DNA from: Drouetiella hepatica Uher 2000/2452
Lineage (GTDB): Bacteria; Cyanobacteriota; Cyanobacteriia; Elainellales; Elainellaceae
Length of the DNA: 64,000 bases
Direction of reading: 5' to 3'
Assembly: GCA_019359505.1 (NCBI GenBank)
Contig: JAHHHD010000001.1
Location: 310,001 to 374,000, forward strand
Both the position numbers and the translations under genes were made by a program. Each line of letters begins with the position of its first letter. Within the stretch, counting starts at the first letter, position 1. Under the pieces are notes generated by a model, which was given only the letters and a program-made list of their open reading frames with translations, was not told the DNA's origin and searched no databases. Shown here in pieces: positions 1 to 64,000 of this stretch.

Positions 1-117
1 TAAAAAGGTAGAGAATTTGAATGAACTGTGACAGGCTGCCGCCATGCCGCTGATCACAATTCTGACAAAATTCTGACAAAATCAAGACTCTGGATTGTGG
101 AACGAGGGCTGAGAGAT

Positions 118-1092
118 ATGGAGATTAAGCAAAGTTTTGTAGATGCGATCGGCAATACGCCCCTAATCCGGCTGAACAGCTTCAGTGAAGAAACCGGGTG
201 CAACATCCTAGGCAAGGCAGAATTTTTGAATCCGGGCGGCTCCGTCAAAGATCGAGCCGCGCTCTACATGATTAAAGACGCTGAAGAACGTGGCTTGCTA
301 AAACCAGGCGGCACGGTAGTAGAAGGCACGGCTGGCAATACAGGCATCGGGCTGGCTCACATCTGCAATGCCAAAGGCTACAAATGCCTCATCATCATTC
401 CCAACACCCAGTCTCAAGAAAAGATTGATCTCTTGCGCACTTTAGGGGCAGAAGTGCGTACAGTTCCGGCAGTCCCCTATAGAGATCCCGATAATTACGT
501 CAGGCTATCTGGGCAAGTGGCGGCAGAAATGGAAAACGCCATCTGGGCAAACCAGTTCGATAATTTGGCAAACCGCCGCGCCCACTATGAAACCACAGGA
601 GCCGAAATCTGGCAGCAGACGGATGGCACGATCGACGCCTGGGTTTCCTCTACGGGCACGGGCGGCACCTATGCCGGGGTGGCAATGCTGCTCAAAGAGA
701 AAAATCCTGACATCCGGTGCGTATTGGCAGATCCGATGGGTAGCGCTCTCTATAGCTACGCCAAAACGGGAGAAATTTCTATGACGGGCAGCTCCATTAC
801 AGAAGGCATTGGCAATAGCCGCGTCACGGCAAACATGGAAGGCGCGCCGATCGACGACGCCTTACAAATAGAAGATCCCGAAGCGCTGCGGGTGGTCTAC
901 CAGCTCTTGCGCAAAGACGGTTTGTTTATGGGCGGCTCGGTAGGCATTAACGTAGCGGCAGCCGTTGCCCTGGCTAAGCAAATGGGGGCAGGACACACGA
1001 TCGTCACGATTTTGTGTGACGGCGGTGCTCGCTATCAATCGCGGCTGTTTAACCCAGAATGGCTGGCTACCAAAGGGCTGATGATTCCCTAA
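118..1092 (+). CDS. cysK: Cysteine synthase A, PLP-dependent
   Basis: This is an O-acetylserine sulfhydrylase-type enzyme of 324 aa that makes cysteine from O-acetylserine and sulfide in the cytoplasm. The start is set at the ATG giving MEIKQSFVDAIGNTPLIRL; the frame is open further upstream, but that part has no family character. The PLP-lysine motif GGSVKDRAAL lies near residues 40-50, the substrate loop TAGNTGIGL near 75-83 and the phosphate-binding STGTGGT near 180. The gene stands alone, followed by about 330 bp before mgtE. A beta-synthase relative such as CysM is possible, but the overall pattern is CysK-like. Confidence 0.88.
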   Translation: MEIKQSFVDAIGNTPLIRLNSFSEETGCNILGKAEFLNPGGSVKDRAALYMIKDAEERGLLKPGGTVVEGTAGNTGIGLAHICNAKGYKCLIIIPNTQSQEKIDLLRTLGAEVRTVPAVPYRDPDNYVRLSGQVAAEMENAIWANQFDNLANRRAHYETTGAEIWQQTDGTIDAWVSSTGTGGTYAGVAMLLKEKNPDIRCVLADPMGSALYSYAKTGEISMTGSSITEGIGNSRVTANMEGAPIDDALQIEDPEALRVVYQLLRKDGLFMGGSVGINVAAAVALAKQMGAGHTIVTILCDGGARYQSRLFNPEWLATKGLMIP

Positions 1093-1425
1093 ACGCCCTA
1101 AAAGCATCTTTGAGTAAATCAAGATTCCTTTGGCGTATGGCGATCGAGCTTTATTTCCATACTCTTTCCATACTCTTTTAGTATGAAAATTCCGTTGAGC
1201 CACTGCCGATCGCGACCTGTGCGGGTTAACATAAGTGTTAGCGATATCTGGCAACGCTCAGGTGTCGATGTTGAATTGATATTTCTCATGGACCATAGTC
1301 CATTACCCCACAGTCCGCTAATCCATCATTATATTCACTCTCTAGCCTGACGAGTTTTGTTTCAGTGAGCTTTGCGCCTCGTTGAACCCTGTCTCTCAGC
1401 GCGAGAGAGACAAGAGGAGGTCGTC

Positions 1426-2772
1426 ATGCTTACTCAGGAAAAACAGTTTTACCTGACAGAATTGGCTGGTCTAAATCAAATGAAGTGGGAGCTAACCAAG
1501 CTTCCAGCCATTGATTTGGGCGATTACATCGTGGAACTGCCACCCGAACAAAGAGCGATCGCCTTTCGTCTGCTGCAAAAAGACAAGGCTACGGATGTTT
1601 TTGAGTATCTGCCACCCGATATTCAGGAAGAGCTGATTAGTTCGCTTCATGCTGCGGATGTGCGGCAGTTGATCGACTCCATGCGCCCAGACGATCGGGC
1701 AGAGCTATTTGACGAGCTGCCCGCTCGGATTGTTCGGCGCTTGCTGCAACAGATTAGCCCCACAGAGCGCGAGGCAACGGCAATTATCTTGGGTTATCCC
1801 GAAGGCACTGCCGGACGGGTAATGACAACCGAATATGTGCAGCTACGCCAAGGGCTAACGGTAGGGGAAGCGTTAGAAAAAATTCGGCAGACCGGACAGG
1901 ATAAGGAAACAATTTACTATGCCTATGTGACGGACGACCAGCGGAAACTCGTGCGAGTAGTTTCTCTGAGGCAGCTTTTGTTCTCCATTCCATCTGCGCT
2001 GATTCGAGACATTGCCAGCGAACGAGTGCTGAAAACCTACACCGAAACACCCCAGGAAGAAGTGGCGCAGTTGATGAAGCGCTATGACTTGATCGCTTTA
2101 CCTGTAGTCGATCGCGAGGATCGGCTGGTGGGCATTGTCACCATTGATGACATCGTAGACATTCTTGAAGAAGAAGCCACTGAGGATATTCAAAAATTGG
2201 CGGGGGTCAGCGGCGGAGACGAAGCTGCATTATCTGCTCCAGGAGTCACTCTCCGCAAGCGGTTACCCTGGCTTGTGGCAAACATGGCGCTGTATATTGG
2301 AGCCGCCAGCGCGATCGCCCCTTTTCAGCAGGTGATTTCCTTAGTTCCGGTTTTGGCGGTCATCATGCCAATTTTGTCGAACGCCAGCGGCACTGTCGGC
2401 ATCCAGGCGCTCTCTGTCACCGTGCGGGGCTTGGGCATCGGCGAAGTGACAGTAGCCGATACATTCAAGATTCTCCGCAAAGAGCTGCTGGCAGGTATGG
2501 GAACTGCGATCGCTTTGGGCTTGGCGCTGGGGCTGCTCTCTCTCATTTGGGCAACCCCATCGGAGCGTTGGGTAGCCCTAATTGCGGGTGGCGTTATGAT
2601 GATCAACGTCGTAGTCGCTGCAAGCCTAGGAACATTGCTCCCTATGGGCTTGAAACGGCTTAGCCTCGATCCAGCGCTAATTAGTGGTCCCTTACTGACG
2701 ACAGCGCTAGACTCAGTGGGGTTTCTAACCTTTCTGAGCCTAATTTCGCTGGCGCTTAAGCTCTTAGGCTAG
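1426..2772 (+). CDS. mgtE: Magnesium transporter MgtE
   Basis: This is a 448-aa MgtE-family Mg2+ channel of the plasma membrane. The order is classic: an N-terminal helical MgtE_N domain (about 30-130), paired CBS domains (about 135-260, including ALPVVDREDRLVGIVTIDD) and five membrane helices (about 285-448). The ATG at 1426 is preferred because AGAGGAGG lies 5 bp upstream; an in-frame TTG at 1372 has no such site. In the family the N and CBS domains sense cytosolic Mg2+ and gate the pore. No Mg2+ riboswitch was recognised in the 333-bp upstream gap, which shows only a weak TGGAC/GTCCA hairpin near 1289-1302. Confidence 0.93.
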   Translation: MLTQEKQFYLTELAGLNQMKWELTKLPAIDLGDYIVELPPEQRAIAFRLLQKDKATDVFEYLPPDIQEELISSLHAADVRQLIDSMRPDDRAELFDELPARIVRRLLQQISPTEREATAIILGYPEGTAGRVMTTEYVQLRQGLTVGEALEKIRQTGQDKETIYYAYVTDDQRKLVRVVSLRQLLFSIPSALIRDIASERVLKTYTETPQEEVAQLMKRYDLIALPVVDREDRLVGIVTIDDIVDILEEEATEDIQKLAGVSGGDEAALSAPGVTLRKRLPWLVANMALYIGAASAIAPFQQVISLVPVLAVIMPILSNASGTVGIQALSVTVRGLGIGEVTVADTFKILRKELLAGMGTAIALGLALGLLSLIWATPSERWVALIAGGVMMINVVVAASLGTLLPMGLKRLSLDPALISGPLLTTALDSVGFLTFLSLISLALKLLG

Positions 2773-2797
2773 TCTCATAGGCTAACCCAAAGCCGCA

Positions 2798-4093
2798 TTA
2801 TTTCTCGCTGGGCTTAAGCGTCACGACACTGTAGGCATCTGGCGAGAGATACTGCTGGGCGGCAGCTTGTAGATCAGCCGTGCTGAGGGACTGAATATGC
2901 AAGGGATAGTCGATCGCCGGGGCTAAATCGCCAATTACAGCCTGGTAATAGCCGTAGAGTCCAGCCCGATCGCTAGGCGTTTCGTTCCCAAAAACATAGC
3001 GGTTTGCCACCAGAGTCCGAACACGCTCAAGCTCATCTTCAGAAACTAGCTCGGTTTGAAGACTGCCAACATGCTGAGCGATCGCCGCTTCCACAATCGC
3101 CAGATTTTCGCTAGGCAACTGAGCTGAGATATAAAACACGCCCTGCTGGGTGTAAGTCATGTTGCTCACTGAAATTGAAGACACGAGACCCCGATCTTCC
3201 CGCAGATCGCGCACCATCCGAGCCGTGCGTCCTCGCCCCAAAACAGAGGACAGGACATCCAGCGCGTAGGTCTGCTGAAGTTCTGCCATGCCTGGAACTC
3301 GCCACATCATAACTAACCGAGCCTGCTGAAGGCTATCGTCAATGTACTCATAGCGAGTGATTTGGGTGAAAGGCGCTTCTGGAGAAGCGTCCGGCAGTTT
3401 TGCAGGTGCCACAGCGCGAGAGCCACAGGATTGAGCTGCCTCAAATCCTTCCGCAACAATTGCAATTAGGCGCTCAACGGGTAGATTACCCACAACCGCA
3501 GCCGTCACAGACTGTGGACGATACCAGGTGCTATGAAAATCCCGCATTTGCTGAGGTTGCAGATTTTCAATCACCGCAGCAGGTCCCAAAACAGGACGAC
3601 GATAGGCAAGGCGATCGAAAGCGGCTTCCATAGAGCGATAGAACGTGCGTCGGCGAGGATTATCCTCCGATCGCCGAATCTCCTCTAGCACCACAGACCG
3701 CTCTCGCTCAAAGGCTACATCTGGAATAGCGGCATTCAGCACCACTTCAATTTGGTGGGGGGCAAGCGCCGCAAAATCTTGAGGAGCTGTCGTGATGTAG
3801 TAATGGGTATAGTCCTGGCTAGTAGCGGCATTAGTAACAGCGCCGCGCTGCTCAATTTTCTGCTCAAACTCACCACTTTGCAGCCGTGCCGTGCCCTTAA
3901 AAATCATATGCTCTAAGAAGTGAGCCATGCCGTTGATCTCGTCGGTTTCAACGGCTGAACCTACGCCAAGCCAAAGGCTGAGATTGACGGCTTCGACGGG
4001 CATTTGTTCGGCAACAATGGTCAGTCCGTTGGGCAAGCGATGCAGCGTTGGCGCATTGAGGCGAGAAGGAGACTCGATTAAGGTAAAGGTCAT
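2798..4093 (-). CDS. M16 (pitrilysin-family) zinc peptidase
   Basis: This 431-aa protein is of the processing-peptidase/PqqF type. The inverted zinc motif HFLEH lies at about residues 59-63, with the downstream glutamate region typical of the family, so the copy should be catalytically active. A C-terminal M16 inactive-like domain follows (about 190-380). No signal peptide is evident. Many cyanobacteria carry two adjacent M16 genes; only one is present here. It is convergent with mgtE, with a 25-bp gap. The substrate is unknown. Confidence 0.9.
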   Translation of the reverse strand: MTFTLIESPSRLNAPTLHRLPNGLTIVAEQMPVEAVNLSLWLGVGSAVETDEINGMAHFLEHMIFKGTARLQSGEFEQKIEQRGAVTNAATSQDYTHYYITTAPQDFAALAPHQIEVVLNAAIPDVAFERERSVVLEEIRRSEDNPRRRTFYRSMEAAFDRLAYRRPVLGPAAVIENLQPQQMRDFHSTWYRPQSVTAAVVGNLPVERLIAIVAEGFEAAQSCGSRAVAPAKLPDASPEAPFTQITRYEYIDDSLQQARLVMMWRVPGMAELQQTYALDVLSSVLGRGRTARMVRDLREDRGLVSSISVSNMTYTQQGVFYISAQLPSENLAIVEAAIAQHVGSLQTELVSEDELERVRTLVANRYVFGNETPSDRAGLYGYYQAVIGDLAPAIDYPLHIQSLSTADLQAAAQQYLSPDAYSVVTLKPSEK

Positions 4094-4203
4094 GAAGTTA
4101 TAAGTTGACCGAAACTTTCTTCACCTATCTTAATCGTTCTGCTCCAGGTTTTGCTCAATGCTCATAGGGGACTAGGCATTTCGGCTGTCATGCGTGAAGG
4201 CTT

Positions 4204-4725
4204 CTAGCTAGAAGTTTCTGGAGCCTGCGCTAAGGCTGAGCCATACTGCTCAAGAATTTCCTTCGCTTTAGTCAAATCTTCTGGCTGCGAAGCCGTGATA
4301 GAAACCAAAAATATCGGAGCGAGTGCTGAGGTTTCGGCTCCTGCCTGATTCTTCACAACATTTACGCCACTCATGGCTGCAATGAGACTCATGCCGATCG
4401 CCCCCACTAGGCTTCCAGCTAAGACGATGCCGATCGTGTCGTTTACGGGGTTCGTGCTCCCTGCAACCAAAAAGACTTTTGCATAGCTAAAGATTAAGCC
4501 TACAAGTCCTCCAGCGATCGTTCCAACGATCGCACCTTTGCCGCCGCTTTCCTGAGCTTCCGTTTCAGACACAGGTGGCGTTTGAGAGGTAAGCGTCATA
4601 TTTTCCTGTGGAAACCCAGCCTCTTGTAGAGCGCCAAGGGCACCTTCTGCTGTTTGCTGCTCCGAAAAAGTAGCCACAAGACTCTGATGGGGTTCTAGGG
4701 AATTAGGTTCTAGGGCGTAGGTCAT
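4204..4725 (-). CDS. Glycine-zipper membrane protein, general-stress-like
   Basis: This is a 173-aa conserved protein of unknown function. Residues about 15-50 form a soluble domain of the kind seen in bacterial general-stress proteins (LVATFSEQQTAEGALGALQ). It is followed by glycine-rich membrane segments (GGKGAIVGTIAGGLVGLIF and a second helix near 95-115) and a short C-terminal domain. The alternating small residues suggest a glycine-zipper helix pair. The gene is separated from the M16 peptidase by about 110 bp and may be monocistronic. Assignment rests on composition and architecture, not on a known activity. Confidence 0.7.
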   Translation of the reverse strand: MTYALEPNSLEPHQSLVATFSEQQTAEGALGALQEAGFPQENMTLTSQTPPVSETEAQESGGKGAIVGTIAGGLVGLIFSYAKVFLVAGSTNPVNDTIGIVLAGSLVGAIGMSLIAAMSGVNVVKNQAGAETSALAPIFLVSITASQPEDLTKAKEILEQYGSALAQAPETSS

Positions 4726-4983
4726 GATTTGGCACTCAAAGCTTCTATTTTCACAAACTAGCTCCGATCGCTTGACTTAGCTTCCCTCTCTAGGAATACC
4801 GAGCGAACTATGGCGATCGCTGCTTTGCCCAAGAGATTTGCTCAGGAGATTTGCTCAGGACAAGAAAGGTCGGGTAGAGCGATCGCCCCCTCCATAAATT
4901 TTCTGTAAATTTCCGAAAACTCACTCAAATTTTCGTCGGATATGTTGTTCTGACGACTGGAAGACTTGGAGATATAGCTGTTT

Positions 4984-5059
4984 GCTTAGGACATTTTGGG
5001 TGGGACGCTTCGCGCCCCACCCAAAATCTTCCCATTCTAACCGCCTTGGCGGTTGCCAT
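4984..5059. repeat. Palindromic element with GCGC loop and AACCGCC trailer
   Basis: A 12-bp inverted repeat (4993-5004 with 5016-5027, ATTTTGGGTGGG type) encloses a loop containing CGCTTCGCGC. The element starts TTGCTTAGGACA and ends with a second small hairpin AACCGCCTTGGCGGTT (5039-5054) followed by TGCCATA. The same head and trailer occur near 13298, 17548 and 29265-29466 around different arm sequences. The element sits 55 bp upstream of the SLBB gene start. Confidence 0.8.
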
Positions 5060-5114
5060 AGTCAGCGTGTCTGCCTCATCCCTAAGTTGCTCGACGGAGA
5101 TTATACTTTTGCCC

Positions 5115-6587
5115 ATGCCACGCATCGCAGATTGGTTTATTCCCCCGGCTTCCTTGGTTGGGCTAACGCTTCTTGCTTCCGTAGCAGCGTCCCCTGTTTC
5201 AGGTCAGACTTTGCCTAGTCAGACTTTGCTTAGTCAGTCGCCGAGCCAACCGCTTCCCAACCCGCCGCGCTCAGCAGCTTATGTGCAGCCAGAAACGCCT
5301 TACACCCTGGGAGCAGGCGATCAGATTAGCGTCACGATCTTTCAGGTTGAGCAGTACAGTCTTGCATCCACTGACGTGTTGATTGATGGGACGCTCAATC
5401 TCCCGTTAGTTGGCAAGATTCCGGTTGCTGGCTTGACGCTTGATCAGGCAACTGCGGCACTTTCCGCAGCCTACGCCCAATTTCTGCGCCGACCGATCGT
5501 CACCCTAAGCCTCTTGACCCGTCGCCCCATACAAATTGGCATTGCTGGAGAAGTGGGCAATCCCGGCTCGTACACCATCAAGCAAGAAGCAACAGAATTT
5601 CCCACATTGACAGGACTGTTGAAAACCGCAGGAGGACCTACCGGAATTGCTGACGTGCGTCGTATTCAGGTGCGTCGCCCTCAGCAGTCGGGTCTTGAGC
5701 AGGTGATTAATGTGGATCTTTGGGAGTTTATCCAGACAGGCGATCTGCGCTATGACATGACCCTGCGAGATGGAGATAGGGTCTATATTCCAGCCACTAA
5801 CGTTAATCTGGCAGAAGCCCCGATCGTCGCAGCCTCTAGTTTTGCAGGTCAATCTGACAAGCCTATTAATATTGCGATCGTGGGCGAAGTTTTTCGACCG
5901 GGCACCTATGCAGTAGATGGGCAAACGGCTCGAACAGCGCAAGCTGGAACAACGGGAGAAACCAACGATACAGGCAGTAGTTTACCCACCGTCACCAGAG
6001 CGCTGCAAGTAGCGGGTGGCATCAAGCCCTTAGCAGATATCCGCCGGGTGCAGGTGCGGCGACTCACCCGTGCTGGAACTGAGCAAACCTTTGAGGTCAA
6101 TCTCTGGAACCTTTTGCAGAATGGCGATTTGCGGCAAGATGCCATTTTGCAAGAGGGCGATACGATCATGATTCCCACGGCAGCGCAGCCCTCAGCAGCG
6201 GAAGCTAATGCCATTGCCAGCGCTAGCTTCTCTCCCGATCAAATTCGGGTGAAGGTCGTTGGCGAAGTGAATGCGCCTGGGGAAGTGCAAATACCGCCCA
6301 ATACGCCCCTCAATCAGGCAATTTTGGCGGCAGGCGGCTTTAATAGACGGGCGCGTTCAGGTTCAGTAGAGCTGTTGCGTCTGAATCCGGATGGAACCGT
6401 GTCTCAGCAGAGAATTGATATTGATTTTTCTCAGGGTATTAACGATGCAGCTAATCCGGCTTTGCGAAACAACGACGTAGTGGTTGTGCGTCGCAATGGG
6501 TTGGCGACTGTCACCGATGCGGTAGGAGATGTCTTGAGTCCGTTCAATGGCGTACTCTCAATCTTTAATATCTTCAGGCAATTTTAA
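5115..6587 (+). CDS. Polysaccharide export protein with SLBB domains (Wza-like)
   Basis: This is a 490-aa periplasmic/outer-membrane export protein. The start is the ATG giving MPRIADWFIPPASLVGLTLL, which provides a signal peptide. After a short Pro/Gln/Ser linker comes a poly-export domain (about 65-150, YTLGAGDQISVTIFQVEQYS), then three SLBB-type domains (about 150-250, 270-375 and 395-470). Repeated IQVRRP/VQVRRL segments are visible. By family it forms or feeds the outer-membrane channel for exopolysaccharide. No glycosyltransferase or Wzc gene lies nearby, so the partner genes must be elsewhere. The 390 bp upstream holds HIP1 octamers and a palindromic element. Confidence 0.88.
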   Translation: MPRIADWFIPPASLVGLTLLASVAASPVSGQTLPSQTLLSQSPSQPLPNPPRSAAYVQPETPYTLGAGDQISVTIFQVEQYSLASTDVLIDGTLNLPLVGKIPVAGLTLDQATAALSAAYAQFLRRPIVTLSLLTRRPIQIGIAGEVGNPGSYTIKQEATEFPTLTGLLKTAGGPTGIADVRRIQVRRPQQSGLEQVINVDLWEFIQTGDLRYDMTLRDGDRVYIPATNVNLAEAPIVAASSFAGQSDKPINIAIVGEVFRPGTYAVDGQTARTAQAGTTGETNDTGSSLPTVTRALQVAGGIKPLADIRRVQVRRLTRAGTEQTFEVNLWNLLQNGDLRQDAILQEGDTIMIPTAAQPSAAEANAIASASFSPDQIRVKVVGEVNAPGEVQIPPNTPLNQAILAAGGFNRRARSGSVELLRLNPDGTVSQQRIDIDFSQGINDAANPALRNNDVVVVRRNGLATVTDAVGDVLSPFNGVLSIFNIFRQF

Positions 6588-6623
6588 AGAGATTTTGTTG
6601 TAGCCATATTCAATTTCTTTAGC

Positions 6624-6735
6624 AGGACTTACGCAGATTGAAGCGAAATCCGCCCCCCAACCCCCAATTCTGGGGGAGCCGGAGTTCAAAGTCCCCTAGA
6701 ATTGCGAGATTTGGGGAGCAGATGCGTAAGTCCTA
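6624..6735. repeat. Small element with AGGACTTACGCA terminal inverted repeats
   Basis: AGGACTTACGCA (6624-6635) and its reverse complement at 6723-6735 bound 112 bp. The interior (about 6651-6720) is a C-rich then G-rich imperfect palindrome. It closely resembles the reverse complement of the palindrome at 47892-47963 that borders the DUF559 gene. The same termini enclose a different palindrome at 60676-60766. The structure resembles a miniature inverted-repeat element; no transposase is present. Confidence 0.7.
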
Positions 6736-6739
6736 TTTA

Positions 6740-6782
6740 GAACATCTTGGGTGGCGCGCTCCGCGCGCCACCCAAGATGTTC
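6740..6782. repeat. 20-bp perfect hairpin, TCC loop
   Basis: Arms at 6740-6759 and 6763-6782 pair perfectly and include GGTGGCGCGC, with a 3-nt TCC loop. The copy is followed by CCGTCCTAACC, the start of the trailer found on the other members of the family. It lies between the convergent SLBB and histidine kinase genes and could also act as a bidirectional transcription block, although there is no T-tract. Confidence 0.75.
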
Positions 6783-6822
6783 CCGTCCTAACCTAGGTGA
6801 ATACAGCTATATATGGGGACTG

Positions 6823-9800
6823 CTAAGACTGGATGTACTCCTGAGAATAGCAGCGCTGTTTCTCTGTAAGTAGGGCACTCTGCACCAGTTGATACTCTGT
6901 TTCTATTTGAATCACTTGCTCGGTTTTATTGGTAAGAACTTTATCGGTCAGAACTTTATCGGTGAGAGTTGCCTCATGCAGTTCTTCGTCCAACCGCTTG
7001 CAGAGATCAGCCAGTCGGGGGGCACCCAGCGTCGCGCTGCTTGCCTTGAGCGAGTGAGCCACACGACGCAACAGCTTGGCATTGGCTTGGGCGATCGCCT
7101 CGTGCATGGTAGAGAGCAGTTTGGGCGTTTCTTCCAGATAACAGTCAATAATGTCGATCCAATCTTCTGGGCGATCGGCTCCTGCCATTTCACGGATTTC
7201 TCGTAGCGCTTCTGAGGAGAGGAGTGCAGGAGATGGCGGGGAACTCAGCATAGGAACGGATACAACCACAGATTTTTTAATTCCAGTAGAGAGATTCATG
7301 TTTCTTGAGTGACCGTTCAACCTTTGACTCAATCCTTGGCTCAGAGGGTGGCATTTCTCTAGAGCTTGGGCTAGCTCATTAAATCGAATGGGTTTGGCAA
7401 TGTAGTCATCCATGCCTGCCTCCAGGCAGAGCTGGCGATCGCCCACCATAGCATTTGCCGTCATGGCAATGATTCGCGGACGAATTTGTCGCTCTCGACA
7501 AATCTGGCGCGTAGCGGTGAGTCCATCCATTTCAGGCATTTGTACATCCATCAGCACTACGTCATAAGACTGGCGTTGCAGAGCTGCCAAAACTTCCAGT
7601 CCATTCCCCACAATGTCGGCACGGTAGCCCAAGCGCTGCAAAATCAGCATCGCCATTTTTTGATTCACCGGATGATCCTCTGCCAGCAAGATCCGCAGCG
7701 GATGCCGCGAACCGAGGGGAATCAATCGAACGGCGGCATCTATGCGTTGCGTTAAGGAAATCTGACCCTTCAAAGCCTGAACCAGCACTTGAGGAATCTG
7801 GGTATGTTTCAGGGGCTTACTCAGATAGGCGGAGATTGGAATGTCTTGGATACCAATGCTAGATTCGGATTTGCCGATCGAGGTAAGCAGAACGATCGGG
7901 ATCTCCTGGCAATGGAGCGTCTGACGGATCTGCGTTGCTAGGGTTAGACCATTGTTATTGAGCATCTGCACATCCAGAAGCATCAGATCAAACGATTCTT
8001 TTCGAAGCAGTTCTAGCGCCTTTGTTCCAGATGCGACTTGGGGCAGCATTCCCCAAAATTGGGCTTGCAGCATCAGCACCTTGCGATGAGTCGGGTTGTC
8101 TTCTACGATTAGCAATCGCTTGTTTTGCAGTAGCTCTTTCCAGGCAGGCAAGACCGGATCGGCGATCGGCGAAGCAGCAGAAACCACGATCGAAAAATAG
8201 AAAGTCGACCCTTTGTTGATCTCGCTGTCTACCCAGATGCGTCCGCCCATCAACTCCGTCAGGCGCTGGCTAATGACCAGACCCAAACCCGTACCGCCGT
8301 AGTTGCGGGTGATGGAGGAATCGACTTGGGTAAAGGGACGAAAGAGGCGATCGAGCCGTGCGGGTGAAATGCCAATGCCCGTATCTTTAACAGCAAAGCG
8401 GAGCGCATAGGTTGGCAGTTTGGGTAGATTAGGCGACTCTTCGTCTGGTTGACTGCTCCCTTCCTCTAATGCCCGGACGGTCACAAAAATAGTCACCTCG
8501 CCTCTAGGCGTAAATTTAACGGCGTTGCTTAGCAGGTTAACCAGAATTTGTCTAAGGCGAGTAATATCGCCAACGTAGAGGTCAGGAATTTTGGGATCAA
8601 CCAGATAAGCCAGGTCTAGCCCTTTTTCTGTGGCTTTAGAGACAACCAAGTCGAGGGATTCTTCAATGCAGGTGCGGAGACTGAAGGGATGCCGTTCTAG
8701 CTCTAGCTTGCCCGACTCAATTTTGGAGAAGTCTAGAATGTCGTTGATGATGGTGAGTAAGGCATCGCCGCTGGTGCGGATGGTTTCAACAAAGCTGGTT
8801 TGCTCTGGATCAAGCGGGGTATCTAGCAGCAATCCCGTCATGCCGATCACGGCATTCATGGGGGTGCGAATTTCATGACTCATCATCGCCAGAAATTCGC
8901 TCTTGGCGCGATTGGCTTCTTCGGCAGTGCGCCGCTCTTTTTCTAAAATAAAGTTCTGCGTGGTCAGCTGTTCTCGCTGCTGAATTTCTTGATCGAGCAA
9001 GCGAGCCTGAGCTAAGGCAATGCCCACCTGGTCAGCAACGGCTTCTAGCAGCTCAATTTCATCTTCTGTCCACTGCCGAAAGCGATCGCACTGGTGCAAC
9101 CCCAAAACGCCGTTGGGCTGATGCTGGTAGGAGGTGCGAATTGCGAGCATCGACTTTAGCCCCAGCTGATGACAGATAGACTTAATGGGTACTAACAGCG
9201 GCTCAGCGTAGACGTTTGCTGAGGCAATGGCTCGGTCTTGCGCCAGAACGGCAGTGACATGGGGATTGTTGGCGATTGGCAATTCCCAATCCAGCAAAGA
9301 ACAATAGCCCGGTTGCAGGTACTCGGCAACGCAAGGAATCTGAGGGAAAGCGGCATCCGGCTTGACATACCCCAGACTAGAAGCAAACACCTCTGTTTCA
9401 CCGACGATATAGGTGTGCAGCAGGCAGCGATCGACCCCAAAGGCTCGACCCAACTGCGTCACGGTTGTCTGAAAAACCTTTTGAGAGTCGAGGCTTTGCC
9501 GAATCTCTTGGGTAATTTGCTTCAGCAGCAAGCCACGCTGCACCTGCTGCTGCAAGATTGCTTGAGAATGCTCTAGCTCTGAGGTTTGCTGAATGAGAGC
9601 GGCTTCTGCTTGCTGCCGTTTGATGAATTGCCCAATTTGGCTACCGATCGCCTGCATCATCTCAATCAGCGCTGCATCAGTCGGCTGCTGCTGACCCCAA
9701 AAAGTCATTACGCCTAACGCTTCAGTGGTCGAGAGGGGAAAGGCGATCGAGGCTTGAGGTTCCGGAAGGTCAAAGCCTGGAGCCGGAGATGCTAAATGGG

Positions 9801-10356
9801 GCGCTTTGTACCAAGCCTGGACGCAGTGAGAGGGTTCTAGCAGCCATTCGCCCCGGTAGCAGTTCAACGACTCACACAGGAGGGGCAAGATCTGCTGCAT
9901 TGCCGTCTCTGTGTTCACGGCCTCTGAGAGGATTTGGGCGATCGCATGTTCGACCCGCATCCGCTCCTCTACAGAACTGCAACAAGTCTGTGGAGAAGCG
10001 ATCTCTCTGAGGGAAACTTGTGTCACATCCTCTAGCAAAATCAAGATTGCAGCATCGGCATCTGTTTGATTTAGGTCTGCCTCATCTGGGTCTGCCAGGA
10101 CAGAGAGATTTAAGTGAAGCACCTCCCCATTGCTCAGAGTGCGAACTGCCTTTCTCTCTACACTGCTCTGACCGTGAAGATATTGCGATACGCCCAACAA
10201 TTCTGGAAACGCTAGGCGACAATCTGTATCCCGAATCAAGGGAGCGATCGCCAAACGCGCAGCATTCTCAGAAAAGTCCATTACTGTCCAATCCTGCTTC
10301 ACAATCAGGTACTCCGTTTGACGCAGGGTAAGGAAAGTTTTTAGCAGCGAGTTCAT
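6823..10356 (-). CDS. Hybrid histidine kinase: GAF-GAF-HisKA-HATPase-REC-REC-Hpt
   Basis: This 1177-aa phosphorelay kinase has no clear membrane helix. In order: a degenerate N-terminal PAS-like segment (1-115), a GAF-like region (about 130-250), a second GAF (about 285-455), HisKA with [15 protein letters not shown] (about 490-505) and HATPase_c with DTGIGIS and GGTGLGL (about 600-720). Then come REC1 (about 745-865, RLLIVEDN and LMLLDVQM), REC2 (about 895-1015, ILLAEDH and [12 protein letters not shown]) and a C-terminal Hpt with HSLKASS (about 1120). All phosphoacceptors (His, Asp, Asp, His) look intact. The GAF domains lack an obvious bilin-binding motif. The ligand and output partner are unknown; no response regulator is adjacent. 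Confidence 0.92.
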
Positions 10357-10416
10357 GGAGGTTGATGAGCCTAGAGAGGTACGCAGATCATCTTAGAAAC
10401 AGGCATTGCTTAATCT

Positions 10417-10466
10417 AGGCATAAATTTTTTTGAAAAGGCGCTCCCTTTCAAAAAAATTTATGCCT
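10417..10466. repeat. Palindromic element, AGGCATAAATTTTTTTGAAA arms
   Basis: The left arm 10417-10439 and right arm 10445-10466 pair over 22 bp with one bulged A, enclosing a CGCTC loop. The architecture is outer mixed bases, a T-run, purines, then a GC loop. This matches the copies near 29475, 34874 and 53736, although the arm bases differ. Confidence 0.75.
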
Positions 10467-10583
10467 GAAATCAGCGGCGCCAAAAAGCAGACCAGCACGA
10501 GAATAGAATTAGCAAACGTCTTTTCAATAATTACCGTTTTGACAGTTGCGTCTCCAGCTATAGCGCTACGCGCTTGGATTCAA

Positions 10584-10634
10584 CGAGTTATTTTTTGAGA
10601 GCCGCGCTCCGCGCGGCTCTCAAAAAATAACTCG
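10584..10634. repeat. 24-bp perfect palindrome, GAGTTATTTTTTGAGAGC family
   Basis: Arms 10584-10607 and 10611-10634 pair perfectly around TCC. The flanks (GCGCTACGCGCTTGGATT on the left, TCCTAACTC..ATTGCGTA on the right) recur, in the opposite orientation, around the palindrome at 35016-35067. The mobile unit is therefore probably about 105 bp (10560-10665). The outermost arm pair is C-G here and T-A in the other copy, which is a compensated change. Confidence 0.8.
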
Positions 10635-10909
10635 TCCTAACTCTATTGCGTAGGGCTATAACAATTACGTCTCTAGCTAACAATTACATCTCTAGCGTTC
10701 CCCAGTAAAAGAATTTGGCTTCAGGACGCTCAATATTTTTGGGCTGGTTTTTCGGTAAGAGGATTTTGTGTGCTTCAGCCGGATCATGCCTGAGCAGAGG
10801 TGTATTGATGTTAAAGGGATCAGACTCTGCTCAGATTCAAAGCTTGAACGGGTTGTCATGCGAAAGCGCGATGGTCACCCCTACTATCTAGCATTAGGTA
10901 GTCCTCAAA

Positions 10910-10963
10910 AGGTAATAATTTTTTGTTGTGGGGACGAAGCCTCACAACAAAAAATTATTACCT
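10910..10963. repeat. 21-bp perfect palindrome AGGTAATAATTTTTTGTTGTG
   Basis: Arms 10910-10930 and 10943-10963 pair without mismatch and enclose a GGGACGAAGCCT loop. The element is preceded by TAGTCCTCAAAA; the same phrase precedes a decayed relative at 60803-60865. An apparent reading frame crosses the element but its translation has no protein character there, so the downstream gene is started after it. Confidence 0.7.
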
Positions 10964-11038
10964 GGACACCACTACTCAGGCGTTATTCTACCGCAAACAA
11001 AATTTATCCTTGCAGCAGCGAGTTGGGAGCGGCGAGAC

Positions 11039-11947
11039 ATGAGTCGATTTCGGATGAGAAATGTGATACTTCCTGCCGTCCTTGTGTCGAGCGGTGTTTT
11101 TTCAGTTCTTACATTTCCCTTTGTTCTTAACAACACTGAGGTGGTTGAGTTCGTGCCGCCTCAGTTTTTAGAAGACTCCTCTCAGCCTTTTTTCAATCGT
11201 GAAAATAAAAGTGCTGCCATTCGCTATGTGGGTGGAGCGATCGTGGTGAGCGTCGGGGCAGGTGTGGCAACCATCGAAATCCTCAGACGGATGCATCCGG
11301 CAAATCAGCTTTCTAAGTTTCAGAAAGATGCCCTCAATTCCCAAATTCGTCAGCTAGAGGCAGAGGGGCAGTCTGATCCACTATTGCTCACAGAAAACGT
11401 AGAAACCGCCATCGCGGATTTTTTGAATTCGCAGGAAAGCGTTGGGTCATCAGAACAAAAGATATCTTTTACCAGTTCTGGTCTACCGAACTTTGAGCCA
11501 GAAAGCTCAATCGATCAGTTTTCTTGGGAAGAATCCGCCCCAACTCAGCAAGCCTTGAGTTCAATTCTAGAGTCGGGCTGGATCAGCTCAGAGTCACTCC
11601 AGGTAGATTCTGAAAATATCACCTCTCAAAACTTGATCCCGATCGCGGTATCCACCTCACATCAATCTTTTGAGTTAATCGGCTCTGCAAACGCTGTGCC
11701 AGGGCAAATGAGCTTGCCTTATGAAACCTATCGAATTCGGGTGCCTCACCGTCAAGATACGCTGTTCGCCATTCTTCTAGAAGGCGAGTATTACAGCCTA
11801 GTGCGCACCCACAAGAGTCAGGAGAAAGTCTTAGAACTTGCGACTCGTCTCTATCAACTTGGCGATCGCGTCGTGATCACCTCTGTGGGTGAAAGATATG
11901 CCGTGTGGGCGTTGCAGCCCGAAGCCTACTTAGAGTGGGTGTCTTAG
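11039..11947 (+). CDS. Conserved hypothetical membrane-anchored protein
   Basis: I do not recognise the family. The start is placed at the ATG giving MSRFRMRNVILPAVLVSSGV (302 aa), because the upstream part of the frame is a palindromic repeat. Two membrane segments are visible: about 9-30 (VILPAVLVSSGVFSVLTFPF) and about 58-80 (YVGGAIVVSVGAGVATIEI). A polar, low-complexity linker rich in Ser/Glu/Gln follows (about 95-220). A compact C-terminal domain (about 225-302) carries YRIRVPHRQDTLFAILLEGE and GDRVVITSVGERYAVWAL. The gene points toward the pentapeptide gene, with a 14-bp tandem repeat in between. Confidence 0.65.
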   Translation: MSRFRMRNVILPAVLVSSGVFSVLTFPFVLNNTEVVEFVPPQFLEDSSQPFFNRENKSAAIRYVGGAIVVSVGAGVATIEILRRMHPANQLSKFQKDALNSQIRQLEAEGQSDPLLLTENVETAIADFLNSQESVGSSEQKISFTSSGLPNFEPESSIDQFSWEESAPTQQALSSILESGWISSESLQVDSENITSQNLIPIAVSTSHQSFELIGSANAVPGQMSLPYETYRIRVPHRQDTLFAILLEGEYYSLVRTHKSQEKVLELATRLYQLGDRVVITSVGERYAVWALQPEAYLEWVS

Positions 11948-12016
11948 AGCGGGCGGCTGAGAGCGGGCGGCTGAGAGCGGGTAGCTCAGAGCTGGCGGCT
12001 CAGAACAGGTAGCTTA
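11947..12016. repeat. Five 14-bp tandem repeats
   Basis: Consecutive 14-bp units run 11947-11960, 11961-11974, 11975-11988, 11989-12002 and 12003-12016. The first two are identical (GAGCGGGCGGCTGA) and the rest diverge progressively. The array starts at the last base of the preceding stop codon and ends just before the next gene, so it fills the whole intergenic gap. Confidence 0.85.
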
Positions 12017-12050
12017 AATTGTGGCGATCGACCTAGAGAAGGCAACTGGC

Positions 12051-13151
12051 ATGGACGCAAATGAACTGGTGCAGAGCTATGGAGTCGGCGAAAAAGACTT
12101 TAGCGGGGCAATTCTGACTCGTGCCGATCTTCATCGAACCGATCTCCAGCAGATTGATTTGTGGGGAGCCGACCTGTCCGAAGCAAATCTAAGCAGCGCC
12201 GATCTGCGCAGTGCAGACTTGCGTGGTGCCACTTTAGAATCGGCAAATCTCTCCCATGCCAACTTGAGAGGAGCCGATCTGCGAGGCGCAAACCTGTTGC
12301 AAGCTATCCTTGAAAGCGCCAATTTGGAAGGCGCAATCATTGACGAAACCACGCAATTCCCAATCGGCTTTGAGCCATCTCAGCTACATCGCATTGCACC
12401 CGGTGCAATATTGGAGGGTATCGATCTGAGGGGCAAAGATTTGAGCGGCGTAGATCTGAGTCGGGCTGATTTGAGTGCCGCTAACTTGACAGGGACTAAT
12501 TTATTTGGTGCCGACTTGAGTCAGGCGAACCTTAGCCAAGCCGATTTAAGCCACGCGGATTTGTTAGATGCTAACCTCGATCGCGCCAATCTCAATGGAG
12601 CCAAGTTACATCAGACTAACTTATGCCGCGCTAACCTCCAGGCGGCAAACCTATTTGATACGGACTTACGCCTTGCCAACTTGCAGGCAACAGACATTCA
12701 GGGTGCGCTTTGCAATGCCAAAACTCAGTTTCCAAAAGATTTGAATCCCTCACAGCTTCAGGTTTACTGGATTGTGCCCGGAGCCTCTCTACAAAATGCC
12801 AACCTCAGCCAAATGAGTCTAATCGGTGCCGATCTGCGCAAAGCCAATTTGACAGGGGCTAACCTGACAGGAACCGATCTCTGGGGCGCTGACTTGAGCG
12901 AAGCCAATTTAACAGATGCCGATCTCACGAATGCTAACCTCTGGGGTGCCAGCCTGTCTGGGGCTATCCTCGATGCGGCGATTTTGGTGGGCACTAATCT
13001 AGACGAGTCTGATTTGAGCAACACGATTTTGAGCGATGCAGTGAGGAGTCAGGAGCCAGAAGAGCAGGAGCCAGAAGAGCAGGAGCCAGAAGAGCAGGAG
13101 TTAGAGAGTTTAGAACAAATCGATCGCAACAAAGCTGATTACCTAATCTAA
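12051..13151 (+). CDS. Pentapeptide-repeat protein
   Basis: This 366-aa protein consists mostly of A(D/N)LXX pentapeptide repeats, which fold as a right-handed quadrilateral beta-helix. The start is set at the ATG giving MDANELVQSYGVGEKDFSGA, the usual opening of cyanobacterial members, with GAGAAGG about 8 bp upstream; an in-frame GTG at 12021 is the alternative. Two non-repeat linkers (about 95-125 and 235-255, TQFP...PSQL) split the helix into three blocks. The C-terminus has a 5-residue repeat EEQEP three times, encoded by 15-bp tandem DNA repeats (about 13050-13100). No signal peptide is seen. The molecular role of such proteins is usually unknown. Confidence 0.85.
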   Translation: MDANELVQSYGVGEKDFSGAILTRADLHRTDLQQIDLWGADLSEANLSSADLRSADLRGATLESANLSHANLRGADLRGANLLQAILESANLEGAIIDETTQFPIGFEPSQLHRIAPGAILEGIDLRGKDLSGVDLSRADLSAANLTGTNLFGADLSQANLSQADLSHADLLDANLDRANLNGAKLHQTNLCRANLQAANLFDTDLRLANLQATDIQGALCNAKTQFPKDLNPSQLQVYWIVPGASLQNANLSQMSLIGADLRKANLTGANLTGTDLWGADLSEANLTDADLTNANLWGASLSGAILDAAILVGTNLDESDLSNTILSDAVRSQEPEEQEPEEQEPEEQELESLEQIDRNKADYLI

Positions 13152-13198
13152 TGTTGATACAGCCTGAAAATGTATGACTGTCGCCAGGTTGCTTAGGA

Positions 13199-13293
13199 AC
13201 ATGGATTTAACAAGATGTAATTCTTGGGGTAGGGGCTTAGCATTGCTAAGCCCCTACAGCAGATCGGTTGTACAGGTTATTTAATCCACAATC
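13199..13293. repeat. Inserted 95-bp palindromic element (family D, copy 1)
   Basis: The element carries a hairpin GTAGGGGCTTAGCA/TGCTAAGCCCCTAC (13229-13257) between ends containing GGATTTAA and TTTAATCC. It is flanked on both sides by CTTAGGA (13192-13198 and 13294-13300). Removing it with one CTTAGGA restores the head (GCTTAGGACATTTAGGGTGG) seen on other GCGC-loop palindromes. A near-identical copy lies at 50030-50125. Confidence 0.75.
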
Positions 13294-13367
13294 CTTAGGA
13301 CATTTAGGGTGGGGCGCAAAGCCCCACCCTAAATGTCCCCGTCCTGACCGCCTTGGCGGTTGCCATA
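13294..13367. repeat. 18-bp palindrome with GCAAA loop and AACCGCC-type trailer
   Basis: Arms 13298-13315 and 13321-13338 pair perfectly around GCAAA. They are followed by the trailer hairpin ACCGCCTTGGCGGT (13347-13360) and TGCCATA. The head of this element (TGTCGCCAGGTTGCTTAGGA, ending at 13198) is separated from the arms by the 95-bp inserted element. Confidence 0.8.
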
Positions 13368-13375
13368 ACTTATCC

Positions 13376-14155
13376 CTACTGCAAGAACTCGTCTGGCATC
13401 GGCGGCGCATTGGTTTGTCGATCGCCTGGAAACTGCAAGTCGTAGGGATTTTGAGGCTCTTGAGGGATTAAATAGCGATCGCCCCAGCCAAAGTTGGCTT
13501 CATCCGCAGAGGTGGGCGGTGCCGTCTCGCCAGTGGGCAGGGCGATCGCCAAAGATTGATTGACCTGCGCATAGCGCTGCCCTTCAGATGTGCTACGCAC
13601 TGTTCCAATGGCTAATCGCATTCCCTGCCTTGCTAGCCGCTGCTCTAACGCAGACAGATCATCTGCGGGGGGCAAGGTTGCCAAAAACATCACTTTTTCA
13701 GAAGGCTTGAAAGAAACCCCCAGGCGAGACTGCTCTAGCTGCCAGCTTTCTTGATATTTTCCGTCTTTAGCGACCTGCCAAAGATCAAGCTGTGTCTGCC
13801 ATTTGCCCTTTGTCACCTTGGCAGGTTGATACGCCAAGATGGAATAGGTGGGTGTTGGGTTAAATTGGGTAGCATTTACCAATAGACTATTTGCTGGCAA
13901 ACTATCCGTTGGCAACTCATCTACCGCCAAATACCGGACGGCTGCCACGGTGATCTGCGTATTTTCGGGAAGGCGGGTTTCTCCAGCGATCGCATAAACG
14001 CCTGCATCCACAGGGGTAACGCGCATTGTTAAGGGCAGCTCGGATAGCTGAGACATCCATAACCCGTTGCAGCCAGCGCTGATCAGGAGCAGCGGCAGTG
14101 CTAGGCAGGAGATCAAAATCCGGCGGAGGGGGAGCAGGAAGGGAGAGCAATTCAT
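13376..14155 (-). CDS. Putative lipoprotein of unknown function
   Basis: This is a 259-aa secreted protein. The start is the ATG giving MNCSPFLLPLRRILISCLA, which yields a lipoprotein signal peptide with lipobox ISAGC at about residues 24-28. A longer frame extends upstream into the neighbouring gene but looks non-coding. The mature part has a beta-rich region (about 35-170, including VYAIAGETRLPENTQITVAA) and a region with PADDLSALEQRLARQGMRLA. The C-terminus is rich in Pro/Asp/Asn. It lies directly downstream of the CCB-like gene on the same strand (61-bp gap), so the two may be co-transcribed. The family was not recognised by name. Confidence 0.7.
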   Translation of the reverse strand: MNCSPFLLPLRRILISCLALPLLLISAGCNGLWMSQLSELPLTMRVTPVDAGVYAIAGETRLPENTQITVAAVRYLAVDELPTDSLPANSLLVNATQFNPTPTYSILAYQPAKVTKGKWQTQLDLWQVAKDGKYQESWQLEQSRLGVSFKPSEKVMFLATLPPADDLSALEQRLARQGMRLAIGTVRSTSEGQRYAQVNQSLAIALPTGETAPPTSADEANFGWGDRYLIPQEPQNPYDLQFPGDRQTNAPPMPDEFLQ

Positions 14156-14216
14156 CGAGCAAGTTACCTGGCAGTCGTAAAACTCTACTACCGCTTTCAG
14201 GCATTCCCGACCCGTA

Positions 14217-14885
14217 TCAGGACACAGCAGCCAACGATCCCAGCGTATCGCCCAACTTGTCGGCAATGCCAGCCACCCAGTTTTCGTCTTGCTGAGTATA
14301 GCTGCGAGGAGCATTTGCCCCCAGAATGAGCACCCCCCGATCGCCGATCGGCTGGCAGATCACGCCCTGAGTGTTTTCGGGCAGGTAATCAAACTCGACG
14401 CGACCCGGATACAAATCGAGCTTGACCAGATAAACGGGCTTCTGGGTAGACAAAACCCTCTGGACGATCGCCCCTGGCTTGATCACAAGATCCACGCCTT
14501 CTGGTTTAGCCCTCAAGATACCGCGCCGCAGCAACACCCGACCGTCGTACCAAACGATCAGCGATCGCGTCACGGTGTTGGTTAGCAGCAAGTGTGATGC
14601 CCAAGCCAGCTCAGTTTTAAGGGCATCCGGCAAGGCGGGCGCAAGTTCAAAGCCTTCTTCACCCACTAGATCCACGGCATCAGGAAGCTGCGGCTGGATG
14701 CGTTGCCATAACAACCCTGTCAAAATCAGCAGTGCGCTGAGAATGATGCCCAGAGCATCCGATCGCGCCTGAGATGCAGTCAGATCGGGAGTAAGCAGAC
14801 GATTCAGCATCAGCAGCGAACCCGCGATTATTCCCACAGCGATCGGCAATTGTCGAAGAACTTGATTTTGATCGGGCTTAGCCAT
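14217..14885 (-). CDS. Cofactor assembly of complex C subunit B (CCB2/CCB4-like)
   Basis: This 222-aa protein matches the cyanobacterial CCB2/CCB4 family, which helps attach haem c_i covalently to cytochrome b6 during cytochrome b6f assembly. Two N-terminal membrane helices are visible (about 13-30 and 43-60), followed by a soluble domain containing LLTNTVTRSLIVWYDGRVLL and the conserved GVICQPIGDRGVLILGANAP. It would act at the thylakoid membrane. It starts a probable two-gene unit with the downstream lipoprotein gene. Identification is by overall pattern; which of the CCB2/CCB4 paralogues it represents cannot be decided here. Confidence 0.78.
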   Translation of the reverse strand: MAKPDQNQVLRQLPIAVGIIAGSLLMLNRLLTPDLTASQARSDALGIILSALLILTGLLWQRIQPQLPDAVDLVGEEGFELAPALPDALKTELAWASHLLLTNTVTRSLIVWYDGRVLLRRGILRAKPEGVDLVIKPGAIVQRVLSTQKPVYLVKLDLYPGRVEFDYLPENTQGVICQPIGDRGVLILGANAPRSYTQQDENWVAGIADKLGDTLGSLAAVS

Positions 14886-14944
14886 TTTTGAGCGAGGTAT
14901 GTACTATATCTACTGAGGGCATGTTCTGACTAGAATTTATGTCC

Positions 14945-15012
14945 TGACTGAAATTATGCGCTGAGCGAGATTATTTGCTGACTGAGATTATTTGCTGACT
15001 GAGATTCAGTCT
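14945..15012. repeat. Four 17-bp tandem repeats
   Basis: Units 14945-14961, 14962-14978, 14979-14995 and 14996-15012 follow the pattern TGACTGAGATTATTTGC with decay at both ends. The array lies between the divergent CCB-like and dacB genes and ends 13 bp before the dacB start, so it occupies the likely promoter and leader. Confidence 0.8.
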
Positions 15013-15025
15013 AAAGGCGGTACTT

Positions 15026-16327
15026 GTGCAAGATTTATTGGGCGGACTGCTCTCTCTACTTTTTAATGGTACACCTGAGACAGAAGCTCTGCGGACTATG
15101 AACTGGTCAGGCTGGCTCGATTCCAGCCTAGTGCAAACCTTGACCACGCCCATTCCCGATCCGGCGGCTGAGGCGGCAATTCAGCAGCATCTAGATGCCC
15201 TCAAAGCCATGGGTTTTCCACCAGAGAATCAGGCGGTTTTGATTCAGATGGGCAATCAGACTTTGGCAGAGCATCAGAGCAGCACTCCGCTTTCAGCCGC
15301 CTCTCTGACCAAAATTGCCACGACCCTTGCCGCCCTGACCACTTGGGGCCCTGACTACCAGTTTGAGACTCTGGTTAGCACAAACGGCACGCTGAAAAAT
15401 GGCGTACTCAACGGTGATTTGATCGTATTAGGCACGGGCGACCCGTTTTTTGTTTGGGAGGAGGCGATCGCCCTTGGCAATGCCCTCAACCAGGCTGGCG
15501 TTCGACAAGTCACGGGCGACTTGGTGATCACGGGCAACTTCTCCATGAACTTTGAACCCATGGCAGCGTCTGGCGATCTGCTGAAGCAAGGACTAGATGC
15601 TGATCTATGGTCTGGAGAAGCAGCCGCGCAGTACGAAAAGCTGCCTGTGGGCACTCCTCGCCCGCAGGTAAAGATCATGGGCGCTGTCCGGGTGGGAGCG
15701 ATGCCAGGAGCGACAAGCCAGCCGTTGATTCGTCACCAGTCGATGCCGTTGGCGACCATTCTCAAGTCCATGAACATCTACAGCAACAACCCCATGTCTG
15801 AGATGCTGGCGAACTCACTGGGTGGGGCGCAGGTCGTTGCGCAGAAGGCTGCTGAGGCTGCAAACGTGCCGATCGCCGAAATTCAGATCGCTCGCGGTTC
15901 GGGACTAGGAGTAGAAAACCGCATTTCCTCTAGGGCGGTCGTCGCTATGTTGATCAGCATCCAGGACTATTTACAAAAGCACCAGATGGATGTTTCCGAC
16001 CTGTTTCCGATCGCCGGACGAGACGGCGGCACCTTGGAGGGTCGCCTCACGCCAGAATCTGCCGTCGTCAAAACCGGAACGCTGAACGAAGTGAGCGCCT
16101 TTGCCGGAGTTTTGCCCACCCGTGATCGCGGTCTGATCTGGTTTGCCATCATCAATTTGGGCGCAGGAGACATAGGCGACTTTCACGATCAGCAGGATCG
16201 CTTGCTAGAAAACTTGCAGGCTTCTTGGGGAAAGCCCGTGCGGCTACCCGCAGAAGTGATACCGGGCGATCGCAGCCGCAATCCAATTAACTGGCTGGGC
16301 AATGCTAGCCGCAATCAAGTGCTTTAA
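15026..16327 (+). CDS. dacB: D-alanyl-D-alanine carboxypeptidase/endopeptidase (PBP4/DacB type)
   Basis: This 433-aa peptidoglycan enzyme belongs to the S13 family. All three active-site motifs are present: SLTK at 93-96, SNN at 253-255 and KTGT at 349-352. The GTG at 15026 has an AAAGG-like site; an ATG at 15098 is possible. No cleavable signal peptide is obvious, only a hydrophobic stretch at about 4-14 (LLGGLLSLLF), so export or membrane association is uncertain. By family it trims D-Ala or cuts D,D-crosslinks in the periplasm. It is convergent with the lptC-like gene. Confidence 0.88.
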   Translation: MQDLLGGLLSLLFNGTPETEALRTMNWSGWLDSSLVQTLTTPIPDPAAEAAIQQHLDALKAMGFPPENQAVLIQMGNQTLAEHQSSTPLSAASLTKIATTLAALTTWGPDYQFETLVSTNGTLKNGVLNGDLIVLGTGDPFFVWEEAIALGNALNQAGVRQVTGDLVITGNFSMNFEPMAASGDLLKQGLDADLWSGEAAAQYEKLPVGTPRPQVKIMGAVRVGAMPGATSQPLIRHQSMPLATILKSMNIYSNNPMSEMLANSLGGAQVVAQKAAEAANVPIAEIQIARGSGLGVENRISSRAVVAMLISIQDYLQKHQMDVSDLFPIAGRDGGTLEGRLTPESAVVKTGTLNEVSAFAGVLPTRDRGLIWFAIINLGAGDIGDFHDQQDRLLENLQASWGKPVRLPAEVIPGDRSRNPINWLGNASRNQVL

Positions 16328-16346
16328 CCGAATTTAGTTTAAGGCT

Positions 16347-17504
16347 TCAGTTGAAGTCTTCGGGCACGATCTCGGTTACGACTCTGCCATCACCGCCCTC
16401 TGTGCCGCCGCTGACAACCATCGTATTGTTATCTAGTCTGCCTAAAGCTCTAGCGCCTCGCAAGGTGGCGGGTGGATCATTCTGATTGTAGGTAATGTTG
16501 CCATCCGCATTCATTCGCTGAGTCGGCATATCCCAGACTAAGCGATCGGTAAATAGCTCCGATTGGTTTTGGGGATTAACGGCGTGAACATTGCCGTTGA
16601 GGCGACCGATCTTGGGTGTTAAATCCATTTGCCCAGCGTTTGCGGTGACGGTGATTTGCTTCTGGCGATGCAGAATGGTTACAGGCTGATCGGCAACTAG
16701 GGTTTGCTTACTCAAATCCCAAATCAGAGAATTTCCGGCAATTTGCAGAGGTGGATCGAACAAGACTAAGTTCGCATTTTGCTTTAGCTTGATAATCTTT
16801 GTGGTGAGGTTGGCTTCGGCTTGCTGACCTTCAGCTTGGTCGATCGCCCGATCGCCCTGAATACGCTGCACCTGAACAGGGCGATCGCTCGTCACCAGAT
16901 CTTTATCCATCTCCCAGATCAAGCGTTCGGACTGCATTCGCGCCTTTGGCTCCTGCTGCGTCAGGGCAATCACCTGACCCGATAGCTCCATGCGGCGCTG
17001 CCTATTCATCAGCTTCGCCTGATTAGAGGACATTTTTAGCTTGGTGTGCGTGCCGCGCAAATTGCCTCTAATGGTCATGACATCAGGCTTGGGTCGCCAC
17101 TCTAGCTCGTCTCCGCGCAAGACCGCGCCACTCTTGAGATCGGTCGCGACCACCTGACCCCGCAGAAAAATGCGATCGCCATCCTTCAACACTTCGCCCC
17201 TTTGAGCTTGCACATGATAGATAGCTTTACCGTTTTGGTAAATATCGCCATCTGGACTGATCACATTCGCAATCTTCTGGTCAGGGCTATAAATTGCCTG
17301 TTTGGCCTTAACCTTCCAGAGTATCTGCCCTCCGTCGTCCGCTTGTTCAAGGGTAATATTGTCGAACGTCAAATTCGAGCTGGCTTGCTGTGCCGCAGAG
17401 CTATCTTCAGCGAGTTTCTTAGTAGCTTGGCTGCCCTGCCGACAGCTTGTGTTCAGCGTTAAAGCCAGCACTAGCAGCAAGAGAGCAGTTTTTCTTTCAG
17501 CCAT
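16347..17504 (-). CDS. lptC: LptC/LptA-type lipopolysaccharide transport protein, lipoprotein form
   Basis: This 385-aa protein has an N-terminal lipoprotein signal (TLNTSC, Cys at about residue 21). It is followed by an LptC-like domain (FDNITLEQADDGGQILWKVK, about 45-140) and further OstA/LptA-type beta-jellyroll repeats (about 140-350, with repeated LIWEMDKD/LIWDLSKQ/LVWDMPTQ phrases). The family forms the periplasmic bridge carrying LPS to the outer membrane. It is about twice the length of proteobacterial LptC, consistent with an LptC plus LptA-like composite typical of cyanobacteria. LptA, LptB and LptF/G genes are not adjacent. Confidence 0.85.
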   Translation of the reverse strand: MAERKTALLLLVLALTLNTSCRQGSQATKKLAEDSSAAQQASSNLTFDNITLEQADDGGQILWKVKAKQAIYSPDQKIANVISPDGDIYQNGKAIYHVQAQRGEVLKDGDRIFLRGQVVATDLKSGAVLRGDELEWRPKPDVMTIRGNLRGTHTKLKMSSNQAKLMNRQRRMELSGQVIALTQQEPKARMQSERLIWEMDKDLVTSDRPVQVQRIQGDRAIDQAEGQQAEANLTTKIIKLKQNANLVLFDPPLQIAGNSLIWDLSKQTLVADQPVTILHRQKQITVTANAGQMDLTPKIGRLNGNVHAVNPQNQSELFTDRLVWDMPTQRMNADGNITYNQNDPPATLRGARALGRLDNNTMVVSGGTEGGDGRVVTEIVPEDFN

Positions 17505-17529
17505 TTTTCCTCAATCCAGATAAATAGGA

Positions 17530-17615
17530 CTGTCGCCAGTTTGCCTAGGACACTTATGGTGAGGCGCAAAGCCCCACCATAAGTGTCCCCGTCCTAACCG
17601 CTTGGGCGGTTGCTA
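17530..17615. repeat. Palindromic element, complete head-arms-trailer copy
   Basis: Head GACTGTCGCCAGTTTGCCTA, arms 17548-17565 and 17571-17588 (17 of 18 paired) around GCAAA, then CCGTCCTAACC and the trailer hairpin AACCGCTTGGGCGGTT (17596-17611). This is the best uninterrupted reference copy of the GCGC-loop family in the window. The trailer hairpin differs from the others by one compensated pair. Confidence 0.82.
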
Positions 17616-17780
17616 TGCTGCCGATGTTTCAACAAATCGGCTGCCAAAATCTCGCCGGATTTAGACCGAATATTAGACGCAGAAATAGAGTAAATCCTTC
17701 CCTGATTTTATTCTCGGCATCTCGAAGTGGAGTTTTAGGCAGAGCGATCGCTTCACCCAAAACTTCATTTCTATAAGAGC

Positions 17781-18392
17781 CTACTCGTCGCCCACCTCAT
17801 CCACCAAACCAATGCCTGACAGCGGTCGATAGGTGTAGCTCTGACGCGGCGTTTTCTGGATATCTTCTTTGATGTAATCCAAATCAATGTAGCGATCGGC
17901 AACATTAATCAAGCTGTCGCTGGTCATCGATCGCAGACTCACGACCTCTACCCGTACCCCCCGGTAGCTGACGGCATCCACTGCATAAGCCAAATCGCCA
18001 TCGCCGCTGACCAAAACCGCCGTGTCATAGGCACCCACCAGCGCCATCATGTCTACTGCAATCTCTACATCCAGGTTGGCTTTCTTAGAGCCGTCTGGGA
18101 GCTGCACCAGATCCTTGGAAATGACTCTGTAGCCGTTCCGCCGCATCCAGAGCAGAAAGCCCTGCTGCTTCTCATTGGTGCGATCGACTCCTGTATAAAA
18201 GAACGACCGCAGCAGTCGAGATCCGGCAGTCAGGCGGCAGAGTAATTTCGTGTAGTCAATTTCAATCCCAAGCTGAAGCGCCGCATAAAACAGATTAGAG
18301 CCGTCGATGAAAATCGCAACACGACCTCGATTTTCTAATACCTGTTCTGGCGTGAACAGAGAATCGCCTTCTATGGGATGACTGCTGAACAT
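17781..18392 (-). CDS. NYN-domain protein, LabA-like
   Basis: This is a 203-aa NYN (PIN-like) domain protein of the DUF88/LabA family. The N-terminal acidic motif IFIDGSNLFYAALQLGI (about 27-43), central VDVEIAVDMMALVG-like acidic helix and VLVSGDGDLAYAVDAV (about 127-142) form the metal-binding nuclease-like site. In Synechococcus, LabA affects clock-controlled expression, but several paralogues exist and this one cannot be assigned to that role. It is likely cytoplasmic. It precedes nothing co-oriented closely; metG lies 148 bp upstream on the same strand. Confidence 0.82.
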   Translation of the reverse strand: MFSSHPIEGDSLFTPEQVLENRGRVAIFIDGSNLFYAALQLGIEIDYTKLLCRLTAGSRLLRSFFYTGVDRTNEKQQGFLLWMRRNGYRVISKDLVQLPDGSKKANLDVEIAVDMMALVGAYDTAVLVSGDGDLAYAVDAVSYRGVRVEVVSLRSMTSDSLINVADRYIDLDYIKEDIQKTPRQSYTYRPLSGIGLVDEVGDE

Positions 18393-18540
18393 GATTTCTC
18401 AAACCTCGTTTTTATTATGAAAAAATTAAACAAAAAAATCAAAATACTTAGGCTATCCTAACTAAACTGAGCGAGGCTGAACAAAACTGACGGCATCAGA
18501 GTCATCCTTGAAATCATTTTTGACTCCAAACCGCGATCGC

Positions 18541-20133
18541 CTATGTGGGCGGAGCGGGCAGCTCAAGTCTTTGAAACACAGGCATTGCCTCCCCTAAAGT
18601 TTGTCCTGTCGGCAGCGCTCCCCACAGAGAATGGGTCTCAAATGGAGCAGCCGCATCCTGCTGATTGAAATCAACGCTATATCCCAACTGCTGATAGATG
18701 GAAGTGCTGACATTAGGGATAAGCGGCGAGAGGAGATAGGCTGCCAGACGAGCGGATTCCAAAACGCCATATAGCACACGCTCTAGCTCCACCTGCTTGC
18801 CCTGCTTGTAAAGCGTCCAGGGAGCTTGTTCATCCACATATTTGTTGCTGGCTCTCACTAAAGAGAGAATGGCTTCACAAGCTTGGCTAAAGGCAAGCGC
18901 CTGATAGGCTTGAGTTACTTGCTCACCCAGCATTTCGCCCTTAGAGCGCAAAATATCTTCAGCGGGGATTTCTGAAATGGCCACGGTGGGCACCTGGCGA
19001 TCGCAGTATTTGTACACCATCTTCAACGTACGATTGAGCAAATTCCCCAAATCGTTCGCCAAGTCAGCATTAAGGATGTTGATAAAACGCGCCTCATTAA
19101 AGTCGCCATCTCGCCCAAACTCAATCTCCTTCAGAAAGTAGTAGCGAATGGCATCTGATCCATAGCGCGCCACTAGATCTACGGGATCGATGACGTTGCC
19201 AAGGCTCTTGCCCATTTTCTGCCCATCCTTCGTCAAGAATCCGTGCCCAAACACCTGACCGGGAAGGGGTAGATTTGCCGACATCAGCATTGCTGGCCAG
19301 TAAACCGCGTGAAACCGCAGGATATCCTTGCCAATGAGATGGATGTCCACGGGCCAGCCACCGCTAAGGGCGTTTTCCAAAGTTGGCTCTGCCTCCAGAT
19401 CTACACAGGCAGTCACGTAGCTAAGCAGCGCATCAAACCAGACATAGATTGTGTGGTCAGGATTCACGGGCAGCGGAAAGCCCCACTCGACATTTACCCT
19501 AGAAATCGAAAAGTCTTGCAGTCCTTGACTGACAAAGCTAAGAACCTCATTCCGACGGCTTTCAGGCTGGATAAAATCTGGACGATCGCTATAAAGCTGC
19601 TCTAGCGCCGACTGATACTTGGAGAGCCGGAAAAAATAGTTCTGCTCATCTCGCCACTCAGCAGCTTTGTTAGGGTGCAAAGGGCAGTGGTGGTCGTCTA
19701 GCAGCTCACGCTCTTCTTTGAATTCTTCACAGGAGACACAGTACCAGCCCTGCTGCTGCCCCATGTAAATATCGCCACTCTCCCAAACGCGCTGAAAAAA
19801 CTCGTAGACAATTGCCTCATGTCGCGCTGATGTGGTGCGAATAAAGCGATCGGTCTGGATATTCATTTTTTCCCAAAGGGAAACGAAGGCAGCAGCATAC
19901 TGGTCGCAGTGAGCTTGGGGCGATCGTCCTGCGGCTTCTGCCGTTCTTTGGATCTTTTGCCCATGCTCATCGGTGCCCGTAATCATCAAGACAGACTTGC
20001 CCTTTAACCTGTTGAATCGAGCAATGGCGTCGGCGGCGATCGTCGTATAAGCACTGCCCATATGCGGCAGATCATTGACGTAATAAATAGGGGTAGAAAT
20101 TGAAAATCGGCTTTGTATGGCTTTAGAACTCAT
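18541..20133 (-). CDS. metG: Methionyl-tRNA synthetase
   Basis: This 530-aa class I synthetase charges tRNA-Met. The HIGH-like motif PHMGS lies at about residues 24-28 and the KMSKS-like KMGKS at about 310-314. A zinc-knuckle region (CVSCEEFKEE...HHCPLHP) sits near 130-155 and the anticodon-binding domain fills the C-terminal third. It lacks the C-terminal EMAP/Trbp111-like extension found in some bacterial enzymes. The upstream region is an unusually long 790-bp gap without genes. Confidence 0.95.
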   Translation of the reverse strand: MSSKAIQSRFSISTPIYYVNDLPHMGSAYTTIAADAIARFNRLKGKSVLMITGTDEHGQKIQRTAEAAGRSPQAHCDQYAAAFVSLWEKMNIQTDRFIRTTSARHEAIVYEFFQRVWESGDIYMGQQQGWYCVSCEEFKEERELLDDHHCPLHPNKAAEWRDEQNYFFRLSKYQSALEQLYSDRPDFIQPESRRNEVLSFVSQGLQDFSISRVNVEWGFPLPVNPDHTIYVWFDALLSYVTACVDLEAEPTLENALSGGWPVDIHLIGKDILRFHAVYWPAMLMSANLPLPGQVFGHGFLTKDGQKMGKSLGNVIDPVDLVARYGSDAIRYYFLKEIEFGRDGDFNEARFINILNADLANDLGNLLNRTLKMVYKYCDRQVPTVAISEIPAEDILRSKGEMLGEQVTQAYQALAFSQACEAILSLVRASNKYVDEQAPWTLYKQGKQVELERVLYGVLESARLAAYLLSPLIPNVSTSIYQQLGYSVDFNQQDAAAPFETHSLWGALPTGQTLGEAMPVFQRLELPAPPT

Positions 20134-20925
20134 GAATCATTAAAATTTTTGAACCTCATCCTTGCCTAAGCGGGAGAGCCTAGCTGGAGTACTCTAATTT
20201 TTTTAGAGCTGTTTAAAGTGTTGATGACTTAAATGGATTTGGCTTGATTCACCATCACCTTATGAACAGCTTCTTAGAACAATTTGTGTAAATATTTTAA
20301 ACCTTATGTTAGATAGACTCAGTATAAATAAACTCAGCGACCTTTGACCAGACAAATTCTGCCTCCCAGCTAACTTACCTCTCTAACTGACTGATTGAAC
20401 ATTCATAAGGAGCAGCGTTTACCTCAGTAGGTATAAACCTTAGTTTGCTCAGGATACTCACAGGAGAAAAGTTTCAGTCTTTGTTAACCTTCATCTAACT
20501 GATTAATTTTAGTTATTAAATCAATCCTTTATGTGTATGTTACGTTGCATTTCGCCATGAATTTGCTAACTTTAACTTCAGCGTTCCGAGCCTAGCATTC
20601 AGCTATCCCTAATCCCTTTTTAGCCTGAGATATCTTAAGATTCTCCTAATATAGAATTACCTACCCAAAATAAGCCTGACTCAAAATGACTGCCTAGAGT
20701 GGCTGCAGATCTTTTGTCCTTTCAGTCCTCGCTCCTTGCTTGTCGTATAGAAAAAGAGGCAAGTTATTCTAGGGCAGCGATCGCACCCCAGCGGATTCCT
20801 TCATCATTTCTTCCCTATGAGGTGGAGAATGCTATCTAATAAGGTTGATTCTGAGAACGATCGCTCAAAAAGCGAACTAAGATTAAGAAAGGTTACAACT
20901 TAAGGTACGCAAGAGAAAAGGGTTG
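20134..20925. other. 792-bp intergenic region, no gene seen
   Basis: This AT-rich stretch lies between the divergent metG and acyltransferase genes and has stops in all frames. I saw no palindromic element, tRNA or recognised regulatory RNA. A purine-rich GGAGAAAAG lies near 20462 and GAGAAAAGGG directly before the acyltransferase start. Long leaders or small RNAs cannot be excluded. Confidence 0.5.
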
Positions 20926-21639
20926 ATGCAGAGTCCGCTGTTCATTTCCCAGCAGTTGCTTCGGCTGCTAGGTACTCGTATGTTTTGTCATCATCAGGAT
21001 CGTATCCCCCAGGATGGCGCAGTGTTGGTAGTGAGCAATCATCGTAGCTTCATGGATGCTCCTCTGCTGATGGCAGCAGTCGAACGTCCGATTCGGTTTG
21101 CTTGCCACCATTACATGGGGCAGGTGCCTCTTATGCGAGAATTTGTCATGCGCTTGGGATGCTTTCCGCTGGATACACCCGATCAGCGTCAGCAAAGTTT
21201 CTTTCACCAGGCAATCGACTTGCTCCAAACTCGCCAAATTGTGGGGCTGTTCCCAGAAGGAGCAGAGCCTATGATTAAGCCAACTCACCCTAGCGAAATG
21301 GGTGATTTTCAGCGTGGTTTTGCCCATCTGGCGCTCCGTGCCCCGGTGAAGGATCTGGCGATCTTACCTGTGGCGATCGCTTCCCACACCGAAACGACAA
21401 ACTCTGCGGTGCCCTTACAGCTTTTGAGCTTTTTTGATCCCTCAGAGCCACTGTTTCAACAGTCGGGATGGCATCCTATGGTGGTTTACCAGCGGGTTGA
21501 TGTGCTGATCGGTCGCCCTATGTGGATTACGTCTGCCCAGCGCGATGGTTATAAGGGTAAACAGGCGAAGTCAGTAGTATCGGATTTGAAGGCTGAATGT
21601 CAGTCTGAAATTGCGGATTTGCTTCGCTATGGGCAATAG
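20926..21639 (+). CDS. Lysophospholipid/DGAT-type acyltransferase (PlsC-like)
   Basis: This 237-aa acyltransferase carries the catalytic NHRSFMDAP block (about 37-45; HX4D) and the FPEGAE block (about 109-114). It transfers acyl groups to a lysophospholipid, alcohol or quinol; the acceptor is not visible in the sequence. The ATG at 20926 follows GAGAAAAGGG. The next gene begins 41 bp downstream on the same strand and is an alpha/beta hydrolase. That order suggests a two-gene lipid-remodelling operon reminiscent of plant phytyl ester synthases, which fuse both activities. Confidence 0.85.
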   Translation: MQSPLFISQQLLRLLGTRMFCHHQDRIPQDGAVLVVSNHRSFMDAPLLMAAVERPIRFACHHYMGQVPLMREFVMRLGCFPLDTPDQRQQSFFHQAIDLLQTRQIVGLFPEGAEPMIKPTHPSEMGDFQRGFAHLALRAPVKDLAILPVAIASHTETTNSAVPLQLLSFFDPSEPLFQQSGWHPMVVYQRVDVLIGRPMWITSAQRDGYKGKQAKSVVSDLKAECQSEIADLLRYGQ

Positions 21640-21679
21640 CTGAGCCACAGGAAATAACTGTTACGGGCAAATAACTCGA

Positions 21680-22546
21680 ATGCGTGATGCTTACTCTCCT
21701 CCTTATTTTCGTGTTCCTCGTCCACTTAATCCCCAAGCGCCTTTATTTATTTATTTGCCAGGAATGGATGGCACAGGGCAGCTTTTAAGTCGCCAGCTTG
21801 CAGGTTTAGAGCAAGCTTTTGATATTCGTTGTTTGACTCTACCACCCAGCGATCTAACGCCTTGGGATCAGCTAACGTCGCAGGTGGTTCGTTTAATCGA
21901 AGCTGAGTTAGAGCATGGTGCCCAGCAGCCCGTTTATCTCTGTGCTGAATCTTTCGGCGGCTGTCTGGCACTAAAAGTTATGGAACGATCGCCCCACTTG
22001 TTCGATCGGCTCATCTTGCTAAATCCGGCCACCTCTTTCAAGCAGTCCTTTTGGATCTACTGGGGATCGCATCTGATACAGCCTGTGCCCGATCTGGTTT
22101 ATCAAGCTTCCTGCGTTGGATTTTTACCTTTTCTTGCTGCCTTAGAACGTATCGAAGCCAGCGATCGCCGTGCCCTGCTGGATGCCATGCAGTCTGTCAC
22201 TCAAAAAGCGTCAATCTGGCGGATGTCGCTACTCCGAGAATTTGAGTTAAGCGACACAGTTCTTCGCAACATTCACCAACCTACATTAGTGGTAGGCAGT
22301 CAACGCGATCGCCTCTTGCCCTCTATGGATGAAGCGCAGCGATTGGTGGGCCTCATGCCCAATGCACAGATGCATCTTTTGCCAGATAGTGGTCATGCCT
22401 GTTTGCTGGAGTCTGCTGTGGATCTTTACGACATCTTAAAAGTTAATCAGTTTCTTCAGCCGTCTCGTAACGCCAATGGAAACGCCAACGAAAACGCCGA
22501 TGAGAGGGTGAACAACGGAGCAGTTCTAGGCAAAACTCTCTCGTAG
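21680..22546 (+). CDS. Alpha/beta hydrolase, esterase-lipase-thioesterase type
   Basis: This 288-aa hydrolase has the oxyanion region YLPGMDGTGQL (about 31-41), the nucleophile elbow AESFGG (Ser at about 94), the acid region VVGSQRDRLLPS (about 207-218) and the catalytic His in PDSGHACLLES (about 236-246). The ESFGG elbow and the following cap helices resemble the hydrolase half of plant PES-type proteins. The C-terminal tail is a low-complexity Asn-rich stretch (NANGNANENADER) encoded by short DNA repeats. It lies 41 bp after the acyltransferase and is probably co-transcribed. Confidence 0.82.
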   Translation: MRDAYSPPYFRVPRPLNPQAPLFIYLPGMDGTGQLLSRQLAGLEQAFDIRCLTLPPSDLTPWDQLTSQVVRLIEAELEHGAQQPVYLCAESFGGCLALKVMERSPHLFDRLILLNPATSFKQSFWIYWGSHLIQPVPDLVYQASCVGFLPFLAALERIEASDRRALLDAMQSVTQKASIWRMSLLREFELSDTVLRNIHQPTLVVGSQRDRLLPSMDEAQRLVGLMPNAQMHLLPDSGHACLLESAVDLYDILKVNQFLQPSRNANGNANENADERVNNGAVLGKTLS

Positions 22547-22571
22547 CCTTGCGGATTAAAGCGTTTACGGA

Positions 22572-23540
22572 CTAAAGCGCTGTGAATCGATCGGTTGCCT
22601 GAATTAAAGCGCTGCGAATTCCAGGTTCGGTCATGGAATGTCCGGCATCGGGCACAATTACAAATTCTGCTTCGGGCAAAGCTTGATGAAGTTCCCAGGC
22701 AGAAGCCATTGGGCAAACCACGTCATATCGACCTTGAACAATCACTGTTGGCAGGTGACGAATGCGATCGCAGTTTCGCAAAAGCTGATCTTCCGTCTCT
22801 AGAAATCCTCGATTCACAAAGTAGTGACACTCAATTCGCGCAAAGGCATCGGCGAACTGATCCTCACCAAAGCGTTGCTGCAAGTCCGGATCTGGCAATA
22901 GCTTACTGGTGCTGCCCTCCCAAATCGACCAAGCACGAGCCGCCTCAGCCCGAACGGTGCGATCGTCGCTAGTCAAGCGTTTATGGTAAGCCGCAATCAA
23001 ATCATGCCGCTCGGCAACAGGAATGGGCTGCAAATAGGCTTCCCATGCGTCTGGAAAGATATAGCTGGCACCTTCCTGATAAAACCATCGCAATTCCTGC
23101 TGACGCAGCAAAAAAATTCCTCGCAGAATCAGTCCTTTACAGGCTTTGGGGTGAGTTTGGCTATAGGCTAGCGATAGCGTACTGCCCCAACTCCCCCCAA
23201 ATACAACCCACTGGTCAATGCCCAGATGGGTACGTAGCTTTTCAATATCGCTAACTAACTCCCAGGTTGTGTTCTCCCGCAACTCGGCATGAGGGGTGCT
23301 AAGTCCACAGCCCCGCTGGTCAAATAAGATAATCCGCCATTGGTGAGGATCAAAATATTGACGATAAATTGAATTGATACCGCCCCCCGGCCCACCATGC
23401 AGAAAGACAACGGGCTGACCTTGGGGGTTGCCTGCTTGCTCAAAGTAGATCTGATGCAGGTTAGAAACCTGAAGAGTATCTGCGTGGTAAGGGGCGAGCG
23501 CCGGATAAAGCTCTCTCAAAGACATACTTGTTAGGCTCAA
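22572..23540 (-). CDS. pip: Proline iminopeptidase
   Basis: This is a 322-aa S33 alpha/beta hydrolase that releases N-terminal proline. HGGPGGG (about 49-55) forms the oxyanion hole and GGSWGSTL (Ser at about 115) is the nucleophile elbow. GRYDVVCP carries the acid (about 273-280) and DAGHSMTEPG the histidine (about 300). The length and motif spacing fit the family throughout. The gene is convergent with the hydrolase gene, with a 25-bp gap, and divergent from the next small gene. Confidence 0.92.
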   Translation of the reverse strand: MSLTSMSLRELYPALAPYHADTLQVSNLHQIYFEQAGNPQGQPVVFLHGGPGGGINSIYRQYFDPHQWRIILFDQRGCGLSTPHAELRENTTWELVSDIEKLRTHLGIDQWVVFGGSWGSTLSLAYSQTHPKACKGLILRGIFLLRQQELRWFYQEGASYIFPDAWEAYLQPIPVAERHDLIAAYHKRLTSDDRTVRAEAARAWSIWEGSTSKLLPDPDLQQRFGEDQFADAFARIECHYFVNRGFLETEDQLLRNCDRIRHLPTVIVQGRYDVVCPMASAWELHQALPEAEFVIVPDAGHSMTEPGIRSALIQATDRFTAL

Positions 23541-23664
23541 AAGCTAGGCTCAAATGATAGTTCAGACATCAAGATTAACGCAGACTACAATTGAGGAAGT
23601 TCGCACCTATGCAAGCTCACCTCCATTTGAGCCTGTATCTACCTGAGCAGATACCTATTCGAGA

Positions 23665-24096
23665 ATGAGCTTTAAGGCAAAATTTCAATCCTCACAGATC
23701 GTTTACTTAGAGTGTCAGAAGACCCGTTTGTATGCGGAGGTCATCCAAATTGTTGAGGATAGACAGCTGGCGTGGGTGCGCCCCATAGCATTGGTAGACG
23801 CATCAGGTCTGGTGGATGATTTGAGCAAGAGCGACGATCGCCACTTGGACAACCAGCCCCTCCTCTACGACTTGCGAGAAGGCGCCGACCTACTTTGTCC
23901 CACATCGCTCTTTCAAGCTGCTCTGGATACACAGGTTATTCCCATTTTGACAGAGCTTGAAATCTCTAAAGCGGAAATGACGAGGCATCAAGCTGCCTTT
24001 TCACAGACGGTTCCACAACCATCCGCATTGCATCATCTACTTCGGGCATTTATTCAGAATGTCTGGCAAACCCATCCTGAAGCCTTTCAGCCCTAA
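23665..24096 (+). CDS. Conserved cyanobacterial hypothetical protein
   Basis: This 143-aa soluble protein has a small beta-rich N-terminal half (IVYLECQKTRLYAEVIQIVE, LAWVRPIALVD) and a helical C-terminal half (PSALHHLLRAFIQNVWQTHP). It resembles widespread cyanobacterial hypothetical proteins without an assigned role. No cofactor motif, signal peptide or membrane helix is seen. The start ATG at 23665 follows GAGAATG. Confidence 0.7.
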   Translation: MSFKAKFQSSQIVYLECQKTRLYAEVIQIVEDRQLAWVRPIALVDASGLVDDLSKSDDRHLDNQPLLYDLREGADLLCPTSLFQAALDTQVIPILTELEISKAEMTRHQAAFSQTVPQPSALHHLLRAFIQNVWQTHPEAFQP

Positions 24097-24137
24097 GAAT
24101 ACATTTCAGACATGAACCTGCCCAAAGCCAAGAAATT

Positions 24138-24332
24138 TTAAGGACTGGGAACCAGGTGAATGCGACCTGCATCCATCTCAGACATTAGCAGTTCCAGCGC
24201 TTCATAGTCTGTATCTGAGATATGACCTAAGCGGGTCAACTCATAATTGATCTCATTTTCAATATCGGGGGTGAGTTGCTTAATGTGCAAGGCCTTAGCA
24301 ACAAGCTGCCGAATTATATGGGAGGGTTTCAT
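24138..24332 (-). CDS. Small conserved helical protein
   Basis: This is a 64-aa protein starting MKPSHIIRQLVAKALHIKQL. An upstream in-frame ATG would add 11 residues but lacks support, and TGAAACCCTCC (reverse complement GGAGGGTTTCA) provides a strong GGAGG site for the chosen start. The body predicts helices with LTRLGHISDTDYEALELLMS. Similar small proteins occur across cyanobacteria. Function is unknown. Confidence 0.7.
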   Translation of the reverse strand: MKPSHIIRQLVAKALHIKQLTPDIENEINYELTRLGHISDTDYEALELLMSEMDAGRIHLVPSP

Positions 24333-25258
24333 AGTAAATCGGGTCGCGACAAATCGAGAGGGCATTCCATAGCCCCAATCTTCTTGTAGTTATTCCCATA
24401 TGCACATGATCCAGACCGCTGATTAAGAGTGATCTTAATCACAAATTTCTATGTCTTTAAAGCAGCAGGTGATGCCTCATCAGAGGAATTATGACATCGC
24501 CAAGATGTTACTAATCGAACTTGTCAAAATGTAGCGTTGTGATACTATTCGGCAATAGAGTTCTTTGAGCTTCGTGTCTCCTGAACTTTATTTCCTAAAC
24601 TTCATCATGGGAAAACCGCTCGACATCCTTCCTTGAAACTGAATCTGCTTGAAATTCAATATGCCTGGAAGCTCTAGAGATCAAGTGTGAAGAAACATCT
24701 GTCTTAAATAGTGACCCTGACGAGTTCTACTTACGTAAATCTACTGATACTTGAGTCTATATTTGAGCGATCGTTGCAATATCCGATTCATAGAATTTAA
24801 TGCTATCGTCCCTCAAAGGTTGCGAATAGCACTATTCTGTTACACAAGATACATCCTTGAGATGCTTGACAGTTCAGGAATACGAACTAATCTTGTAAAG
24901 TCAAAGGGAGCTGATTAATGCCCATATTTTAAGTAGGGTTAAGATAGTGTAAACTTATGTGTAAGGTGAGTGATAAAGCACATCCAACCTCTGCAAAGTT
25001 AAAAATTTGTATTCATGGACACTCTCTCGTGAAATCACTTACTTAAAACTTTAACTGTAACGCTAGGTTGATAAAGATTTCGCGAAACTGTCCGGACTAA
25101 CTGGTCGGCAAGAGAAATTCAAAGCTATTGTCGGTTACATCCCAGGAGCGTTTGTTCAAATACTTGCAGGCTATTCAACCTCAGCTATTAAGCGCAGTCC
25201 TCAACGCACTCGTTCACTGATAATCAATCGTTCGCTGACATACACAAGGATTCGGACA
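24333..25258. other. 926-bp intergenic region, no gene seen
   Basis: This is an AT-rich divergent region between the 64-aa gene and the STAS gene. No ORF with coding character, palindromic element or tRNA was seen. The stretch near 24930-24970 (GTTAAGATAGTGTAAACTTATG) has promoter-like composition. The STAS gene may have a leader of some 250 bp or more. Confidence 0.45.
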
Positions 25259-25594
25259 ATGCAAAGCACTTTCGTTCACACCGCTACAGTTGTTCAGCCT
25301 TCTGGTCACATCAATTTAGATAATGCAGAAATCCTGAAACAGCAACTGACAGAGACAGTTTCGTCCAAAGAATACTCTTCTCTGTGGGTAGATATGAGTC
25401 GTGTGGAATCTCTAGATAGTCACGGTTTGATGGCTCTGGTGTCCACTCTGACCCTGGCACAGCGGATGAATAAGCAGTTTGGGTTATTCGGTATTTCTCC
25501 TTCTGTCCGAATTGTGTTTGAACTAACTCAGCTCGATCGCGTGTTTAATATCTTCGATCGCCATCCCGCTGAGCTAGACGTAGCTGCCGCCTAA
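25259..25594 (+). CDS. STAS-domain anti-sigma-factor antagonist
   Basis: This 111-aa single STAS domain resembles SpoIIAA/RsbV. The switch-phosphorylation site lies in VESLDSHGLMALV (Ser at about 60), in the conserved DSxG context. In this family an anti-sigma kinase phosphorylates the serine and a PP2C phosphatase reverses it. No such kinase or phosphatase gene is adjacent. AAGGA lies about 8 bp upstream of the ATG. The long upstream gap suggests complex regulation. Confidence 0.87.
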   Translation: MQSTFVHTATVVQPSGHINLDNAEILKQQLTETVSSKEYSSLWVDMSRVESLDSHGLMALVSTLTLAQRMNKQFGLFGISPSVRIVFELTQLDRVFNIFDRHPAELDVAAA

Positions 25595-25807
25595 AAGCCG
25601 GGTTGAAGCTTTTGGGGTTGTTTCGATTGTTGCTCTGAGACCTCTATCAACTGCAACTTTGTCGTGCTGCCATCCTCGTCATAGCTTGATTGGGTTGGGT
25701 CGCAAGGCTATAGCGATACTGTCGCCTCAGGTTTGGGAGCTAAGTTTGAGGCGGGGTCTGCACGCTTTGCTAAGTTATCCAGTTTGAGCTATCCGGTATA
25801 GTGGACT

Positions 25808-28525
25808 ATGAGTAAAGCGGATTGTGAAATCCCTCTAGCCACTGGAAAAATTGCCGTGACCGTCTCCCCCTCTACAAGCCTGGTTGATCAGCTGCTGATC
25901 CCAGACATTTCTCGTCCAGCGCGATATTTAGGTAATGAGCTGGGAGCCGTCCACAAGCCTTGGGATGCGGCAACCGTTCGGTGGGTGCTGACTTACCCAG
26001 AACTCTACGAAGTTGGGGCATCTAATTTAGGGCACATCATCCTCTATAGCATTCTCAACGCTCAGCCTCAACAGCTTTGCGATCGCGCCTACCTTCCTGC
26101 TGCTGACTTGGCGGCAAAACTGCGATCGACCCAAACACCGCTGTTTGCCGTAGAGTCACGTCGTTCACTGACTGATTTTGAGATTTTGGGTTTTAGCCTC
26201 AGCTATGAGCTAGGAGCCACCAACATTCTGGAAATGCTGTCGCTTGCAGGGATTCCCCTCACCTGGCAAGAGCGGCAGGCTTCAGGTCGCTGGGACGTTG
26301 AGCAGGGCAGCTATCCCTTAATCTTCGCAGGGGGACAAACTGCAACTTCTAATCCCGAACCCTACGCCGATTTCCTGGATTTTGTGGCGATGGGTGACGG
26401 GGAAGAGCTTCTGCCCGAAATTGGGCTGATTATTCAAGAAGGCAAGCTGGCAGGCTTGAGCCGAGAGGAACTTCTGCTGGATCTGGCGCAGGTTCCGGGC
26501 GTGTATGTGCCTCAATTTTATGAGATGACGGCAGAGGGAAACGTGCGCCCCATTCGCCCTGACGTGCCAGAACGAATTTTGCGGCGGGTGGCGACGCCGA
26601 TTCCGGCTTACTCTATTGGGCTAGTCCCGTATGTAGAAACCGTACATGATCGCCTGGTGATCGAAATCCGGCGGGGCTGTACAAGGGGCTGTCGCTTTTG
26701 CCAACCCGGAATGCTGACCCGTCCGGCGCGAGATGTGGCACCAGAGCATGTGGTAGAGGCGATCGAGCAGGGAATGCGCGCCACGGGCTATAACGAATTT
26801 TCGCTCCTATCCTTGAGCTGCTCGGACTATTTGGCGCTGCCTGCGGTCGGCATGGAGATCAAAAATCGGCTGAAGGATGAGAACATCACGCTGACTTTGC
26901 CGAGCCAACGGGTCGATCGCTTCGATGAAAATATCTCCCATATCCTGGGCGGAACGCGGCAATCAGGGCTGACTTTCGCGCCAGAGGCAGGCACACAGCG
27001 ACTGCGAGACATCATTAACAAAGGCTTGACCAACGAAGAGCTGCTTCGGGGCGTGAAAACGGCTTTTGAGCAGGGCTGGGACAAGATTAAGCTCTATTTT
27101 ATGATTGGGCTACCGGGTGAAACTGATGCAGATGTGCTGGGCATCGCGGAGACGATGCGATGGCTGCAACGAGAATGTAGCGGCAGGGGCAGAAAAAGAC
27201 TCAGCTTCAATGTGACCATTTCCAACTTTACGCCCAAGCCCCATACTCCCTTTCAGTGGCATTCTGTTTCGACGACAGAATTTAAGCGCAAGCAGTCGCT
27301 GCTGCGGCAGGAGTTCCGAACCATGCGTGGGCTAAAGGTCAACTTTACGGATGTGCGCATTTCGGCAATGGAGGATTTTGTGGGACGGGGCGATCGCCGT
27401 CTTGCCCCTGTGGTGCGCCGCGCCTGGGAGCTAGGTGCCGGAATGGATGCCTGGTGGGAAAGTCTCGATCGCGCTTTTGCCGCCTGGACTCAGGCAATCG
27501 AGGAGTCTGCCCTTACCTGGAAGTATCGCCAGGTTGAAAATGGCGAGTGGAATGTAATGGCTGGGCTAGAAGCACAGGATCACCTGCTGCCCAATTTGGA
27601 TGCGCCGTTGCCGTGGGATCACCTGGATACAGGCATTGACAAGTCTTGGCTTAAAGATGACTTACAGCGTGCTTTGGAGGCGGCGATCGTCCCAGATTGC
27701 TCTTTTGACGGCTGTTCGCACTGCGGCGTGTGCGGCACTGATTTTGGTCATAACGTGGTGGTGCCGCCCCTGCCGATTCCCAAATTTGACGGGGAGTTTG
27801 TGCCCAACCAAAACCGAGTTCAGCGTCTGCGGGTCTGGTTTGGCAAGCTGGATAATATGGCGCTCATTAGCCATCTGGACTTAATTCGACTGTTCGATCG
27901 CGCTATCCGCCGTGCCTCAATTCCGATCGCTTTCACAGGCGGCTTTCATCCCACTCCTCGGATTGCGCCCGCCAGCGCCCTGCCCTTGGGCGTGACTAGC
28001 TCTGGCGAAATTGTTGATTTTGACCTGACGCAGACGGTGGCGATCGAGGAATTTCGCCAAAAGCTTGCGGCTCAGCTGCCCGCAGAAATGCCGATTTATC
28101 AGGTGGAGGCGATCGACCCCAATGCGCCCTCAGCAACGCAACGACTCGATCGAGCTGAATATTTGATTAGAGTTAACGCGGTCGATCCCTCAGAAGAATC
28201 TGTCTGGGAAGCCTCGGTTGACGACTGGCAGACCTGGATAGCCCAAATTAAGAACAGCTCCGAGATTTGGATGCAGCAAACTACGAAATCTGGACAGATT
28301 CGTCAGGTCAATTTACGCGATCGTCTGTTTGAATTGGCAATCGCAGAAGCTGCGCTAAAAACGCCTCATCCTAGCGCTGAAGGAGTCACCTTACGCTTTG
28401 TAGGTACCTGTCATAATGATGGCAACCTGCTACGCCCAGAGCATTTGGTTTATATGCTGCAACAGGTGAGCGATCGCGAATTTCAGCTTCTGCACATCCA
28501 TCGTCATCAACTCCATTTGCTCTGA
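25808..28525 (+). CDS. TIGR03960-type radical SAM protein fused to DUF2344
   Basis: This 905-aa protein has an N-terminal B12-binding-like region (about 30-250), then a radical SAM core with CTRGCRFCQPG (about 297-307; CxxxCxxC) and GLPGETDAD (about 435). A cysteine-rich segment follows (DGCSHCGVCGTDFGHN, about 635-650). The C-terminal DUF2344 domain (TIGR03936, about 675-880) contains RVWFGKLDNMALISHLDLIR. In many bacteria these are separate neighbouring genes; the fused form is usual in cyanobacteria. The substrate is not established. It is probably cytoplasmic. Confidence 0.92.
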   Translation: MSKADCEIPLATGKIAVTVSPSTSLVDQLLIPDISRPARYLGNELGAVHKPWDAATVRWVLTYPELYEVGASNLGHIILYSILNAQPQQLCDRAYLPAADLAAKLRSTQTPLFAVESRRSLTDFEILGFSLSYELGATNILEMLSLAGIPLTWQERQASGRWDVEQGSYPLIFAGGQTATSNPEPYADFLDFVAMGDGEELLPEIGLIIQEGKLAGLSREELLLDLAQVPGVYVPQFYEMTAEGNVRPIRPDVPERILRRVATPIPAYSIGLVPYVETVHDRLVIEIRRGCTRGCRFCQPGMLTRPARDVAPEHVVEAIEQGMRATGYNEFSLLSLSCSDYLALPAVGMEIKNRLKDENITLTLPSQRVDRFDENISHILGGTRQSGLTFAPEAGTQRLRDIINKGLTNEELLRGVKTAFEQGWDKIKLYFMIGLPGETDADVLGIAETMRWLQRECSGRGRKRLSFNVTISNFTPKPHTPFQWHSVSTTEFKRKQSLLRQEFRTMRGLKVNFTDVRISAMEDFVGRGDRRLAPVVRRAWELGAGMDAWWESLDRAFAAWTQAIEESALTWKYRQVENGEWNVMAGLEAQDHLLPNLDAPLPWDHLDTGIDKSWLKDDLQRALEAAIVPDCSFDGCSHCGVCGTDFGHNVVVPPLPIPKFDGEFVPNQNRVQRLRVWFGKLDNMALISHLDLIRLFDRAIRRASIPIAFTGGFHPTPRIAPASALPLGVTSSGEIVDFDLTQTVAIEEFRQKLAAQLPAEMPIYQVEAIDPNAPSATQRLDRAEYLIRVNAVDPSEESVWEASVDDWQTWIAQIKNSSEIWMQQTTKSGQIRQVNLRDRLFELAIAEAALKTPHPSAEGVTLRFVGTCHNDGNLLRPEHLVYMLQQVSDREFQLLHIHRHQLHLL

Positions 28526-28607
28526 AGGCTTGATCTATCTATAGGTTGATGTTCTTAGCAACTGAATTTGGTCAACTTATAGCAGAAGCTACTCCAGAGG
28601 CAAAGCG

Positions 28608-29147
28608 ATGCGTAAACTTAATATTGGTTTGAGTGAAGAACAGCGGCAGGGCGTCATTGAACTCCTCAACAGAGATTTGTCAGATGCATATCTACTGCTG
28701 ATCAAAACCAAAAAATATCATTGGGATGTGACTGGACCTCAGTTCCGTACCCTGCACCAGCTATGGGAAGAGCAGTATCTGGCTTTGACCGAAAGTGTTG
28801 ATAGCATTGCGGAGAGAGTTCGTACCCTTGGTGGATATCCTGTAGGCACAGCCGAAGGATTTTTGAAGATGGCATCCATTAAAGAACATGCAGGCGATGT
28901 GCCGACTGCAACTGAAATGGTGGCAAATCTTGTAGAAGATCATGAGCAAATTATTCGTAATTTGCGCGGTCACGTTGGTCAAAGCAGCGAAGACTTCGGC
29001 GATGAGGGCACCGCAGATTTCTTGACGGCTTTAATGGAAGCGCATGAGGAAATGGCATGGATGCTGCGATCGTTTATTGAAGGCGAATCGCTTGTATCTG
29101 ATGGCAGCAAAACCAATGCCAAAATCAAGTCACCTGTAGGTGTGTAG
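28608..29147 (+). CDS. dps: Dps-family DNA-protecting ferritin
   Basis: This 179-aa ferritin-like protein is expected to form a dodecamer that oxidises and stores iron and binds DNA under starvation or oxidative stress. The ferroxidase-site region is visible: KKYHWDVTGPQFRTLHQLWE (His at about 41 and 53) and SVDSIAERVRTLGG (Asp/Glu at about 65-70). It is followed by a strong terminator-like palindrome at 29216-29247, so it is probably transcribed alone. Confidence 0.92.
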   Translation: MRKLNIGLSEEQRQGVIELLNRDLSDAYLLLIKTKKYHWDVTGPQFRTLHQLWEEQYLALTESVDSIAERVRTLGGYPVGTAEGFLKMASIKEHAGDVPTATEMVANLVEDHEQIIRNLRGHVGQSSEDFGDEGTADFLTALMEAHEEMAWMLRSFIEGESLVSDGSKTNAKIKSPVGV

Positions 29148-29215
29148 AGCGAATCGCGTCTGAGATTCGTTTAGTAGAAGATTCCATAAATTAGGTTGAA
29201 GAGGCGAACTAATTT

Positions 29216-29247
29216 AAAGAGGCAGAAACCTAGGTTTCTGCCTCTTT
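29216..29247 (+). terminator. Terminator-like perfect palindrome after dps
   Basis: AAAGAGGCAGAAACC (29216-29230) and its reverse complement (29233-29247) form a 32-bp perfect palindrome centred on CCTAGG. The right arm ends in CTCTTTGCTTGT, giving a modest T-rich tail 69 bp after the dps stop codon. The A-rich left side allows function in both directions. Confidence 0.75.
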
Positions 29248-29264
29248 GCTTGTCAAGCATAATG

Positions 29265-29466
29265 GTCGCCAGTTTGCTTAGGACATTTTGTTATGATACC
29301 GATTTAAGCGAATTTGTGGGTACATCGAACCTCAGAAGGGGCTTGGCATTGCCAAGCCTGTACCGGGATCTGTCGCGGTTCCAATTTAAATTAGTATGAC
29401 ATTTCGGGTGGGGCGCGAAGTGCCCCACCCGAAATGTCCTTATCCTAACCGCCTTGACGGTTGCTA
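29265..29466. repeat. Palindromic element split by a 109-bp insertion
   Basis: The head GTCGCCAGTTTGCTTAGGAC starts at 29265. The arms GACATTTCGGGTGGGGC and complement occur only at 29398-29439, followed by the trailer hairpin AACCGCCTTGACGGTT. Between them 29289-29397 is an insert containing GGCTTGGCATTGCCAAGCC. It is flanked by GACATTT on both sides (29282-29288 and 29398-29404). The insert resembles the element inserted at 13199-13293. Confidence 0.72.
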
Positions 29467-29474
29467 AATTAGAT

Positions 29475-29518
29475 AAGTTTTTTTGAGAGGGGCATAGAGC
29501 GCTCCTTTCAAAAAAATT
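29475..29518. repeat. Imperfect palindrome of the T-run/GAAAGG class
   Basis: AAGTTTTTTTGAGAGG (29475-29490) pairs imperfectly with CCTTTCAAAAAAATT (29504-29518). The loop region contains GAGCGC. It abuts the previous element and lies downstream of the HMA-like gene. Confidence 0.6.
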
Positions 29519-29555
29519 CGGTTCCAGCAGCAACACTTTCTATACGTTACCGATC

Positions 29556-29756
29556 CTATACATTACTGATCTGATGACCTGCCGCAGTAACCAGTTGCTT
29601 AAACGTGGTTTCAGAAGCTTGCGATTCAACCGTTACTGTATGTGCCTCTATATCTATGTCTACCTTTGCTTCAGGCTCAGAGGTCAGAATGGTTTCTCTC
29701 AAAGATTTTGCAGCTTCAGGAGTGCTCAGAGTTGGAACATGTAGTTTAAGTGCCAT
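29556..29756 (-). CDS. HMA-fold small protein lacking the metal-binding cysteines
   Basis: This 66-aa protein starts MALKLHVPTLSTPEAAKSLR; an upstream in-frame ATG would add 8 residues. The beta-alpha-beta-beta-alpha-beta pattern and phrases AKVDIDIEAHTVTVES and TFKQLVTAAGHQI match heavy-metal-associated domains such as Atx1/CopZ. The CxxC loop is replaced by PTLSTPEAA, and the protein has no cysteine at all. It therefore cannot bind copper in the usual way. It may be a regulatory or structural relative, or a cyanobacterial subfamily of unknown role. Confidence 0.72.
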   Translation of the reverse strand: MALKLHVPTLSTPEAAKSLRETILTSEPEAKVDIDIEAHTVTVESQASETTFKQLVTAAGHQISNV

Positions 29757-29862
29757 ATTTTTCTCAATGTGTGAATTCAAGCTTATTGTCTACTTTTGCT
29801 TGAATTCACGCATTGAGCCATGGGCGGAGCTTATGCATCCTCAAGACAGAGGGCAATAGGTT

Positions 29863-31305
29863 TCAATCTTCGATCGCTTCTGTCTCTGAAGACGGTGAGT
29901 AATAACTAGCCACCACAGCAAGCATTAGCCACCACAGCGTATTCACCTGTGGGCGATACCAGACAGTATCTACCAAACCATGAGATAGCATTCCCATCAT
30001 GGATGCAACGGCAGCTATTAACCAAAAAGCTTCTCGGTTAGCAACCTGTCGCAGTTTCCGAATTTGCACCCAGCCCTGATTAAAAGTAACCAACAAAATC
30101 CATAGGAAGCAGGTTAAACCCACCAAACCTGTCTCAACCGAGATTTCTAGCGGAATCGAATAAGCGCTAAGCGCCGTATATCCTGCCTGTTGGTAGCGCG
30201 GATAGACTTTGTTAAAGGCATCATTCCCTGGACCAATCCCTAAAATTGGGCGATCGCGGATCATCTCAATCACTGCCATCCAGACATTGAGGCGAAAGTT
30301 ATTGCTGCTGTCGTCCCGCCCTGCAAATATGCTCATGACGCGATCGCGCAGGGGATCAACAGCTCCAACTGCGAAAATGACCACTGCCGCAGAAACTCCC
30401 AGGGCGATCGGCAGTGACCACAGTCGCCAGAATCGAGGCAGATAGCGGCTAAACCAGTAAATTAGCAGCATCAGCAGGACAAAGCTAGACACCACAAGAC
30501 CAATCCATCCACCTCGGCTGTAGGTCAGAATCAGGCAGGAGGCGTTGATCATCCACATGCTGAGCGCTAAAGCTTTGGGCAACCAGCGTTTCCAGGCAAA
30601 GAAAGCTGCCGCGCTAAACACGACTGCGGGTAAGAGGTAGCCCGCTAGCAGGTTAGGATTGCCCAGAAAACTGTAGACCCTGGTAGTTCCCACCATCGTT
30701 GACCCTTGATCAACCCAGGTAGCTAGCGCCGTTGCGCCAAAAAACCACTGCCGTAGCCCTACCACGCTGACCAACAGCGCCACCAGTAAATAAACCAAAA
30801 TCACGACAGAACGAATGCGGGGCGATCGCAGCACCCGCGCCATCAGAGCAAACAGCATCATGTACAGCGTTAGCTTCGTCCATCCCTCAAACGCAGCTGC
30901 TCGGACAGGCGACAGGGCTGTTGACACCGTCGCAATTCCCCAGTAGAGCAATACCAGCAGATGAATCGGAGTAGTATAACCCGCGATCGAGTTGCGAACC
31001 CCTGTACTCGTTGCATCATCCGCTCCTGCATCACCTATATCACCCATATCATCAGAGAGCGTTAGCAGTAGCCAAAATCCAGCGCAAGCAATCAGCACAA
31101 CTCCGGTCAGTCCATTAGAGACAAACGGAGACAACCCAAAAACGAGTGCCACCAGCAGTGCCCCCCACTCGTCTGCCCACTGCATAAACCAACTGTCCTT
31201 GCGCCAATCTTTGAGCAAGCCCACCCAACGATGAAGGTAGCTCGATTGATTCCACTGCGGGAGAGGAAGATTTATCAAGGTCAAGTGCTGCCAAACTGAA
31301 CTCAT
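29863..31305 (-). CDS. ictB: IctB-family membrane protein (O-antigen ligase-like)
   Basis: This 480-aa polytopic membrane protein has about ten to twelve hydrophobic helices and a large hydrophilic loop. That loop contains RDRPILGIGPGNDAFNKVYP (about 345-364), typical of the Wzy/O-antigen-ligase superfamily and of IctB. IctB was named as a putative bicarbonate transporter because of its effect on inorganic carbon accumulation; direct transport is disputed. The N-terminus (WQHLTLINLPLPQWNQSSYL) fits IctB. A short acidic insert rich in Asp/Ala/Thr lies near 95-105. It is monocistronic here, with a 1-kb gene-free region upstream. Confidence 0.85.
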   Translation of the reverse strand: MSSVWQHLTLINLPLPQWNQSSYLHRWVGLLKDWRKDSWFMQWADEWGALLVALVFGLSPFVSNGLTGVVLIACAGFWLLLTLSDDMGDIGDAGADDATSTGVRNSIAGYTTPIHLLVLLYWGIATVSTALSPVRAAAFEGWTKLTLYMMLFALMARVLRSPRIRSVVILVYLLVALLVSVVGLRQWFFGATALATWVDQGSTMVGTTRVYSFLGNPNLLAGYLLPAVVFSAAAFFAWKRWLPKALALSMWMINASCLILTYSRGGWIGLVVSSFVLLMLLIYWFSRYLPRFWRLWSLPIALGVSAAVVIFAVGAVDPLRDRVMSIFAGRDDSSNNFRLNVWMAVIEMIRDRPILGIGPGNDAFNKVYPRYQQAGYTALSAYSIPLEISVETGLVGLTCFLWILLVTFNQGWVQIRKLRQVANREAFWLIAAVASMMGMLSHGLVDTVWYRPQVNTLWWLMLAVVASYYSPSSETEAIED

Positions 31306-33246
<1,941 letters not shown>

Positions 33247-33536
33247 GTAGCCCATCTTTACACAAAACGCATCAGTCTCAAGACAGGTCATTTATCATTT
33301 GTGAAGATAGTTAGTAATCTTGAGCAATTCACCGACTTGCTCTTGCTAAACTTGTCGAAACAATATTCTGTAGCTTTGGCTCTGTAGGCTCTGGCTTATG
33401 AATTTCAGATCATGGATTTTAGCTCTATGGCTCCTGCCTTGAAACAGCGGTGGCTTTGGCGTTGCTAAAATTACCGTCTCTGGGTGCGCTACAACTTGCT
33501 GACTTGCTTACCCCCAACTGCCTAAGTTCAACCGAT

Positions 33537-34838
33537 ATGACTCAACCCCCTTCTCTGGTTCGGTTTCTACAAGCCGCTTTCTTCAGTGGAGCCATTACCA
33601 CAACGGCAGCTTTGATGAGTTCACCCTTCATTCCGGTGGCTCAAGCCGCTTTTCAAGATAGCCCCAAGGCTGTCTTAGACGAAGCGTGGCAAATTGTCAA
33701 TCGAGATTACGTGGATGGGTCATTTAATCAAGTGGACTGGCAATCAGCTCGGCAAGAGCTTTTGAAGGGAAGCTATACCTCTACTCAGTCAGCCTACACT
33801 GCCCTACGTCAGCAGTTGGAGCGTTTGGGAGATCCCTACACGCGATTTATGGATCCTCGACAGTATCAGTCTTTGACCAATCAAACTTCAGGGGAGCTGT
33901 CAGGAGTAGGCATTCGGTTACAGGTTGACCCGGCCACCCAGATCTTGACCGTTGTTTCGCCCTTAGAAAACTCGCCCGCCAGCACTGCTGGAATTAAGAC
34001 CGGGGATCAAATTGTGGCGATCGACGGTAAGACTACAGCAGGAATGACCGTTGAAGATGCCTCTAAGCTTATTCAGGGTGAAGCCGGAACGCCCATTACG
34101 CTTAAGATTGGTCGTGAGGGTAAGACACCCTTTGATTTGCCGCTAGTACGGGCGCGAATTGAGGTTCCCAACGTTCATTCGTCAGTGCGGCAAGAGGGCA
34201 ACGCCAAAGTCGGCTACATTCGCCTGACAGAGTTCAGCAGTCACGCACCTGACCAGATGCGCCGCGCGATTCAGGGTTTACTAGATCAGAACGTGAATGC
34301 CTTTGTTTTAGATTTGCGGGGAAATCCAGGTGGGCTACTATCCGCAAGCGTCGAGATTTCGCGTATGTGGATTGACAATGGCAAAATTGTTCAGACCATT
34401 GACCGCGAGGGCGACAGTCAAGACATTGCAGCCAACCATACTGCCCTCACGCCGCTACCTCTAGCAGTGCTTGTAGATGGCAACTCTGCCAGCTCTAGTG
34501 AAATTTTGACGGGAGCACTCCTCGACAACCGCAGAGCTGTAGTGGTGGGCACACAAACCTTTGGTAAAGCTTTGGTGCAGTCGGTGCATCCGCTCTCAGA
34601 TGGATCAGGTTTGGCAGTAACGATCGCCCATTACTACACCCCCAACGGCACTGACATTAGCCATCGCGGCATCACGCCCACGATCGAAGTGGGATTAACG
34701 GAGCAACAGCAGCAAACGCTATCAGGCAACCAAACCCTGATTGGTACTAATGCTGATCCGCAGTATGCCAAAGCCGTTAATGCGCTGCGATCGACCGTTG
34801 CGATCAACCAAACGCCTTCAGGTACAGTCCGTCAGTAG
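33537..34838 (+). CDS. Carboxy-terminal processing protease, S41 family
   Basis: This is a 433-aa exported protease. The start at MTQPPSLVRFLQAAFFSGAI yields a signal peptide ending near VAQA (about 38); an upstream in-frame start at 33450 adds only unlikely residues. A PDZ domain (about 115-200) is followed by the S41 core with the Ser/Lys dyad: GNSASSSEIL (Ser at about 317) and TFGKALVQ (Lys at about 342). Cyanobacterial CtpA cleaves the D1 precursor; CtpB and CtpC are paralogues with other or unknown roles, and the sequence does not settle which this is. Confidence 0.9.
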   Translation: MTQPPSLVRFLQAAFFSGAITTTAALMSSPFIPVAQAAFQDSPKAVLDEAWQIVNRDYVDGSFNQVDWQSARQELLKGSYTSTQSAYTALRQQLERLGDPYTRFMDPRQYQSLTNQTSGELSGVGIRLQVDPATQILTVVSPLENSPASTAGIKTGDQIVAIDGKTTAGMTVEDASKLIQGEAGTPITLKIGREGKTPFDLPLVRARIEVPNVHSSVRQEGNAKVGYIRLTEFSSHAPDQMRRAIQGLLDQNVNAFVLDLRGNPGGLLSASVEISRMWIDNGKIVQTIDREGDSQDIAANHTALTPLPLAVLVDGNSASSSEILTGALLDNRRAVVVGTQTFGKALVQSVHPLSDGSGLAVTIAHYYTPNGTDISHRGITPTIEVGLTEQQQQTLSGNQTLIGTNADPQYAKAVNALRSTVAINQTPSGTVRQ

Positions 34839-34873
34839 CTAGAAGGGGTTTTATGCTACTGATTCCAGGCATG

Positions 34874-34914
34874 AAATTTTTTGGAAGGAGCGCGGAGCTC
34901 CTTCCAAAAAATTT
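34874..34914. repeat. 18-bp perfect palindrome AAATTTTTTGGAAGGAGC
   Basis: Arms 34874-34891 and 34897-34914 pair perfectly around GCGGA. It lies in the convergent gap between the protease and AarF genes, together with two other palindromes. Architecture matches the T-run/purine/GC-loop class. Confidence 0.78.
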
Positions 34915-34952
34915 ATCCCCAGATTAATCAATACCGAGCTTTCTTAAACTTC

Positions 34953-34991
34953 AAAGGCATCGGATGCAAAAGTTTTGCATCCGATGCCTTT
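34953..34991. terminator. Bidirectional terminator-like hairpin
   Basis: AAAGGCATCGGATGCAAAA (34953-34971) and its exact complement (34973-34991) flank a single G, giving a 19-bp stem with A-run and T-run at the top and A/T ends. It is placed between convergent genes. It lacks the GCGC loop of the dispersed palindromes, so a termination role is more likely, although no long T-tract follows. Confidence 0.55.
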
Positions 34992-35015
34992 ACAGCATTA
35001 CGTAATTGAGTGAGG

Positions 35016-35067
35016 ATGAGTTATTTTTTGAGAGCCGCGCGGAGCGTAGCTCTCAAAAATAACTCAT
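35016..35067. repeat. Palindrome of the GAGTTATTTTTTGAGAGC family, inverted copy
   Basis: Arms 35016-35034 and 35049-35067 enclose CGCGCGGAGCGTA. One strand run is one T longer than its partner. Flanks on both sides match, in reverse orientation, the flanks of the copy at 10584-10634 (for example AAGCGCGTAGCGC at about 35076). This shows that the unit is larger than the hairpin. Confidence 0.78.
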
Positions 35068-35112
35068 TGGATCTAAGCGCGTAGCGCCATACCGGATGTC
35101 TTCACCGAAATC

Positions 35113-37113
35113 CTAGCGATTTGCTGAGGGTAAGGCTCTTTGTCCGGGGATTCTATTTGACTCTGGCGATCGCATCTCCCCGCCCTGATCCTGCAACAGA
35201 ACCTCGCGAATCAGACGTGCTGCCGCTCTTTGCGCCAATCCACCCACAATTTGCTGCCCCATCTGCTGCACCTTAGAGTTGACTAACAGCTTGGGAATCA
35301 CAGGCAGCAACTGCGAGGGATCAAACCCTGGAGTTTCACGCAACAAATTCAAAATTCGCACAATGTGATCGAGATTGCTGGGCTGAGGCGGGGCTTGAAC
35401 GAGGGAGCGATCGCCGTTCATCCCGAACCAGCTCCAGAAGTTTTGCGTCAGCTGATCGACAGCGTTGCGGGCAGAAGCATCGATGCCCTGCACTACACCT
35501 TCAACCAAATACTCTCGGATGAATGCGCCTCTCTCTGATAGAAGAAAATCTGTCGTTTGCTCAACCACCTGGTTAATATCGTAATCCTGATTATCACGGG
35601 CGTTGCGCAGCAGGTTCTCCAGACGATTCCACCGGAAGCTGCCGTCCTTGAACAATAGCTCTTGCAAGGAAGTTCGCAACTGATCGGACTGGTCGGTTAG
35701 CAGTCGCTTCGCTACGTAAGGATAAGCTTTGCTCAGCACCTTAAAGGTCGGATCGACGTTGATGGCAATACCTTCCAGAGTGACGAGCGATCGAATAATC
35801 AGCGCATAGTATGCCGGAACCCGGAAGGGAAAGTCGTACATGAGCTGAGAGAGTTGATCAGTCATGCTCTTGAAGTTCAGCTCTGCCACCGTTGCGCCTA
35901 ACGCCTGATTAAACACGTTTGCTAGAGCCGGAACGATCGGTCGCAGATCGGTATCAGGGGTCAAAAATTCCAGCTTCACGTAGTCATTTGCCAGACCTTC
36001 AAAGTCTCGGTTGACGAGATGGACGATCGCCTCAATCAGACCATAGCGCTGATAGGGCTTGATCTCGCTCATCATGCCAAAGTCCAGATACGCCAGCTTG
36101 CCGTCGGGCGTGACCAGCAGGTTGCCGGGATGGGGATCGGCATGGAAAAAGCCATGCTCTAACAGCTGCCGCAGCGAACACTGCACCCCCATTTCAATCA
36201 GATAAGTGGGATCAATGCCCTGATCGCGGATTTCTTGAGGCTGAGTCAGCTTTGTGCCTACAATCCATTCCATAGTCAGCACTCGGCGCTGAGTATACTG
36301 CCAGTAAATTCGGGGCACGTAGATGTCGGGCAAATGACCGTAGAGTTGGGCAAATCGCTCTGCGTTGCGTCCCTCCTGGTTGTAATCCATCTCTTCAAAG
36401 ATGCGAGTCCCGAACTCGTCCATAATGCCCACTAAATCACTACGGACGCGCGTAAAGTTATTAGAAATCCAGGCAGCTAAGCGTCTGAGAATAAACAGAT
36501 CGAGCGTGATCTGGTCTGCCAGTCCTGGGCGCTGCACCTTGACGGCAACCGTTTCGCCACTCTTGAGCTTGCCTTTGTAAACCTGACCCAGAGAGGCAGC
36601 GGCGATCGGTTGTGCAGTCAGCTCAGCATAAATTTGGTCGGGGGGAGCGCCTAGCTCTTCTTCGATAAACTGAAACGCTAGCTCATTAGGAAAGGGGGGA
36701 AGCTGATCTTGCAAGCGCGTTAGCTCTTCCAGATAAAGGGGCGGCACTAGATCGGGACGAGTAGACAAGGCCTGCCCGATTTTGATGTACGCGGGTCCCA
36801 AGCCTGTAACGATCTCTCGTACTTTAATAGCTCGCTTTTGCTGATTAGTTTCTACCTGACCTGTCTGACGATCCCACAGGACTGAAATTGCAAACAGCAG
36901 AAAAGTCCAGACAATCCCAAACATGCGTCCCCAAACCTGCCAGAAGCGATGGCGGTATTGGGCAGCGATCGCCTCTGGATCGTATTGCAGCGCCGCCGTG
37001 CGATCGCTCATCTGCACTGACTTGAGATGCTCCTCTGGAAGAGGGTGCGGGTCGCTTTCAATCACAACGCCGCGATCGATCATCAAGTCATCTGGAGGAG
37101 TCAAGGTTTGCAT
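35113..37113 (-). CDS. ABC1/AarF (UbiB-like) atypical kinase
   Basis: This is a 666-aa member of the ABC1/UbiB family. The ATG giving MQTLTPPDDLMIDRGVVIES is preferred to a TTG 36 bp upstream. The family core is visible: the alanine/glycine-rich ASLGQVYKGKLKSGETVAVK (about 175-195), HADPHPGNLLV (about 310) and LDFGMMSE (about 330). Such proteins are atypical kinases or ATPases linked to prenyl-lipid (plastoquinone, tocopherol) metabolism in plastids and cyanobacteria. A hydrophobic segment near 85-105 (MFGIVWTFLLFAISVLWD) suggests membrane association. It is divergent from recN. Confidence 0.88.
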   Translation of the reverse strand: MQTLTPPDDLMIDRGVVIESDPHPLPEEHLKSVQMSDRTAALQYDPEAIAAQYRHRFWQVWGRMFGIVWTFLLFAISVLWDRQTGQVETNQQKRAIKVREIVTGLGPAYIKIGQALSTRPDLVPPLYLEELTRLQDQLPPFPNELAFQFIEEELGAPPDQIYAELTAQPIAAASLGQVYKGKLKSGETVAVKVQRPGLADQITLDLFILRRLAAWISNNFTRVRSDLVGIMDEFGTRIFEEMDYNQEGRNAERFAQLYGHLPDIYVPRIYWQYTQRRVLTMEWIVGTKLTQPQEIRDQGIDPTYLIEMGVQCSLRQLLEHGFFHADPHPGNLLVTPDGKLAYLDFGMMSEIKPYQRYGLIEAIVHLVNRDFEGLANDYVKLEFLTPDTDLRPIVPALANVFNQALGATVAELNFKSMTDQLSQLMYDFPFRVPAYYALIIRSLVTLEGIAINVDPTFKVLSKAYPYVAKRLLTDQSDQLRTSLQELLFKDGSFRWNRLENLLRNARDNQDYDINQVVEQTTDFLLSERGAFIREYLVEGVVQGIDASARNAVDQLTQNFWSWFGMNGDRSLVQAPPQPSNLDHIVRILNLLRETPGFDPSQLLPVIPKLLVNSKVQQMGQQIVGGLAQRAAARLIREVLLQDQGGEMRSPESNRIPGQRALPSANR

Positions 37114-37472
37114 GGTTGGATCGCTTCTTTGAAGGTGGGAATCAGGCAAGATGGGAATCAGGCAAAAAAGTTGAGGAGTGAGAATGCCCTGAACGGCGAT
37201 CGATTTGCCACTTAAAAGTTCTTTACGGGCTTTTTACCAATCTACCCGCCTCAAGTAGGTTTCTACCCTCTAGAAAGGCAGAGAAAGCCGATGGTTTCAG
37301 TCGTAATTGCCAGGATTTTTGCAATTGTTAGCCAGCTATCTACCGACTCGCCTCAAAAATTAATCCGTAGAACTTGATCCGTAGCAAGGGAATGCTTGTA
37401 TCGAGTAGATTCAATATTAAGCATTGTAACAGTTGATTATCAGTTAAGGAGAGTCACGTTTGGGTTTGCTGT

Positions 37473-37486
37473 AGTACTATAGTTCG
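37473..37486 (+). promoter_or_regulatory. LexA-box match upstream of recN
   Basis: AGTACTATAGTTCG fits every position of the cyanobacterial LexA-box consensus described for Anabaena, RGTACNNNDGTWCB. It lies about 175 bp upstream of the recN start in the divergent recN/aarF gap and next to a TATAGT that could serve as a -10 element. recN is an SOS gene in many bacteria. Confidence 0.6.
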
Positions 37487-37661
37487 GTATTGAGCTGGTT
37501 TTTTCTGCGGATCGATCGCCTCGCTCAATATACGCAGTCATTCCCAAAGCATTCCACCTACAAGACATTCCACTCGACCTATTTCAAAGACCCGCTCACA
37601 GCTACTAGACTGATGATAAGTAAGCTTGCTTTTAATTCCTGGTCAATTGCGGATTGTCTCC

Positions 37662-39533
37662 ATGCTGATCTCCCTTCAAATTGAGAATTTCGCCTTAGTC
37701 GATCGCTTAGACCTGCCGCTAGGAGCGGGATTAAATGTTTTGACAGGCGAAACGGGAGCCGGAAAGTCAATTATTCTAGATGCACTAGATGCGGCTCTGG
37801 GTGGCAAAGTCACGAATCGAGCGATTCGGACGGGCTGTGAGCGATCGCTGATTGAAGCTACTTTCGACCTTGATCCTTCGCTGATTACCTGGCTTGCCGA
37901 GCAGCAGATTGAGCTAGTAGACGATATGTCTCTAGTCTGTAGCCGCGAACTCACCAGCAGCAAAAACAGTATACGGAGCCGATCGCGGGTAAACGGCGTG
38001 CTGGTCAACAAGCCGCAAATGGACGAGTTGCGCGATCGCCTACTAGAAATCACGGCTCAGGGTCAGACGATGCACTTGGGTCGCCCCAACCTTCAGCGCG
38101 AGTGGCTGGATGGCTTTGGCGGTGCGGAGCTAATCGAACGCCGCGAGGTGGTGACAGATGTGTACGTCGCTACGCAGCAGGCATTCAAGGTGCTGGAGAA
38201 ACGCCGACAGTTTGAGCAACAGCGGCTCCAGCAGCTCGATATTTTTGAATATCAGGCGCGGGAACTCAATCTTGCCAACCTGGGAGAACCCGATGAGTTA
38301 GAGCAGCTTGAGCAAGAGCGTCAGCGCCTCAGCCACAGCGTCGAGCTTCAGCAGCAAAGTTATCAGGTCTATCAGGCGCTTTACCAAAACGATCGCGACT
38401 CCGAAGCCTGTGCCGATTTGTTGGGCAAAGCTGAGTCGGCTCTGCTCGATATGCTGCGCTATGACAACCAGCTTCAGCCCATTCTAGACCTGGTGACGGG
38501 AGCGCTATCGCAGGTCGAAGAAGCCGGAAAAATGGTGAATGCCTACGGAGCCGCGCTGGAAACCGATCCCGATCGCCTTCAGGAAGTGGAGGATCGCATT
38601 GTTCAGCTCAAGCAAATTTGCCGTAAATATGGCCCGACTCTGGCGGATGCGATCGCCCATAGTCAGCAGGTTCAGCAAGAGCTATCAGAGCTTAGCGGCA
38701 GCGGGCAGTCTCTAGAAGTCCTAGAAAAAAACTATCTAGAGCGACAAGCAGAACTGATTGAAGTCTGTGCCCACCTGACGGAGTTGCGGCAAAAAACGGC
38801 GCAGACCTTGGATGCCCTGCTGATCAGCGAACTCAAGCCTCTGGCAATGGACAAAGTTCAGTTTCAGGTGAGCATCACGCCCTGCCCTCCCACGGCAACC
38901 GGAGCCGATCGCATCAGCTTTTTGTTTAGTCCCAACCCTGGCGAACCATTGCAGCCCCTGACCGAAATTGCTTCAGGCGGCGAAATGAGCCGATTTTTGC
39001 TTGCACTCAAAGCCTGTTTCTCGCAGGTCGATTCAGTCGGCACAATGGTGTTTGACGAGATTGACGTGGGCGTGTCGGGACGGGTGGCACAGGCGATCGC
39101 CGAGAAGCTCTATCAACTCAGTCGGCGGCATCAGGTGCTTTGCGTTACGCACCAGCCGATCGTGGCGGCAATGGCAGACCATCATTTCCGGGTGGGTAAA
39201 GAAGTTATTGATTCGGGTGAGTCAACTTCCGGTAAGAAAGGGCGCAACAACGCCAAAACCGCTGAAAGTAACGGCAATGGCGCAAAAAACGGCAATGGCG
39301 CAAAAGCTGGCGCAGACGATGTGCGAACGGTGGTGCGCGTGATTCCGCTAGACGAACATCAGCGTCGAGAAGAGCTTGCACAGCTTGCAGGCGGTAAATC
39401 CGACCAGGACGCGATCGCTTTTGCCGATTCTCTCTTGGCTCAGGCAGCGATCGCTCGGCTTGCGCAAATGCCCGTCCCCTCTGGGGAAGCGCCGCCCAAA
39501 AAAGTGAAGGTGAAAACAGGGCGATCGAAGTAG
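37662..39533 (+). CDS. recN: DNA repair protein RecN
   Basis: This 623-aa SMC-like ATPase acts in double-strand break repair. The start at MLISLQIENFALVDRLDLPL is the standard RecN opening; in-frame codons upstream are not family-like. Walker A GETGAGKS lies at 29-36. A long coiled coil covers about 160-390, and the C-terminal ATPase half carries EIASGGEMSRFLLALK and MVFDEIDVGVSG. A low-complexity insert near 520-555 (AESNGNGAKNGNGAKAG), encoded by short DNA repeats, interrupts the region before VRTVVRVIPLDEHQR. A LexA-box match lies upstream. Confidence 0.94.
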   Translation: MLISLQIENFALVDRLDLPLGAGLNVLTGETGAGKSIILDALDAALGGKVTNRAIRTGCERSLIEATFDLDPSLITWLAEQQIELVDDMSLVCSRELTSSKNSIRSRSRVNGVLVNKPQMDELRDRLLEITAQGQTMHLGRPNLQREWLDGFGGAELIERREVVTDVYVATQQAFKVLEKRRQFEQQRLQQLDIFEYQARELNLANLGEPDELEQLEQERQRLSHSVELQQQSYQVYQALYQNDRDSEACADLLGKAESALLDMLRYDNQLQPILDLVTGALSQVEEAGKMVNAYGAALETDPDRLQEVEDRIVQLKQICRKYGPTLADAIAHSQQVQQELSELSGSGQSLEVLEKNYLERQAELIEVCAHLTELRQKTAQTLDALLISELKPLAMDKVQFQVSITPCPPTATGADRISFLFSPNPGEPLQPLTEIASGGEMSRFLLALKACFSQVDSVGTMVFDEIDVGVSGRVAQAIAEKLYQLSRRHQVLCVTHQPIVAAMADHHFRVGKEVIDSGESTSGKKGRNNAKTAESNGNGAKNGNGAKAGADDVRTVVRVIPLDEHQRREELAQLAGGKSDQDAIAFADSLLAQAAIARLAQMPVPSGEAPPKKVKVKTGRSK

Positions 39534-39597
39534 AAGATGAGGCGGTTACGACTTAGGCGCGACACTCCTAAAAAACTGTTGGGTTAATTTGCGATCC

Positions 39598-40266
39598 TCA
39601 GGGGCGAATCAGAATAGAAGTGCCGATCGCCACCTGGTTATAAAGCGTCTGAATGTCAGCGTCGCGCATTCGGATACAGCCGTGGGAAACTGCTTGACCG
39701 ATCAAGTCATCTTGGTTGGTGCCGTGCAGCCCAATCTGATGCTTGCCATCTGTCCAAAAGCCAATCCAGCGGCTACCCAAAGGGTTGGCTTCTCCAGGTG
39801 GAAAAACCTCGCCTGTGAATGGATGCTGCCACATGGGGTCAGATTGCAGGTTCATCACCTTAAACTGACCTGTGGGTGTTTCCCAGCCTGCTTGTCCGAT
39901 AGCAATCTCGTAGCTTGCTACCTGAGTGCCGTCCTGAAACAGGGAAACCTGGCGATCGCTCAAATCTACAATCAGCCCAGAACGTTTTGCTAAAGGATTG
40001 GGATTGAGGGCGGTTTGCAGATTTAGCCCTAGCCCCGGCAAGAGGGCGATCGCCTGTGAACTGGCTCCTGAGTTACCGGACTGACTGGCTTGAGGGGGGC
40101 GATCGGGAAAGGCAATAAACGAGGAAGTAAACGCAGGTGACTCAGCAATTTTTTTTTGGGTAGACTGCGCCAAAACGCCTTGCAGCCGCACAAAAGCTAG
40201 CAGTGCCGCCGTTGCAAAACTCAAGCACATGAAAGTGCGCGAAAAAGATTCATTTCTGCCGATCAT
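39598..40266 (-). CDS. L,D-transpeptidase (YkuD domain)
   Basis: This 222-aa exported enzyme has the signal-like segment MCLSFATAALLAFVRLQGVL (about 13-32) and a YkuD domain in the C-terminal 130 residues. The catalytic signature is HGTN...SHGCIRMRD, with the Cys in SHGC at about residue 196. Family members form 3-3 peptidoglycan crosslinks or attach proteins to it. The ATG at 40266 is preferred over a GTG 39 bp upstream. The gene is convergent with recN, with a 64-bp gap. Confidence 0.9.
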   Translation of the reverse strand: MIGRNESFSRTFMCLSFATAALLAFVRLQGVLAQSTQKKIAESPAFTSSFIAFPDRPPQASQSGNSGASSQAIALLPGLGLNLQTALNPNPLAKRSGLIVDLSDRQVSLFQDGTQVASYEIAIGQAGWETPTGQFKVMNLQSDPMWQHPFTGEVFPPGEANPLGSRWIGFWTDGKHQIGLHGTNQDDLIGQAVSHGCIRMRDADIQTLYNQVAIGTSILIRP

Positions 40267-40357
40267 GATCGAACCGCGTTCTAGCAGGATAGAAGCTTGC
40301 AGCACAAGCCTCTAAGCACCATCCTACTTTGATGCCCGCTATCTCGTCATTCTCTCG

Positions 40358-42055
40358 TCATTCAAAGTCTTCAATTACCGCTCTCAGCCCGTTTTGGTTA
40401 AGCATTTGCACGGCAGATTCTGCATTGTCACGACTGCTAAATGCGCCAATTTGCATCAGCGATCGCCCCTGTTCGCGGACTAAGAAAGCACCCGGCACAA
40501 CAGACTGCACTAGCTTTTGGAGCCGATCGCTACTGGCTTCCACCAAAACGCGGTACTTTAAATCGGCTGATGGACGGGTAAAGGCAGTTTGTTCGGCACC
40601 GCGAGAAGAGCCGCTAGGAACATTGACGGTAGGCAGATCTCCAATATTGCCAATGGGCACCTGCTCACTGGGTACGGGCAAAAGATCGGCTTGTAGAATC
40701 GGCGTAGCTGGAGCGGGCAGGCTAGGGCTTTGCGGCAGCGATCGCGGCTGCGCTGGGCGCGGCACAGGAATATCGATTGCAGATGCTGTCTGAAGTGCTA
40801 AAGGCTGGGATGCTAAAGGCTGGGGTATAGGAAACTGAGGTGCTGAATGACGGGCTAATGCGACTGTGGCTTGAGGAGTTGATGAAAAGCCTGATGGCAC
40901 CGCTGAGCTAAGGGCAACAGGCGGCAGTTGATTGATCAAAACGGCAGCGGCTGGGGTCGAGCCAAGGGGGATTTGCTCGGCAACTGACGCAACCATGACA
41001 GAATTAGAGGCTGATAGAACGCCTACCGTATCGATTCTGCCCGTGACCCGATCGCTCAACGTCGGATTGCCGACCGCAGAGATAATTTGCTGATTGGCAG
41101 AGGCATTGATGTCGTGGCGATCGTTATTTCTAAAAGTATTGTTGCCGGGTTCTGAAGCAGTGCCCAGATTAGGCAGAGAACGGGCAATTGCCGCAATACC
41201 GTCTTCTCGACTTTCCTCAATTAAATTGCCACGAATCACGGGCTGAGCGTTCTTCTGAACCAGAATACCGATGCGATTTTGGCTAACCCGATTGTCTTGA
41301 ATTAGCGGAGCTGCCTGGTCAGAAATATTGATACCAAAGCCAGTTTGCTCAAAAACGTTTTGCCGCACCTGAGGGCGAGAATTGCCAAAAATAGTAATGC
41401 CATTGGCTCCGTTGCGCACAAAGACATTGCCCTGAATCAAAGGCGCACTGCTGCCCACGGTCGAAATGCCGTCATGGGTGCTGCCCGTAAAGGTGTTGCC
41501 TAAGACGATCGGGCTGCTGGATTCCGTCCACAGCCCATAGCCGCGCGGATTAGGATTGGTCAGCGTCACGCCAGCCAGCACAGCCTGATTAGCTCCCAGC
41601 AGGGCAATATTCTGACCTGCCGACGTGGGGCTGAGAAATAATCCGCCTCCCTGAATCACGAAGTCCTGCCCAGATGTGGTCGGGTCGCCCTGAATCGTAA
41701 CTTCGGGCTTCATCACGAGCGGAAAAATCTCTCCCGTTTCGGTGCTGTAGGTGCCCGCTGCCAAAAGAATAATCGTCTGAGGCTGGGCAGACTGAAGCGC
41801 CCGTGTAATGGTGCGAAAAGGTAAAACTTCGCTGCCATCTGCCTGGTCGTTGCCCGTCGCCGGGTTGACATAAACAATGCGCTGCATTGCAGCAGCAGAT
41901 ACCGGAGCCGTTGAGGAAGGGTTTGAGAGAGGAGCTGTTTGAGCGATCGCTCCTTCTATCCCCACCGAAACCAGCGCCAGACTAACGGCGATTTGCAGCA
42001 CAATTGCAGGAGCCATCAGGACAGAGTGAGTATTGCAGGGCAGAATCAGACGCAT
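40358..42055 (-). CDS. DUF1565 right-handed beta-helix protein with SPOR-like C-terminus
   Basis: This 565-aa exported protein starts at MRLILPCNTHSVLMAPAIVL, which gives a signal peptide ending near AIAQ. A DUF1565 region (about 55-120, GNDQADGSEVLPFRTITRAL) leads into parallel beta-helix repeats (about 120-300, repeated N(T/V)F..N and G(I/F)xI patterns). A Pro/Ala/Ser-rich linker (about 310-490) precedes a C-terminal SPOR-like module ending SLMQIGAFSSRDNAESAVQM. SPOR domains bind denuded peptidoglycan; beta-helices often bind or cut polysaccharides. A role at the cell wall or septum is an inference. Confidence 0.85.
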   Translation of the reverse strand: MRLILPCNTHSVLMAPAIVLQIAVSLALVSVGIEGAIAQTAPLSNPSSTAPVSAAAMQRIVYVNPATGNDQADGSEVLPFRTITRALQSAQPQTIILLAAGTYSTETGEIFPLVMKPEVTIQGDPTTSGQDFVIQGGGLFLSPTSAGQNIALLGANQAVLAGVTLTNPNPRGYGLWTESSSPIVLGNTFTGSTHDGISTVGSSAPLIQGNVFVRNGANGITIFGNSRPQVRQNVFEQTGFGINISDQAAPLIQDNRVSQNRIGILVQKNAQPVIRGNLIEESREDGIAAIARSLPNLGTASEPGNNTFRNNDRHDINASANQQIISAVGNPTLSDRVTGRIDTVGVLSASNSVMVASVAEQIPLGSTPAAAVLINQLPPVALSSAVPSGFSSTPQATVALARHSAPQFPIPQPLASQPLALQTASAIDIPVPRPAQPRSLPQSPSLPAPATPILQADLLPVPSEQVPIGNIGDLPTVNVPSGSSRGAEQTAFTRPSADLKYRVLVEASSDRLQKLVQSVVPGAFLVREQGRSLMQIGAFSSRDNAESAVQMLNQNGLRAVIEDFE

Positions 42056-42249
42056 AACGTTTTCCTGACACCAGAACAACCAGGGTTTTGAGTGGGACGA
42101 TCGCCCATTTGAATAGCGTACTTAAATCCTGGTTAATCCAGGCAAGCGCTATATGTGGCGAGGTTCTGAATAATATTACTGAATAACTTCGCCTTTGGAT
42201 GCGATCGTCAAAAAGATTTTGGTGTCCCCATCTTCCTCACCCTTTACCC

Positions 42250-42810
42250 TTAACCCCCTACCTTTTGCTCTACCCCAAAGCCAACTAGCCCGATTTCTTG
42301 TAGAGCTTCACCTTCGTCAGGACGGCGATAGTTGAGGATTTTGCGGATACGAAGATTAGGGTTGATCAGCGTAATGGAATCGACAGAGACGGTTCGCGTG
42401 TAGGTTGTGGTCATCAGTAGCTCCCGATTTTCAGGATTGAAGCGAAAGTGAGAAACGATCGGTCGAGACTCTTCGTATGCCCGATCGCGCAAATAAGCCC
42501 CTGTTACGATCGCCCCCTCCTGCCGCTCTGGCACAAACAGCATATTTAATGCCTGATTGACGCGATCGCCCTTTTCTGAAATTGTTGCAAACTCTAGATG
42601 ATATCCCGGCAAATTTTCTAGGCTGGGCTGCTCAGGAAATTGATTATCGATTAGAACTTGAGCTTTGCGATCGAGCGCAATCGGTTGAATGATGAATTCG
42701 GTGTGCGATCGCTCAACCTCTTGCTGGGTCAGGTAATGGTAGGTGCGTTCAGTCACCCAACTGCCGACACAATCATCAAAGAACTGTTGGAAATGGGATT
42801 GGGAGTTCAT
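42250..42810 (-). CDS. CpcS/CpeS-type phycobiliprotein lyase
   Basis: This 186-aa calycin-fold protein starts MNSQSHFQQFFDDCVGSW. The opening FFDDCVGSWVTERTYHYLT and later RDRAYEESRPIVSHFRFNPE and TTTYTRTVSVDSITLINPNL are the family hallmarks. Such lyases attach phycocyanobilin or related bilins to cysteine 84 of phycobiliprotein subunits. Which subunit is served cannot be told from sequence (CpcS-I to -III, CpeS and CpeU are close). The frame continues upstream into a TGGATGGG tandem repeat, which is treated as non-coding. Confidence 0.85.
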   Translation of the reverse strand: MNSQSHFQQFFDDCVGSWVTERTYHYLTQQEVERSHTEFIIQPIALDRKAQVLIDNQFPEQPSLENLPGYHLEFATISEKGDRVNQALNMLFVPERQEGAIVTGAYLRDRAYEESRPIVSHFRFNPENRELLMTTTYTRTVSVDSITLINPNLRIRKILNYRRPDEGEALQEIGLVGFGVEQKVGG

Positions 42811-42848
42811 GGAGGTGGATGGGTGGATGGGTGGATGGGTGGATGAGT
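42811..42848. repeat. TGGATGGG 8-bp tandem repeat
   Basis: About four consecutive copies of TGGATGGG lie directly before the start codon of the CpcS-like gene. On the coding strand the leader is therefore a CCCATCCA repeat, which leaves no normal ribosome-binding site. Confidence 0.75.
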
Positions 42849-42891
42849 ATGGCCCAGGCAAGTGAAAACGGCTGTGGTGAGACGGCTGTGA

Positions 42892-43596
42892 TTATGAGAT
42901 AGCTCCCGCTCGGATCAGCAGCTCTGTGGCTTGTGCCGATCGAAAAGATTGGCGGGCTTCGCTCAGCGCCGTTGCCCCCCAGCGATTTTGAGGATTAAAG
43001 TCTGCGCCCTGATCTAGCAAGATTGCCATAGTTTCTAGGTCGCCTCTCGCCGATGCCATCATGAGAGCAGTCCAGCCGCCTAGATTTGCGGTATTCACCT
43101 CGCCACCCAGGTCAATGAGCGCCTTAACGGTGTAAGAATGCCCGCGCTCTGCCGCCAGATACAGCGCCGTATCGCCAATTTTGTTTCTGGCATTCACCTC
43201 TGCGCCCATTGCCACCAGCCGTTGCACAATATCGGTCTGACCTTGCCGCGCCATGATCATGAGCACCGTCTCCTGATAGGGATTGCGATCGCCAATGCTG
43301 CTCCCCCGATCGAGAAGCATCGAGACAATGTTACGGCGATCGCCTTCAGCCGCGAACATGAGCGCCGTGTAGTTTGACGAATTTTTGGCATTCACCTCCG
43401 CACCCCGCGCCAGCAACAGCTCGACGATTTCAGCATAGCCCTCGGCTGCCGCCCACATCAGCGCCGTATTGCTGGCTCCTACAGGTGTAACTCCCCCCGT
43501 AGTGTTGGCATCTGCGCCTTGAGCTAACAGACTCTCTACAGCAACAGCATCGCCTCTGATGATCATGCGGATCAGGTCATCGTTGAGAGAAGGCAT
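42892..43596 (-). CDS. Ankyrin-repeat protein
   Basis: This 234-aa protein is made of about seven ankyrin repeats with consensus phrases such as NTALMWAAAEGYAEIVELLL, NYTALMFAAEGDRRNIVSML and DTALYLAAERGHSYTVKALI. No signal peptide or catalytic domain is present, so it is likely a cytoplasmic protein-binding scaffold. The partner is unknown. It shares orientation and a short gap with the next gene upstream (43625-44131), so the two may be co-transcribed. Confidence 0.9.
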   Translation of the reverse strand: MPSLNDDLIRMIIRGDAVAVESLLAQGADANTTGGVTPVGASNTALMWAAAEGYAEIVELLLARGAEVNAKNSSNYTALMFAAEGDRRNIVSMLLDRGSSIGDRNPYQETVLMIMARQGQTDIVQRLVAMGAEVNARNKIGDTALYLAAERGHSYTVKALIDLGGEVNTANLGGWTALMMASARGDLETMAILLDQGADFNPQNRWGATALSEARQSFRSAQATELLIRAGAIS

Positions 43597-43624
43597 AGAT
43601 AAAGTTCAATCTTAGAGTTCAATC

Positions 43625-44131
43625 TTAAAGTTCAATTTTGAAAATACTGTCAGCAGGTTTTTGAGCAACGGTAGTTTCCCAAGCGATCGCCTGCAAAAAG
43701 TCTTCACCTGAGCGAGTTTCTACCACATCGACGCCCCAGTCTCCAGGCTGTAGTGCGTCAGGGGAATCGCTGGTGGCAGGCGTGATTTTGATGCCGCCTA
43801 AAACCAGAATTTGAGGAAGCTGATCTTTTTCTACCTGCCGCTTTTCTGCCTGCCGCTTTTCTACCTGCCGCTTTTCTGCCAGAGCTTTGGCGCAGAGGGT
43901 GCCAACTTGCTGCGGCGAAAATTCTGAACTGGGGAACAGTATCTCGACAATCCAGTGGGGATTATTGACCTGTCTGCATTGGAGAGGTTCAGGAAGGCTC
44001 GATCGAAAGACTTCAACAAACTCTTCTCGGCTTAGGGCCGGTACGATGTCTGGAGAGACATCAAAGTTATGGGAAAGCAGCATCCGCCCCTGATTTTTTC
44101 TTTGATCTTGCTCCTGAATGTCGTGAGTCAA
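43625..44131 (-). CDS. Hypothetical protein with EKRQV repeats
   Basis: This 168-aa protein is of an unrecognised family. Residues about 20-80 form a mixed alpha/beta unit (FDVSPDIVPALSREEFVEVF, HWIVEILFPSSEF). About 85-103 is a charged helical insert of the pentapeptide EKRQ(V/A) repeated three to four times, encoded by 15-bp tandem repeats. The end has ILVLGGIKITPA and GDWGVDVVETRSGEDFLQAI. It sits upstream of the ankyrin gene on the same strand with a 28-bp gap. Confidence 0.65.
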   Translation of the reverse strand: MTHDIQEQDQRKNQGRMLLSHNFDVSPDIVPALSREEFVEVFRSSLPEPLQCRQVNNPHWIVEILFPSSEFSPQQVGTLCAKALAEKRQVEKRQAEKRQVEKDQLPQILVLGGIKITPATSDSPDALQPGDWGVDVVETRSGEDFLQAIAWETTVAQKPADSIFKIEL

Positions 44132-44259
44132 AATTGTAGTGGTTTTAAGATCAGTATTTTTAGTTTAGAGGATCATCTGCGTCGTGCTTCAGAGTCGTGC
44201 TTCAGAGCGATCGCAACAGGTCAAAGTACAGAACATTTCATCAAACACCCCTATCGATA

Positions 44260-44811
44260 ATGACTAATTTTCTGGCGTTGGATTTTGAAACCGCTAACCG
44301 TAGCGCCAATAGTGCCTGTGCCATAGGATTAGTCCGGGTAGAGAACGACCAGATTGTAGAGCAAAGCCATTTTTTGATTCGACCGCCGCAGCGCTGGTTT
44401 GAATTCACGAATATTCACGGCATTTGCTGGGAGGATGTTGCCGAGCAGCCAGATTTTGGCGAACTATGGTCAGTGCTTGCCCAGCACCTCAGCGGCGTTG
44501 ATTTTATTGCGGCTCACAACGCTCCCTTTGATCGTCGGGTGCTTTATGCCTGCTGCGAAACCTATGGCATCAGCAAACCTGCCCAAGAATTTCTTTGCAC
44601 CGTGCAGCTGGCGCGGCGGGTCTGGCAGATTCATCCGACGAAATTGCCCAACGTTTGTGCGCGGCTCAATATTTCGCTCGATCACCACCAGGCGTTATCC
44701 GATGCGTCGGCTTGCGCCCAGATCGTCATAGCGGCTCGTCAAGTGACGGGTTCCTCGATCGCGGGTGCCTCTTCAGCCTTACCTTCGTCTTTTAACTCAT
44801 CTCTAAACTGA
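44260..44811 (+). CDS. DnaQ-like 3'-5' exonuclease
   Basis: This 183-aa protein is a DEDD-superfamily exonuclease. The start at [19 protein letters not shown] places the DxE motif (DFET) at residues 8-11. [13 protein letters not shown] (about 87-99) and [15 protein letters not shown] (His and Asp, about 147-155) complete the DEDDh site. It resembles the exonuclease domain of DNA polymerase III epsilon as a stand-alone enzyme. Its last 73 bp overlap the end of uvrC on the opposite strand. The Ser-rich C-terminal tail is encoded within that overlap. Confidence 0.87.
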
Positions 44812-46742
44812 GGATGGAAGTAGTCGTAAATCTGCTGCGCCATCTTCGCGCCAATGCCCTGAACTTCTGCAATCTGCTTGGCTGAGGCTTCTCGCAGATA
44901 GTCGATAGATCGAAAATGCGCCAAAAGCTGCTTCTGGCGATGGTGCCCCAAACCCGGAATTTCTTCTAAGCGAGAACGCTTCATGCGATCGCTTCTCTGC
45001 TGCCGATGGAAGCTGACTGCAAACCGATGGGCTTCATCTCGTAGGCGGCGCAAAAGCTGAACTCCCGGCTGCTCAGCAGTGGTGGCGATCGGCAAAGATT
45101 CACCCGGCAAAAAAATCTCCTCGCGCTGCTTGGCAAGACTGACGACCTTCACCTCCTCTAGCAGATTCATGTCTCGCAGCACCTCCACGACCGCCGACAG
45201 CTGACCCTTCCCCCCATCAATCATCACCAAATCCGGAAAATCCTTATCGGGCTTCGGCAGCACCCCCAACTCCTGATTCCTGGCTCCTGACTCCTGACTC
45301 CGGTCATACTTCCTAAACCGTCGCCGAATCACCTCCGCCATACTGGCAAAGTCATCCGAGTGACCCGATCGCACCGTAGCGTCTTTGATTTTGTAGTGCC
45401 GATAGTGTTGTTTTGCGGGCAATCCGTCAATGAAAACCACCTGAGAGGCGACCGCATCAGAACCCTGAATATGGGAAATATCGTAGCCTTCGATCCGGTG
45501 GGGCAGATCGGGTAAATCCAGGGCTTCGGCTAAATCTAGCATTGCCTGGTTGTTGCGATCGGCAAACCGCTGGGTTCGCGCCAGTTCATACCCGGCGTTG
45601 CGCTCCACCATCTCGATCAGGTCGGCTTTGCTCTGGCGCTGCGGCACAAAGACATTTACCTTCCGTCCGCGCCGCTCAGACAGAAACTCTGCCAGCATCT
45701 CACCTTCGGGCAGCTCATGCTGAGTATGAATTTCGGAGGGAATCTCCACCGATTCGACCGTGGAATAATGCTCCTCTAACACCCGCTGCAAGATTTCTCC
45801 TGGCGTACCCGACTGCGCATCGGCAACAAATCCCAGCCGACCCACCAGCCGCCCAGCCCGAATCTGGAAAAGCTGAATGCAAGAATGCTGATCGTCAGAC
45901 ATGAGGGCGATCGCGTCTCTCGAAACCGTGTCGTCCGGCAGAGCCACCTTTTGCTCGGCTCCGAGGGACTGCAAGCCGCGAATTTGATCGCGCAACCGCG
46001 CCGCATATTCGTAATTCATCTCTTCTGAAGCTTTCTCCATCTGCTTCAGGAGCATATCTTCCAGTTCTTTGGTACGCCCCTGAAAGATCATGGCGATCTT
46101 GAGGATAATCTTGCGATACTCTTCGGGCGTAATCAGCTGCTGACAGACTCCCGGACAGCGCCCAATATCGTAGTTGAGGCAAGGGCGATCTTTAAACAAA
46201 GGCTGCGGTCGCTGTCGCAAAGGGAACAGCCGCTTCACCAAATGCAGGGTGCTACGCAACACATGCACATCCACGTAAGGCCCATAGTAGCGATCTTTGA
46301 TTTTGCCCGATCGCCGCTTGCGGGTAATGAAGATGCGGGGATATTCCTCGCTCCAGGTGATGCAAAGATAGGGATATTTTTTATCGTCCTTCAGCAGCAC
46401 GTTGAAATGGGGCTGATGCTGCTTAATCAGGTTGGCTTCTAGCGCCAAAGCCTCGGCTTCGGTATCTGTGACAATGAACTCAATCTCGGCAATCTGCATC
46501 ACCATGAGGGCGATCCGAGGATTGAGTTCATGCTTGTCGCGGAAGTACGATCGCACCCGTGACCGCAGTTTCTTGGACTTGCCGATATAGAGAATGTGAT
46601 CGGTGACATCCCGCATGAAATAGACTCCCGGCTCTGGCGGAATCTCCTTGAGGCGAGTTTCCAGGCGATCGGGATCTTTGACGAGGGGCTGGGGTTTGGA
46701 GGAGATGGGCTGAGGGGAACTGGGTGGAGGGGAGGGGGTCAC
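44739..46742 (-). CDS. uvrC: UvrABC nuclease subunit C
   Basis: This 667-aa nucleotide-excision repair nuclease makes both incisions around a lesion. It has an N-terminal GIY-YIG domain (about 32-115, [20 protein letters not shown]), cysteines and a UVR motif (about 205-240), the UvrC RNase H-like domain (about 390-560, [20 protein letters not shown]) and a tandem helix-hairpin-helix end (about 600-650). The start is a GTG followed by a Pro/Ser-rich leader. An in-frame insert [15 protein letters not shown] (about 485-500), encoded by AGGAGTCAGGAG-type repeats, lies inside the nuclease domain. Its end overlaps the convergent exonuclease gene. Confidence 0.95.
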
Positions 46743-46824
46743 AGGCTGCCGGGGGTTTAGTACAGCGATACCTTTAGGATACTGTTTTTAGCTGTGCTAT
46801 GGGCAGCAAGCCGTTGGTGATTCT

Positions 46825-47097
46825 ATGCTGAACATTGCTCTTCCAGACCAAGTCGCAGCCTTTGTAGAGGAACAGGCTACAGCGGCTGGCTTCAATACTG
46901 CTAATGAATATGTCTATCACTTGATTGTGCGGGAGCAAGAGCGGCTGGCTGAACAGAGGCAGGTCGAAGCGCTGCTGCTAGAAGGATTGGAGAGCGGAAG
47001 TCCAATTGAAGCAACAGACGACTGGTGGAACCGCAAGCGCAGCCAACTGATCAAGCGGGTTCATCAGCCAGAAGTAATTCCTCGATCGCCGCACTGA
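46825..47097 (+). CDS. ParD/CopG-type antitoxin without a visible toxin
   Basis: This 90-aa ribbon-helix-helix protein opens with the DNA-binding beta strand MLNIALPDQVAAFVEEQATA and the following helices (FNTANEYVYHLIVREQERLA). A C-terminal toxin-binding-like tail DDWWNRKRSQLIKR follows. The last 10-12 residues run into the edge of a decayed TPR gene and look unlike family ends. No ParE-type toxin follows, so the system is orphaned or the toxin was lost at this junction. Confidence 0.75.
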   Translation: MLNIALPDQVAAFVEEQATAAGFNTANEYVYHLIVREQERLAEQRQVEALLLEGLESGSPIEATDDWWNRKRSQLIKRVHQPEVIPRSPH

Positions 47098-47440
47098 AGC
47101 GTTAGAGAACTATGAACAGGCGATCGACATCTATCGTCAAGTCGGGGATCGACTAGGGGAAGCGAATACGCTGGCGGAGTTTGGCAACCTTCACTTTGCC
47201 CAGGGTGAATATTCACAAGCCTTGGACTTTTAGCAGCAGCGCCTCGCCATGATGCAGGCAATTGGCGACCGATACAGCGAAGCCGCCGCCCAATACTACA
47301 TCGGCAGAACCCTGGCACAGCTCGACCAAACCCCGGCAGCAATTCAGGCATACGCCAGCGCCCGCGATATTTTTGCAGACATTCAGCTAGAGAATCTTGT
47401 GCAGCTCTGCCAGGAAGCCATTGACGCTTTGAGCCAATGA
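47081..47440 (+). pseudogene. Remnant of a tetratricopeptide-repeat protein
   Basis: One frame reads LENYEQAIDIYRQVGDRLGE and EFGNLHFAQGEYSQALDF. It then meets an in-frame TAG at 47231-47233 and continues QQRLAMMQAIGDRYSEAAAQ and AQYYIGRTLAQLDQTPAAIQ to a stop at 47438-47440. These are TPR units of the kind found at the ends of cyanobacterial NB-ARC/CHAT proteins. There is no start and the front is missing, so this is the decayed 3' end of a larger gene, joined to the ParD gene. Confidence 0.75.
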
Positions 47441-47515
47441 ATCTAGCTTCTGGGATGGGACGCTTTAGCGATAGCGTCACCTCTATGGGCGTTGGGTTTC
47501 ATCCCTTAGCTCAAC

Positions 47516-47880
47516 TTACATCAGAGACTCGCCGTTGAGACTCAAAGACTCGCTGTTGAGGTTTCAGGGTTCAGCGTCGATGCTTTTCAGTACGTCGTCG
47601 ATACTTTTCAGTACGCCGTTGATGTTTTTCAGTGCGCGGTTGATGCTTTCCAGTGAGTTGTTGATACTTTTCAGTGAGTTGTTGATGCTTTCCAATGAGT
47701 TGTTGATACTTTTCAGTAAGTTGTTGATACTTTTCAGTGAGTTGTTGATACTTTTCAGTGAGTTGTTGATACTTTGAGCTTCAGCGTTGATACTCTGGGG
47801 TTCAGCGACGATACTCTGAGATTCAGCGTTGAGGCTTTGCGGTTCAGCAACGAGTGTATAAGCAAATCCTATGACGATCG
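47516..47880 (-). pseudogene. Broken heptad-repeat coiled-coil gene (21-bp minisatellite)
   Basis: About fifteen 21-bp units cover 47520-47860. On the minus strand they encode SINNSLK heptads with Leu and Ile at a and d positions, an ideal coiled coil. Terminal units degrade to SLNAESQ and NLNSESL. The frame is open from beyond 47860 down to a TGA at 47564-47566 and then to a TAA at 47516-47518. No start codon is present. The front may have been removed at the inverted-repeat element that begins at 47892. The plus-strand reading frame over the same repeat is very hydrophobic and improbable. Confidence 0.5.
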
Positions 47881-47891
47881 TTACACCTGGC

Positions 47892-48428
47892 AGCCCCCTA
47901 AATCCCCCAATTCTGGGGGACTTTGAATTCCGGAAGCCCTCCAGAATTGGGGGGTTGGGGGGCGAATGCAGCAGAGTAGCGGGTACTCTACAAAAGTCTG
48001 TGATCTCTTGACTCTAATGAAATCTAAGCGCATTCGGGGAACTGCTCCCCAGATCGTCGCTGCTGCTCAACAACTGCGGCAAAATCTTACCCCTGCTGAA
48101 CAAATTTTGTGGCAAGCTCTCAAGAATCGACAGCTTAATGGATTGAGGTTTCGCTGTCAGCATCCAGTCGGTTCATTCATCGTGGACTTCTATTGCCCCC
48201 AATGTCGATTGGTAATTGAACTTGATGGAGAAATCCATCAGCAACAGCTTGAGTATGATATCGATCGCACCCAGCAACTCAGTCACTTCGGCTACCGAGT
48301 CATCCGATTTACCAACCAGGAAGTAATAACAGATTTAGACAGGGTTCTCAAGCAAATTCTAAAAGCTAGCCACCCCGAAACCTAACTCTACCTCTCAAAG
48401 TCCCCCAGAATTGGGGGGTTGGGGGGCT
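47892..48428. mobile_element. DUF559 gene unit bounded by C-rich inverted repeats
   Basis: The left end 47892-47925 and the right end 48396-48428 are inverted copies of about 33 bp sharing AATTCTGGGGGACTTTG exactly and C-runs outside it. The left end is itself followed by an opposing half (47934-47963), making a full palindrome. A gene-free relative of this palindrome is at 6651-6720. No target duplication was identified and no transposase is present, so mobility is inferred. Confidence 0.5.
48017..48385 (+). CDS. DUF559 endonuclease-like protein
   Basis: This 122-aa protein starts MKSKRIRGTAPQIVAAAQQL. It carries the DUF559 (very-short-patch-repair-like, PD-(D/E)XK) core: LTPAEQILWQALKNRQLNGL, FRCQHPVGSFIVDFYCPQCR and LVIELDGEIHQQQ with the acidic residues in place. 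Such proteins are common and often multicopy in cyanobacteria, but their substrates are not known. The gene lies between inverted C-rich repeats that end 54 bp before its start codon and begin 11 bp after its stop. Confidence 0.85.
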   Translation: MKSKRIRGTAPQIVAAAQQLRQNLTPAEQILWQALKNRQLNGLRFRCQHPVGSFIVDFYCPQCRLVIELDGEIHQQQLEYDIDRTQQLSHFGYRVIRFTNQEVITDLDRVLKQILKASHPET

Positions 48429-48508
48429 GAGGAGCTTGAAACCTAGCACAGCAACTTGTGTAGAAAGGGCTGGGAGATGAGAGTTTTAGGCAGCATCCCA
48501 TCCAAGAT

Positions 48509-48676
48509 CTACTCCTCCGGCGGCTCAAAAATCACATAGAAATAGCCCTGCGGCACCCGGCGAGTCAGGAAGCGCACCAGATCTTCCGCCTCCGATCGAT
48601 TCGCAGTCCGAGTAATGGCTTTGGGCTTGTGTCCAGGAAATTGGGCAATAACAATCCAGGGGCGATAGTGATTCAT
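48509..48676 (-). CDS. Small conserved protein (55 aa)
   Basis: The frame reads MNHYRPWIVIAQFPGHKPKA, continues with RTANRSEAEDLVRFL and ends YFYVIFEPPEE. The pattern of an alpha/beta unit with an Arg-rich helix looks protein-like, with strand WIVIAQF, helix EAEDLVRFLTRR and strand YFYVIFE. No function is recognised. It is divergent from the frame-split RHH gene. A long inverted repeat (48679-48721) begins two bases upstream of its start codon, so the pair may share an operator. Confidence 0.65.
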   Translation of the reverse strand: MNHYRPWIVIAQFPGHKPKAITRTANRSEAEDLVRFLTRRVPQGYFYVIFEPPEE

Positions 48677-48678
48677 TG

Positions 48679-48721
48679 TATATACGTCTATTTTTAGAAT
48701 TTAAAAAATAACACGTATATA
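48679..48721. promoter_or_regulatory. Inverted-repeat operator candidate between divergent small genes
   Basis: TATATACGTCTATTTTTA (48679-48696) and TAAAAAATAACACGTATATA (48702-48721) are inverted copies. Both ends share exact TATATACGT, the inner A/T part has a 2-bp length difference, and a 5-bp spacer separates them. It sits between the 55-aa gene and the RHH gene, a usual place for RHH autoregulation. No protein contact is shown. Confidence 0.5.
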
Positions 48722-48763
48722 TGTGTTTAGATCGGAATACGGTAATTTAGAAGTGCATTCGCT

Positions 48764-49141
48764 ATGAGTTCAGCCAAAAGCCGTGATCCGCAAAGCCAAA
48801 GCCAAAGCCAGAGACGAAAACAAGGTCAAACTGACTTTGACAGTGACCCCAACCGCACGCCATCTCCTCGCAGAGATGGCGGAACTATTCGATCTCAGCC
48901 TCTCCGAACTGATGGAGCGCATTGCCCGGAAAGAAATTGGCATCGATCTGGATCGACAGCTCTTGGGGGAATCCTAAGCGAGTCGATCGCCGAACTGGAC
49001 GATCAACTCGCTGAACTTGAAGCCGACCTCCAGTTCCTTCAGCGCAAACGCGATCGCCTGCAAACCCGCCGCGATCGTGCCGTCCATCTCCACGCCGAAT
49101 TAGAGCGATCGGGCGGTGAGAGTGAACCCCAACAGCCTTAA
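48764..49141 (+). pseudogene. RHH plus coiled-coil gene split between two frames
   Basis: The ATG frame is open for 125 codons, but only its ends look like protein: MSSAKSR at the start and AELDDQLAELEADLQFLQRK (a coiled coil) from about 48975. Its middle is biased shadow sequence. In the +1 frame the middle encodes a clear ribbon-helix-helix domain ending LLGES at 48977. A -1 shift at the GGGGG run near 48965-48969 would join the RHH domain to the coiled coil. The true gene is therefore either frameshifted (mutation or sequencing) or expressed by ribosomal slippage. Confidence 0.6.
48783..48977 (+). CDS. Ribbon-helix-helix protein (front part of the split gene)
   Basis: This 64-aa frame has a GTG start. 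It opens with a Lys/Ala-rich arm (IRKAKAKARDENK), then the beta strand VKLTLTVTPTARHLLAEMAE and helices FDLSLSELMERIARKEIGI, and ends DRQLLGES. This is a CopG-like DNA-binding or antitoxin-type unit. Translation could alternatively begin at the ATG at 48764 in the other frame and shift. Its neighbours downstream are an MNT/HEPN toxin-antitoxin pair. Confidence 0.65.
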   Translation: MIRKAKAKARDENKVKLTLTVTPTARHLLAEMAELFDLSLSELMERIARKEIGIDLDRQLLGES

Positions 49142-49204
49142 GTCCTGTCAGGCATAGCTGCCGATACACTGATAAAAATAAACCTGACGAATCCTCTAAT
49201 TTCA

Positions 49205-49561
49205 ATGGTCATGCCCTTCAATACCCAACTGTTAGACGAAGCCCTAGCAGAGCGACAAGAAAATCACGAGCAAGAACGCCGGAAAGTCTTGCAGCAGGTT
49301 CTAGAATGGCTACAACGATCGGGCGACCAGTATGAGATTCACAGAGCCTATCTTTTTGGTTCGGTGACGCAGCCCATGCGATTCCACGAAGGTTCAGATG
49401 TCGATTTGGCAGTTGAGACAGTTGATTCTGTCAAGCAGATTGAGGCGATCGCCGATCTATCAATGGTGCTACTGCGAGATGTCGATATCGTCAATTTACG
49501 CCATTGCCACTTTGCCGATCGGATTCGAGAGAGAGGGCTGCTATGGACACGCGACAGCTAG
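49205..49561 (+). CDS. MNT-domain nucleotidyltransferase antitoxin (MntA-like)
   Basis: This 118-aa minimal nucleotidyltransferase carries YLFGSVTQPMRFHEGSDVDL (about 48-68), the GSx10SDxD metal and nucleotide site, with a further acidic residue in LRDVDIVNLRH (about 90-100). In characterised HEPN/MNT pairs the MNT protein neutralises the HEPN RNase by AMP addition or by binding. The stop codon overlaps the start of the HEPN gene (ATG at 49543), indicating coupled translation. An N-terminal charged helix (about 8-40) may form the partner interface. Confidence 0.85.
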   Translation: MVMPFNTQLLDEALAERQENHEQERRKVLQQVLEWLQRSGDQYEIHRAYLFGSVTQPMRFHEGSDVDLAVETVDSVKQIEAIADLSMVLLRDVDIVNLRHCHFADRIRERGLLWTRDS

Positions 49562-50010
49562 CCGTCTTTACTGCCGATGTCCAATCCCAAATGCAGTTGA
49601 TTCAGCAGGTCGCCCAGTTGGTTGAGTTGAGGGCGCAAGGTTTGCAGCGAGAGGATGCAGCACGCCTAGAGAGTGTCGCCTATCAAATCCATAACTTCTA
49701 CAATGCTGTTGAGGATTTGTTGAAAACAATTGCTGTTCAATTTGAAAATCAGATTGCCGATACTTCCCGCTGGCATCAGCTGATTTTGCAGCGCATGACT
49801 CAGGAAATAACCGCAGTAAGACCTGCTTTTCTCTCTCAGAGAAGTTTTGCGGCGCTGAATGCTCTACGAGGGTTTCGACATTTCTTCCGTCATGCTTTAT
49901 GGAGTGCCGATCGATTACGAGCACAGCTCATAGCCAACTTAAACCGTTCCAGAGAAGTTCTTCCGCTATTGGAGCAGGATGTAGCAAAGTTTCTGCAACA
50001 GCTGCGATAG
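49543..50010 (+). CDS. HEPN-domain RNase toxin (HepT-like)
   Basis: This 155-aa all-helical protein has the catalytic RX4H motif in GFRHFFRHAL (about 108-117), matching the HEPN RNase signature. The start at MDTRQLAVFTADVQSQMQLI overlaps the end of the MNT gene by 19 bp. Together they form a type VII-like or HEPN/MNT toxin-antitoxin module, often found in defence or stress islands. The helix YQIHNFYNAVEDLLKTIAVQ (about 48-67) is typical of the family. A palindromic element begins right after the stop codon. Confidence 0.85.
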   Translation: MDTRQLAVFTADVQSQMQLIQQVAQLVELRAQGLQREDAARLESVAYQIHNFYNAVEDLLKTIAVQFENQIADTSRWHQLILQRMTQEITAVRPAFLSQRSFAALNALRGFRHFFRHALWSADRLRAQLIANLNRSREVLPLLEQDVAKFLQQLR

Positions 50011-50022
50011 CATCTAGCATTG

Positions 50023-50130
50023 CTTAGGAACATGGATTTAACAAGATGTAATTCTTGGGGGTAGAGACTTAGCATTGCTAAGTCTCTACAGCAGATTGGC
50101 TGCACAGGTTATTTAATCCACGATCCTTAC
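50023..50130. repeat. Family D palindromic element, copy 2
   Basis: This copy is nearly identical to 13192-13300, including the ends GGATTTAACAAGATGTAATT and ACAGGTTATTTAATCCAC. The central hairpin is GTAGAGACTTAGCA/TGCTAAGTCTCTAC (50061-50089). Two bases of each arm differ from copy 1 (GGGG versus GAGA), and both changes are matched in the opposite arm. It lacks the downstream arms and trailer that surround copy 1. Confidence 0.82.
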
Positions 50131-50149
50131 AGCAATTTTCAATTGCATA

Positions 50150-50425
50150 ACTCACACTTAACCAAGCGCAAAGCGCTGTACTCTGAAGATAAATTTTTTC
50201 TGAAATACTTTGGTTCAAACCCCACAAAAATTCCCCTGTCACCAGACAAGGGAAAAGCTTGTTCTAGGGGTTCACCGCAGCGCCGTCTTACCTCAGTTTT
50301 TGACCTGGACGAATCCAGGTGGGCACCTCTGCCCCAGTTTAAAGTTTCCGAGTACAAGCTCGGTATACTGCCACTGGAGTCAATTGGGTTCCCTTATAGA
50401 CAAAGCAAGATCATAAAACATTATT
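50150..50425. ncRNA. Candidate structured RNA of unknown class
   Basis: This non-coding stretch has four local stems in series: CCCCTGTC/GACAAGGG (about 50235-50255, one mismatch), ACCTGGA/TCCAGGT, GGGCA/TGCCC and CCGAG/CTCGG (between about 50308 and 50375). A long-range match AGCTTGT/ACAAGCT links the regions near 50258 and 50366. Read on the minus strand the CCTGGA stem is capped by TTCG, and a TTGGTG-16-TATGAT promoter-like pair lies at about 50410-50440, so transcription leftward is slightly favoured. It does not match the tmRNA, RNase P, SRP or tRNA signatures I know. Confidence 0.35.
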
Positions 50426-50628
50426 GGCAGTCACCAACGCCGCAGTAGAACCTGTCCTCATTGTAGCGGCTGAGCCTGCGATCGCAAGTCTTGACATAGG
50501 CGGAGAACCGGACTAAAGATCGCGATCGCCTCCTGCCGACTGCACCTGAGTCAAGCCATACTGGATAAGATTAATTCAGGCATAATCTGCTCCATTAGTC
50601 TTGATCCAAGAATTATGCACCTTACCGG

Positions 50629-53600
50629 ATGCAGCCCTATCCCAACCGTATGCTTAGGAAACGCTCGGATAAGAATCAGCAATTAGAATCGATGAACACT
50701 GCAAAGTTTCAGGGCGAGCTAGAGGCTTTGGGGGAGCGTCTTCAGCAGACGCTACTCAGACTTTCGCCCTTGCTACAGCTTCAGATTCGGTGTGGAATTC
50801 GGCAAGAAACGTTGCTGATTCTGGTAGAACATCTGCTGCATATTGAGCCAGATCCAGAGCAAACTCTAGGAGAAATTAAGCGATCGCTCACAGAGATTGC
50901 CCCCGACCTCTTCCGATCGGGATTAGTTCACCATGCTACCGGACAAGGTAACTCCTTACCAGTCCGAGTTTACTTGCGTATCGTCGGCTACCAAGAGCCT
51001 TACCAATCTCAGGCGTTTACTTTGGAATCGCTGGCACCCGCTACAAAACCTGCTGTGAAACCAGCCGCTCCAGCGCGTCTTGCCGCTCTGCCCCCTCCAG
51101 TTCCTGTCATTTTGCCGCCTTCCCCTCCATTGCCTTCTACAAGGGCGGATGAGGGAAGGGTGGATGAGGTTGTTCTGCCGTCGATCGCCGATCGCATCGT
51201 TCAGCAACCGGAAACTCAGCCACCCGCCCAGCTCAATGAAGAGCCTGAAGCCTCTGCAATATCTGAAGCTGCCCAGCTTCCTGAAACCGCTCAAGCAGAT
51301 GAGGAAATTCTTGATCTGAGCTTGGCTGAACCTCTAGAAACAGAGGTTGCCGAAGAAATTGCGGTTGCCAGAGAGATAGAAATTGCCAAAGAAATCGCAA
51401 TTGCCGAAGAGATAGAAATCGCTAAAGAAATTGCGGCGACTGAAGAAATCGCAATTGCTGAAGAGATAGAAATTATTGAAGAGAGAATTGCCGAAGCTGA
51501 GGCGCATCTTGTAGCTGACTTGCCTATTGTCATGCCTACCGCCACGCCCATTGTCTCAGAGCCGATGGCGACCGCGATCGACATTGATGAGATTTCCCAT
51601 CCCGAAATTTCGTCCTCTGAGCTGACTATTTCTGAACTTGCCGAAGCTGAAAGTACGCAAGCTGGAAGTACGCAAGCTGAAGAAGTTGAGCCGCTTCCTC
51701 TTCCTGAACAGCCCGAAACTGAAGCGATCGTTGAAGCCGAAGCGCTCATTGAATCTGAGGAGTCAGTCGAAGCCGAAGAACCCATTGCCGAAGAATCAAT
51801 TGCCAAAGAACCAGTTGAATCTGAAGAGCCGCCTGCTGACTGGGCAACGACTGAATATCAGCCGCACTTTGAACCGATCGCCGTGGTTGCTGAAGTCACT
51901 GAAGTTGCTGAAGCTGAAATTCACGAACCGATCGCCCTTCAAAAAGCGAGTATTGAGCCTGAGATTGCAGAACTTGAGATTGCAGAGCCTGAAGCGATTA
52001 CACCTGAAGCAATTACACCTGAAATTGCAGAAGCTGCGATTGCAGAACCTGAAACAATTACCCCTGAGATTGCAGAATCTGAAGTAATCACACCTGAAGC
52101 AATTACCCCTGCGATTGCAGAACCTGAAACAATTACACCTGAGATTGCAGAAGCTGCGATTGTAGAACTTGAAACAATTACACCTGCGATTGTAGAACCT
52201 GAAGCTACAGAACCTGAGATTGCAGAACCGCAAGCGACTCTATCTGAGCCTGCGATCGCGGCTGAATCCTCAACCCCTGTACCTTTGACAGATGGATTAC
52301 CTACAGCACCCCTTCCGATTCCTCCGGCTGCATCTCAGCCGATCAATCCTCCCGACCAACATCCCAACAAACCTTTTGGAACGCGATTCTCGCTCTCAAC
52401 GCTGATGTTAGGGGGATCTGTTGGGCTGTTTCTCCTCGTCAGCGGCGCCTATTTTTTGACTCGTCCCTGTGTGGTGGGAGCAGTCTGTGAGCCGCTACAA
52501 AAAGCACAGCAGCTTGACCAGAATGCGACTCAGACGATCGCCACCACCGATTCTGCATTAGCCGTCGTTGAAGCCCACGACCAGCTCATCGAAGCCAGCT
52601 ATCTGCTTGGGAGCATTCCATCCTGGTCGGGGCACCACCAAACCGCACAGACCTTGCAGGCGACCTACGAGAGCAAATCAAAAACAGTTGGGCAAGTTGT
52701 CAAAGCCTTGAAACAGGCAAACGCAGCCGCGCTCAAGAGCCAGAACCCGCCCCATCCGCTCCCCAAGTGGCGGCAGATTCAGTGGGATTGGCGAGAGGCG
52801 ATCGCTACCCTAGAAAAAGTGCCGCCCGATAGCCCGGTTTTAATGCTGTCTCAAAAAAAACTGGCTGAGTACAAAGTCAATCTTGCCAACACCGATCGCC
52901 GAGTCTTGGCAGAGCAGAATGCCCAAGATAAAGTCGCAACGGCACGCAAAACCGCAGCAGTTGCCGAAAATCGAGCAGCGATCGCCATCACCTCTGAAAG
53001 CTGGCAGCAGGTTTATCTCACCTGGCAAGCTGCCATCGATCTATTGCAGCAAGTGCCCCAAGGCACTATGGCCCATGCGGAAGCTCAACAATTTATTAAT
53101 CTTTATCAGTCTGCAATGGCGAAAGCCGACAACCAGCGCAACCAAGAGCAGGTTTCCACAGGCTCTTACCAAGAAGCCGTCAACCTAGCAGAGCAAGCTC
53201 GAAACTGGGAGCAGCAAAGCCAATGGACACAGGCTGTGGGGCTGTGGCGCAAGGCTGTCATCAATGTTCAGCAGATTCCGCAAGGCACCGCCTACTATAA
53301 CCAAGCTCAGCCCCTCATTAGCGAATACCAGGCGGCATTGACCCAAGCCGAAGCCAATCTCAACCGATCGAGCGCCATGCAAAGCGTTAAGCCAGACCTC
53401 GATCGCGCCTGTTTGGGAACGGTTTCAGCCGCATCTAAATGTACCTATACCCTGTCATCTGATGGCATTCGTATCCAAATTACGCCGCAGTACGATCGAG
53501 CCGTAGAAAATGCGATCACCCGTGCCCAAACTCAGGGAAGCGCTAGCGCCCGGACAGCCGTGACAGCTCAGGTGAACGAGCTACTTCAAAATTTGGCGGA

Positions 53601-53700
53601 GATTGGCAAAACGGCGCAAGTCCCGATCGAGCTTTATAGCTCTGATGGCTCAATCTTCGCCAGCTTTGCGCCAGACCAGTCAGGTTATGTGGCGGAATAA
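50629..53700 (+). CDS. Large single-pass membrane protein with Glu-rich repeats and TPR-like end
   Basis: This 1023-aa protein has an N-terminal globular domain (about 20-130, RLSPLLQLQIRCGIRQETLL) and a Pro-rich linker (about 140-180). A very long acidic low-complexity region follows (about 190-560) made of EIAIAEEIEIAKEI-like and EPEAITPEI-like repeats. One transmembrane helix lies at about 588-610 (LMLGGSVGLFLLVSGAYFL). The outer C-terminal part has at least three W..A...L..VP repeats (about 715-900) and a final domain with CTYTLSSDGIRIQITPQYD. Similar architectures occur in cyanobacteria without known function. The internal DNA repeats at about 51950-52240 suggest expansion by slippage. 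Confidence 0.72.
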   Translation: MQPYPNRMLRKRSDKNQQLESMNTAKFQGELEALGERLQQTLLRLSPLLQLQIRCGIRQETLLILVEHLLHIEPDPEQTLGEIKRSLTEIAPDLFRSGLVHHATGQGNSLPVRVYLRIVGYQEPYQSQAFTLESLAPATKPAVKPAAPARLAALPPPVPVILPPSPPLPSTRADEGRVDEVVLPSIADRIVQQPETQPPAQLNEEPEASAISEAAQLPETAQADEEILDLSLAEPLETEVAEEIAVAREIEIAKEIAIAEEIEIAKEIAATEEIAIAEEIEIIEERIAEAEAHLVADLPIVMPTATPIVSEPMATAIDIDEISHPEISSSELTISELAEAESTQAGSTQAEEVEPLPLPEQPETEAIVEAEALIESEESVEAEEPIAEESIAKEPVESEEPPADWATTEYQPHFEPIAVVAEVTEVAEAEIHEPIALQKASIEPEIAELEIAEPEAITPEAITPEIAEAAIAEPETITPEIAESEVITPEAITPAIAEPETITPEIAEAAIVELETITPAIVEPEATEPEIAEPQATLSEPAIAAESSTPVPLTDGLPTAPLPIPPAASQPINPPDQHPNKPFGTRFSLSTLMLGGSVGLFLLVSGAYFLTRPCVVGAVCEPLQKAQQLDQNATQTIATTDSALAVVEAHDQLIEASYLLGSIPSWSGHHQTAQTLQATYESKSKTVGQVVKALKQANAAALKSQNPPHPLPKWRQIQWDWREAIATLEKVPPDSPVLMLSQKKLAEYKVNLANTDRRVLAEQNAQDKVATARKTAAVAENRAAIAITSESWQQVYLTWQAAIDLLQQVPQGTMAHAEAQQFINLYQSAMAKADNQRNQEQVSTGSYQEAVNLAEQARNWEQQSQWTQAVGLWRKAVINVQQIPQGTAYYNQAQPLISEYQAALTQAEANLNRSSAMQSVKPDLDRACLGTVSAASKCTYTLSSDGIRIQITPQYDRAVENAITRAQTQGSASARTAVTAQVNELLQNLAEIGKTAQVPIELYSSDGSIFASFAPDQSGYVAE

Positions 53701-53735
53701 AATCAAAGTAGATTGAAGGGCGCTGCTGATTTCAT

Positions 53736-53788
53736 GTATGAATTTTTTTGAAAGGAGAGCAGAGCAACCCTTTCAAAAAAATTCATAC
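53736..53788. repeat. 20-bp perfect palindrome GTATGAATTTTTTTGAAAGG
   Basis: Arms 53736-53755 and 53769-53788 pair perfectly and enclose AGAGCAGAGCAAC. This is the same class as 10417-10466 (T-run, GAAAGG, then a GC-bearing loop) with a different outer arm, again matched on both sides. Confidence 0.78.
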
Positions 53789-53921
53789 CCAGATTACGCA
53801 AACTGGCGGTAGCTGTAAATGAAGATTGCTTTTGTGACCGATCGGCGGATTCTTTGAAAGACTGAGAGGCTGATAGGATTGACCCATAAACTCCCAGGAC
53901 TCGGCTTCCTGAACTTACGCT

Positions 53922-55604
53922 ATGAGAAGAGCTTTAGGATTGTGGATCATACCAATCGCTTCGTTGATGCCGATCGCATCGCTGATCATGCCAAGCTCTG
54001 CAACGGCTGCCACGCGTATCACGGTTTCCTATGGGTTGCTAGAGCGATCGATTTCCGTTAGCTCCTTGACAACTTATGCCCAAGAGGGCACGATCACTGA
54101 TGACTTTAGCCTCTACACCCGCTACTTAGATGAGGCTCAGCTTCTACAGCTGCGCCAGTTGCTCCGCGCCAAGTCCAACCTTTCGCCTGTTGCAGTCTCT
54201 CAGTTTCTCTACACTCAACAGGGCGAAGTGCTGCTCAATCGCTTGGGCGATGTCATTCGCACTGAGTCTAACCTGCCCGGCTTTTATTCTCTGCGATCGG
54301 CATTGATTTTGGCGGCTGGTCAACCCGACGGACTCACGGTGCTTAACGTGCTGGAGCAGTTTCCGATCGACGGCATCCGCGTTGACCTCAGCCGCGCTTT
54401 GGGAATCTTAGGCGACCTAGAGGCTTTGGTACGTCAAACCCAAGGCGCAATCTCTTTAATTCAGCAACAGTCTGCCCTAGAAGCCCAGAGTGGAACACCA
54501 GTCTCTCTGCTGACCTCACCTGACTTGCGATTGCCAGGAACCCTGACCTGGGACACCTATACCCTCAACCTGCGCGATCGCCAGCGGGGTCGGAGTTTCC
54601 TCGCAGATGTGTATGTGCCTGAAAGTCAGGTGTCCGCACCCTTGATCATCATTTCCCATGGGCTAGGCTCCGATCGCAGTTCCTTTGCCTATCTGGCGCA
54701 GCAGCTTGCCTCCTATGGGTTTTTCGTAGCGGTGCCTGAACATCCGGGCAGCAACGCCGATCAGCTCCAGGCATTAATTTCGGGCAGAGCCAATCAGGTC
54801 GCAGAACCTGAAGAATTTATTAATCGTCCCCTAGACATTAAGTTCTTACTCGACGTTCTAGAACGCCGCTCAAAAACCGACGCTCGGTTTGCCGGAAGAA
54901 TAGATATGCAGCGCGTTGGAGTCATCGGGCAGTCTTTTGGCGGCTATACCGCTCTAGCTTTGGCAGGCGCCAAAATCAACTTTGAGCAGCTGGCGAAGGA
55001 CTGTGCGCCCAATGACACCCTCAATCTGTCGCTATTGCTCCAGTGTCGCGCCCTAGAGCTGACGCGATCCATCCCTGATTTGCAGGACGATCGCGTCAAA
55101 GCCATTATTGCCGTTAATCCGATCGGCGGCAGTTTGATGGGCGAAAAAGACTTTGCCGCCATTCAAATTCCGGTCATGATGGTCAGCGGTGGAGCCGATA
55201 CGGTGGCTCCGGCTTTAATGGAACAGATTCGCCCCTTTACCTGGCTGCAAACTCCCGACAAATACCTGGTGCTAATGGCACGAGGCACTCATTTTTCGAC
55301 GATCGATGTTCCCAATGGCGACAGTCAGGCAGTGCCACTGCCACCCAACATCATTGGGCCAGATCCATCGCTAGCGCATACGTATTTGCAGGCCATTAGC
55401 GTTGCTTTTTTCGGTACCTATGTTGCGGGTGAGCCAAGCTACCGCCCCTATCTCGGAGCGGGCTATGTCGAAACGCTGAGCAGACCTGTGTTGCCCATTA
55501 GCCTAATCCAATCGCTGACCTCAGCACAGCTTGCTGGCGTTCGAGGGCGACCTGTGGAGCCGATCGCTTCTCCTGAAGCAACCCAGACGGGTAGGCAACC
55601 GTGA
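53922..55604 (+). CDS. DUF1400/alpha-beta hydrolase exported protein
   Basis: This 560-aa protein has a signal peptide (MRRALGLWIIPIASLMPIAS, cleavage near 28-30). A DUF1400 domain follows (about 30-160, ITVSYGLLERSISVSSLTTY), then an alpha/beta hydrolase domain (about 200-500). HGLGSDRSSFAYL provides the oxyanion region, GVIGQSFGGYTALAL the nucleophile elbow (Ser at about 340), MVSGGADTVAP the acid and ARGTHFSTID the histidine. This pairing is common in cyanobacteria and resembles secreted esterases or dienelactone-hydrolase-like enzymes. The substrate is unknown. Confidence 0.87.
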   Translation: MRRALGLWIIPIASLMPIASLIMPSSATAATRITVSYGLLERSISVSSLTTYAQEGTITDDFSLYTRYLDEAQLLQLRQLLRAKSNLSPVAVSQFLYTQQGEVLLNRLGDVIRTESNLPGFYSLRSALILAAGQPDGLTVLNVLEQFPIDGIRVDLSRALGILGDLEALVRQTQGAISLIQQQSALEAQSGTPVSLLTSPDLRLPGTLTWDTYTLNLRDRQRGRSFLADVYVPESQVSAPLIIISHGLGSDRSSFAYLAQQLASYGFFVAVPEHPGSNADQLQALISGRANQVAEPEEFINRPLDIKFLLDVLERRSKTDARFAGRIDMQRVGVIGQSFGGYTALALAGAKINFEQLAKDCAPNDTLNLSLLLQCRALELTRSIPDLQDDRVKAIIAVNPIGGSLMGEKDFAAIQIPVMMVSGGADTVAPALMEQIRPFTWLQTPDKYLVLMARGTHFSTIDVPNGDSQAVPLPPNIIGPDPSLAHTYLQAISVAFFGTYVAGEPSYRPYLGAGYVETLSRPVLPISLIQSLTSAQLAGVRGRPVEPIASPEATQTGRQP

Positions 55605-55614
55605 CCCAAAACCC

Positions 55615-56196
55615 TCAAAACCGCTTGAGCTGTTCGATGAGGCGATCGTAGTAGGGAGCCAGAGTTTCCTGTTGCTCAGATGCCACTCGCGTTAGGCTAG
55701 CTGTCTTAATGCCTTCCAAACCTATGACCATGGCATCTAGCGGTACCTGCAATTCTTGATAGAGCAACTGCATAGCCTGTAGTCCTTCGGCGCTTGTGTA
55801 GTCAGTACGCTGTCCGGCAATGCCGTACGTAATGCAGCGCAAAAAATGCCAGAAATCGCGCCAGCAAGCATCGGCGCGATCGGCAGGGTAAAGCCCGCCA
55901 CCGGGCTGCGTGATGTTGGGAAAAGTCTCCAAAACCTGACCTCTGGCTTCAGTGATAATTTCATTGACCCGATCGCGGAGCATTTTCACCGTGTCAAGCT
56001 GGGAAGAAATAGGAGAAGGAGCGATCGCCTGAATCTCTACCAAATCTTCGTCGGTCAAATAGCGCCCCTGATCGTCGGCTGCCTGAAATCGTTGCAGGAT
56101 CTCTGGAGCATAGGCGGATTGCCAGGTGGCGAAGCTGACAATTCGGGCTTTTTTAATCAGTTCAAGGGTTTTTTCACTAAGCTGTGGTTTGGTCAT
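55615..56196 (-). CDS. Phycobilisome protein, phycobiliprotein-like
   Basis: This 193-aa globin-fold protein belongs to the phycobilisome protein family (PF00502). The chromophore-site region reads RADACWRDFWHFLRCITYGI (about 105-124), keeping the Cys-x-Arg-Asp arrangement of cysteine 84, so bilin binding is possible. It differs strongly from CpcA/B and ApcA/B/D/F and is longer, so it is a divergent family member rather than a core subunit. The adjacent upstream gene (DUF3598) has a calycin-type fold related to bilin lyases, which makes a functional link plausible. Confidence 0.8.
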   Translation of the reverse strand: MTKPQLSEKTLELIKKARIVSFATWQSAYAPEILQRFQAADDQGRYLTDEDLVEIQAIAPSPISSQLDTVKMLRDRVNEIITEARGQVLETFPNITQPGGGLYPADRADACWRDFWHFLRCITYGIAGQRTDYTSAEGLQAMQLLYQELQVPLDAMVIGLEGIKTASLTRVASEQQETLAPYYDRLIEQLKRF

Positions 56197-56233
56197 GAGA
56201 AAGCTTTTCTTAAAAATCTAATTTTCAAACATC

Positions 56234-57103
56234 TTAATTGACTCGATACTCCTGAATCCAGGTGACGCTGCTCCAGTTGCCCTCGCTATTGTAGCGGCGG
56301 ATTAGTCGCTGCCGGACACCCGGTGATTGCAGCCAACCTGCCTCCAGAAAAAAAGGCTGCTGGGCATGAATCTGCATCGGACAAGTTGAAGAAGCTCCGT
56401 CAGGCAAAAGCACGGTTCGATAGGGCTGTTCATACCAGCTAAAGCTGATGGTGGTGTCTTGGCAGGTGGCGATCGCACTGTGAATCGCATCGTCTTCAGG
56501 ACTATAAAACTGCTGCAAAAGCTCGCCTTCAGACACGCGATCTAGGCTAAAGAAAGCGTCTGAAATCTTAGGTTCAGGTAGGGATACGTGAGGATGTAGG
56601 GTCACGGCTTTACCCTGCCATTCCCCTAATAAATCTTCCAGCTTCAGGCGGGGCTGTTCGGGCGCAACAGATCCGGTGCGCTTCTCTCGAATCAACGTCA
56701 GCTGATGCTGGCGACCTGCATTAAAAAACTGCACGAGGCGCGATCGCCGTTCGGCTTTACCCTGGATCTGGTCTTCGCCATCCAGCAAACAAAATTCTGC
56801 AATAAATGGGCTGTGAGGTGAAAAATGAGCTTTGCCCTCTGAGAAAGCGCCGTTCTCAAAAAACAGTGCCCCTGAGCCAGGAGCGCTGAAGTCCATCACC
56901 AGCTCTTTGGGCTGTAATTCGGCAGAGCCTGGAATAGGGTAAAACCGTTTGAGAACCAGATGAATAGCTTGATTCTGATGAATTCCTTCTAGTGAAATCA
57001 CGCTGGGAATATCTTGCAGCATCTCGCCTTGAGCCGAGAAGTGGGTAAAAGAACCCTGCCATTCTCCTAAGTTTTGTAGAACGCAGTCCCACTGAGATTT
57101 CAT
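56234..57103 (-). CDS. DUF3598 protein (calycin-like)
   Basis: This 289-aa protein has two lipocalin-like halves, beginning SQWDCVLQNLGEWQGSFTHF and (about 150) LLGEWQGKAVTLHPHVSLPE; each half has the GEWQG opening seen in CpcS- and CpeT-related proteins. It is cyanobacterial and of unknown activity. It is encoded just upstream of the phycobilisome-like gene on the same strand with a 37-bp gap, so the two are probably an operon. A role in chromophore or lipid binding is an inference from fold and position. Confidence 0.8.
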   Translation of the reverse strand: MKSQWDCVLQNLGEWQGSFTHFSAQGEMLQDIPSVISLEGIHQNQAIHLVLKRFYPIPGSAELQPKELVMDFSAPGSGALFFENGAFSEGKAHFSPHSPFIAEFCLLDGEDQIQGKAERRSRLVQFFNAGRQHQLTLIREKRTGSVAPEQPRLKLEDLLGEWQGKAVTLHPHVSLPEPKISDAFFSLDRVSEGELLQQFYSPEDDAIHSAIATCQDTTISFSWYEQPYRTVLLPDGASSTCPMQIHAQQPFFLEAGWLQSPGVRQRLIRRYNSEGNWSSVTWIQEYRVN

Positions 57104-57205
57104 GACAGATTGCCACCGAATTGCTACAGATTGTTAGAGTTTACTCCTGCCCTAAACCCCCTAAACCCATAGAATAGAGGCAAGCCAACGAACTTAAGCC
57201 AACGA

Positions 57206-57763
57206 ATGATGAGTTCCCTATCTCAAGCTTCTTGCCTCACCCCCCAGCCAAACCGACTGAAAAAACTGCTGCTTCGGGTTTTGAGCTTAATTGTGGCGAT
57301 CGCGCTAGCCCTTCTCTGGGTCGCACTGGAGGCTGAACCCGCGATCGCTGCGATCGACACCGTCAACTATAACAACGCTAACATCAGCAATCAAGATTTC
57401 TCTCATGCTGATCTGAGTGGCAAAGCCTTTGTGGGAGCAGAGATGCGCAACATTAATCTGCAAGGGGCAAACCTTAGCAGCAGCATGATGACCAAAGCGG
57501 TGCTGCTCAATGCCAACCTGAGAGATGCCAACTTGACCGATGCTCTGGTCGATCGCGTGTTTTGGGTCGGGGCTGACCTCACCAACGCTATTTTTGAAAA
57601 CGCCACGATGACCCGCACGAGCTTTCAGGATGTGACCGTGACCGGAGCGGATTTTACCAACGCCATTCTCGATCGCTACGAAATTGCCTTGCTCTGCAAA
57701 CGGGCTGATGGAGTCAATCCGGTGACAGGCGTAGAAACTAGAGAAAGCTTGGGCTGTCGGTAA
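57206..57763 (+). CDS. Pentapeptide-repeat protein, lumen-targeted type
   Basis: This 185-aa protein has an N-terminal positively charged, hydrophobic signal ([20 protein letters not shown]) with a likely cleavage after AEPAIAA (about 49). About nine A(D/N)LXX repeats follow (about 60-150). The conserved tail is [21 protein letters not shown] with a final GCR, whose two cysteines could form a disulfide. The layout matches plant thylakoid-lumen pentapeptide proteins (TL15/TL17/TL20.3 group). It should reside in the thylakoid lumen or periplasm. Confidence 0.82.
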
Positions 57764-57766
57764 AAA

Positions 57767-58477
57767 TTAGGCTGCCGCTATCCAGGGGTGAACAGCTTCC
57801 CAGTTGAGGAAATCATTCAGCAACGCCCCGTATCCCATGCTATTAGGATGAAGACCGTCTGAAGAAATTAGCGATCGCCAGCTGTCTTGTCCGAGCCACT
57901 GCTCCCAAATATCTAGATAGGGAATTTGGCGATCTAGGCAAGCCAGCCGCGTCGCTTCTTTATAGCGCTGCTGATCGGCATGGCTGTAGTACAGAGAATT
58001 GGCGAACGGCATCCGAGCTTCGTCTACAGGTGTCATGCCTACAAAGAACACGGAGCAAAGCTGCTGAGCCTGATCAAGCAGATGGGCAAGATCGTGCTGG
58101 AAGTCCTCAAACGCCGTGAAGTTTCTCCCCTTGGCGTGACCCAATCGTGCCGAGTCATTCATGCCTACCGATAGGACGATCGCATCAGGCACACTATGCC
58201 GCAACTCCCCTCGATGGCGAAACTCTTGCTCTAATCGCTGGGCTACTTGCCGTACCCCATCTCCTCGCACCCCCAAGTTATACAAAACATGCCCTGGCGT
58301 TTCGGGTGTCATCCAGCGCCGACGCAGCCGCTCAACCCAGCCGCCTCCCTCTGGATCGCCAAAGCCATAGACAACGCTGTCTCCCAACGCCACAATTCTC
58401 AAAGGCTGCGCTTGAGTGTGGGCAAAGATCAGTTCAGGCGATCGCTGCCGATTCGATTCAGAAGCTAAAGTTTGCAT
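57767..58477 (-). CDS. SGNH/GDSL-family hydrolase
   Basis: This 236-aa esterase or lipase-like enzyme has block I VALGDSVVYGFGDPEGGGW (Ser at about 35), block II glycine GVRGDGVRQVAQR, block III SVGMNDSARLG (about 103-113) and block V SDGLHPNSMGY (Asp and His, about 210-214). No signal peptide is visible. Its end is 3 bp from the stop of the convergent pentapeptide gene, so transcripts from both sides must meet here. Confidence 0.88.
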   Translation of the reverse strand: MQTLASESNRQRSPELIFAHTQAQPLRIVALGDSVVYGFGDPEGGGWVERLRRRWMTPETPGHVLYNLGVRGDGVRQVAQRLEQEFRHRGELRHSVPDAIVLSVGMNDSARLGHAKGRNFTAFEDFQHDLAHLLDQAQQLCSVFFVGMTPVDEARMPFANSLYYSHADQQRYKEATRLACLDRQIPYLDIWEQWLGQDSWRSLISSDGLHPNSMGYGALLNDFLNWEAVHPWIAAA

Positions 58478-58775
58478 GTTAGGAAGGGGACAAACCTCAA
58501 TTCAATCAACAAGTCATCTAAGTCAACAGGCAATTAGTCAATAGGCAATAAACCAACAGGCAATAAGCCAACAGGCAATCAAATTTTTGCATTAAAGTTT
58601 CGACTGGCTTTATGGGACTTTATCACCCTCGGTACAGGTTAGCAATTCTTTGCACAAGTCCGTGAAAATTTACTGGGAAGCCAGCGGAAAGGGAGTCCAG
58701 AATTCAGGATTCAGAATACCTTCTAATTTCCCGTCTCCTGTCTCCTGTCTCCTCTCAATTCCGCTTTAGTTATAC
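58478..58775. other. Intergenic region with short repeats
   Basis: This gap of about 300 bp lies upstream of the GDSL gene and downstream of panC-cmk. It contains a 15-bp tandem array (listed separately), GGAGTCCAGAATTCAGGATT near 58691 and a run of GTCTCCT units near 58735-58755. The last resembles repeat types that also occur inside uvrC. No gene was seen. Confidence 0.5.
58522..58581. repeat. Four 15-bp tandem repeats
   Basis: Units 58522-58536, 58537-58551, 58552-58566 and 58567-58581 follow RYCAAYAGGCAATAA with one or two differences each. There is no coding frame over the array. Confidence 0.8.
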
Positions 58776-60371
58776 TCAATCGTTCCCGATAGCAACGAGC
58801 TTTTCCCGATAGAGGCTAACAATCTTGGCAACAACTTCATCAATGCTAAGGGCATCGCTTTGAATCTCGATCGCGTCTTCTGCTTTCCGCAAAGGCGAAA
58901 TGCGGCGTGTGCTGTCCTGGTGATCCCGATCGGCAATAGACTGTTCCAGCTGCGCCAGCGTCATGTCGGTTCCCTGCAAATCTTGAAACCGTCGGCGCGC
59001 CCGTTCGGCAACAGAAGCCGTCAGAAAAATCTTCAGCTCGGCATCGGGAAACACTTGAGTGCCGATGTCTCGCCCATCCATAACCACGCCACCCTTACGC
59101 CCATAAGCCTGCTGCCGTTTCATCAGCTCTTGCCGGACGGCGGGCTGAGCTGCGATCGCTGAAACTTGCTCTGTCACCTCTAGGCTACGGATTTCCTGCG
59201 TCACGTTGTGACCATTGATCCAAACCTGGGGAGTCGTCCCTAGCTCTTCAGTGCCCAAAACAATTTCACACTGGTTGGCAAGTTCAGCGATCGCGGCTTC
59301 GTCGGTGACGGCAATACCGGAATAGAGCGTCAGCCAAGTGACAGCTCGATACATGGCTCCGGTATCCAGATAAATCAATCCCAGAATGTGAGCAACCTGA
59401 CGTACCACAGTCGATTTTCCGGCTCCGGCAGGGCCGTCGATTGCCAAAATCGGCTGACGGTTGCGTAGCAGCATGTTGTCAATTAGGCGAGTGGAACCCA
59501 CATATGCGGCGATCGCCAGTAATCCAAGATCTTCGATTTGTTCTAGGGGAGCCATAGTATCGGGGTGTACGAGGTCAATATACTGAGGTTTGACTTGTGG
59601 AACGGTTGAGAGTTCCTGCTGAAGAATGCCAAGCAGATCTCCGCGCAATACTTTACCGTCTTTTAGCGCCTGTTTAGCGCGGCGCAGGCTCCGATAAAGA
59701 ACGGTGGCTTGCGATCGCTCTTCCTCAGATAGGTAGCGGTTGCGAGAGCTGAGCGCCAGACCGTCAGCTTCCCGGACGATCGGGCAGCCAACTACCTCAA
59801 CGGGCAGGTTCAGATCGACCACGACGCGGCGCAGAATGGCAAGCTGCTGGGCATCTTTTTGACCTAAGTAAAGGCGATCGGGTTGGATGATGCCAATCAG
59901 CTTTGTGACCACAGTGGCAACTCCCGGAAAATGATCGGGACGAAACGCCCCACAGAGCGTTGCCATTAGAGAAGTCGGGGGAGTCACCTGAGTCAATTCA
60001 CCACTGCCATAGAGTTCGGCGGTGCTAGGGGCAAAGATCACGTTTACCCCTGCTGCCTGACAAAGCTGTTGGTCTGTCTCTAGCGTCCGAGGATAGTGCT
60101 GAAAATCTTCATGGGGCGCAAATTGCAGCGGGTTAACAAAAATGCTGACCACGACAAGGTCATTTTCTTGTCTCGCCTGCTGAATTAAGCTGAGATGTCC
60201 TGCATGAAGTGCGCCCATAGTTGGCACTAAACCTACGCGGGACAGGTTGCCTATCAATCGATCGCCCCTAGAAGGCTCCCTGCGAGACAGGTTACTCAGG
60301 GCGATCGATTGTGTGAATCGATGCAGGTTCAGATAGCGGCGCAACCCCGCAATGGTGGTAAACAGGCGCAC
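58776..60371 (-). CDS. panC/cmk: Bifunctional pantothenate synthetase / cytidylate kinase
   Basis: This 531-aa fusion is typical of cyanobacteria. The first half (about 1-290) is pantothenate synthetase, joining pantoate and beta-alanine, with PTMGALHAGHLSLI (about 50-63, HxGH) and GQKDAQQLAILRR (about 173). The second half (about 300-531) is CMP kinase with P-loop AIDGPAGAGKST (about 303-314) and RDIGTQVFPDAELKIFLTAS (about 435). Start is a GTG. The two activities belong to coenzyme A and nucleotide synthesis and have no obvious direct link. Confidence 0.95.
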   Translation of the reverse strand: MRLFTTIAGLRRYLNLHRFTQSIALSNLSRREPSRGDRLIGNLSRVGLVPTMGALHAGHLSLIQQARQENDLVVVSIFVNPLQFAPHEDFQHYPRTLETDQQLCQAAGVNVIFAPSTAELYGSGELTQVTPPTSLMATLCGAFRPDHFPGVATVVTKLIGIIQPDRLYLGQKDAQQLAILRRVVVDLNLPVEVVGCPIVREADGLALSSRNRYLSEEERSQATVLYRSLRRAKQALKDGKVLRGDLLGILQQELSTVPQVKPQYIDLVHPDTMAPLEQIEDLGLLAIAAYVGSTRLIDNMLLRNRQPILAIDGPAGAGKSTVVRQVAHILGLIYLDTGAMYRAVTWLTLYSGIAVTDEAAIAELANQCEIVLGTEELGTTPQVWINGHNVTQEIRSLEVTEQVSAIAAQPAVRQELMKRQQAYGRKGGVVMDGRDIGTQVFPDAELKIFLTASVAERARRRFQDLQGTDMTLAQLEQSIADRDHQDSTRRISPLRKAEDAIEIQSDALSIDEVVAKIVSLYREKLVAIGND

Positions 60372-60599
60372 CAGAATCTCCCAGGCTTAAAGGGTGTTGA
60401 GTGACTGTATTCAGGGAAACTATTTGACGAATAAATAGGGAAAATCAGGACTTCGTTTAGTAGTGTACAAAATTCCAGCGAAACCCTGCTCCGATCGCGC
60501 CAATCTGCGTATAACTCGATCGTCATTGAGTCTTCAGGTGCAACCTCATGGCTGAATCTTATTGCTGATACCCACCTCATACCGCTTTAAAGTCTAAAC

Positions 60600-60656
60600 G
60601 GGGCAGATATTTTTTGAGAGCTGCGCGAAGCGCAGCTCTCAAAAAATATCTGCCCC
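60600..60656. repeat. 27-bp perfect palindrome, GAA loop
   Basis: The arms 60600-60626 and 60630-60656 pair without mismatch, including ATTTTTTGAGAGCTGCGC. The inner part matches the 10584 and 35016 palindromes (ATTTTTTGAGAGC, GCGC core). The outer nine bases are GGGGCAGAT instead of an (C/T)GAGTTATT-type end, and both arms carry the replacement. Confidence 0.85.
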
Positions 60657-60675
60657 ATCACCAGTTTAAATTGGT

Positions 60676-60766
60676 TAGGACTTACGCAAGCCCTCTAGCT
60701 GTAGTGCATTTTTGTTGTGTGTGGTGGGCGCAGCCCACCACACACAACAAAAATGCGTAAGTCCTA
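60676..60766. repeat. Element with TAGGACTTACGCA terminal inverted repeats
   Basis: TAGGACTTACGCA (60676-60688) and its exact complement (60754-60766) enclose a 24-bp perfect hairpin (60706-60729 with 60733-60756, GCA loop) rich in TGTTGTGTGTGG. The same ends border a different interior at 6624-6735. This indicates a shared mobilisation signal with variable cargo. Confidence 0.8.
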
Positions 60767-60881
60767 TTGGTATTAGATGAGGCGGCGGATGATTTATTGG
60801 GTAGTCCTCAAAATGTAATGATTTTTACGAGGTGGGCTAATCCTGCCTAATAAAAACTATTGCACGAATTACCAGCACCTA

Positions 60882-62711
60882 TTACCGATACCCTGCTGCC
60901 TGTAGGGCAAACAGCTTGGCATACTGTCCTTCTACCTGCATCAGCTGCTCATGGGTGCCCTGCTCCTGAATTTCGCCATTCACCAGCACCACGATTTGGT
61001 CTGCCATGCGTACCGTCGAGAAACGGTGAGAAATCAGGATTGCCATCTGGTTTTGCGTCACAGCCCGCAGCTGATTAAAGATTTCCACTTCGGCTTCGGC
61101 ATCCACGGCAGAAGTGGGTTCATCTAGCACCAAAATATCGGCTCCAGTGCGCATAAAGGCACGAGACAGGGCAATTTTTTGCCATTGCCCGCCTGACAGC
61201 TCTCGTCCGTCTTTAAACCAGCGACCCAGCTGCGTCTGAAATCCATTCGGCAAAGTGTCAATAAACGATCGCGCCGTTCCTTTCTGAGTCGCATCTTCCC
61301 AGCGCAGCTGATCTTCAAGATGCTCCACGTCGCCCACGCCGACATTCTCACCCACCTGAAACTGGTAGCGAACAAAGTTCTGAAAAATTACGCCAATCCG
61401 CTTTTGCAGCGTTTCAATATCCCACTCCTGCAAGTCGCGTCCATCTAGCAAGATTCGTCCTGAGTCTGGCGGATAGAGGCGGGTGAGCAGTTTGATCAGC
61501 GTCGTTTTGCCAGAACCATTCTTGCCGACGATCGCCAGCTTCTGTCCTGGCGGCAGATGAAACGAAACCTGATGAAGCGCAGGGATTGCACTGCCAGGAT
61601 AGGTAAAGGAGACTTGCTCAAACCGAATACCGTCCTCCGGGTGTGCGCCATATCGGGCGTAGCCTATGGACTCCGGGACTGGCTCTTCTAAAAACTCGTA
61701 GAGGTTAGATAGGTAGAGCGAGTCTTCGTACATGCCGCCAACTGCCGTTAGGATCGAAGCAAAGGTAGACTGCCCTTGACGAAACACAACCAGATACAAG
61801 GTTAGATCGCCGAGGGAAATGCGGCTGGCGATCGCCTCCAGCACAATCCAAACATAGGTGCCGTAAAAGGTGACGGTACTAATCAGACTTAGCCCATAGC
61901 TCCAAAGACTTCTGCGAATAGTGAGATCGCGGTCTTCGGCATAGAGGCGATTGAAGATGGCGCGGTAGCGATCGAGCAGCATATCGCCGAGTTGGTAGAG
62001 CTTCACCTCCATGGCATTAGATTCGTTGGAAATGAGGAACTCTAGGTAGTCCTGCGATCGCGCTTCTGGGGTGCGCCGCCGGAACAGACGAAAGGCAGTC
62101 TGGGAGAATCGAGTTTCGGCAACGAATGCTGGGATTGCCGCCACCATTAAAAGCAGCACAGCCCAACTTGAAAACCTTAACAGCAATGCACCATAGGCAA
62201 TGATGGACAGCGTATCTTTGATTAGCCCAAATGTCCGAATCACCAGACCCAATGGACGGGTTGAGGCTTCCCGTCTGGCGCGACTCATCTTGTCGTAAAA
62301 CTCCGAATCCTCAAAATGCGCCATATCCAGGGTCAGAGCCTTTTCGAGAATCAAGACATTCACCTTTTGCCCTAGCAAGACGCGCAGCAGTGACTGACAC
62401 AGCGAAGTCATCTGCTGACTTCCTGAAAGCAGCGCCACGGCAATTGCCTCAATGCCCAGATATTCCAATACCCGCCAGCGATCGCTTTGGAGTCCCGACT
62501 GAGTTGCCTGGATCACGCCATCTACAATGAGCTTGCCGAGATAGGCGATCGCGCCAGGTAAAAGCCCCGATAGCAGGGTCAGGAGAGCGAGTCCGAGCGT
62601 GAGCAGACGATGAGTTGTCCAAACCAGCCGCACTGCACGGCCACAATATTGAAATAAAGATAGAGGACGAGAAAAAGTCTGTAGCAGGGATTTTGATGAA
62701 GAAATGCGCAT
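60882..62711 (-). CDS. ABC exporter, fused permease-ATPase
   Basis: This 609-aa half-transporter probably works as a homodimer. About six membrane helices fill residues 20-330, followed by an ATP-binding domain. Walker A is GKNGSGKTTL (about 400), the signature LSGGQWQKIALSRA (about 508) and Walker B ILVLDEPTSAVDAE (about 530). The ATG giving MRISSSKSLLQTF is preferred; a GTG 81 bp upstream is the alternative. Family members export lipids, peptides or drugs; the substrate is unknown. Confidence 0.88.
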   Translation of the reverse strand: MRISSSKSLLQTFSRPLSLFQYCGRAVRLVWTTHRLLTLGLALLTLLSGLLPGAIAYLGKLIVDGVIQATQSGLQSDRWRVLEYLGIEAIAVALLSGSQQMTSLCQSLLRVLLGQKVNVLILEKALTLDMAHFEDSEFYDKMSRARREASTRPLGLVIRTFGLIKDTLSIIAYGALLLRFSSWAVLLLMVAAIPAFVAETRFSQTAFRLFRRRTPEARSQDYLEFLISNESNAMEVKLYQLGDMLLDRYRAIFNRLYAEDRDLTIRRSLWSYGLSLISTVTFYGTYVWIVLEAIASRISLGDLTLYLVVFRQGQSTFASILTAVGGMYEDSLYLSNLYEFLEEPVPESIGYARYGAHPEDGIRFEQVSFTYPGSAIPALHQVSFHLPPGQKLAIVGKNGSGKTTLIKLLTRLYPPDSGRILLDGRDLQEWDIETLQKRIGVIFQNFVRYQFQVGENVGVGDVEHLEDQLRWEDATQKGTARSFIDTLPNGFQTQLGRWFKDGRELSGGQWQKIALSRAFMRTGADILVLDEPTSAVDAEAEVEIFNQLRAVTQNQMAILISHRFSTVRMADQIVVLVNGEIQEQGTHEQLMQVEGQYAKLFALQAAGYR

Positions 62712-62876
62712 ACTCCAACGATAGCGTTTTGAACCGGAAGGTCGGTTAGGGGATACGCAAGGGTTTGACCCATCAACAAAGCGCTCTGACACGCTGCAAT
62801 TCGTAACGTTTTTTAGATTTTCTTAAACTATGTCTTTACAATTGAAGGGAATTCACTATCGGCTCTCAATTAATCT

Positions 62877-63017
62877 ATGGCAAGTTCAGACGATCGCAAA
62901 AAGCGCATCATGGAGCATTTAGCTCGCAGCACCAACGACTTTTCTAAGCCCACCATCAAGATGACTGAAGAACGTAAGCAGCAAATTCAGGATCACGTCC
63001 GCCGAACTACGGGCTGA
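62877..63017 (+). CDS. Small conserved cyanobacterial protein (46 aa)
   Basis: The frame reads MASSDDRKKRIMEHLARSTN, continues DFSKPTIKMTEERKQ and ends HVRRTTG. The highly charged, helical, lysine/arginine-rich composition is typical of a conserved short cyanobacterial family of unknown role. GAAGGGA lies upstream, and a very strong terminator follows 36 bp after the stop, so it is an independent, possibly well-expressed transcript. It is divergent from the ABC exporter. Confidence 0.75.
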   Translation: MASSDDRKKRIMEHLARSTNDFSKPTIKMTEERKQQIQDHVRRTTG

Positions 63018-63052
63018 TCAGCAGCATTCTGAAATGTCCATCTAAATTGAGG

Positions 63053-63120
63053 GTGAGGCAGTCATTTTGTAGAGGTATTGAAACGTGCCGCTTCTACGAA
63101 ATGATTGCCTCACTTTTTTT
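63053..63120 (+). terminator. Strong Rho-independent terminator
   Basis: GTGAGGCAGTCATTTTGTAG (63053-63072) pairs with CTACGAAATGATTGCCTCAC (about 63094-63113) with two interior mismatches or wobbles. It is followed by seven T residues (63114-63120). The stem of about 20 bp is far longer than needed for termination and may also stabilise the short mRNA of the 46-aa gene. Confidence 0.88.
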
Positions 63121-63410
63121 CATCACGAACCTTTTTCGAGAATTCCAGTCAATTAGATCTATATTGGTCTGTTGATGCTCATTCACAGCCGAAGAGTAGT
63201 CGAAGGCGATCGGAAATTCTTAAAATTAAAATTGCTTTCAAGATTTAATTAATTCAGCTTTCTGATTAACAAAATTTGGTGTCTGGGCTTGGCGGCTGTA
63301 GGACTGTGTGACTAGAGGCTGTGCAACTAGAGGCTGTGTAACTAGAGGCTGTGCGATCGAAGCATGACGCGTGGACAGAGGTAAGACATTGATGGAGGTA
63401 AGACAAAGCG
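63121..63410. other. Intergenic region upstream of the MotA/ExbB-type gene
   Basis: This gap of about 290 bp is AT-rich at first and then contains three 15-bp tandem units and the duplicated phrase GGAGGTAAGACA/AGAGGTAAGACA near 63378-63405. The second copy supplies the likely ribosome-binding site for the gene at 63411. Confidence 0.5.
63311..63355. repeat. Three 15-bp tandem repeats
   Basis: Units ACTAGAGGCTGTGCA, ACTAGAGGCTGTGTA and ACTAGAGGCTGTGCG follow each other at 63311-63325, 63326-63340 and 63341-63355. A degenerate unit precedes them. Confidence 0.85.
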
Positions 63411-64000
63411 GTGAATATTTCTGACCTGTTTGCTAGGGGCGGCGTCGCCATGTGGCCCATGCTGCTCCTTTCGTTTCTGGCGCTCAGTACCATTATTGAG
63501 CGAGCTTGGTTTTGGTCAAAAATTCTCACCCACGATCGGGAAATTTCGGGTCGGGTGCTAGAGGCGGCGCGGCGCGATTGGGATGCCTCCACCGAAATTG
63601 CCCGAAAATCCAGCAATCAACCGATCGGGCGCTTTCTCTATTCAGCGCTAGAGCTAGAAAACCCTGATCCAGAGGTTTTTCAACTTGCTCTAGAAGCCTC
63701 AGCCGATGAAGAGCTTGCGGCTATGCGGCGGGGCGAAAAGATTCTAGAAGCGACGATCGCCATTGCGCCGCTGCTGGGGCTATTAGGAACTGTATTAGGA
63801 CTCATTGGCTCTCTCAGCTCAATTCGGCTGGGAGATGTGAATACAGACTCTACTACGGGTGCAACACTGGGAATTGCTGAAGCGCTGATCAGCACAGCCG
63901 CTGGTCTGATTGTTGCCATCACGGCGCTGGTATTTTATCGGCTCTACCAAAGCTTTGTGGGTGGGCAGGCAAAGATCTTTCGTCAGTCGGGCAATGAGCT
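63411..64000 (+). CDS. MotA/TolQ/ExbB proton-channel protein, 3' end outside the window
   Basis: At least 196 aa lie within the window. The start is the GTG giving (V)NISDLFARGGVAMWPMLLLS, with GGAGG 12 bp upstream. The first membrane helix is at about 14-33. A cytoplasmic helical region follows, then IAPLLGLLGTVLGLIGSLSS (about 122-141) and the third helix ALISTAAGLIVAITALVFY (about 165-183). These are the conserved MotA/TolQ/ExbB membrane segments. The family energises outer-membrane transport or envelope processes by proton flow with an ExbD/TolR partner, which would be expected just beyond the window. Confidence 0.88.
   Translation, partial: MNISDLFARGGVAMWPMLLLSFLALSTIIERAWFWSKILTHDREISGRVLEAARRDWDASTEIARKSSNQPIGRFLYSALELENPDPEVFQLALEASADEELAAMRRGEKILEATIAIAPLLGLLGTVLGLIGSLSSIRLGDVNTDSTTGATLGIAEALISTAAGLIVAITALVFYRLYQSFVGGQAKIFRQSGNE

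Follow-up and report, generated by a model that had tools for sequence, protein, structure and literature searches.

A DUF559 endonuclease gene lies between inverted C-rich repeats in the window (the whole 64,000-nucleotide stretch of Drouetiella hepatica DNA analysed here), which raises the question of whether gene and repeat form one element. An earlier note on this DNA had suggested that the nuclease may act on, or spread with, the repeat, with an autonomous form at this locus and a miniature form at 6.6 kb. It had proposed a survey of cyanobacterial DUF559 genes, and it had named two findings that would speak against the idea: DUF559 genes of related genomes without the repeat, and a repeat equally common beside all genes.

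The element in the window and its repeat family

The features on which the analysis was based are as follows:

47891–47926, + strand: left outer arm, where the element begins, formed by a C-rich hairpin that has a run of C at its foot; inverted partner of 48395–48430.
47934–47966, − strand: second, inverted arm completing the left palindrome; 83% complementary to the left arm, 10-nt gap.
48017–48385, + strand: DUF559 endonuclease gene, 122 aa (PF04480, E 3.2e-39).
48395–48430, − strand: single arm on the right, where the element ends, in inverted orientation to the left outer arm; 91% complementary to 47895–47926.
6652–6720, unstranded: decayed gene-free copy of the window repeat; core match with one arm exact and 3 mismatches in the other.

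The inverted C-rich ends described in the earlier note were confirmed: the arms at 47895–47926 and 48395–48426 are 32 nt long, 91% complementary and separated by 468 nt. Its description of the left end as a full palindrome also held (47895–47923 with 47934–47962). This palindrome had a folding z of −4.7, none of 200 shuffles folded equally well, and the REPIN-like unit that contains it spans 47891–47966. The second left arm is directly repeated on the right side (47934–47963 again at 48398–48427, 93% identity). With at most 3 mismatches, CCCCCAATTCTGGGGG occurred 5 times in the window versus 0.45 times expected, and none of 100 shuffles reached 5.

The gene starts with ATG at 48017 and stops with TAA at 48383–48385, and a second in-frame ATG at 47966, on the edge of the palindrome, would give a 139-aa version. 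It is the sole ORF of at least 60 aa within the element. The protein scored 133.6 bits against the PF04480 profile, whose curated cut-off is 20.6, and so belongs to DUF559; the search gave one further domain match, a sub-threshold one to MTES_1575. Immediately upstream of the element there is a 21-bp tandem array (47521–47853), with 9.4 copies of GATACTTTTCAGTGAGTTGTT plus relatives.

Across the 6.4-Mb genome, the repeat core (at most 2 mismatches) was found 37 + 41 times, versus 3 + 0 times for the reversed control pattern. The sites formed 47 clusters, 28 of which are convergent arm pairs 32–67 nt apart. Only two of the 47 clusters are those beside the window gene, so we regard the repeat as a REPIN-like dispersed repeat and not as a feature of this gene alone. 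A fixed foot-plus-hairpin pattern fitted just 20 of 41 arms, and our description is therefore limited to C-rich hairpin arms. Genes other than DUF559 were also seen between two units in this genome, namely a 165-aa ORF, and an aldolase-like gene together with a 113-aa ORF. The genome has three DUF559 genes, each between C-rich palindromes of a differing family. The two sides of each gene matched each other with scores of 26, 52 and 55, whereas matches to the far sides of the other two genes scored 8–11, which makes mere repeat abundance a poor explanation.

The miniature form proposed at 6.6 kb was supported only in part. A related gene-free copy does exist there, but it is decayed (folding z −2.4, with 3 of 200 shuffles equally good) and sits inside a different inverted repeat at 6624–6734 (AGGACTTACGCA...TGCGTAAGTCCT), a palindrome inserted in a palindrome rather than a clean miniature. 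Directly after this copy, a perfect GC-rich hairpin was observed at 6741–6781 (AACATCTTGGGTGGCGCGC, loop TCC, complement).

The locus in the window is probably a small selfish element, in which a DUF559 gene with a predicted Vsr/homing-endonuclease fold is bounded by its own C-rich palindromic repeat arms.

Many DUF559 genes are flanked on both sides by their own repeats

A scan of the phylum gave a DUF559 match in 136 of 194 genomes, and the loci of the same class (Cyanobacteriia) analysed below are those among the matches listed. One of them with a short flank (L080) was left out of the flank and own-side tests, which reduced 64 loci to 63. A gene was counted as flanked when an inverted or direct match with a local score of at least 16 was found within 400 bp on each side. 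The best-scoring Uma2 and Y1_Tnp loci of 20 genomes served as controls, and 16 of these genomes also gave DUF559 loci. Five of the 30 Y1_Tnp loci were under 3200 bases and were left out, leaving 25.

Matched repeats were found on both sides of the gene at 54 of the 63 same-class DUF559 loci among the matches listed, versus 0 of 30 Uma2 loci (p = 1e-16) and 3 of 25 Y1_Tnp loci (p = 1e-10). The palindromes around the three flanked Y1_Tnp genes were not C-rich. Solitary DUF559 genes were flanked as well (39 of 47 among the matches listed), and so were 30 of the 34 listed loci from the 16 genomes shared with the controls (p = 3e-14 against Uma2 and 3e-9 against Y1_Tnp). When inverted matches only were counted, 41 of the 63 listed loci were flanked, versus 5 among 325 further short ORFs from these loci; direct repeats are commoner beside ORFs, and counting them too raised this control to 31 of 325. 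No matched pair was found at 9 of the 63 listed loci. In genomes with several DUF559 genes, the repeat matched the gene's own other side in 29 of 32 cases versus 14 of 52 cross-pairs (among the matches listed), so each gene is paired with its own cognate repeat. One locus (L073 of genome G121) carries two different DUF559 genes, 5 kb apart.

The association was also examined outside the class. In other classes of the phylum, an inverted score of at least 14 was reached at 18 of 24 loci, a count with no separate control; this set had been obtained by dropping L058 (studied as L106) and, for short loci, 5 of the other 29. For many phyla together we used the best-scoring 80 named loci, which are not a random sample, and removed 7 with short flanks. 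A score of at least 16 was obtained at 39 of these 73 loci (35 of 65 when the eight cyanobacterial ones were taken away), versus 62 of 3941 control positions taken by sliding along these loci (1.6%), while 34 of the 73 had no matched pair. An inverted score of at least 18 was reached by 24 named loci. According to the record titles, these belong to Cyanobacteriota, Bacteroidota, Chloroflexota, Myxococcota, Planctomycetota, Pseudomonadota, Patescibacteria, Verrucomicrobiota and Armatimonadota, and one is from an unclassified bacterium.

Among the best-scoring 80 named loci, the nearest relatives of the window gene were cyanobacterial (L127–L130), and these four failed the two-sided test with scores of 9–13. 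By eye, they have a C-rich palindrome on one side only, and that of L127 is of the window's own family. The one-sided palindrome of L128 and L130 is of another C-rich family, CCCTCATCCCCTAACCCCTTCTCCC. Since these close relatives have a repeat family other than the window's, a single protein lineage may exchange one repeat family for another.

To compare repeats with proteins, 61 loci among the matches listed were used (L080, L091 and L097 were out for a short flank or stops) and 23 syntenic pairs were dropped. This left 1807 non-syntenic pairs, and repeats were called alike at a score of at least 20. Alike repeats were seen in 6% of the 824 listed pairs with proteins less than 45% identical, but in 78% of those at 60–70% identity, 93% at 70–80% and 6 of 6 above 80%; about 94% of the 33 listed non-syntenic pairs with proteins more than 70% identical share the repeat. 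Repeat similarity and protein similarity thus co-vary (Mantel rho 0.33, p = 0.001, 61 listed loci).

The number of repeat sites was then related to the presence of the gene. Family genomes with a cognate gene (at least 60% identity) contained 60, 48, 48, 27 and 2 sites (median 48), and the 20 family genomes without it contained fewer (median 2, one-sided p = 0.017). The cognate gene of G214 contains a stop codon, and this genome yielded only 2 repeat sites. Four of the 20 genomes were repeat-rich with no cognate gene detected (G203 with 81 sites, G205 with 61, G201 with 42 and G195 with 26). No DUF559 match at all was obtained in G205, G201 and G195, and the assemblies of G195 and G203 are incomplete. 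Because 26–81 sites are held by these four genomes, we do not claim that the repeat depends on its DUF559. Y1_Tnp genes were present in 19 of 20 genomes tested; G213 has a DUF559 gene and repeats with no Y1_Tnp match.

A further lead came from E. coli, where ycjD is a DUF559 gene between sapF and fabI with C-rich palindromes 3' of it (L239, 2500–3600). Its upstream side is not C-rich and has an unrelated inverted repeat just upstream. The ycjD-associated C-rich repeat, which may be the E. coli 'box C', was present in 5375 of 5426 E. coli genomes, with a median of 18 places per genome. The sapF-ycjD-fabI query (L239 2500–3600) was at least 80% covered in 3362 of the 5426. As a case of presence and absence, ycjD was rejected: the three ycjD-free strains looked up have efflux genes after sapF, and so offer no simple empty site.

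The unit lies in unrelated flanks and in frame inside methyltransferase genes

Five loci of close relatives (group A: L069, L078, L089, L093 and L094) have a block of about 600 bp in common, in which a 91-bp palindrome stands on either side of the DUF559 gene. In four comparisons (L069/L094, L069/L093, L078/L094 and L089/L094), the unit was 94.5–97% identical and the block reached as far as the outer palindrome borders or close to them, where homology stopped and the flanks were unrelated. There were exceptions. L069 and L094 share about 30 bp extra on the left, the left palindrome of L093 is partly lost, L069 and L078 are one locus, a stretch common to L093 and L094 ends 1.0–1.4 kb upstream, and more distant pieces of L089 are shared with others. 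The cleanest element was L230 of genome G213, which is 501 bp long with perfect 38-bp inverted ends and a gene 68% identical to that of the window. In L228, L229 and L230, the DUF559 relative has arms of the window's family on either side, and one arm family is common to gene-bearing copies and sites elsewhere, as MITE-like terminal inverted repeats are. Read by eye, the five group A junctions and L230 showed no target-site duplication. To judge from these alignments, gene and repeats appear to have moved together in some cyanobacteria.

Two attempts to find empty sites were made. G195 is the nearest relative with the neighbourhood of the window element and is homologous only from 48515 on, so it provides no empty site. 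The right flanks of group A were found unit-free in other species, but the left flanks are not conserved, and no clean DNA-level empty site was obtained at the exact position. The cyanobacterial genomes compared numbered one per species.

Sixteen of the 64 DUF559 hits among the matches listed lay within ORFs of more than 300 aa. In the 12 ORFs viewed, the C-rich repeat is translated in frame around DUF559, unlike in ordinary fusions. All 13 of the 16 host ORFs that were scanned have methyltransferase or restriction-modification domains, the assignment of the L111 host coming from DUF1156 and a sub-threshold match only. These hosts are not all independent, because those of L067/L068 and those of L101/L104/L110 are homologues at one site. 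The frame ends within the right repeat in L035, and it starts just before DUF559 in L100. At the site of L067 and L068, the insert is missing from homologues in G048, G231 and G153, and other copies in G153 and G228 have, at about the same place, an in-frame Y1_Tnp (RAYT-like) gene with its own palindromes.

Related arrangements were noticed at other loci. In L337 and L338, a Y1_Tnp gene with palindromes is in frame in an Eco57I-type methyltransferase ORF of about 1600 codons, at about the position that the DUF559 unit occupies in homologues. In L124, DUF559 seems to form the endonuclease domain of an apparent intein at DFFCGSGTT, the catalytic motif of an N6/N4 methyltransferase; this intein was suggested by a sub-threshold Intein_splicing match with its ends set by eye, and the C-rich repeat is translated inside it.

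The survey that the earlier note had called for therefore gave the association it expected (54 of 63 among the matches listed versus 0 of 30 and 3 of 25). Neither of the findings named against the idea was obtained, since related DUF559 genes are flanked and the repeat does not accompany other genes to the same extent. Joint spread of gene and repeat was borne out by the palindrome-gene-palindrome unit in unrelated surroundings and by the separate repeat family of each gene. For the wider idea of a nuclease-repeat element the support was partial: association and joint spread agree with it, but the nearest named relatives (L127–L130) are one-sided and 4 of 20 genomes are repeat-rich without the cognate gene.

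The nuclease, its proposed role and known systems

The structure of the window protein was modelled from a 29-row alignment (pLDDT 84.6); a single-sequence structure was too poor (pLDDT 44) and was superseded by this model. The best match of the model was 3hrl, an uncharacterised endonuclease-like structure (Z 15.4). It also matched I-Bth0305I (3r3p; Z 11.7, rmsd 2.4 over 92) and Vsr (1cw0; Z 9.5, rmsd 2.0 over 97), and matched TnsA more weakly (Z 6.3). The fold of the window DUF559 is thus, as modelled, that of a homing endonuclease catalytic domain, and a profile match to I-Bth0305I was obtained too (E 3e-6). E28, D57, E68, D70 and H74 were invariant across the 29 DUF559 rows, and in one weak alignment D57 and D70 are faced by A and N in 3r3p. 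PADLOC gave weak matches only, the best being a homing endonuclease and another a methyl-directed restriction enzyme. A Thermosynechococcus DUF559 gene is assigned to the EDxHD family in an excerpt of PMC9403480. Caulobacter VsrA, also a DUF559 protein, is described in part of PMC12907096 as required for the DNA-damage response when the methyltransferase ScmA is absent.

We propose that the DUF559 protein would recognise its cognate palindrome and cut or nick there. Repair off a gene-bearing copy would then copy the gene into or beside other copies of the palindrome; alternatively, the repair step might carry the unit to new sites. Palindromes that lack the gene may be vacant targets, miniature derivatives or a mixture of the two, and the presumed direction runs from the gene-bearing form to the gene-free one. 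Such a system would resemble REP/RAYT in its workings, except that a nuclease with the fold of a homing endonuclease does the work of the HUH transposase. Cutting or nicking of the palindrome is judged most likely because copies with the gene read arm-gene-arm and copies without it arm-arm, much as a homing gene sits within its own site. We therefore favour, with moderate confidence, a REP/RAYT-like or homing element driven by DUF559, for which recognition, cleavage and the repair step are what we infer.

The main rival is that DUF559 is a true transposase, which excises or copies the arm-gene-arm unit, and gene-free palindromes in trans, and places them in non-homologous DNA. Unit ends at or near the outer palindrome ends in unrelated flanks, the perfect 38-bp ends of L230, the 28 convergent arm pairs of the genome and the residence in several kinds of methyltransferase gene would all suit a transposase, as would the general fold shared weakly with TnsA (Z 6.3). 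We consider it unlikely, however, as neither the group A junctions nor L230 showed a target-site duplication, there are repeat-rich genomes without a cognate DUF559 gene, and stand-alone PD-(D/E)XK nucleases are not known to us to carry out transposition unaided.

It is improbable that another enzyme, RAYT or other, spreads the C-rich palindromes, with DUF559 merely caught between them or exploiting them for recombination. The repeat sequence tracks the DUF559 protein (Mantel p = 0.001), G213 has no Y1_Tnp match, and Uma2 genes (0 of 30) and Y1_Tnp genes (3 of 25, repeats not C-rich) are rarely flanked. This explanation would nevertheless agree with the Y1_Tnp genes in 19 of 20 genomes tested, with the four genomes that have repeats and no cognate gene, with the one-sided arrangement of L127–L130, and with the few other genes that also lie between units.

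A Vsr-like repair or defence nuclease tied to DNA methylation and serving the host, with palindromes as regulatory or terminator elements, seems very doubtful to us. The methyltransferase or restriction-modification domains in 13 of 13 scanned host ORFs, the role of Caulobacter VsrA in the absence of ScmA (PMC12907096, in part) and the weak PADLOC match to a methyl-directed restriction enzyme point towards it, but the palindromes travel with the gene to unrelated sites, are multi-copy, and stand on both sides of the gene in most same-class loci among the matches listed. Accidental flanking of short genes by dense C-rich repeats can be dismissed: repeats are common in these genomes and direct ones are not rare beside short ORFs (31 of 325 for either kind), but the controls (0 of 30, 3 of 25, 62 of 3941, and 5 of 325 ORFs for inverted matches) and the excess of own-side pairing over cross-pairs (29 of 32 versus 14 of 52, among the matches listed) refute it.

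REP-type palindromes are common bacterial repeats, and to our knowledge only the RAYT-linked ones have a proposed engine. On our favoured reading of a DUF559-driven element, we tentatively suggest that DUF559, alongside RAYTs, may be another engine behind the palindromic repeats of bacteria, one that spans phyla, each gene with its own C-rich REP/REPIN population, spreading repeats between genes and in frame inside them. This is quite possible rather than probable. If true, it would account for common repeats of obscure origin, possibly including the C-rich repeat beside E. coli ycjD; it would give a function to a family of 'unknown function' and an origin to the C-rich repeats beside DUF559 genes in about nine phyla. 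It would also offer a case, open to testing, in which one small nuclease sustains a scattered set of palindromes and resides in frame within methyltransferase genes of restriction-modification systems, as a RAYT-like gene was seen to do as well. Related genes stand beside or between their own versions of such repeats in many bacteria, and gene and repeats seem to have travelled together in some cyanobacteria; this suggests a kind of selfish DNA that is widespread but has drawn little attention. In full-text searches of the literature collection covered, no report of a link between DUF559 and repeats was found.

Among known systems, the RAYT/REP/REPIN system is similar in having one small gene with palindromic repeats of its own around it, one family per gene, in having many gene-free copies that are often two inverted hairpins, and in occupying about the same in-frame position in homologous methyltransferases. 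The enzyme is different: that of RAYT is a Y1 HUH transposase, whereas here it is DUF559 with the predicted Vsr/homing-endonuclease fold, and no Y1 (HUH) domain was found in the window gene, which matched PF04480 and, below threshold, MTES_1575. The repeats of the window family also differ from REPs in being C-rich. An excerpt of PMC3733652 defines the REP tag as a GTAG (or CGTC) tetranucleotide at the hairpin foot, and this tag was absent from the window arms as read. Rickettsia palindromic elements and intragenic REPs resemble the units in methyltransferase genes as palindromic repeats in frame inside ORFs (PMC3733652, in part), but the same excerpt does not mention a DUF559-type nuclease gene between them.

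MITEs are alike in their short inverted-repeat elements beside a gene-bearing form, such as L230; they differ in that no target-site duplication was seen here and the partner enzyme is no DDE transposase, the window gene having shown no DDE or other classical transposase domain. Vsr has the same fold according to the model (1cw0, Z 9.5), but the window gene is bounded by repeats, occurs at unrelated sites and has no known T:G mismatch context. I-Bth0305I (EDxHD) shares with the window DUF559, again in the model, the fold of the catalytic domain. In I-Bth0305I the nuclease domain is tethered to further DNA-binding parts (PMC3943268, in part), whereas the window gene is bare and bounded by dispersed palindromes. 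With homing genes, finally, the likeness is one of anatomy: the arm-gene-arm order of L230 against the arm-arm order of gene-free copies fits a site split by its own gene.
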